Shown one piece after another: positions 1 to 34,224 of a DNA stretch of 34,224 nt. Numbering within the stretch: position 1 is the stretch's first letter; each line of letters starts with the position of its first letter. Where the stretch lies: positions 1 through 34,224 of the forward strand of contig JAQWEK010000006.1 in NCBI GenBank assembly GCA_028704975.1. Reading direction: 5' to 3'. The translations under genes were made by a program, and so were the position numbers. The notes under the pieces are model-generated. The model did not search any database. It was not told the DNA's origin and saw nothing but the letters and a program-made list of their open reading frames with translations. This DNA is from Bacteroidales bacterium. Its GTDB lineage: Bacteria; Bacteroidota; Bacteroidia; Bacteroidales; UBA932.

Positions 1-3000
1 CGGTACTCATCTGCGGATGTGACAACTATCTTCTCATAATCTCTAAGTCCCGTACCTGCAGGTATTGGATGTCCGCAGATAACGTTCTCTTTCAATCCCT
101 CCAAATAGTCTGTCTTTCCACGGATTGCAGCCTCGCTCAAAACCTTTGTTGTCTCCTGGAATGATGCGGCGCTCATAAAACTGTTTGTCTTTAATGCCGC
201 TCTTGTGATTCCCTGGAGTATCTGGTTTGCTGTTGCAGCAACTGCGTCTCTTGCCTCTACAACCTTTAGAGCCTGACGTTTAAGTATTGAGTTTTCATCT
301 CTCAACTTTCTTACGGTTACAATTTGGCCGGCTTTAATATTCTTGGAATCTCCGGCGTCAAGAACGACCTTCTTATCCCATAGCTCATCATTGCTCTTCA
401 TAAACTCTTGTCTGTCAACAAGTTGTTCCGGCAAGAAGCGGGTGTCGCCCGGATCAACAACTTCCACTTTGCGCATCATCTGTCTTACAATGACCTCAAA
501 ATGTTTGTCATTAATCTTAACGCCTTGCATTCTATAAACTGCTTGAACCTCGTTGACAATGTATTCCTGAACTTTTGTAGGTCCCAGAATAGCAAGAATA
601 TCTGAAGGTGCAACCGCTCCGTCTGATAACGGATCTCCGGCTCTTACGTAGTCGTTTTCCTGAACAAGAATTTGTTTTGTCAACGGAACCAGGTAATGTT
701 TCTCCTCTCCGCTCTTAGCTTTGATGATAATTTCCCTGTTTCCTCTCTTGATTTTGCCCATGATAACATCTCCGTTAATCTCAGCAACTATCGCAGGATT
801 AGATGGATTACGTGCCTCAAATAATTCAGTTACCCTAGGAAGACCTCCTGTAATATCTCCCGCTTTTGCACTGGCGGTTCTTGGTATCTTTACAAGTATA
901 TCTCCCGCTTTAACTTTCTGCTTGTTGTTCACCATAATGTGTGCGTTTACCGGTAAGTTATAGCTCTTAAGCTCATTGCCGGCTGCGTCAACAATTCTGA
1001 TGGCAGGGTTCTTATTCTTATCCTTAGACTCAATGACAACTTTCTCTGAGTGTCCGGAAAATTCATCGGCAGCCTCAGACTTAAATGTCTCATTTTCAAT
1101 CAATGAGTCATACATTGCCGTACCTTCAACATCTGCAAGAGTAAGTGCGTTATATGCATCCCATTCGCAAATCTTGTCACCCTTTTTAACTATATCGCCC
1201 TCTTTAAAGTAAAGAGTAGAACCGTAAGGAACACGGTACTCTGACATTGTGATTTCAGTATTGGCATCAACAATTCTTACCTCCGTTGCGCGTCCCGTAA
1301 CAATTGTCTGCTTAACTCCACTGTCCCCCTTCTTATCCAAAGTCCTAAGCTCTTCAAATTCCAGCTTACCGTCATACTTGGAAATTATCTCACTCTCAAC
1401 AACAGCATTGGATGCTGTACCTCCAACGTGGAATGTTCTAAGTGTCAGCTGTGTACCCGGTTCTCCAATTGACTGAGCTGCAATAACTCCAACAACTTCT
1501 CCTTTCTCTACCATTCTGCCTCTTGCAAGGTTACGTCCGTAACACTTAGCACAAACACCCTTCTTGCTTTCGCATGTAAGCACTGACCTGATCTCGACAG
1601 CTTCTATAGGCAGAGATTGAATTGTTGAGGCAATTTCCTCTGTGATTTCCTCACCGGCACCAATAATCTTTTCTCCATTAAGAGGGTTGTAAATATCATG
1701 AACAGTGGTTCTTCCAAGGATTCTGTCATAAAGTGTCTCTACAACTTCATCCTTATTTTTAATCTCTGTCGCCACAAGACCTCTTAGAGTTCCGCAATCT
1801 TCCTCTGTAATAATCACATCATGAGACACATCCACAAGACGTCTTGTTAGATACCCCGCATCTGCAGTTTTCAACGCGGTATCAGCCAGACCTTTACGAG
1901 CGCCGTGAGTGGAGATAAAATACTCCAATACAGAAAGTCCCTCTTTAAAGTTTGCAAGAATTGGGTTCTCAATAATTTCATTTCCTCCAGTTGCTCCGGA
2001 TTTCTGCGGCTTAGCCATCAAACCTCTCATTCCGCAAAGCTGACGAATCTGTTCTTTAGATCCGCGGGCTCCGGAATCCAACATCATCCATACCGGATTA
2101 AATCCCTGATTATCAGCAGAAATTTCCTTTACAACTATATTGGCCAATTCATTATTTACATTTGTCCAGATATCAATGATTTGGTTGTAACGCTCATTAT
2201 TTGTAATAAGGCCGGCGTCAAAGTTTGCCTTAACGGCGTCAACTTTCTTGTACCCTTCATTAACAAGTTTCTCCTTCTCTACAGGGACAATGACGTTGTT
2301 GATGTTGAAGGATAAACCTCCTTTGAACGCCATCATATATCCCATTGCTTTTACATCATCCAAAAACTCCGTAGCTCTCTTTGCTCCGCAGACCTTGATG
2401 ACAACACCGATAAGGTCTCTTAAAGATTTCTTGTTAATTACCTGATTAATAAATCCAATCTCTTTTGGAACTACTTGATTGAAGACAACTCTTCCGGCAG
2501 TAGTTTCTTTGATTTCATAACCATTGGACTCATTCATGAGATCTTTTGGAAGTCTTACGTGAATGACAGCGTGCATATCCAGATGCTGTTCATTAATTGC
2601 AATTACAACTTCCTCCGGACCATAGAAATACATTCCCTCTCCCTTGACACCTTTCCTTGGCTTTGTGATGTAATAAAGGCCAAGAACCATATCCTGTGAA
2701 GGAACGGTAATAGGAGCTCCGTTTGCAGGGTTAAGAATGTTATGAGTACAAAGCATGAGCAACTGAGCCTCAAGAACTGCAGCATTTCCTAACGGCAGAT
2801 GGACAGCCATCTGGTCACCGTCAAAGTCGGCGTTGAAAGGAGTACATGCAAGAGGATGCAGCTGAATAGCTTTTCCTTCAATCAATTTAGGTTGGAATGC
2901 CTGAATACCAAGTCTGTGCAAAGTAGGGGCACGGTTAAGCAAAACAGGATGGCCCTTCATTACGTTCTCAAGAATATCCCAAATAACAGGGTCTTTTCTG

Positions 3001-4241
3001 TCTACCATTTTCTTTGCGCTCTTGACAGTCTTTACAATACCTCTCTCCAACAATTTGCGGATAATGAACGGTTTGTAAAGCTCAGCGGCAATGAATTTTG
3101 GAAGACCGCATTCATGCATCTTAAGTTCCGGACCAACAACAATAACTGAACGTGCAGAATAGTCAACACGTTTACCAAGCAAATTCTGACGAAATCTTCC
3201 CTGCTTTCCCTTTAAGGAATCAGACAAAGATTTAAGCGCTCTATTTGCTTCTGTCTTTACTGAATTGGATTTCTTGGAGTTATCAAATAGAGAATCTACA
3301 GCTTCCTGCAACATTCTCTTCTCGTTTCTAAGAATCACTTCCGGAGCCTTAATCTCAATAAGTTTCTTAAGTCTGTTATTTCTGATAATGACTCTTCTGT
3401 ACAAGTCATTCAAATCGGAAGTAGCAAAACGTCCTCCGTCCAGTGGAACAAGGGGTCTTAAATCCGGAGGGATTACAGGGATAACCTTCATAATCATCCA
3501 CTCCGGCTTATTGATATCTTTTGAATCTCTGAACGCTTCTATAACGCTCAGTCTCTTAAGAGATTCTGCTTTTCTTTGTTGAGACGTCTCATGCTCAAGA
3601 CTGCTTCTTAATGTATAAGAAAGCTGGTCAAGGTCCAGTTTTGCAAGTAGTTTATAGATGGCATCTGCTCCCATCTCTGCAATAAATTTGTTGGGATCGT
3701 CATCTGTCAACTGCTGATTCTCTTTTGGAAGGGTGTCAACAAGTGCCAGATATTCATCTTCAGTAAGAAGATCCAACTCTTTTGTTCCTTTTTCCGCTGC
3801 AATACCAGGTTGAATAACCACGTACCTCTCATAATAAATTATAGAGTCCAGCTGCTTGCTCTTAATGCCAAGCAAAGCCCCAATCTTGTTAGGATTAGAA
3901 CGGAAATACCAGATATGAGCAACCGGAACGGTGAGGGTTATATGGCCCTCTCTCTCTCTGCGGACTTTCTTCTCTGTTACTTCTACACCGCAACGGTCAC
4001 AGACAATTCCGCGGTAGCGGATTCTCTTATATTTTCCGCAATAGCACTCGTAATCCTTTGTAGGACCAAAGATTCTCTCGCAGAACAATCCGTCTCTCTC
4101 CGGTTTGTATGTACGATAGTTAACAGTTTCCGGTTTCAAAACCTCGCCGTGTGATCTCTCCAGAATTTCCTCCGGAGATGCCAGGCTGATCCTAATCTTG
4201 CCGAAATTGGTCTTAACTTTATTATCTTTCTTTAAAGGCAT
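1..4241 (-). CDS. rpoC: DNA-directed RNA polymerase subunit beta' (C-terminal end truncated by window edge)
   Basis: Manual translation from ATG at 4241: [73 protein letters not shown]...; contains the [13 protein letters not shown] active site; frame stays open to position 1 (...[32 protein letters not shown]). Missing from ORF track because it has no stop in the window. Confidence 0.98.
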
Positions 4242-4254
4242 ATTTATTAATTTT

Positions 4255-7200
4255 TTAATCTAAGTGAATGCTTAAGCCTAAGCCTCTGAGTTCATGCAAC
4301 AATACGTTAAGTGACTCTGGAATACCAGGTTGAGGCATGGGCTCACCCTTAACGATTGCTTCATATGCGCGGCTTCTGCCTGTGATATCATCTGACTTGA
4401 TTGTAAGAATTTCTTGCAGAATATTTGCAGCTCCAAACGCTTCAAGAGCCCAAACCTCCATCTCTCCGAATCTCTGGCCTCCCAGCTGAGCTTTACCGCC
4501 CAGAGGCTGCTGAGTAATAAGAGAATAAGGTCCGGTAGAACGAGCATGCATCTTGTCATCTACCATGTGGTCTAGTTTAATCATATATATAACTCCCACT
4601 GTAGCAGGCTGGTCAAACATCTCACCCGTGCCGCCATCTCTTAGCCAAGTTGTTCCATATCTTGGAAGTCCTGCCTTGTCTGTGTAATTGCAGATATTCT
4701 CCAAAGAAGCGCCGTCAAAAATAGGGGTAGCAAACTTAAGTCCAAGCTCACGCCCGGCCCATCCTAAAACGGTCTCATAAATCTGTCCAAGATTCATACG
4801 AGAAGGTACGCCAAGAGGGTTTAAAACAATATCCATAATTGTTCCATCCTCCATGAAAGGCATATCCTCATCGCTAACTATCTTGGCAACGATACCTTTG
4901 TTTCCATGGCGTCCTGCAACTTTATCTCCAACCCTAATCTTTCTCTTCTTTGCAAGGTAAACCTTTGCAAGTTGAGTAATTCCGTTTGGAAGCTCGTCGC
5001 CGATAGTGATATCATATTTCTTTCTCTTGTTCTGAGAATCCAAAACTTTGTACTGAATTAAGTAGTTGTTGATCAGCGTCTTTATCAAAGTGTTTGCATG
5101 CTTGTCGGAAGTCCACTTGGTAGGATTAATATTCTCATAATCAATCTTATCCAAACATTCTCTCTTAAATAAATCTCCCTTAGGGATAATTAGAGTTCCG
5201 TACATGTCGCTTATGCCAAGAGATGTTTTCTTGGAGGTAAGAGTCGTGAGCTTATCCAAGAATGAGCCTCTTAACTCCTTAGCCTTTTTCTCAAATTCTT
5301 CATCGGCTTTTGCAACTCCGTTCTTCTGAGCAACTTTAAGTTTCTTCCTTTCCGCCTCTGAAATCTTTCCAGAGCCCACTTTCTTAAACAGTCTCTTTCC
5401 AATTACGGTACCTGTAAGTGAAGCAGACGCCTTTAATGAAGCATCCTTAACATCACCGGCCTTATCTCCGAAGATTGCCCTTAAAAGTTTTTCCTCAGGA
5501 GAAGGGTCAGTCTCGCCCTTGGGAGTGATTTTTCCAATTAGGATATCTCCGGGCTCAACAGAAGCTCCTACTCTGATAATACCGTTTTCATCAAGATTCT
5601 TTGTTGCATCCTCGCTGACATTTGGAATATCCTTTGTCAGTTCCTCCGGACCGCGCTTAGTATCACGCACTTCCATGATGTATTCATCTACATGCACAGA
5701 AGTGAAAATATCCTCGCGGACCATTCTCTCACTCAAAACAACTGCATCCTCATAGTTGTAACCTTTCCAAGGCATGAAAGCAACCTTCAAGTTTCTACCA
5801 AGAGCCAGCTCTCCGTTTTGAGAAGCATAACCCTCAGTCATAATATCTCCCTTCTCAACCTTTTGTCCTTTTCTTACGATAGGTTTCAAGCGGATGGAAG
5901 TGCTCTGATTTGTCTTTCTATACATTGGCATCTTGTAAACAGTAACATCAGATGTAAAGCTTACAAACTTCTCATCTTCTGTTCTGTCATACTTGACGTG
6001 AATCTCATTTGCATCAACAAAAACAACGTCTCCTTTTCCCTCTGCAGCAATCTGAGTTCTTGAGTCTCTGATGATTGGCTCTTCCAAGCCCGTTCCAACA
6101 ATAGGAGCCTCAGGGCAAATAATAGGTACCGCCTGACGCATCATGTTAGAACCCATCAACGCACGGTTTGCATCATCGTGCTCCAAGAACGGAATAATTG
6201 ATGCAGCAAGAGAAGCAATCTGGTTAGGTGCAACATCAATCAAGTGAACCTCTTTCTTTCCTACAACAGGATAATCGGCCTGCCATCTGCACTTGATTCT
6301 GTCATCCAAAATTTTTCCGCTATCGTCAAGATTTACATTGGCCTGCGCAACCATTTGATTCTCTTCCTCTTCTGCACTCATATAAACGACTCCGGTAGGT
6401 GCAAGGTCAACCACTCCGTTCTCAACTTTTCTATACGGAGTCTCAATAAATCCCAAATCATTTATTCTTGCATAAACGCAAAGAGAAGAGATCAATCCAA
6501 TGTTAGGACCTTCTGGCGTCTCAATAGGACAAAGTCTTCCGTAGTGAGTATAGTGAACGTCACGTACCTCAAATCCGGCTCTGTCTCTGCTCAGTCCGCC
6601 GGGACCCAGGGCTGACAGCCTTCTCTTGTGAGTCATCTCCGCAATAGGGTTGGTTTGGTCCATAAACTGTGACAACTGACTAGTACCAAAGAAAGAGTTG
6701 ATTACAGAGGATAGGGTTTTTGAATTGATAAGCTCAATAGGGGTGAACACCTCATTGTCCCTCACATTCATTCTCTCCCTAATAGTCCTTGCCATTCTTG
6801 CCAGTCCAACGCTGAACTGATTTGCAAGTTGCTCTCCAACCGTACGGACTCTTCTGTTGCTCAAGTGGTCAATATCGTCAACACTTGCCTTTGAGTTAAT
6901 CAGTTGAATCAAATAGCGGATGATCTCTATAATATCCTGTTTTGTCAACACCCTCACATCCGGAGATGTTGTCAAATTCAATTTCTTATTAAGTCTGTAT
7001 CTCCCGACAGCTCCCAAATCATATCTCTTGTCCGAGAAGAAAAGTTTTTCTATAACATCCTTTGCAGTAGCTTCATCCGGTGGTTCTGAATTACGCAACT
7101 GTCTGTAAGTATAGAAGATTGCGTCTTTCTGAGTGTTGCAGACATCCTTCTGCAAGGTGTTGTAAATTATTGCATATTCCGCAGCACTTGCATCCTCATT

Positions 7201-8109
7201 GTGAATCAGGATGTAAGAAACGCCGGAATCTATAATTTTATCAATTAAATCTTCCGTTAGAACGGTTTCTCTTTCAACAACAATCTCAGTCCTCTCAATG
7301 TACATAACTTCACCGGTATCCTCGTCGGCAAAGTCCTCGTTCCATGTTTTTAATACTCTGGCAGCAAGTGTTTTACCAACGCATTTTGCCAGTTCGGACT
7401 TAGTGGCCTTAACTTCCTGTGCAAGTCCGAAAATATTTAATATGTCCTTATCGCCCTCAAAGCCAATTGCTCTAAGCAGCGTTGTGACCGGTAATTTCTT
7501 CTTGCGGTCAATATATGCATACATGACATTGTTAATGTCTGTCGTGAACTCAATCCAAGAACCCTTGAAAGGGATAATTCTTGCCGAGTAAAGTTTAGTT
7601 CCGTTTGTGTGCATGCTCTGGCCAAAGAATACTCCGGGAGAACGATGCAACTGAGAAACTACGATTCTCTCAGATCCGTTTATGATGAATGTGCCCTGCG
7701 GGGTCATGTAAGGAATGGTTCCCAGATAGACGTCTTGGATAACTTGTTCAAAATCTTCATGTTCCGGGTCAGTACAAGACAATTTCAGTTTTGCTTTAAG
7801 AGCAACACTGTATGTCAGTCCTCTGTCCAGGCACTCTTCCATGGAGTACCGCGGCGGGTCAATGAAGTAGTCAATAAACTCTAGAACAAAGTTATTGCGC
7901 GTATCTCTAATTCCTTTAGGATCTGAATTCTGTGAGAAAACCTCTTGGAAAACCTTATACAATCCCTCATTTTTCCTGTTTTCTGCTGTTGTATCCAACT
8001 GGAAGAAATCTTTGAAGGATTTTAACTGCACCTCAAGAAAGTCCGGGTAGTCAAGAAGGGTTTTAGAGGTTGCGAATGAAATTCGCTTATTATTAGTGTT
8101 TTGCAACAT
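4255..8109 (-). CDS. rpoB: DNA-directed RNA polymerase subunit beta
   Basis: 1284 aa; RpoB motifs [47 protein letters not shown] and [19 protein letters not shown]. Confidence 0.99.
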
Positions 8110-8151
8110 TGTGTTAAGGTTAGTTGATAATAAACTTAAAAAACGACAAAA

Positions 8152-8178
8152 AGGTTTAGGGCAAAATGCCCTAAACCT
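8152..8178 (-). terminator. Intrinsic-terminator-like hairpin (possible attenuator) between rplL and rpoB
   Basis: Perfect 11-bp inverted repeat aggtttagggc-aaaat-gccctaaacct; on the minus strand the stem is followed by TTTTTGTCGTTTTTT. Confidence 0.75.
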
Positions 8179-8240
8179 GACTACGTCCTGTTAGGTAGGG
8201 AGGGATGAAATAATAAACTTGTTCAAATTAATACTTCAAG

Positions 8241-8615
8241 TTATTTAATCTCAACCTCTGCACCAGCCTCTTCCAGTTTTGCCTTCAACGCTTCAGCGTC
8301 TGCCTTGGATATTTTCTCCTTAACAGCCTTAGGCGCACCGTCAACTAGATCTTTAGCTTCTTTTAGTCCAAGACCTGAAAGCTCCTTGACAGCCTTAACA
8401 ACCTGTAATTTAGCTTGTCCAGCTGACTTAAGGATAACGTCAAATTCAGTCTTTTCTGCAGCAGCGGGTGCTCCTGCAGCAGCAGGACCGGCAACAGCAA
8501 CAGCAGCGGCAGCAGGCTCAATGCCATACTCCTCTTTAAGAACTTTAGCTAACTCTTGTACGTCTTTTACTGAAAGATTAACTAAGTCTTCTGCAAATTT
8601 TTTAATATCTGCCAT
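8241..8615 (-). CDS. rplL: 50S ribosomal protein L7/L12
   Basis: 124 aa; Ala-rich hinge followed by [47 protein letters not shown]. Confidence 0.99.
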
Positions 8616-8642
8616 GATTTTTAATTTTTTATGTGTTAATAA

Positions 8643-9173
8643 TTATTTCTTCTCTTCTAGCGTTTTTACAATGCCTGCAATCTTGCCGCCGCCCTGTGAC
8701 TGTAGGGCAGAAATGACATTCTTAACAGGAGACTGCAACAACGAAATGATGTCTCCAATAAGTTCATTCTTGGACTTAATGTTGTAAAGTGCATCAAGAT
8801 TCTCGGCACCAATGTATGCACAATCCTGAACAAGGGCTCCCTTAAGAGCCGGCTTGCCTTTTCCGTCTGCAGCGCTAAAGGATTTGATAACCTTAGCGGG
8901 TGCGTTTGGAACCGTTGTGAACATAATTGCCGATGAACCTTTCATCAAAGGCTCAAATCGTTTAGGCTCCTCTATTTCGCTCTTTTCCAAAGCTTTAGAG
9001 AATAGGGTGTTCTTAACTACAAGCAACTTAATTTGCTGTTTAAAGCATGTACGTCTCAACTTTGCAGTCTGAACGGCGTTAAGTCCCTCAATATCTGTAA
9101 TATAGAAATTGGGGTTCTCCTTAATTAGGGCTGTCAAATCTTCAATAATCTGTGATTTTTTCTCTTTCTTCAT
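8643..9173 (-). CDS. rplJ: 50S ribosomal protein L10
   Basis: MKKEKKSQIIEDLTALIKENPNFYITDIEGL...; ATG at 9173 has GAGGAG upstream. The track start at 9188 is a TTG overlapping that ribosome-binding site. Confidence 0.96.
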   Translation of the reverse strand: MKKEKKSQIIEDLTALIKENPNFYITDIEGLNAVQTAKLRRTCFKQQIKLLVVKNTLFSKALEKSEIEEPKRFEPLMKGSSAIMFTTVPNAPAKVIKSFSAADGKGKPALKGALVQDCAYIGAENLDALYNIKSKNELIGDIISLLQSPVKNVISALQSQGGGKIAGIVKTLEEKK

Positions 9174-9190
9174 AATTTTTCTCCTCAAAA

Positions 9191-9898
9191 TTATTCAGAT
9201 TCAGCGGCGCCAAATGCCTTAGCATCAATTGCAATACCTGGACCCATAGTTGATGAAATAAAAATGCTCTTAATGTAAGTTCCCTTAAGAGACTGAGGTT
9301 TCAATTTAACAACCGTGTTTAAAAACTCTCCGGCATTTTGTGTCAGCTGCTCCGCAGTAAATGAAACTTTTCCTACGCTTGTGCATATAATGCCCTGTTT
9401 GTCAACCTTGAAGTCAATTTTACCGGCCTTAATATCCTTAACTGCAGCTGCTAAATCCATAGTTACAGTACCGGTCTTAGGGTTAGGCATTAAACCTCTT
9501 GGTCCCAGGACTCTTCCAAGGGCGCCAACTTTAGCCATAACAGTAGGGGTGCAGACAATGACGTCAACGTCAGTCCAGCCTCCCTTTATTTTTTCTACAT
9601 AATCGTCCAAGCCTACATAATCAGCTCCGGCTTCTTTAGCCTCAGCCTCTTTGTCCGGCGTGCACAATACAAGTACTCTTACCTTTTTGCCTGTTCCGTT
9701 AGGAAGGGTAACCACGCCTCTGACCATTTGATTGGCCTTGCGCGGATCTACTCCAAGACGTACAGCAACATCTACCGAAGCATCAAATTTAGTATAGGTA
9801 GTCTCCTTTACTAAACTGCAAGCCTCAGCCAACTTGTACTGTTTTCCGGGCTCAACTTTAGCCCCGGATACTTTTTGATTTTTAGTTAGCTTACTCAT
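9191..9898 (-). CDS. rplA: 50S ribosomal protein L1
   Basis: 235 aa; [31 protein letters not shown] and [19 protein letters not shown]. Confidence 0.99.
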
Positions 9899-9909
9899 TG
9901 CGTTTGATT

Positions 9910-10356
9910 TTATTTAACATCGGCAGGGAATGTTCCCTCTACAGTAATACCCATACTTCTTGCAGTACCTGCAACCATCTTCATGGCTGACTTAAGGGTA
10001 AAACAGTTAAGATCGGGCATTTTGTCCTCTGCAATTTTTTTAACCTGATCCCAAGTTAATTTGGCAACCTTTTTTCTGTTAGGTTCAGCAGAACCTGACT
10101 GAATTTTAGCAACCTCTTTAATCATCACGGCTACAGGAGGTTCCTTTACTACAAAGGTAAAGGACTTATCTGTGAATACGGTGATGATGACGGGAAGCGT
10201 CTTGCCGGCTTTCTTTTGGGTAAGCGCGTTAAATTGTTTGCAGAAATCCATAATATTCACTCCTTTAGAACCTAGTGCCGGTCCTACCGGAGGTGAGGGA
10301 TTTGCTGCACCGCCTTTAATTTGTAATTTAATTAATGCGGCAACTTCTTTAGCCAT
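9910..10356 (-). CDS. rplK: 50S ribosomal protein L11
   Basis: 148 aa; [45 protein letters not shown]. Confidence 0.99.
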
Positions 10357-10367
10357 AATAAATTTAT

Positions 10368-10931
10368 TTATTCTTTAACTACTTGAACAAAGTTAAGCTC
10401 CAGAATAGTCTTTCTTCCAAAAATCTTAACCATAACTTTCAACTTCTTCTTGTCTTCCAAGATATCGTCAATTGTTCCGTCAAAACCATTGAAAGGACCA
10501 TCGATAACTTTTACAGGTTCGCCTTTAACAAATGGCGCTGCATTCTCCTCTTCTTTTTCAGCCATTTCATCTACTTTTCCAAGCAACTGATAGACCTCGG
10601 AGTCGCGCAAAGGAACAGGTTCTTTCTCCTTGCTACCCTTCTTGATAATCTCCGTCAGGAAACCCGACACGAAAGGTATATCACGGATAATATGTTGAAT
10701 TTCACCCGTTAGGCAGGACTCAATGAAAATATATCCCGGAAAACAAATCTTGTTGGTGATATATTTCTTCTCGTTCTTTACTTTGTAGACTTTCTCGGTC
10801 GGAACAAGGACTTGAGTTACATAATCTTCTTTGTTGAGTCTTTTAATCTCATTAATTATGTACTCCTGAGCCTTCTTTTCTTTTCCGCCTTGCGCTCTTA
10901 CAACGTACCATTTTTTTGCCAGCTCACTCAT
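10368..10931 (-). CDS. nusG: Transcription termination/antitermination protein NusG
   Basis: 187 aa; [20 protein letters not shown]..., PFVSGFL, KOW-like [18 protein letters not shown]. Confidence 0.97.
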
Positions 10932-10961
10932 TATAAAACTGTTATTAATCTGTTAAGCAAA

Positions 10962-11156
10962 TTAGTAAAGCATATTATAAATGGCCGTCATTATGTTCTT
11001 GAACGCAATGTCCATCAAGAATATAAGCACTGCAAATATTAGTGTTGTCACCATTACCACAATAGCTGAATTCTGCAACTGCGCCCAAGTAGGCCAGGTG
11101 ACCTTCTTGGTCAACTCTGTATAAGCCTCTTTAAGATTATAACTTACTTTGTTCAT
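10962..11156 (-). CDS. secE: Preprotein translocase subunit SecE
   Basis: 64 aa single-TM protein; ELTKKVTWPTWAQLQNSAIVVMVTTLIFAVLIFLMD; located immediately upstream of nusG. Confidence 0.95.
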   Translation of the reverse strand: MNKVSYNLKEAYTELTKKVTWPTWAQLQNSAIVVMVTTLIFAVLIFLMDIAFKNIMTAIYNMLY

Positions 11157-11241
11157 TTAAATTTTAATTATGGACTCAGCAATTGGAAGCTTTGCATTGT
11201 CCTATTAAAACGTGAATCAAATCGTAACATCTGATTCAGTG

Positions 11242-11312
11242 CAGGGACAGAGCGATTCGAACGCCCATCAGCGGTTTTGGAGACCGCGATTCTACCCTTG
11301 AACTATGTCCCT
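11242..11312 (-). tRNA. tRNA-Trp (anticodon CCA)
   Basis: AGGGACATAGTTCAAGGGTAGAATCGCGGTCTCCAAAACCGCTGATGGGCGTTCGAATCGCTCTGTCCCTG; 7-bp acceptor stem, GTTCGAATC T arm, CCA anticodon. Confidence 0.96.
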
Positions 11313-11415
11313 AAACTAACCCCTGCGCCTCATCCTTTTATACTTTGCAAAAGTCTAAGACTCAGGGATTTTATAGATGCTAAACTATCGGGAGCAAAAT
11401 AATGTCCCCGACAGA

Positions 11416-12612
11416 CTATTCTAGTATCTTGGTTACCTGTCCGGCGCCTACAGTTCTGCCGCCCTCACGGATAGCGAACTTAAGTCCTTCTGACAAAGCA
11501 ACTGGGTAGATTAACTCTACTTGGATAGTTACGTTATCACCAGGCATTACCATCTCAACTCCCTGAGGAAGATCAATCTCTCCGGTTACATCCATAGTAC
11601 GGATGAAGAATTGAGGACGATATTTATTCTTGAATGGAGTGTGACGGCCGCCTTCCTCTTTCTTCAAGACGTAAATCTGCGCCTCGAATTTCTTATGAGG
11701 AGTAACTGAACCGGGCTTTGCAACAACCATTCCTCTCTTAAGGTCTTTCTTGTCAATACCTCTTAGAAGCAAACCAACGTTATCGCCTGCCTCACCTTCA
11801 TCAAGAATCTTGCGGAACATCTCGACACCTGTTACGACGGTCTTTTTAGGCTCGTCGCCAAGTCCGATAAGTTCAACCTCATCACCAACCTTGACAATAC
11901 CTGTCTCAATTCTACCTGTAGCAACCGTGCCACGGCCTGTGATTGAGAAGATATCCTCTATAGGCATCAAGAACGGTTTCTGATTATCACGAACAGGAAG
12001 CGGAATGTACTCATCGACAGCAGCCATAAGATCCATAACCTTCTCTTCCCATTTCTTGTCTCCGTTAAGGGCTCCAAGAGCTGAACCTCTAATGACAGGG
12101 GCATTGTCTCCGTCATACTGATAGAAAGAAAGAAGCTCTCTAACTTCCATCTCTACCAAGTCTAGCATTTCAGGATCGTCAACCAAGTCAACCTTGTTAA
12201 GGAATACAACAATCTTAGGAACGTTTACCTGACGTGCCAATAGAATGTGCTCTCTTGTTTGAGGCATAGGACCGTCGGTAGCAGCTACAACTAGGATTGC
12301 GCCATCCATTTGTGCAGCACCTGTAACCATGTTCTTTACATAGTCAGCATGCCCCGGGCAGTCAACGTGAGCATAGTGACGGTTAGCCGTCTGATACTCA
12401 ACGTGTGCGGTGTTAATGGTAATACCGCGCTCCTTCTCCTCAGGAGCATTATCAATCTGATCAAAAGTCTTGATCTCATCGTCTCTGGAGAAACCTCTCT
12501 CTGCAAGTACCTTGGTGATAGCTGCAGTTAAAGTGGTTTTGCCGTGGTCAACATGGCCAATTGTACCAATGTTAACATGGGGTTTATCCCTTTTAAATAC
12601 TTCTTTTGCCAT
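11416..12612 (-). CDS. tuf: Elongation factor Tu
   Basis: 398 aa; [31 protein letters not shown]; ends [17 protein letters not shown]. Confidence 0.99.
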
Positions 12613-12685
12613 AATAATATATTATTAATTAATATTAATTTCGAAACAATGCCCTTCTAATCTCCTGATAATCAATGCCAAGTTG

Positions 12686-12757
<72 letters not shown>

Positions 12758-12765
12758 CTTCTTAG

Positions 12766-12838
12766 AGCGGAAGACGGGGTTCGAACTCGCGACCCTCAGC
12801 TTGGAAGGCTGATGCTCTACCAACTGAGCTACTTCCGC
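12766..12838 (-). tRNA. tRNA-Gly (anticodon TCC)
   Basis: GCGGAAGTAGCTCAGTTGGTAGAGCATCAGCCTTCCAAGCTGAGGGTCGCGAGTTCGAACCCCGTCTTCCGC cloverleaf. Confidence 0.96.
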
Positions 12839-12851
12839 GGTAAAAATTTTG

Positions 12852-12934
12852 TGGAGAGGGAAGGATTCGGACCTCCGAAGGCATAAGCCAGCAGATTTAC
12901 AGTCTGCCCCAGTTGGCCACTTTGGTACCTCTCC
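12852..12934 (-). tRNA. tRNA-Tyr (anticodon GTA), long variable arm
   Basis: GGAGAGGTACCAAAGTGGCCAACTGGGGCAGACTGTAAATCTGCTGGCTTATGCCTTCGGAGGTCCGAATCCTTCCCTCTCCA. Confidence 0.96.
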
Positions 12935-12952
12935 GGTTGCACAAAAAAATAG

Positions 12953-13026
12953 AGCCGATGGAGGGATTCGAACCCCCGACCAGCTGATTACAAATCAGCT
13001 GCTCTGGCCAACTGAGCTACATCGGC
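12953..13026 (-). tRNA. tRNA-Thr (anticodon TGT)
   Basis: GCCGATGTAGCTCAGTTGGCCAGAGCAGCTGATTTGTAATCAGCTGGTCGGGGGTTCGAATCCCTCCATCGGC cloverleaf. Confidence 0.96.
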
Positions 13027-13055
13027 ATTAAAAAATGCCTTTTTTTGAAGGACTG

Positions 13056-13086
13056 CAAAGGTAGAATTTTTGAATTAAAACACAAA
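13056..13086 (-). promoter_or_regulatory. Bacteroidetes-type sigma-ABfr promoter driving the tRNA-tuf-rpl-rpo unit
   Basis: Minus strand TTTG (13086-13083), 19-nt spacer, then TACCTTTG (13063-13056): matches the TTTG-N19-21-TAnnTTTG consensus; lies 30 bp upstream of the first tRNA. Confidence 0.85.
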
Positions 13087-13113
13087 ACTTTTTGATATAT
13101 TTTTTGTTTTGGC

Positions 13114-14976
13114 TCAATTTTTCGTTGCTGCCAATATTGATTTGCTTATTGAGTCCGCATCCAGGCCGCATTCAATAAGTTGTTCATTCACAGTTGAATG
13201 TTCAATAAAACGATCCGGAATTCCAAGGCCGGTTATCTTTATGTTATCAATACCCTTTCCGACAATGTATTCACAGACAGCCCCATACAAGCCTCCTATT
13301 ACAGTACCGTCCTCTACAGTAACAATTTTTTTACAGTTATTTAACGCCTCATCTATTGCTGACTTGTCTAGAGGTTTCAAAAATCTCATGTTATAGTGAG
13401 CAACGCTAATATTCTCTTTTTCAGCAATTTCAATTGCTTTCTCAACATTGTTCCCGATAGTTCCTATAGACAGTACGGCAATGTCCTTTCCCTCTTTTAT
13501 CTTAACAGCTTTCCCAATTTCTATTTTGTTAAAATCTTTTGGAAGTTTCAAACCTTGACAGCAGCCTCTCGGGTAACGGATGGATATTGGACCTGTGTAC
13601 TCGGGAAGAGATGCGGAATAGAGCATATCTTGCAATTCTATTTCATTGAGCGGCGCCATTTCTGTGATATTGGGAACGATGCGCAGATATGATAAATCAA
13701 ATGCGCCCTGATGTGTGGCACCGTCTTCTCCAACAAGCCCCCCTCTGTCTATACAGAAAATAACTTTCAAATTTTGCAGTGCAACATCGTGAATAATCTG
13801 ATCATAAGCACGTTGCATGAAAGATGAATATATGTTGCAAAATGGCAGCATACCTCCTGCGGCAAGACCTGCGGAAAAAGTTACGGCGTGCTCTTCTGCA
13901 ATTCCCACATCAAATGTTCTCTCCGGAAATACTTTAAGCATGTCGCATAACTGACCGCCGCTTAACATTGCCGGAGTGATACCTACAATTTTGTCATTTT
14001 CTTTTGCAAGTCTGACAATAGTTTGTCCAAAAATGTTCTGATATTTAAGGGGTTGTCCCGCTTTTGAGATTCTCTCTCCTGTCTCTACGTCAAACTTTCC
14101 CGGTGCGTGCCAGATGCTTTGAGCCTTCTCTGCCGGTTCATATCCTTTGCCTTTTAGTGTTCTTATGTGCAGCAGTTTAGGCCCTTTAAGGTCTTTTAGA
14201 TTTGTTAAAGTTGTGATAAGCTCTCCTATATCATTGCCATCTATTGTGCCAAAATATCTGAAACCAAGTCCCTCAAACACAGAGCCGTGCTTAACTACGG
14301 CAATCTTTGTGCTCATTGCAAATTTTTGCAGTATTGCTCTAAGTTTTCCGTTGCCTACTTTGTTCCAAATATCATTTTTGATTCTGTTATAAGTAGGTGA
14401 CGTGGTGATTTTGACAAGATAGTTGTGCATTGCACCAACGTTTTTGTCTATGGCAATTTGATTATCATTTAGTATGACAAGAATGTTTGTTTTGGAAACG
14501 CCGGCATTATTTAATCCCTCAAAAGAAAGACCGCCTGTTGCGGCGCCGTCGCCGAGCACAGCCACAATCTTTATGTCTTCACCCTTCAGCTTTGCAGCAG
14601 TTGCAAGTCCCAGAGCTGCTGATACAGAGGTTGATGCGTGCCCCACTCCAAATGCGTCATACGGACTCTCGCTCATTTTTGGGAATCCGCTGGGACCGTT
14701 CTTTGTTCTGTTATTTTTGAACTCTTCTCTCCTGCCTGTGAGAATTTTGTGGGCATAAGCCTGATGTCCTACATCCCAAACAATTTTATCATTTGGAGTA
14801 TCAAATACATAGTGAAGAGCAACCGCAAGTTCTACCGCCCCCAAAGAGGCTCCCAGATGTCCGGGATTCTTTGCGCAACACTCGGTGATGTATTCTCTTA
14901 ACTCTTTGCACAGTCTGACAAGCTCTCCTGTGTTAAGTCCTTTTAAGTCTTTAGGTGAATTAATTTTCTCTAACAT
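13114..14976 (-). CDS. dxs: 1-deoxy-D-xylulose-5-phosphate synthase
   Basis: 620 aa; GHLGASLGAVELAVALHYVFDTPNDKIVWDVGHQAYAHKILTGR; GDGAATGGLSFEGLNNAG; VGIAEEHAVTFSAGLAAGG. Confidence 0.98.
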   Translation of the reverse strand: MLEKINSPKDLKGLNTGELVRLCKELREYITECCAKNPGHLGASLGAVELAVALHYVFDTPNDKIVWDVGHQAYAHKILTGRREEFKNNRTKNGPSGFPKMSESPYDAFGVGHASTSVSAALGLATAAKLKGEDIKIVAVLGDGAATGGLSFEGLNNAGVSKTNILVILNDNQIAIDKNVGAMHNYLVKITTSPTYNRIKNDIWNKVGNGKLRAILQKFAMSTKIAVVKHGSVFEGLGFRYFGTIDGNDIGELITTLTNLKDLKGPKLLHIRTLKGKGYEPAEKAQSIWHAPGKFDVETGERISKAGQPLKYQNIFGQTIVRLAKENDKIVGITPAMLSGGQLCDMLKVFPERTFDVGIAEEHAVTFSAGLAAGGMLPFCNIYSSFMQRAYDQIIHDVALQNLKVIFCIDRGGLVGEDGATHQGAFDLSYLRIVPNITEMAPLNEIELQDMLYSASLPEYTGPISIRYPRGCCQGLKLPKDFNKIEIGKAVKIKEGKDIAVLSIGTIGNNVEKAIEIAEKENISVAHYNMRFLKPLDKSAIDEALNNCKKIVTVEDGTVIGGLYGAVCEYIVGKGIDNIKITGLGIPDRFIEHSTVNEQLIECGLDADSISKSILAATKN

Positions 14977-15000
14977 GTCCCCTCTTTATTACCTAAAATT

Positions 15001-15034
15001 CAAAGGTACGATTTTAAAACTATTTTGCCGCAAA
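15001..15034 (-). promoter_or_regulatory. Probable promoter of dxs
   Basis: Minus strand TACCTTTG at 15008-15001, with an upstream TTTG at 15034-15031; the spacer is 22 nt, slightly longer than consensus. Confidence 0.5.
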
Positions 15035-15135
15035 GTAAAATTAAAGATTTTGCGGTTTGGAATAAAAGCAATAAATTGTCGCGTTTTTTGGGGTTCCGGA
15101 TGGATTTGAAAATAAACAACATAAAAATACAATAA

Positions 15136-16581
15136 ATGACTAATGTACAAAAATTAATGAACGACAGCTTTGTTGCTCGTTGGGCGGCACTGATACTCAT
15201 CGCCTTGATGATGTTCTTTGGATATATGTTTGTGGATGTGATGTCCCCGCTGCAGACAATGCTGGAAACACAAAGAGGTTGGACTCCGGATGTTTTTGGA
15301 ACATACGCAGCTTCTGAATATATATTAAACGTATGCGGATTTTTAATCCTTGCAGGTATTATCCTGGATAAGTGCGGCGTAAGGTTTACAGGCACACTCT
15401 CTGCTTCTTTAATGGTGATTGGCGCATCAATCAAATTTATAGGAATTAGCGACTGGTTCCAAACTACAAATTTCTGCGCATGGCTAAATACTTGGTGGAC
15501 AGCACTTCCTGCAAGCGCAAAATTATCTTGTCTTGGCTTTATGATTTTCGGCAGCGGTTGTGAGATGGCCGGAATTACTGTTTCTAAAGCTATTGCAAAA
15601 TGGTTTAAAGGAAAAGAGATGGCACTTGCAATGGGAATAGAGATGGCGATTGCGCGTCTTGGCGTGTTTGCAGTATTTTCTATTTCTCCGCTTATTGCCA
15701 ATTCTCATTTTTGGCAGAACCTTTGCGGAACACCTGTTGTTGCGCCGGTTGCATTTTGCACAGTACTACTCTTGATTGGCTTGATTAACTTCCTGGTTTT
15801 CAGAGTTATGGATAGTAAGTTTGACAAACAGCTTGGAGCTATGTCAACCGGAGAGCCGGAGGAAGAATTTAAGATTGGCGATCTTGGAAAAATTTTCGGC
15901 AGTAGAATGTTCTGGATTGTTGCGCTTCTTTGCGTGCTTTATTATTCAGCAATTTTCCCATTCCAGAGATATGCAACTAACTTCCTTGAGAGCACTCTGA
16001 ATATCCCGACGGAAACTGCAGCCAATTTGTTCCACTGGTTCCCGATCTTGGCTATGGTTCTGACTCCGTTTCTTGGTTCATTTATTGATTATAAAGGCAA
16101 AGGGGCGTCTATGCTTCTGTACGGTTCTTTGATAATGATTATCTGTCACTTATCATTTGCATTCTTGCTGCCGGCTTATCCAAAACAATGGCTTGCGCTA
16201 TTAATTATTGTAGTACTTGGAGTATCATTCTCTTTGGTCCCCGCATCATTGTGGCCAAGCGTGCCAAAGATTATAGACAGACAAATTTTAGGAAGTGCTT
16301 ATGCACTTATATTCTGGATCCAGAACATAGGACTTTGCTTTGTTCCTAAGATTATCGGTAATGTGCTAAATGCTGTTAATCCCGGAGTTGCAGAGGCTCG
16401 TCAGGCGGCGGAGCAAGCTCATCAGGCACTTCCTGCATATAATTACACAGTCCCTATGATTATTTTTGCATCATTTGGAGTTGCCGCATTTATTCTAAGT
16501 TTCTGGTTAAAAGCTGAGGATAAACGCAAGAAGTACGGCCTGGAACTTCCTAATATTCAGAAGAAATCTGCTGAGGCCTAA
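15136..16581 (+). CDS. MFS transporter, paralogue 1 of 3 (MFSD1/OFA-like)
   Basis: 481 aa, about 12 TM; DKCGVRFTG; KWFKGKEMALAMGIEMAIARLG; LWPSVPKIIDRQILGSAYALIFWIQNIGL. Confidence 0.9.
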   Translation: MTNVQKLMNDSFVARWAALILIALMMFFGYMFVDVMSPLQTMLETQRGWTPDVFGTYAASEYILNVCGFLILAGIILDKCGVRFTGTLSASLMVIGASIKFIGISDWFQTTNFCAWLNTWWTALPASAKLSCLGFMIFGSGCEMAGITVSKAIAKWFKGKEMALAMGIEMAIARLGVFAVFSISPLIANSHFWQNLCGTPVVAPVAFCTVLLLIGLINFLVFRVMDSKFDKQLGAMSTGEPEEEFKIGDLGKIFGSRMFWIVALLCVLYYSAIFPFQRYATNFLESTLNIPTETAANLFHWFPILAMVLTPFLGSFIDYKGKGASMLLYGSLIMIICHLSFAFLLPAYPKQWLALLIIVVLGVSFSLVPASLWPSVPKIIDRQILGSAYALIFWIQNIGLCFVPKIIGNVLNAVNPGVAEARQAAEQAHQALPAYNYTVPMIIFASFGVAAFILSFWLKAEDKRKKYGLELPNIQKKSAEA

Positions 16582-16635
16582 ATATTAGAGCAGAGCTTTG
16601 CTGACTATAATATCCTAAAAACTCAAATATATAAA

Positions 16636-18063
16636 ATGGAGAAAGCCATAAAATTACTAAGAGATTCAAAAAGCGCTCGCTGGCTGGTACTTGCCTGTCT
16701 GGTAGTTCCAATGTTTGCGTCCTACTTTTTTGATGACATGTTCTCTACGGTGTCTCATATTTTCAAGACTCCGGAATTTGTTCAGTTGGCCTGGAATTCA
16801 CAAGATTACGGCTTTTATGCCGGCGGTTATTCATTCTTGTGCGTTTGGGGCGGCTTGATTATTTGCGGAATGCTTCTTGATAAATGGGGCGTTCGTTTTA
16901 CAGGTTCATTATTTGTAGCCATGATGGTTGGCGGTGCCGGAATTGTTGCTTATGCAATCAGCGGCTGTTTTAACGGCAGCGAACTTCATAACTGGATGGC
17001 TGGATTCACCGCAAAACCCTCATTAGTACTGGCTTATATTGGTTGTACATTGTTCGGGCTCGGCAGTGAAATTGCCGGAGTTGCGGTGACGCGGTCAATT
17101 GCCAAATGGTTCAAAGGAAAAGAAATGGCCTTGGCAATGGGACTTCAGCTTTCAATTGCGCGTCTTGGTACAGCTCTTGCTTTTGTATTTGCACCCACTT
17201 TGGTTGGTCTTACAGATGCTCCCGGCAAGTTTTATTCTTTTGCCGATACAGGAAAGCCGGCACTTGTAGGTCTTGGAATTATGGCGGTTGGAATTGTGTT
17301 GTGGAGTTTATTTATCACGATGGATTTTCGTCTGGATAAACAGACGGGAGAGACTGATAAAAAGGAGATTAAAGAGGAGGATAAGTTTAAGTTTTCTGAC
17401 ATTTTTAAAATTTTGACAAACAAGCATTACATCCTTGTCTCTTTGCTTTGCGTTTTCTTCTATTGCTGTATTATTTCATTCAAAAAGTTTGGTACGTCAA
17501 TTCTTATTCCTCGTTTTGGAATAGATTTGGAGGTTGCAAAATGGATGATTGCAATGATCCCTTTCTTTACGGTAATTTTTACTCCGTTATTTGGCTCTCT
17601 TGTGGATCATAAGGGAAAGGGGACAACATGGATGATACTTGGTTCATGCGTAGTACTTCTTGCACACCTTTTAATATGCTTTGCACCGGGCGGTTCTCAT
17701 TTCTGCGGTTATGCGGCAATTGCTCTTTTGGGCGTTGGATATTCATTGGTCCCGGCTGCGATGTGGCCGTCTATTCCAAAGATTATTCCGGAGAAAAATC
17801 TTGGTTCCGCATACTCTTTGATTTATTGGATTCAGAATATGGGAATGTTATTAGTTCCAATATTTGTAGGCGGTATATTAAAGAAATATATAATTGATGC
17901 TAACAATGTTTCACAGCAAGTCAGCGCTGCGGTTCATGCAGAGTATCTGTTTATAGGTCTTGGTATTGTGGCTGTAACTGTTTCTATTTTGCTTGCAAAA
18001 TCTTCTAAGAAAAATCCTCAACTGCATTTGGATGATCCCAATAAAGTTAAGAAGGCTGCGTAA
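16636..18063 (+). CDS. MFS transporter, paralogue 2 of 3
   Basis: 475 aa; RDSKSARWLVL; DKWGVRFTG; KWFKGKEMALAMGLQLSIARLG; MWPSIPKIIPEKNLGSAYSLIYWIQNMG. Confidence 0.9.
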   Translation: MEKAIKLLRDSKSARWLVLACLVVPMFASYFFDDMFSTVSHIFKTPEFVQLAWNSQDYGFYAGGYSFLCVWGGLIICGMLLDKWGVRFTGSLFVAMMVGGAGIVAYAISGCFNGSELHNWMAGFTAKPSLVLAYIGCTLFGLGSEIAGVAVTRSIAKWFKGKEMALAMGLQLSIARLGTALAFVFAPTLVGLTDAPGKFYSFADTGKPALVGLGIMAVGIVLWSLFITMDFRLDKQTGETDKKEIKEEDKFKFSDIFKILTNKHYILVSLLCVFFYCCIISFKKFGTSILIPRFGIDLEVAKWMIAMIPFFTVIFTPLFGSLVDHKGKGTTWMILGSCVVLLAHLLICFAPGGSHFCGYAAIALLGVGYSLVPAAMWPSIPKIIPEKNLGSAYSLIYWIQNMGMLLVPIFVGGILKKYIIDANNVSQQVSAAVHAEYLFIGLGIVAVTVSILLAKSSKKNPQLHLDDPNKVKKAA

Positions 18064-18097
18064 ATAAAGATACCGCTTAAGCGGTGATTATTAATAG

Positions 18098-18137
18098 AAT
18101 AAAAAGGCGATCAAAATATTTTGACCGCCTTTTTATT
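18098..18137. terminator. Bidirectional intrinsic terminator between convergent MFS genes
   Basis: 40-bp near-perfect palindrome aataaaaaggcgatcaaaat/attttgaccgcctttttatt (20-bp arms, one mismatch) with A/T tracts on both outer sides. Confidence 0.85.
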
Positions 18138-18218
18138 CTTTAAAATCCGGAGTTCTTATGTTCAAGATTTTGTGTTCCTGTGTTTAGGATATTGTGCTCT
18201 TAATAAATATCCGTCTCG

Positions 18219-19694
18219 TTATCTCTCTTTCTCCTTCTCATTATCTTTCTCTTTTTCTGCCTCTGCTTTTGCTTCTGCTTTTATATTAGGTTCTTGTAAG
18301 CCGTAATGCTTTCTCCCATTTAAAGACTTTAAGCAAAAAGCCAGAATAATTGCAATTGAGCATGTGATTGCAAAGGTCAGCATAGGCAGTACGTAATTAT
18401 ATTTTGGATTCTCCGGATATCTTACAGGTAATGCTGCATTATAAGTGGATAAAATACAGTATTTATTTAATATCCAGCCTATAAGCATAGGAACTCCCCA
18501 TAGGCCTATGTTCTGGATATAGTAGGTTAGCGCCATTGCCGTTCCGAATTGTTTTTCCGGAATTATTTTGGCAAGGGACGGCCACATTGCGGAAGGGAGC
18601 ATTGCAAAACCAATTCCCAAAAGAATCATCAAAATTATGGCAATCCAAGGAGCGTGAGTAAACGGAAGAGCAAAGAATAAATGCACGCCTGTTATGAGCA
18701 CAGCTCCAAAAATCATCAGGTCCGCTCCATGTCCGTATTTGTCATAAATTCTTCCAAATAAAGGAGTTAAAATGATGCATCCAAACGGTAGAATTGCAGG
18801 AATGGCACCGGCCCATTTTTCCGCCACACCAAATTTGTTAACCATGAGAGATGAAGCAAACTGGTAGAAAGGGGAAACCGCTGCGTAAAAAATCAGACAC
18901 AAAAATGCAATCAGCCAAAATCCCGGATTAGTAACAATAGCTTTAACATCTTTAAGAGAGAATGCGTCATCTTCTGTCTCTCCAGCCGCTAATTTGTTTT
19001 CCGCCAGCTGTTTATCCAAACGCTTGTCTTGGATGCAATAGAAGAAGAAACAAACCAGCGCTATGCCAAGGAGAATAAGCGCAAACATTACCGATGCGCT
19101 AACATTGCCGTAATGTGCTGCAATTAAAGGAGAAACCGTAAGAGCAAGGGCGGATCCAAGTCTTGCAAGCGCAAGCTGAAGACCCATTGCCATGGCCATC
19201 TCCTTACCTTTGAACCACTTAACAATAATCTTGCTCACAGTTATTCCCGCAACCTCAGAACCAACTCCAAAAATTCCAAATCCTATGACAACCCATATTA
19301 CCTGTTTTTTCATGTGCGCCCCGACAAAATAGCCAAGATTTTGCGCGCCTGTAGCGGGGTCAATAACGGGTATGCAAGTTATTGCGTAGTACTTAATTGC
19401 AATACCTATTACCATAAGAACGCATGATAACATTCCGGTAAATCTTACTCCTTTTTTGTCCAGAATAAAACCGCCGAATATTAGCATGCCAAGGAAAACA
19501 TTGAAGATAGAATAAGAACCGGCAAACCAGCCGAATTCAATGCTGTTCCAAAGATTGTTTTCCTCAAGCATTGTTTGCAGAGGAGCAAAGATATCAGAGG
19601 TGACGTAAGCTGCAAACATCACCAACGAGATTATAAGCAAGGCTAACCATCTAGCTGCAGCAGAATCTCTTAAGGTTTTTTTTATAGTATCCAT
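18219..19694 (-). CDS. MFS transporter, paralogue 3 of 3
   Basis: 491 aa; LRDSAAARWLALLI; DKKGVRFTG; KWFKGKEMAMAMGLQLALARLG; MWPSLAKIIPEKQFGTAMALTYYIQNIG; charged C-terminal tail KAEAKAEAEKEKDNEKEKER. Confidence 0.9.
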   Translation of the reverse strand: MDTIKKTLRDSAAARWLALLIISLVMFAAYVTSDIFAPLQTMLEENNLWNSIEFGWFAGSYSIFNVFLGMLIFGGFILDKKGVRFTGMLSCVLMVIGIAIKYYAITCIPVIDPATGAQNLGYFVGAHMKKQVIWVVIGFGIFGVGSEVAGITVSKIIVKWFKGKEMAMAMGLQLALARLGSALALTVSPLIAAHYGNVSASVMFALILLGIALVCFFFYCIQDKRLDKQLAENKLAAGETEDDAFSLKDVKAIVTNPGFWLIAFLCLIFYAAVSPFYQFASSLMVNKFGVAEKWAGAIPAILPFGCIILTPLFGRIYDKYGHGADLMIFGAVLITGVHLFFALPFTHAPWIAIILMILLGIGFAMLPSAMWPSLAKIIPEKQFGTAMALTYYIQNIGLWGVPMLIGWILNKYCILSTYNAALPVRYPENPKYNYVLPMLTFAITCSIAIILAFCLKSLNGRKHYGLQEPNIKAEAKAEAEKEKDNEKEKER

Positions 19695-19717
19695 TTGGGA
19701 AAGCTCACCCGGGGAAG

Positions 19718-21001
19718 TTATCTCTTTGACGCTTTTTGTTTCTTTCTGACTATGGTTTGACTTCTGTCGGGACCTACGGAAATGACACTTATAGGTACTT
19801 GTAACTCTTTCTCTATGAAGCTAATATATTGTTTGTATGCGGCAGGGAAGTCACTGTCCTTTTTGCATTTGCTGAGATCTTTTTTCCAACCTTTGAACTC
19901 TTTGTAAACCGGTTCAATTTTGGCGTATGTGTCATAAGGGACTCTATCGGTTTTTTGTCCGTCCACTTTGTATGCAACTGCAACTTTAATCTTGTCAAAA
20001 GTGTCCATGACATCTGCTTTCATCATGATAAGACTTGTTACGCCGTTAAGCATAATGGCATACTTAAGTGCCGGAATATCAAGCCATCCGGTTCTTCTTG
20101 GACGTCCGGTTGTTGCGCCAAATTCACATCCTCTTTGTCTTAGCTCTTCTCCTGTTTTGTCAAGCAATTCTGTAGGGAAAGGACCCGCGCCAACTCTTGT
20201 GCAGTACGCTTTGAAAATTCCGTAAACCTTTCCAATCTTAAGAGGGGAAAGTCCAAGGCCTGTGCATGCGCCTGCGCAAATAGTTGAGGATGAGGTTACA
20301 AAAGGATACGCACCAAAATCTACATCCAGCAAAGTTCCCTGAGCCCCCTCCGCAAGAGCATTCTTTGTTTTAAGATATTTATTCAGTTCATATTCACTGT
20401 CTACAATCTGGAACTTCTTAAGATAATTTACAGCATCCATCCACTCTTTCTCATGTTCTTCTGTATTGTATTGGAAATCAAATTGCTTAAGAAATATTTT
20501 ATGTTTCTCCTTAAGTGCGTTGAATCTGTCTTTGAAATCTTTTGCAAGAATATCTCCAACTCTCAATCCGTTGCGTCCTGTTTTATCCATGTATGTCGGT
20601 CCGATTCCCTTAAGAGTAGAACCAATCTTGGTCTTTCCTTTGGAGGCCTCTGAAGCTGCGTCAATAATTTTATGGGTAGGCAAAATTAAGTGCGCCTTCT
20701 TAGAGATTATAACTCTCTTGGTAACAGGTACTCCCAGAGCTTCAATTCCTTTACATTCTTCTCTGAAAATAATAGGGTCAAGCACAACGCCGTTGCCTAC
20801 AATGTTGATAGTATTTTTTCTGAACACACCGGCGGGAACAGAATGAAGAACAAATTTTTTGCCCTCAAAATTCAAAGAATGTCCTGCGTTAGGGCCCCCC
20901 TGGAACCTGCAGATTACCGGATAATTTTTTGCAAGAACGTCAACAATTTTTCCCTTGCCCTCGTCTCCCCACTGTAGTCCTAAAACAACATCAACTTTCA
21001 T
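19718..21001 (-). CDS. purA: Adenylosuccinate synthetase
   Basis: 427 aa; VDVVLGLQWGDEGKGKIVDVLA; GGPNAGHS; GIGPTYMDKTGRNGLRVGD; ATTGRPRRTGWLD. Confidence 0.98.
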   Translation of the reverse strand: MKVDVVLGLQWGDEGKGKIVDVLAKNYPVICRFQGGPNAGHSLNFEGKKFVLHSVPAGVFRKNTINIVGNGVVLDPIIFREECKGIEALGVPVTKRVIISKKAHLILPTHKIIDAASEASKGKTKIGSTLKGIGPTYMDKTGRNGLRVGDILAKDFKDRFNALKEKHKIFLKQFDFQYNTEEHEKEWMDAVNYLKKFQIVDSEYELNKYLKTKNALAEGAQGTLLDVDFGAYPFVTSSSTICAGACTGLGLSPLKIGKVYGIFKAYCTRVGAGPFPTELLDKTGEELRQRGCEFGATTGRPRRTGWLDIPALKYAIMLNGVTSLIMMKADVMDTFDKIKVAVAYKVDGQKTDRVPYDTYAKIEPVYKEFKGWKKDLSKCKKDSDFPAAYKQYISFIEKELQVPISVISVGPDRSQTIVRKKQKASKR

Positions 21002-21042
21002 AAGCGCTAAATATTTAATTGTTAATTTTTAATTTTTTCAAA

Positions 21043-21504
21043 TTAGAACGGAAGATCATCTGTTGTGTCATCCTCTCCGGGGAAATCCTGATTTACAGGT
21101 GGCTGCTGTTGCTGAGGCTGAGGCGCTTGAGTTGAATGCTGAGGCACATATCCGCCTTGAGATGCGGGGTTATCAGATTTTCTTCCAACAAGCTGCAATG
21201 TGTCTGCGTAAATTTCAGTTACATACCTTGTCTGGTTATTTTGGTCTGTATAATTTCTTGTTCTAATTTTACCCTCTATGTACACTTGAGTGCCTTTCTT
21301 TACATACTTCTCAACAATATCCGCTAATGCTCTCCAACACACAATGTTATGCCATTCTGTCTTTTCCTGCGCCGCACCGCTTCTATCTTTAAATCTCTCT
21401 GACGTTGCAAGCGTAAAGTTTGCGACGGATGCTCCACTTTCCAGATGTCTAACCTCCGGATCTTTGCCAACATTTCCCAATAAAATTACTTTGTTTACAG
21501 ACAT
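21043..21504 (-). CDS. ssb: Single-stranded DNA-binding protein
   Basis: 153 aa OB fold (MSVNKVILLGNVGKDPEVRHLESGASVANFTLATSERF), Gln/Pro-rich linker and acidic DDLPF tip. Confidence 0.97.
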   Translation of the reverse strand: MSVNKVILLGNVGKDPEVRHLESGASVANFTLATSERFKDRSGAAQEKTEWHNIVCWRALADIVEKYVKKGTQVYIEGKIRTRNYTDQNNQTRYVTEIYADTLQLVGRKSDNPASQGGYVPQHSTQAPQPQQQQPPVNQDFPGEDDTTDDLPF

Positions 21505-21538
21505 ATTTTTAGATTTTTTTGATTGCGTAAAAGTACTC

Positions 21539-22372
21539 TTAAATTATTGATTCTGCAAAACTTCTCATCCTCTCCGCATCCGGCTTTCTACCGGTAAAAA
21601 GCTCAAATCCGGGTATAGCTTGGTTGACCAGCCATTCCAGCCCGCCTATGTAATTTGGAGCGCTTGGAAATGACGGGTTTTTATAGTTTGCCTCAATTAG
21701 TAAAACTCCCGACAGGTCGCTCTTTTTTAATTCTTCTACTGTCAGCGGCAGCGCATATACCACAACGGAAACGCGTTTAACAATATCCGCCGCCTCATTC
21801 AGACCGGCAAATTCAGCTCCGATTTTTGTCGCAAATTCTTTTGCCTTATCTATGCTTCTGTTTGCTATAAAGACCTCAAATCCAGAATCTTTTAGTGCAA
21901 GGGCGGCTGCTTTCCCTGCACCGGCACAACCAACGCACAAGGCTGCCCGCATATTTTGCGGCTCAGTACCTCGCCGCAAAATTTTGTGGTTTAACGCGCT
22001 TTGCGCGGAGATGCACGCTCCCTCCGGGAGCGGCCTGCGGCTTAATAAATATTTATTAATAATTCTTCTCACCGCCCAATAATCGGTGTTGTAGGAATAG
22101 ACTTCGCTTGCCTTGAATATTAGGGTGTTGGCGGCACATAACTTTGAGGTTACGGTGTCCGGTCGCGTGACGTATTGCATCACGGATTCTTTGAAAGGTG
22201 CCGTGACATTTATGCCGCTGTATCCGCCGTCGTGAACTTTTTGCATTGCCTCTTCTACGCTCTGGGCTTCAATGAGTTCGTATTCGTCTGTATTTTCGCG
22301 GTAGGCTCTTTTGAACAAGGCCGGGCTTAAAGAGTGTTTTATCGGATTTCCTATGAGGGCGAATTTTGCCAT
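21539..22372 (-). CDS. aroE: Shikimate dehydrogenase with an apparent interdomain insertion
   Basis: 277 aa; GNPIKHSLSPALF, GINVTAPFKE, NTDYWAVRRI, NADP-site-like VGCAGAGKAAALAL. Extra segment SRRPLPEGACISAQSALNHKILRRGTEPQN lies before the Rossmann motif. Confidence 0.92.
   Translation of the reverse strand: MAKFALIGNPIKHSLSPALFKRAYRENTDEYELIEAQSVEEAMQKVHDGGYSGINVTAPFKESVMQYVTRPDTVTSKLCAANTLIFKASEVYSYNTDYWAVRRIINKYLLSRRPLPEGACISAQSALNHKILRRGTEPQNMRAALCVGCAGAGKAAALALKDSGFEVFIANRSIDKAKEFATKIGAEFAGLNEAADIVKRVSVVVYALPLTVEELKKSDLSGVLLIEANYKNPSFPSAPNYIGGLEWLVNQAIPGFELFTGRKPDAERMRSFAESII
21947..22059. repeat. Cluster of perfect inverted repeats inside the aroE frame (putative palindromic element)
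   Basis: ccgca-tattt-tgcgg (21947-21961); attttgcggc-N10-gccgcaaaat (21953-21982); cgcgc-ttt-gcgcg (21995-22007); gctccc-tcc-gggagc (22017-22031); ttaataaatatttattaa (22042-22059). Confidence 0.7.
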
Positions 22373-22405
22373 TAATTTTATCTGGTAAATATTATAATAT
22401 ATTGG

Positions 22406-23032
22406 TTACCAATTGATATGAGAAAATTTTTGTAGGAACAAGGACAGGTGGTATCCGTCTCCGAATCCGTGGTGGATTTTTACAGAGACCGGCATCATGA
22501 TTCTATTGCCGCTTTTATAAAACTTTCCGGTTACTATGTGCGGAAATGAGGCATCGAAAGGTGAAAAGGGCTCTGCAACCGCCGTAAAATTTACCCAAGG
22601 GACACAGGAAAAGCAGATAAGATTTCCATGCATATTATCCGCCCCAAGGTTGAGACCGTTCGACATTTCGGCCTGATTTTCAGTTTTTCTGGCCTCCTTT
22701 ATGAAAGAGTCTATATCGCTATTGTTGTTAAACCAGACAAAAGCCAGTGTCTTGTTTCTCTTTCTAAGATATGTCGGGCCAATACTTGTATTATCATACA
22801 GATAAACTTCCCCGTTTTCTATTCTGTATCTGAAATTTTCTATGTCGTCCGCAATCTTTAATGTGTTGTAAAGGGTTGTCATGTAAAAGGAACGTCCCGT
22901 GCTTTGTGCGTAATCGTACACCTCGGTAACGTCTACGTCCGCAAGCACTCCTCCCATGGGATATTTAAACTTTGAGAAGTACTCGTATACTTCTTTGCGT
23001 TCCCATTTTTGAATATCTATCTTCGTTTTCAT
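22406..23032 (-). CDS. Chloramphenicol acetyltransferase-family (CatA-like) O-acetyltransferase
   Basis: 208 aa; WERKEVYEYFSKFKYP; NLICFSCVPWVNFTAV; catalytic HHGFGDGYH matching the CAT HHxxxDGxH signature. Confidence 0.88.
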   Translation of the reverse strand: MKTKIDIQKWERKEVYEYFSKFKYPMGGVLADVDVTEVYDYAQSTGRSFYMTTLYNTLKIADDIENFRYRIENGEVYLYDNTSIGPTYLRKRNKTLAFVWFNNNSDIDSFIKEARKTENQAEMSNGLNLGADNMHGNLICFSCVPWVNFTAVAEPFSPFDASFPHIVTGKFYKSGNRIMMPVSVKIHHGFGDGYHLSLFLQKFSHINW

Positions 23033-23886
23033 TATTTATTCTTGTTTATATCCGACGATCTTTGTCTAAGTGCCTCGTAACATAAAATAGCCGCTGATAC
23101 AGAGACGTTTAGCGAGTCAAGTTTTCCAAGCATAGGAATCATTATTTTCTCGCTTGCCGCCTTTCTCCAAAAATCCGTAAGACCTTTTGCCTCATTCCCC
23201 ATCACAATTGCGCAGCCTCTCCTCATATCTGTATTGTAATATAATTTTGAGTCCTGCAATTGAGCCGTGTAAATGACTATATTATTCTTTTTAAGCCATT
23301 TATAGGCTTCTTCATTGGTGCAGCAGATAACGTTTTGAGTAAATATCCCTCCAAGACTTGCGCGGATTAAGTTGGGATTGTAAAGATCAGTTAGTTCATC
23401 ACATATTAACACTCCGTCTGCTCCGCAAGCGTCTGCCGTTCTTAAAAGCGCACCTAGATTTCCGGGTTTCTCAATGCTTTCAACTACCAGAATAAGAGGC
23501 TGATAGTTGCCTTTCTCATCACACTTGACTTGAAGGTTTATATCCTCCAGCCTTTTTTTCTTCTCTTTAACAATTGCTACAATTCCCTCTGTACCTGCGC
23601 GATAAGCAAGCTTGGCATAGACATCTTCTGTTACTTCAAAACAGATTTCATCTATGGCGTATTTTTTTATTTCATTAAAATTTTTCTCAGAAATTATTTT
23701 GGGGCAATAGAAAACGGTGCGCAACTCGTATCCTGCGTTGATGCAATCCAAAACTTCTCTAACTCCTTCTACAACAAATAAATGCTTTGTTCTGCGCTCT
23801 TTAGATTTCTCATAAAGCTCAAGAGCCTCTTTAATTTTTGGATTTTTTAAAGAGGTTATAAGATTTCTATCACCATCCGGAGCCAT
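23032..23886 (-). CDS. SpoU/TrmH-family RNA 2'-O-methyltransferase
   Basis: 284 aa; LVVESIEKPGNLGALLRTADACGADGVLI; AIVMGNEAKGL; IPMLGKLDSLNVSVSAAILCYE (SPOUT knot motifs). Confidence 0.94.
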   Translation of the reverse strand: MAPDGDRNLITSLKNPKIKEALELYEKSKERRTKHLFVVEGVREVLDCINAGYELRTVFYCPKIISEKNFNEIKKYAIDEICFEVTEDVYAKLAYRAGTEGIVAIVKEKKKRLEDINLQVKCDEKGNYQPLILVVESIEKPGNLGALLRTADACGADGVLICDELTDLYNPNLIRASLGGIFTQNVICCTNEEAYKWLKKNNIVIYTAQLQDSKLYYNTDMRRGCAIVMGNEAKGLTDFWRKAASEKIMIPMLGKLDSLNVSVSAAILCYEALRQRSSDINKNK

Positions 23887-23908
23887 TAGTTATCTGTCGG
23901 GAGTAAAA

Positions 23909-25444
23909 TTATTTATACTGTTCCGCCTTCATCTGAGGGAAGAACAAAACATCCTGAATAGAGGTCTGGTTGGTCATGAACATTGTCAGACGGTCCATCC
24001 CGATTCCCATTCCGCTTGTAGGGGGCATCCCGTATTCAAGAGCGCGGATGAAATCCATGTCAATATACATAGCCTCGTCATCGCCCTTGTCCTTCAGACG
24101 CAGCTGATCTCTAAATCTTTCCAGTTGGTCAACCGGGTCATTCAGTTCACTGTATGCATTTGCAAGTTCCTTGCCGCAAACAAACAGTTCAAATCTCTCA
24201 ACAAGAGTGTCATCATCTCTCTTTCTCTTTGTAAGGGGAGAGGTCGCGACAGGATAGTCGGTTACAAATGTTGGCTGGATAAGATTTTTCTCACAGAACT
24301 CTCCAAACAGAGCATCAATCAGTTTGCCAGCTCCAAAGTTTGGATCAACCTGAACTTTCAATTTCTTGCACGCATCCAGCAACTGCGTCTCATCCATGCC
24401 CGTGATATCTACGCCGGCATACTCCTTAATTGCTTCAATCATAGGCAGTCTGCGGTATGGTCCCTTAAATTCAACCTCTTGATCTCCAATTTTTAGCTTG
24501 GTGGTGCCGTTGACCGCCACTGCAACTCTTTCCAACATCTGTTCAACAAATCTCATCATCCAGTTGTAATCTTTGTAGGCAACGTAAATTTCCATTGCTG
24601 TAAATTCCGGATTGTGGGTACGGTCCATTCCCTCATTTCTGAAGTCTTTGCTGAACTCAAAAACCCCCGGATAACCACCAACTATAAGTCTCTTCAAATA
24701 AAGTTCATCCGCAATTCTCAAATACAGGTCCATATCCAAAGTGTTGTGATGTGTTACAAATGGACGTGCATTAGCTCCTCCGGGAATTGGCTGAAGAATG
24801 GGGGTCTCCACTTCCAGACAACCGTTCTCATTAAAGAAGTTGCGCATTGTGTTGTAAATCTTTGTTCTCTTAACAAAGACATCTCTTGTCTTAGGATTAA
24901 CAACCAAATCTACATACCTCTGGCGGTAGCGCAATTCGGGATCTGCAAATGCATCATAGACTGTGCCGTCTTTCTCCTTAACAATGGGAAGAACTCTAAG
25001 TGATTTGCAAAGAAGTTTTATCTCTTTTACGTGAATGGTTTTCTGCCCCGTCTGAGTTACAAAAGCGTATCCCTTTACGCCGATGAAATCTCCGATGTCC
25101 ATAAGTTTCTTAAAAACAGTGTTATACATCATCTTGTCCTCTCCCGGACAAACCTCATCTCTTTTGACGTAAGCCTGTACTCTCCCAAAATAATCTTGTA
25201 TCTCTATAAATGAAGCTGCACCCATGATTCTGCGGCTCATCAACCTTCCGGCCAGGCAAACATTCTGGAAATGCTCATTATTTTTATCATTCTCTTCTGC
25301 CTCCGGGTTAAACGCTTCCATAATCTCTTTGGATGATGTGTTAACCGGGTATTCTTCTGCGGGATACGGGTTAATTCCCAATTTCCTAAGTTCTTCCAGT
25401 GACTGACGTCTTATTTGTTCCTGTTCATTAAGATTCTGTTCCAT
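23909..25444 (-). CDS. lysS: Lysyl-tRNA synthetase, class II
   Basis: 511 aa; [55 protein letters not shown]. Confidence 0.98.
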
Positions 25445-25491
25445 CTTTATTCTGTTAATAATAAATTATTTAGGGCCTTTTTCCAAAAGGG

Positions 25492-25499
25492 CAAATTTA
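25492..25499 (-). promoter_or_regulatory. Possible -7 element for lysS
   Basis: Minus strand TAAATTTG matches TAnnTTTG 48 bp upstream of lysS; no clear -33 TTTG. Confidence 0.4.
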
Positions 25500-25531
25500 A
25501 TATTTTTCTATGATAAATGAAATATATTCTT

Positions 25532-25539
25532 TACATTTG
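25532..25539 (+). promoter_or_regulatory. Possible -7 element for recJ
   Basis: TACATTTG 10 bp upstream of ATG 25550; no clear -33 TTTG. Confidence 0.4.
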
Positions 25540-25549
25540 CTATTTGACG

Positions 25550-27301
25550 ATGGATGTAAAAAACATAGAGAAGAAGTGGGTACTTAAAGAGCCGGGCAAC
25601 CCCCTTTACACAAGGCAACTTATGCAGGACCTTGGTGTTGATGAGGTTCTGGCAAACCTTCTGGTACAGAGGGGAGTAAGAGATTATACAGAGGCCAGAG
25701 ATTTCTTCCGACCCGATTTGAAAATGCTTCATGACCCTTTCTTAATGAAAGACATGGACGCTGCCGTTGAACGCGTTCATTCTGCCGTTGAGAAAGGAGA
25801 GAATATTCTGATTTACGGTGATTATGACGTTGACGGAACATCTGCCGTTTCCCTTGTTTATTCTTTCTTAAAAACTCTAACCAACAGGATTGACTATTAT
25901 ATTCCCGACAGATATGATGAGGGATACGGTATCTCTTTTCACGGAGTAGATTGGGCGGCTGAGCGTAAAGTGAATCTTGTAATTGCACTTGACTGCGGCA
26001 TAAAAGAGGTTAATTCTGTCAAGTATGCAAAAGAGAAGGGAATAGATTTCATAATTTGCGACCACCATTTGCAGGGCGATGTTCTTCCTCCGGCGGTTGC
26101 AGTTCTTGACCCGAAACGTTCCGATTGCGACTACCCTTTTGATGACCTGTCGGGATGCGGAGTGGGATTTAAATTAGTGCAGGGTTACGCACAGAAATAT
26201 GAAATTCCTTTTGAGAAGATTGAGACTTTGCTGGATTTGGTGGCGGTGAGTATAGCTGCTGATTTGGTGTCGGTTACAGGGGAGAACAGAGTGCTTGCAT
26301 ATTTTGGATTAAAGAGGTTAAACGAGGCGCCGCGTAGGGGGCTTCTTGCAATGATAAAACTTTCCGGACTGGAGAAGCATAAGATTACCATTGATGATAT
26401 TGTATTTAAAATCGGTCCAAGAATTAATGCTGCGGGCAGAATGGAGAGCGGCAGGACGGCCGTGGATTTACTGACTTCTCAGAATGAGGCTGATGCCACA
26501 AAGTTTGGGATGGAAATTAATGATCACAATAACGATCGTAAAAATATTGACCGCGAGATTACAAAAGAGGCTGTGGAAATTGTGAAGAAGGAGCACGATT
26601 TTGACAAATTGAATTCTACGGTTGTTTACAATAAAGGATGGCATAAAGGAGTTGTCGGAATTGTTGCAAGCCGCTTGGTAGAAGCATTTTACAGACCCAC
26701 GATAGTTCTTACAAAATCTTCCAACGGTTTTGTTACGGGTTCCGCCAGAAGTATTCCCGGTTTTGATTTGTATGAGGCTATTGAGTCTTGTTCGGATTTG
26801 CTTGAGAATTTTGGCGGCCATGTTTATGCGGCGGGTCTTACACTTAAGGAGGAGAATCTTCCGGAGTTTAAGAGACGCTTTGAAGAGATTGTCACTAAGA
26901 AGATTACAAAGGAGATACTTACTCCTATTATAAATGCGGATTCTTTCCTGGAGTTCCGCCAGATTACTCCAAAGTTCTTTAGACTTTTAAATCAGTTTCA
27001 GCCTTTCGGTCCCGGGAATCTTTCTCCCGTGTTTATTACGGAGAATGTTTATGACAACGGAAACGGCAGAAAGGTAGGCAGTTACAACGGCCATTTGAAA
27101 TTGGAACTTATCCAGGAGGATGAACCTTATCGCCCTCTTTCTGCGATTGCATTTAACATGTCTGATTACTTTGATCATTTGGAGGCGGGCAATCCAGTGG
27201 ATATCTGTTACTCAATTGCGGAGAATTTCTACCGCAGCAGCATTGCCAATGTTCAGCTGAGAATCAAGGATATACGGGAACGCAACGATTTTAGGTTCTA
27301 G
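25550..27301 (+). CDS. recJ: Single-stranded-DNA-specific exonuclease RecJ
   Basis: GENILIYGDYDVDGTSAVSLVYSFL; ALDCGIKE; FIICDHHLQGD; GPRINAAGRMESGRTAVDLL. Start moved from track 25517 to 25550 (MDVKNIEKKWVLK), the more likely start. Confidence 0.95.
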   Translation: MDVKNIEKKWVLKEPGNPLYTRQLMQDLGVDEVLANLLVQRGVRDYTEARDFFRPDLKMLHDPFLMKDMDAAVERVHSAVEKGENILIYGDYDVDGTSAVSLVYSFLKTLTNRIDYYIPDRYDEGYGISFHGVDWAAERKVNLVIALDCGIKEVNSVKYAKEKGIDFIICDHHLQGDVLPPAVAVLDPKRSDCDYPFDDLSGCGVGFKLVQGYAQKYEIPFEKIETLLDLVAVSIAADLVSVTGENRVLAYFGLKRLNEAPRRGLLAMIKLSGLEKHKITIDDIVFKIGPRINAAGRMESGRTAVDLLTSQNEADATKFGMEINDHNNDRKNIDREITKEAVEIVKKEHDFDKLNSTVVYNKGWHKGVVGIVASRLVEAFYRPTIVLTKSSNGFVTGSARSIPGFDLYEAIESCSDLLENFGGHVYAAGLTLKEENLPEFKRRFEEIVTKKITKEILTPIINADSFLEFRQITPKFFRLLNQFQPFGPGNLSPVFITENVYDNGNGRKVGSYNGHLKLELIQEDEPYRPLSAIAFNMSDYFDHLEAGNPVDICYSIAENFYRSSIANVQLRIKDIRERNDFRF

Positions 27302-27330
27302 GACGACCGTTTGGGGTGGTGTGTAATTAA

Positions 27331-27867
27331 TCAACTTATTTTTGGCCATCCGGAGGCGCTTAAAATTTTTTTTGCTATGGCCGGCTTGTCCCAGATGGTA
27401 GTATCAACTTGAATTTTTGAGCATTGTAAGTATGCCGGCTCACGAATTGTTAGCATGGTTTTTATCCATGTTTCAGTATCTGTTTCTCCTTTGGCGGCAA
27501 AGACGGGGCGTTGACTTGCCGTGTCTTTTAAGCGAAATGCTAATTCTTTGATTGTGCAAGTCATATAGACGCAAAAAGTTTTTTCTTTTATAAGCATGTT
27601 GCATTCCGGATTCACGGGCGTTCCGCCGCCGAGCGATAGAACCAGGTTTTTATCTTGGAATTCTTTTAAGATTTTTTTTAGGGCGGTCAGCTCTGTCTGT
27701 CTGAAATTTTCTTCTAAACTTTTTGCAAAATATTCAGAAATGGTACATCCTTCTTGCTCCTCTATATAATTGTCCAAATCAATGACTTGCGTCTTTAACT
27801 CTTCTGCAAGATAACGCCCCATGCCGCTTTTGCCGCATGACATAAAACCGCATAAAGAAAGTATCAT
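27331..27867 (-). CDS. aroK: Shikimate kinase
   Basis: 178 aa; MILSLCGFMSCGKSGMGRYLA (P-loop), DLDNYIEEQEGCTISEYF, ENFRQTE, LSLGGGTP, QRPVF. Confidence 0.9.
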   Translation of the reverse strand: MILSLCGFMSCGKSGMGRYLAEELKTQVIDLDNYIEEQEGCTISEYFAKSLEENFRQTELTALKKILKEFQDKNLVLSLGGGTPVNPECNMLIKEKTFCVYMTCTIKELAFRLKDTASQRPVFAAKGETDTETWIKTMLTIREPAYLQCSKIQVDTTIWDKPAIAKKILSASGWPKIS

Positions 27868-27882
27868 AGACTATCGTGAATT

Positions 27883-30672
27883 TTAGAACAAAGTAGGATT
27901 GCCGTCGTCATCTGAAGGCTGCTCATTATTAGGCTGTTCCGGGGTGTCATCAGGGATATCTTCCGGGGTTCCCGGATTTTCTTCCGGAGCCTCCGCTTTT
28001 TTCTCCGGTTCAGGCATGTCTTCATCAAGCTCTACCGGTTCAATTAAACCCACTTTCTCAACCTCGACACCGGTGAGTTTTCTGCCTTTTGCCTTCCAGC
28101 TTTTCTTCTCAACAAATTGGTCAATATCAACTATCTCATTTTCCTCTTTGGTTGTAACTGCAGCGTTTTTGCCGCGCCCGCTCTTCTCTTTAATTAAGAA
28201 CTGGATAATGGCCTTTGTGCCGGGTTTGTCTGTAAGTCTCTCCAAATAAGAGCCTTCAGCCTCCGATATGAATATGTTTGTCGGATTGTTGTTGACCTCA
28301 AAACAGAATCTCTTTATGTAGAACTTCTTTGTCTCACCGTCATAATAGACTGCTGCAAAGACTTTTTCGGGATTCAGTTTCTCTATCCTAAGGATTTCTC
28401 CCTGATAGTGATTTGTCAAATCAAAGTTAGTGGTGCAGTACGTTCCGTCTTTATAAATGGCAAGAATCATATTTCCTTCATGGAATTTTCCAAGGTATAA
28501 TCCGTGGCTATCTTCATTCAGACGGTTAATATCTTTATCAAACCAAAGAGGTTTGTCTCCAAGGGTTGACACACCTGCCGCTTTTAATTGTATCTTATGT
28601 ACAGGGTTCCTAGACAATATGTTGCCGCGGGAACCGCGTCCCTTGACTGCAAGTTGCGCAAAGTCATAATCAAATACCAGCTTCTTAAGTTTTGGTCTTG
28701 GATGCAGTATAACTTTTACCGTCTCAGCCTCTCCGTTGGGATTTGCGCTAAACCAAAGTATTGTTGAGTCTGCCTTGCCTTGAGTAACATCATACTCTTT
28801 GTCTCTTGTAACAGCCGGTACTGAAAATCTCTTTACAAAGCAGGAACCGTTTTTGCCGTCTCTGTAAATGACATTATATATGGTTCTTACATCATTCTTT
28901 ACAAAAACTCCGGCATGGATAATGTCTTTGCCGACAAACGTTTTATCTGAAATTTTTGTGACAATATATTTTCCGTTTCTTAAGAAAACGATGATGTCAT
29001 CTATGTCAGAGCAATCGCAAATGAATTGAGCATTTTCATCTTTCTTCAACTCCATGCCAACAAAACCTTCAGCAAAATTTGCGTACAATTTTGCATTTGA
29101 AACGGCAACCTTCGTTGCCTGAATCGTCTCAAAGTTTGCAATCTCCGTGCGGCGGGGAAACTCTTCTCCGTACTTTTTCTTAAGAGCCTGATAATAATCT
29201 ATTGTGAACTGTGTCAGAGAGTTAAGATGCTTCCTTACGCCTCTCATGTCACCCTCCGCTTTTGCAATTTTTGCGTTGCACTCCTTAACGTCAAACTTGG
29301 AAATTTTGCGCACCGGCTTTTCTACAAGCTTCTGAATATCATCTGTTGTGATTGGCTGCTGCAACTGATTCTGATATGCAAGCATTGCCTTGTGAATATC
29401 AGAAAGCTGCGTCTCCCAGTTCTTTGCATCTTTCTCCAATAACTTGTACTTTTTCTCTTCAAAGAAAATTTTCTCAAGAGAAAGATAGTGCCAAGTATCC
29501 TGCAACTCCTTTAACTTAATCTCAAGTTCCTGCTTAAGCAACTCTTGTGTATGATCTGTGTTAAATTTAAGGACCTCTGTAACTGTCAGGAACTGGGGCT
29601 TGTCATCTTTTATGACGCAAGTGTTTGGAGAGATTGAAACCTCACAGTCCGTAAAAGCGTACAAAGCGTCAATCGTCTTATCCGGGGAAACATCGTTATG
29701 CAGGGTAATAACAATTTTTGCCTCTTTAGAAGATTCATCATCAACTTTCTTGATTTTGATTTTTCCTTTGTCAAAGGCGGCTTTAATACTCTTTATAATG
29801 TCTCCGGAATTTTTACCGTAAGGAATTTCTGTAATCTCGATGGTTTTTTTGTCTACCCTTGCAATCTTGGCTCTGACCTTTACAACTCCTCCTCTCTTGC
29901 CGTCATTGTATCTGCCGACATCCACCATGCCTCCAGATGGAAAGTCTGGATATAATTGAAAATGCTGACCTTGCAAGTATGCAACTGAAGCGTCTATCAA
30001 TTCGTTGAAGTTATGGGGAAGAACTTTGCAGTTTAAGCCTACCGCAATACCATCGGTTCCCTGCTGCAGCAGCAAAGGAAATTTTACAGGCAGCGTAACA
30101 GGCTCTCTATTGCGTCCGTCATAAGATTTCATCCACTCGGTAGTCTTGGGATTGAATACTACCTCGTTGGCAAAGTTGCTTAAACGCGCCTCTATGTACC
30201 TTCCTGCGGCAGCCTCATCTCCGGTGACTGTGTTTCCCCAGTTTCCCTGGCAGTCTATGAGCAAATCCCTCTGCCCCATTTGTACCAGAGCGTCTTTAAT
30301 GGAGGCGTCACCGTGCGGGTGGAACTGCATTGTCTGTCCTACGATGTTTGCAACTTTATTGTAGTTGCCGTCATATAACAGTTTCATTGTATGCAAGATA
30401 CGGCGCTGAACAGGTTTAAGTCCATCCATTATGTGCGGAACGGCGCGGTCCAGAATTACATAAGAGGCGTAATCCAGGAACCAATTCTTGTACATTCCCG
30501 CAATCTTGTATTTGTTCTCTCCCTCCTGTATAACCTTGGTGAACTTGCCGGAAACTTCTCCGTCTACAACTGCATCCCGGGCTGCATCCTCAACGGATTC
30601 CTCTCCCTCTCCCGCGCGCTTATCTAACTCATCATCAGTCTCTCCGGACTTTATTTCATCATCTTCTGACAT
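27883..30672 (-). CDS. parC: DNA topoisomerase IV subunit A (ParC-type, Bacteroidetes form)
   Basis: DYASYVILDRAVPHIMDGLKPVQRRILHTM; QFHPHGDASIKDALV; AAAGRYIEARLSNFA (catalytic Tyr). ATG at 30672 preferred over the TTG at 30687 used by the track. Confidence 0.9.
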   Translation of the reverse strand: MSEDDEIKSGETDDELDKRAGEGEESVEDAARDAVVDGEVSGKFTKVIQEGENKYKIAGMYKNWFLDYASYVILDRAVPHIMDGLKPVQRRILHTMKLLYDGNYNKVANIVGQTMQFHPHGDASIKDALVQMGQRDLLIDCQGNWGNTVTGDEAAAGRYIEARLSNFANEVVFNPKTTEWMKSYDGRNREPVTLPVKFPLLLQQGTDGIAVGLNCKVLPHNFNELIDASVAYLQGQHFQLYPDFPSGGMVDVGRYNDGKRGGVVKVRAKIARVDKKTIEITEIPYGKNSGDIIKSIKAAFDKGKIKIKKVDDESSKEAKIVITLHNDVSPDKTIDALYAFTDCEVSISPNTCVIKDDKPQFLTVTEVLKFNTDHTQELLKQELEIKLKELQDTWHYLSLEKIFFEEKKYKLLEKDAKNWETQLSDIHKAMLAYQNQLQQPITTDDIQKLVEKPVRKISKFDVKECNAKIAKAEGDMRGVRKHLNSLTQFTIDYYQALKKKYGEEFPRRTEIANFETIQATKVAVSNAKLYANFAEGFVGMELKKDENAQFICDCSDIDDIIVFLRNGKYIVTKISDKTFVGKDIIHAGVFVKNDVRTIYNVIYRDGKNGSCFVKRFSVPAVTRDKEYDVTQGKADSTILWFSANPNGEAETVKVILHPRPKLKKLVFDYDFAQLAVKGRGSRGNILSRNPVHKIQLKAAGVSTLGDKPLWFDKDINRLNEDSHGLYLGKFHEGNMILAIYKDGTYCTTNFDLTNHYQGEILRIEKLNPEKVFAAVYYDGETKKFYIKRFCFEVNNNPTNIFISEAEGSYLERLTDKPGTKAIIQFLIKEKSGRGKNAAVTTKEENEIVDIDQFVEKKSWKAKGRKLTGVEVEKVGLIEPVELDEDMPEPEKKAEAPEENPGTPEDIPDDTPEQPNNEQPSDDDGNPTLF

Positions 30673-30700
30673 AAATCTTCTTCTCAAAATTGTTAGACGG

Positions 30701-30708
30701 CAAAGTTA
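30701..30708 (-). promoter_or_regulatory. Possible -7 element for parC
   Basis: Minus strand TAACTTTG matches TAnnTTTG about 28 bp upstream of ATG; no good -33 element. Confidence 0.4.
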
Positions 30709-30784
30709 TAAAAAAATCCCCAAAGGCCTATTTTGGTACAAGCGCATACAAGTTGCAGGCAGCAACTATATGTGCTTTTACCTG

Positions 30785-32107
30785 TTAAATTTTTGATTTT
30801 TCTCTTAGGTCAAAAAATTTAATTGGCTTGCGGGACATAGGGGGGAACATCTCCTTAGAAATTAAATCTTCCGGCTCTATGGAAATATCCGGAGCTACGC
30901 GGACTTTTGAACGGAAACTATCCTTTACGCTCTTTATGAATGAGTCTGAACTGTCCGCACCTCCAATTCTTACGCGGATACTGTCAGTGCCTATAGAGTT
31001 GGTGTAAACCTCTATTATATAGTTTTTAACTCCCGGAATATTGTCCAAAACATCATTTAGCGCCGGCGGATATAGAGTTGTTCCTTTGTATTTTATCATT
31101 TGTCCAAGACGTCCTACAACAGGAGTCAGTCTAACGGTATTTCTTCCGCATTTGCATTTGCCTGATAATCTGTCACATATATCTCCGGTCTTAAACCTCA
31201 GCATAGGCATTCCGGTGACTCCCAGCGTTGTGATTGTTACGTCGCCCGGTGTTCCTTCCGGGACCGGATTATTATTCTCATCAAGGAACTCAACAATTAT
31301 CAACTCCGGCTGCAAGTGTCCTCCGCACTGATACTTGCACTCTGTAAAAGATGACTGCATTTCCGTGGATGCATAAGTAGAATGCATCTCAAGATTTGGC
31401 CATCTGTCGTGAATACGCTGCCCTAACTTATTGAGAGTGAAATCCGTATTGCGCAGAGCCTCCCCAATGCATACTGCCTTTTTAATAGAGCATTTAGAAA
31501 CGTCTATTCCGTTTTTATCTGCGTAATCTATCAACTTTAAAATGAATGACGGCACAACCATGCAAAAAGTAGGATGCACCCTGTTTATTGTATCCCATTG
31601 AAGCTCAGGGATCCCGTTGCCAACTCTAATGATGCCGCAGCCAAGTTTTCTGGCTCCCATATAGTATGCAAACCCCGCCATAAATCTTCTGTCCAGGGTT
31701 GTCATCAGCTGCATAATGTCTTTTTTTGTAATCCCGACAGTGCTGAAAGACAAAAACTCATTATATGCAAGTCTTTGCAAATCACTCTCAGTCAGAGCAA
31801 AAGTGACAGGATTCCCCAGCGTTCCGGACGTTGTAACATAGTCTATGATATCCCCTTTAGGAACACACAGAAAATCGTTGCCATACATTTGAAGGTCCTT
31901 CTTGGTTGTAACGGGGATTTGCTGCAAGTCTTCAATCTTGCGGATTTTAGAAATGTCAATCTTGTTCTTTTTGAATAGATTCTTGTAGTACTTTGAATTA
32001 GCCTGCAGGTTCTTAAGTTCTTCTCTCATACCCGCTTCCTGAAAGGCTTTGATTTCAGCGGGTGATTTAAATTGAATATTACTATCTTCTCTCATAATTC
32101 TATTCAT
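30785..32107 (-). CDS. Phenylacetate-CoA ligase-family (PaaK-like) adenylate-forming enzyme
   Basis: 440 aa; YVTTSGTLGNPVTF (P-loop-like SGTxGxP), STYASTEM, LRFKTGDICDRL, GRLGQMIKYKGTTLYPPALNDVLD. Confidence 0.9.
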   Translation of the reverse strand: MNRIMREDSNIQFKSPAEIKAFQEAGMREELKNLQANSKYYKNLFKKNKIDISKIRKIEDLQQIPVTTKKDLQMYGNDFLCVPKGDIIDYVTTSGTLGNPVTFALTESDLQRLAYNEFLSFSTVGITKKDIMQLMTTLDRRFMAGFAYYMGARKLGCGIIRVGNGIPELQWDTINRVHPTFCMVVPSFILKLIDYADKNGIDVSKCSIKKAVCIGEALRNTDFTLNKLGQRIHDRWPNLEMHSTYASTEMQSSFTECKYQCGGHLQPELIIVEFLDENNNPVPEGTPGDVTITTLGVTGMPMLRFKTGDICDRLSGKCKCGRNTVRLTPVVGRLGQMIKYKGTTLYPPALNDVLDNIPGVKNYIIEVYTNSIGTDSIRVRIGGADSSDSFIKSVKDSFRSKVRVAPDISIEPEDLISKEMFPPMSRKPIKFFDLREKSKI

Positions 32108-33434
32108 AGCGCAGCGCCTCTATCGGGTCCAGTGCCGCAGCCCGTTTGGCCGGAAGGTAACCGCTTGATACCCCAACAATCAAGCAAACTACAATTGCAA
32201 GAAACATCCATAACCACGGCATTACAAAGCTGGCTTTCATCAAGACGGCAACTCCATTCCCGGCCGCAACTCCAAGCACAATGCCCAGAAGGCACCCTAT
32301 CTGGGCTATTACTATGGATTCAAATAAAAACTGCTGCCTTATCATTTTTGAGGATGCTCCAATTGCCTTTCTTACACCAATTTCCGCGGTTCTCTCTTTC
32401 ACTGAGACAAGCATTATGTTCATTAGTCCCACTGCCGCACCAAGCAAAGTTATAAGTCCAATTACAGCCGCAATAATTGTTATTGTCCCCATGGTCTTGC
32501 TGGATTCTTTCATCATAGATTCATTACGGTCAATGGCAAAATCATCCTGATCAATGGGACTAAGGCGGCGCACTCCGCGGAAAATTTGTTCCGCCTTGTC
32601 ATACACGGGGGACATATCTTTCATCGCAATTCTTGGCTGAACGCCAATCTCATAGGAGGATTCATCATTAAAGAAATATGACCTTGCATTTGTGATTGGG
32701 ATGATAACACTTTGGTCAGCACCTCCCGTGCCAAACCCCTGTCCTTTACTGGCCATTAATCCTATTACTCTATATTTAATCCCGTCTACATCAATAGATT
32801 GTCCAATGGCTTTCTCTTCTGCTTTAAATACGGAAGATACAACACCGGAACCAAGCATGCATACAAAGGCACCGCTTTTTAAGTCTTGCTGAGAGAAATT
32901 TCTTCCCTCTGCTAACTGAATATTTGCAAAAGGGAGATAGTTCTCATCGGCTCCGTATAGGGTAACTCTTGGGGATGTTGAAAGAGAGCCGTTCTTTACC
33001 GTCTTGGCCCATACAGCATTGTAGACACTTACAAATGCGGGAATATTGTACTGTTTTTTAAACTCTTCAGCCTGAAAGTACGTTATATTTGAGTTATTTC
33101 TAATGCGCCCTGTCTTATTTGAAGAACCCTCAAAGTATTGTTCCTTTATAGTAAAAGAACTAGCTCCAAGTTTTTCAAAACTGGAATTTACCTGGCTCTT
33201 TAGTGAGTCTGTAGCCGTTAAAATGCCCACGAGCGAGGTGATTCCAATTGCAACAATAAGAATTGTAAGGACAGACCTAAGTCTGTTATTTTTTATAGAA
33301 CGCAACGCAACTCTCAGATTCTCCCGCACTAGTGGTGATATTCTCCAAAACCTTTTCACAGAAATCTTTCCTGCCATGTCTTTAAAAATTTTAACTTTGG
33401 TAAAAATAGGAAATAATCTTTTATTGGCATACAT
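32100..33434 (-). CDS. ABC transporter permease, MacB/FtsX family (start may be 33377)
   Basis: ENLRVALRSIKNNRLRSVLTILIVAIGITSLVGIL; SVKERTAEIGVRKAIGAS; GYLPAKRAAALDPIEALRYE. Internal Met at 33377 (MAGKISVKRF) is a plausible alternative start. Confidence 0.92.
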   Translation of the reverse strand: MYANKRLFPIFTKVKIFKDMAGKISVKRFWRISPLVRENLRVALRSIKNNRLRSVLTILIVAIGITSLVGILTATDSLKSQVNSSFEKLGASSFTIKEQYFEGSSNKTGRIRNNSNITYFQAEEFKKQYNIPAFVSVYNAVWAKTVKNGSLSTSPRVTLYGADENYLPFANIQLAEGRNFSQQDLKSGAFVCMLGSGVVSSVFKAEEKAIGQSIDVDGIKYRVIGLMASKGQGFGTGGADQSVIIPITNARSYFFNDESSYEIGVQPRIAMKDMSPVYDKAEQIFRGVRRLSPIDQDDFAIDRNESMMKESSKTMGTITIIAAVIGLITLLGAAVGLMNIMLVSVKERTAEIGVRKAIGASSKMIRQQFLFESIVIAQIGCLLGIVLGVAAGNGVAVLMKASFVMPWLWMFLAIVVCLIVGVSSGYLPAKRAAALDPIEALRYE

Positions 33435-33457
33435 TTGCCACTGATTATATTTTTAAA

Positions 33458-34224
33458 ATGGAAAAAGAATTTAGACCAAGGCGCTCTGACTCAAAGAGTA
33501 CAGGACGCAGCTACGGACACAGAAATTTCTCAGCCGGGGAAGGCTCAGGACGTCCGCAAAGAAGAAGTTTTCATCACGACAGAGATGACAAAGGTGAAAG
33601 CTCAGAAGACAGACCGCGCAGAAGTTTTGGAGGCTCACGTGACGGAGGAGATAGACCGCGCAGAAGTTTTGGAGGCTCACGCGACGGAGGAGATAGACCG
33701 CGCAGAAGTTTTGGAGGCTCGCATGACAGAAAATTTGGAGAGAGAAAATTTGATGTAAGGAAAAAAATTGAGGGTGCAGCAGAAGGAGAAGGAGGAGATG
33801 TAAAAGAGCGCACGCCAAGAACATACAGTCATTCAAGAAGTTTTGGCGACAGACCGCGTAGAAGTTTTGGAGGCTCACGTGACGGAGGTGACAGACCGCG
33901 CAGAAGCTTTGGAGGCTCACGTGACGGAGGTGACAGACCGCACAGAAGCTTTGGAGGCTCACGTGACGGAGGTGACAGACCGCGCAGAAGTTTTGGAGGC
34001 TCACGTGACGAAGGCGACAGACCGCGCAGAAGCTTTGGAGGCTCACGCGACGGAGGTGACAGACCGCACAGAAGTTTTGGAGGCTCACGCGATGGAGGCG
34101 ACAGATCGCGCAGAAGTTTTGGAGGCTCACGCGACGGAGGTGACAGACCGCACAGAAGATTTGGAGGCTCACGCGACGGAGGAGACAGACCGCGCAGAAG
34201 TTTTGGGGGCTCCCGCGACGGAGG
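33458..34224 (+). CDS. Arg/Gly-rich repeat protein N-terminus, probably an RsuA/RluB-type pseudouridine synthase (truncated by window edge)
   Basis: ATG at 33458: MEKEFRPRRSDSKSTGRSYGHRNFSAGEGSGRPQRRSFHHDRDDKGESSEDRPRRSFGGSRDGGD...; open to the end of the window, so absent from the ORF track. Product is inferred only from similar low-complexity N-termini on Bacteroidetes RluB-like proteins; the catalytic domain is out of view. Confidence 0.55.
   Translation, partial: MEKEFRPRRSDSKSTGRSYGHRNFSAGEGSGRPQRRSFHHDRDDKGESSEDRPRRSFGGSRDGGDRPRRSFGGSRDGGDRPRRSFGGSHDRKFGERKFDVRKKIEGAAEGEGGDVKERTPRTYSHSRSFGDRPRRSFGGSRDGGDRPRRSFGGSRDGGDRPHRSFGGSRDGGDRPRRSFGGSRDEGDRPRRSFGGSRDGGDRPHRSFGGSRDGGDRSRRSFGGSRDGGDRPHRRFGGSRDGGDRPRRSFGGSRDG
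33611..33736 (+). repeat. 42-bp tandem repeat, block 1 (2 full units plus 1 degenerate)
   Basis: Units start at 33611, 33653 and 33695; encode RPRRSFGGSRDGGD twice, then RPRRSFGGSHDRKF. Confidence 0.95.
33851..34224 (+). repeat. 42-bp tandem repeat, block 2 (8 full units plus a ninth cut by the window edge)
   Basis: Units start every 42 bp from 33851 to 34187; consensus RPRRSFGGSRDGGD with variants RPH, RSR, RRF and DEGD. Confidence 0.97.

Follow-up and report, generated by a model that had tools for sequence, protein, structure and literature searches.

Protein-coding palindromic repeats have previously been treated as a peculiarity of Rickettsia and Wolbachia. The Rickettsia palindromic elements (RPE) and the Wolbachia repeats are hairpin-forming sequences of about 105-150 bp (105-146 bp in the case of RPE), located between genes and in frame in conserved genes (PMC2229807, PMC10969869). 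The host proteins are apparently functional, and one host enzyme was shown to be active (PMC2229807, PMC10969869). In R. conorii, nearly half of the RPE copies are genic (PMC10969869). REPs inside genes are on record from several groups, and REPs/BIMEs go with RAYT (REP-associated tyrosine transposase) transposases (PMC3733652). ERIC/RU-1 and Correia/NEMIS are MITEs with in-frame fusions (PMC2229807). The Bacteroidales repeat examined here is a separate case.

The insert in aroE

The window (the whole 34,224-nucleotide stretch analysed, contig JAQWEK010000006.1) carries aroE, a core gene of amino-acid biosynthesis that encodes a shikimate dehydrogenase of 277 aa (coordinates 21539 to 22372, minus strand; Pfam Shikimate_dh_N, 1.3e-17; Shikimate_DH, 6.4e-07; SDH_C, 1.8e-07). 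Residues 111-140 form an extra segment, SRRPLPEGACISAQSALNHKILRRGTEPQN, which follows the substrate domain (Pfam 6-84) and precedes the Rossmann domain (141-208). When AroE was aligned with structure 2hk7, query residue 101 corresponded to chain residue 110 and query residue 142 to chain residue 124, indicating that the query has ~27 residues more at the interdomain site. The insert of about 30 residues between the two domains that was proposed in the initial annotation is confirmed by both the Pfam domains and the structural alignment. The insert is predicted to add a loop between these two domains; a single-sequence AlphaFold model of AroE had a mean pLDDT of 41 and was left unused.

The AroE linker varies in length across the genus, which would be expected if the segment were ordinary ancestral linker variation with no mobile element involved. 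However, this explanation is refuted by the occurrence of the same structured sequence ~80 times in a sister genome, and by the linker being shorter at the same place in ~27 genus relatives, whose proteins are mostly 234-276 aa. The initial annotation had named an ancestral linker and the lack of a second copy as findings that would speak against an inserted element, and had suggested a search for empty sites among aroE orthologues. The ~27 relatives with a short linker provide such sites, and further copies were found both in the genome containing the window (G000) and in its nearest relative (G034).

A run of palindromes is located inside aroE at 21953 to 22059 (minus strand of the window). 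The 89 bp core of the repeat, comprising hairpins A-D (21953 to 22041, minus strand), was matched by covariance model R1 with 60.8 bits (E 6.7e-9 in its own genome). In the direction of the minus strand, hairpin A is GCC-GCA-GGC (22033 to 22041; alignments A3/A4). The sequence together with the copy alignment defines hairpin B as CGCTCCC-GGA-GGGAGCG with a 7 bp stem (22016 to 22032) and hairpin C as CGCGC-AAA-GCGCG with a 5 bp stem and a 3-nt loop (21995 to 22007). These are followed by the linker TTAAACCACAAA (21983 to 21994), which is conserved across copies, and by hairpin D, ATTTTGCGGC-(10 nt)-GCCGCAAAAT, with a 10 bp stem and the loop GAGGTACTGA (21953 to 21982; sequence and copy comparison). 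The 5-bp stem, the 10-bp stem with its 10-nt loop and the 18-bp palindrome of the initial annotation are all present, but the stem given there as 6 bp is 7 bp long.

The 18-bp perfect AT palindrome, TTAATAAATATTTATTAA (22042 to 22059), had also been counted as part of the element. In the flank table of copies it occupies the position of the 5' leader (TGATAAYAA) seen in other copies, and this AT-rich sequence appears to be a flank or leader outside the conserved core, with its membership in the element uncertain. On the other side, a 3' tail, ATGCGGGCAGCCTTGTGCGTTGG (21930 to 21952, minus strand), resembles the tail of a G034 copy in a ComEA-like gene (82% identity match, query 33-131) and is possibly an extension of the element.

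Tandem repeats of 42 bp are present at the end of the window (33607 to 33727 and 33848 to 34224), the larger array having ~9 copies with 91% matches. Open frames run through them on either strand, encoding e.g. SLQNFCAVCHLRRV repeats.

Distribution and fold of the repeat family

Covariance model R1 was built from 11 copies in G034, a complete genome of one 2.23 Mb contig, with none taken from G000, an assembly of 173 contigs that is 86% complete. Matches to the LysRS of G000 came only from uncultured Bacteroidales relatives, at ~70-73%, and many of these were from herbivore gut. The model found ~80 matches in G034 and 7-9 in G000, a ~10-fold difference in detected copy number. Several of the G000 copies are near contig ends, so the number of copies in G000 is probably underestimated. 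In a DNA search, second matches in G000 were weak, and ~40 were found in G034. Three or four copies are clustered within 2-4 kb at each of three G034 loci (L161, L150 and L192).

With the covariance model, 35 of the 37 remaining genus genomes had no copy, and neither did any of the 294 genomes from the rest of the order. Three matches in total in G003 and G026 were rejected as members of the same family, being weak, partial and near contig ends. The element had no match at E<=1 among the Rfam covariance models, and the repeat was not found by a pattern scan of IMG/VR or by blastn of plasmids and phages. Literature searches likewise found no counterpart in the Bacteroidales or elsewhere in the phylum, in agreement with the initial annotation, within a literature made up mainly of open-access papers.

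It is likely that the segment in aroE is one member of a family of non-autonomous, mobile palindromic repeats (MITE/REP/RPE-like) which, as far as found, occurs in just two species within a single uncultured genus of Bacteroidales; we infer the mobility of the family. The proposal of an in-frame, RPE-like palindromic element is sustained by the dispersal of the repeat, its in-frame copies and the empty sites in relatives.

The family core consists of hairpin A (either GGCCGNAGGCC or an extended version), hairpin B of 7 bp, hairpin C, the linker around TTAAACCACAAA and hairpin D of 10-11 bp, in which the loop is GCTTTGT in most copies. Many copies have an additional 5' leader, TGATAAYAAGGC, and a 3' hairpin, e.g. 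TCTGCATGC..GCATGCA. In most copies of alignment A4, the conserved linker contains CCACAAA, the reverse complement of TTTGTGG at the D loop, and copies with variant linkers retain the same D loop.

The folding energy of the window element was -46.5 kcal/mol, compared with -35.3 +/- 3.4 kcal/mol for 200 dinucleotide shuffles, none of which was as good (z = -3.3). Among 88 copies, changes on both sides were seen in 26 of 26 pairs with linker and loop staying fixed, and 91.8% of cells were paired against 66.8% when shuffled and 21-51% in slid controls, in an alignment that leans to structure because it was fitted to the covariance model, and with cells that are not independent events. The MAFFT alignment A3 was concordant, with double changes in 10 of 11 hairpin D pairs. 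The arms of hairpin D occur in ~40 distinct forms among the 88 copies, mostly with 0 or 1 mismatch to the 3' arm, around a near-constant loop. G-T wobbles make up ~1% in hairpins B and C and 2.6% in hairpin D, nearly all of the latter at the loop-closing pair, and are commoner in the short hairpin A. Their scarcity in hairpins B-D suggests that DNA palindromes are a better fit than RNA, and the covariation of the stems is suggestive of selection or correction at the level of DNA hairpins. A speculative and rather doubtful explanation for stems that have diversified yet remain self-complementary, beside fixed loops and linkers, is that hairpin arms may be corrected against each other as templates during replication or transposition, combined with repeated entry into the same tolerant protein linkers.

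Intergenic and genic copies

Nearly all G034 copies are intergenic. The nearest gene end is a 3' end for 46 of 62 such copies, and divergent spacers hold 6 of 62, compared with 19 of 137 among all neighbouring pairs. Copies lie on either strand with respect to the nearest gene, 38 of 62 being on the same strand. The 3'-end bias, the strong covariation and the T-tracts adjoining hairpin A in some copies could together indicate a structured RNA element, either a regulatory RNA or a terminator, that has been duplicated and whose genic copies are incidental. However, this is improbable, as Rfam has no match to the element, G-T pairs are nearly absent though RNA would permit G-U, and the orientation is mixed.

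Six in-frame genic copies, on both strands and in several frames, were found across four conserved genes (aroE, a ComEA-like gene, ispH and folC). In G034, these are in aroE (antisense), a ComEA-like helix-hairpin-helix gene (sense) and folC (sense), and a truncated copy is located at the C-terminus of a 627-aa Big_2 protein. In G000, they are in aroE (sense), the ComEA-like orthologue (antisense) and ispH (antisense, a short copy). The frame is kept and stops are absent in all six, though genic copies were recognised by their open frame and open-frame statistics on them are therefore biased. Outside the inserts, the host genes have dN/dS values of 0.06-0.16, indicating purifying selection. 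The inserts are probably translated as tolerated linkers.

An alternative is that the insert is removed or skipped, by RNA splicing or translational bypassing, leaving an ordinary protein, and the stable RNA-level fold of the element would suit such a process. This is highly unlikely, given that no intron or bypass signature was seen and that an open frame would be unneeded in a removable insert, an argument weakened by the way in which the genic copies were recognised.

The intergenic copies had a mean of 1.24 of 3 open forward frames versus 1.43 when shuffled (reverse, 1.94 versus 1.40). Forward open frames are not enriched, suggesting tolerance of the repeat within genes and no adaptation to coding. 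The earlier description of a coding-compatible repeat fits the in-frame genic copies, but most copies of the family are intergenic. ORFs of 80-200 aa across intergenic copies were rejected as genes because they are mechanical. A screen for split genes around G034 copies found none, though genes destroyed long ago could escape detection. Two candidates were found to be separate neighbours, namely a Fic gene and an unnamed ORF at L186 and Hsp90 and LigB/AMMECR1 genes at L188.

The folC site is filled in G034 and empty in G000. The IspH linker is filled in G000 and short in most relatives; at this position the G034 protein carries another, different insert, thus this linker also varies for other reasons. 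The ComEA-like copies are in a linker that is variable among all relatives. A second in-frame insert is present near residue 42 of ispH (L292 in G000, L293 in G034), SPRRNTSSERSTVAGGNKSCPDVRDTAH in G000 and different in G034. It is absent from most genus members, and the repeat model gave no significant match to it.

The aroE copies of G000 and G034 share 68% identity with each other and 86% with their best match elsewhere, and the ComEA-like copies share 59% and 77%, respectively. In both of these shared genes, the copies are in opposite orientations in the two species. Their orientation and their greater likeness to other copies favour independent insertions into the same tolerant linkers over one ancestral insertion, though inversion in place plus divergence is possible. 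Because the two sister species allow filled sites to be set against empty ones, the family offers a way to test how core enzymes gain segments from selfish DNA, where such insertions are tolerated and what moves the repeats.

Candidate mobiliser and comparison with known systems

Under the preferred explanation of a non-autonomous mobile family, the repeat would spread as DNA, with hairpins of single-stranded or extruded DNA as the likely recognition feature and a Y1/HUH transposase perhaps acting on them in trans. Most genic insertions would be purged, and the survivors would be copies in a linker or disordered loop that have a frame-keeping length and an open frame in that orientation, and that would be translated as ~25-40 extra residues.

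A more specific form of this explanation names the mobiliser, making the repeat a REP/REPIN-type element that is moved by a RAYT and whose genic copies are rare accidents. Y1_Tnp genes were found in all seven genomes tested, with seven in G034, and each of five G034 genes tested matched the REP-associated tyrosine transposase model NF047646, below its cut-off. The hairpins with DNA-like pairing, the 3'-end preference and the low occupancy of divergent spacers are also consistent with this assignment. However, the repeat directly flanks none of the seven Y1 genes of G034; two copies lie ~0.9 kb from such genes, and one of these copies is weak. Y1 genes are also present in genomes where the repeat is absent (G002, G020 and G032) or only weakly matched (G003 and G026), and at 89 bp or more the element is far above the 20-40 bp of REPs. 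Mobilisation by a RAYT is possible but less likely than not. One Y1 transposase gene (L288:2056-3159) encodes a low-complexity KSEMEKSEM repeat and has a 26-bp inverted repeat, GTTCCCTCGGAACTTTTTACAT, upstream.

As with MITEs, the repeats are small (~100-200 bp) and non-autonomous, form stable hairpins and include in-frame copies within genes. However, no terminal inverted repeats or target-site duplication were identified, and the flanks of 78 copies inspected by eye had variable ends and shared neither. Like REPs/BIMEs, the repeats are palindromic, present in many copies and mainly at gene 3' ends, with intragenic cases and with Y1 transposases in the genome. Unlike REPs, which have a single hairpin, they have four or more, and they do not adjoin RAYT genes. 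The conserved terminal tetranucleotide tag of REPs is also absent; some copies contain GTAG, but its position is confined to the loop of either hairpin B or hairpin C.

The RPE and Wolbachia repeats are resembled in that this is a dispersed hairpin repeat, with an 89 bp core that is longer with leader and tail, inserted in frame in the unrelated conserved genes aroE, ispH and folC at sites that are empty in relatives. It differs from RPE in belonging to another phylum, in entering genes on either strand with no fixed frame, in its multi-hairpin structure with fixed loop and linker and variable stems, and in the small genic share in G034 (three plus one truncated of ~80). As the family is, as far as found, limited to two species, it was not filed as RPE; it works like RPE but would be a separate family. 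The family is previously unrecognised, in-frame palindromic repeats having so far been known chiefly from Rickettsia and Wolbachia.
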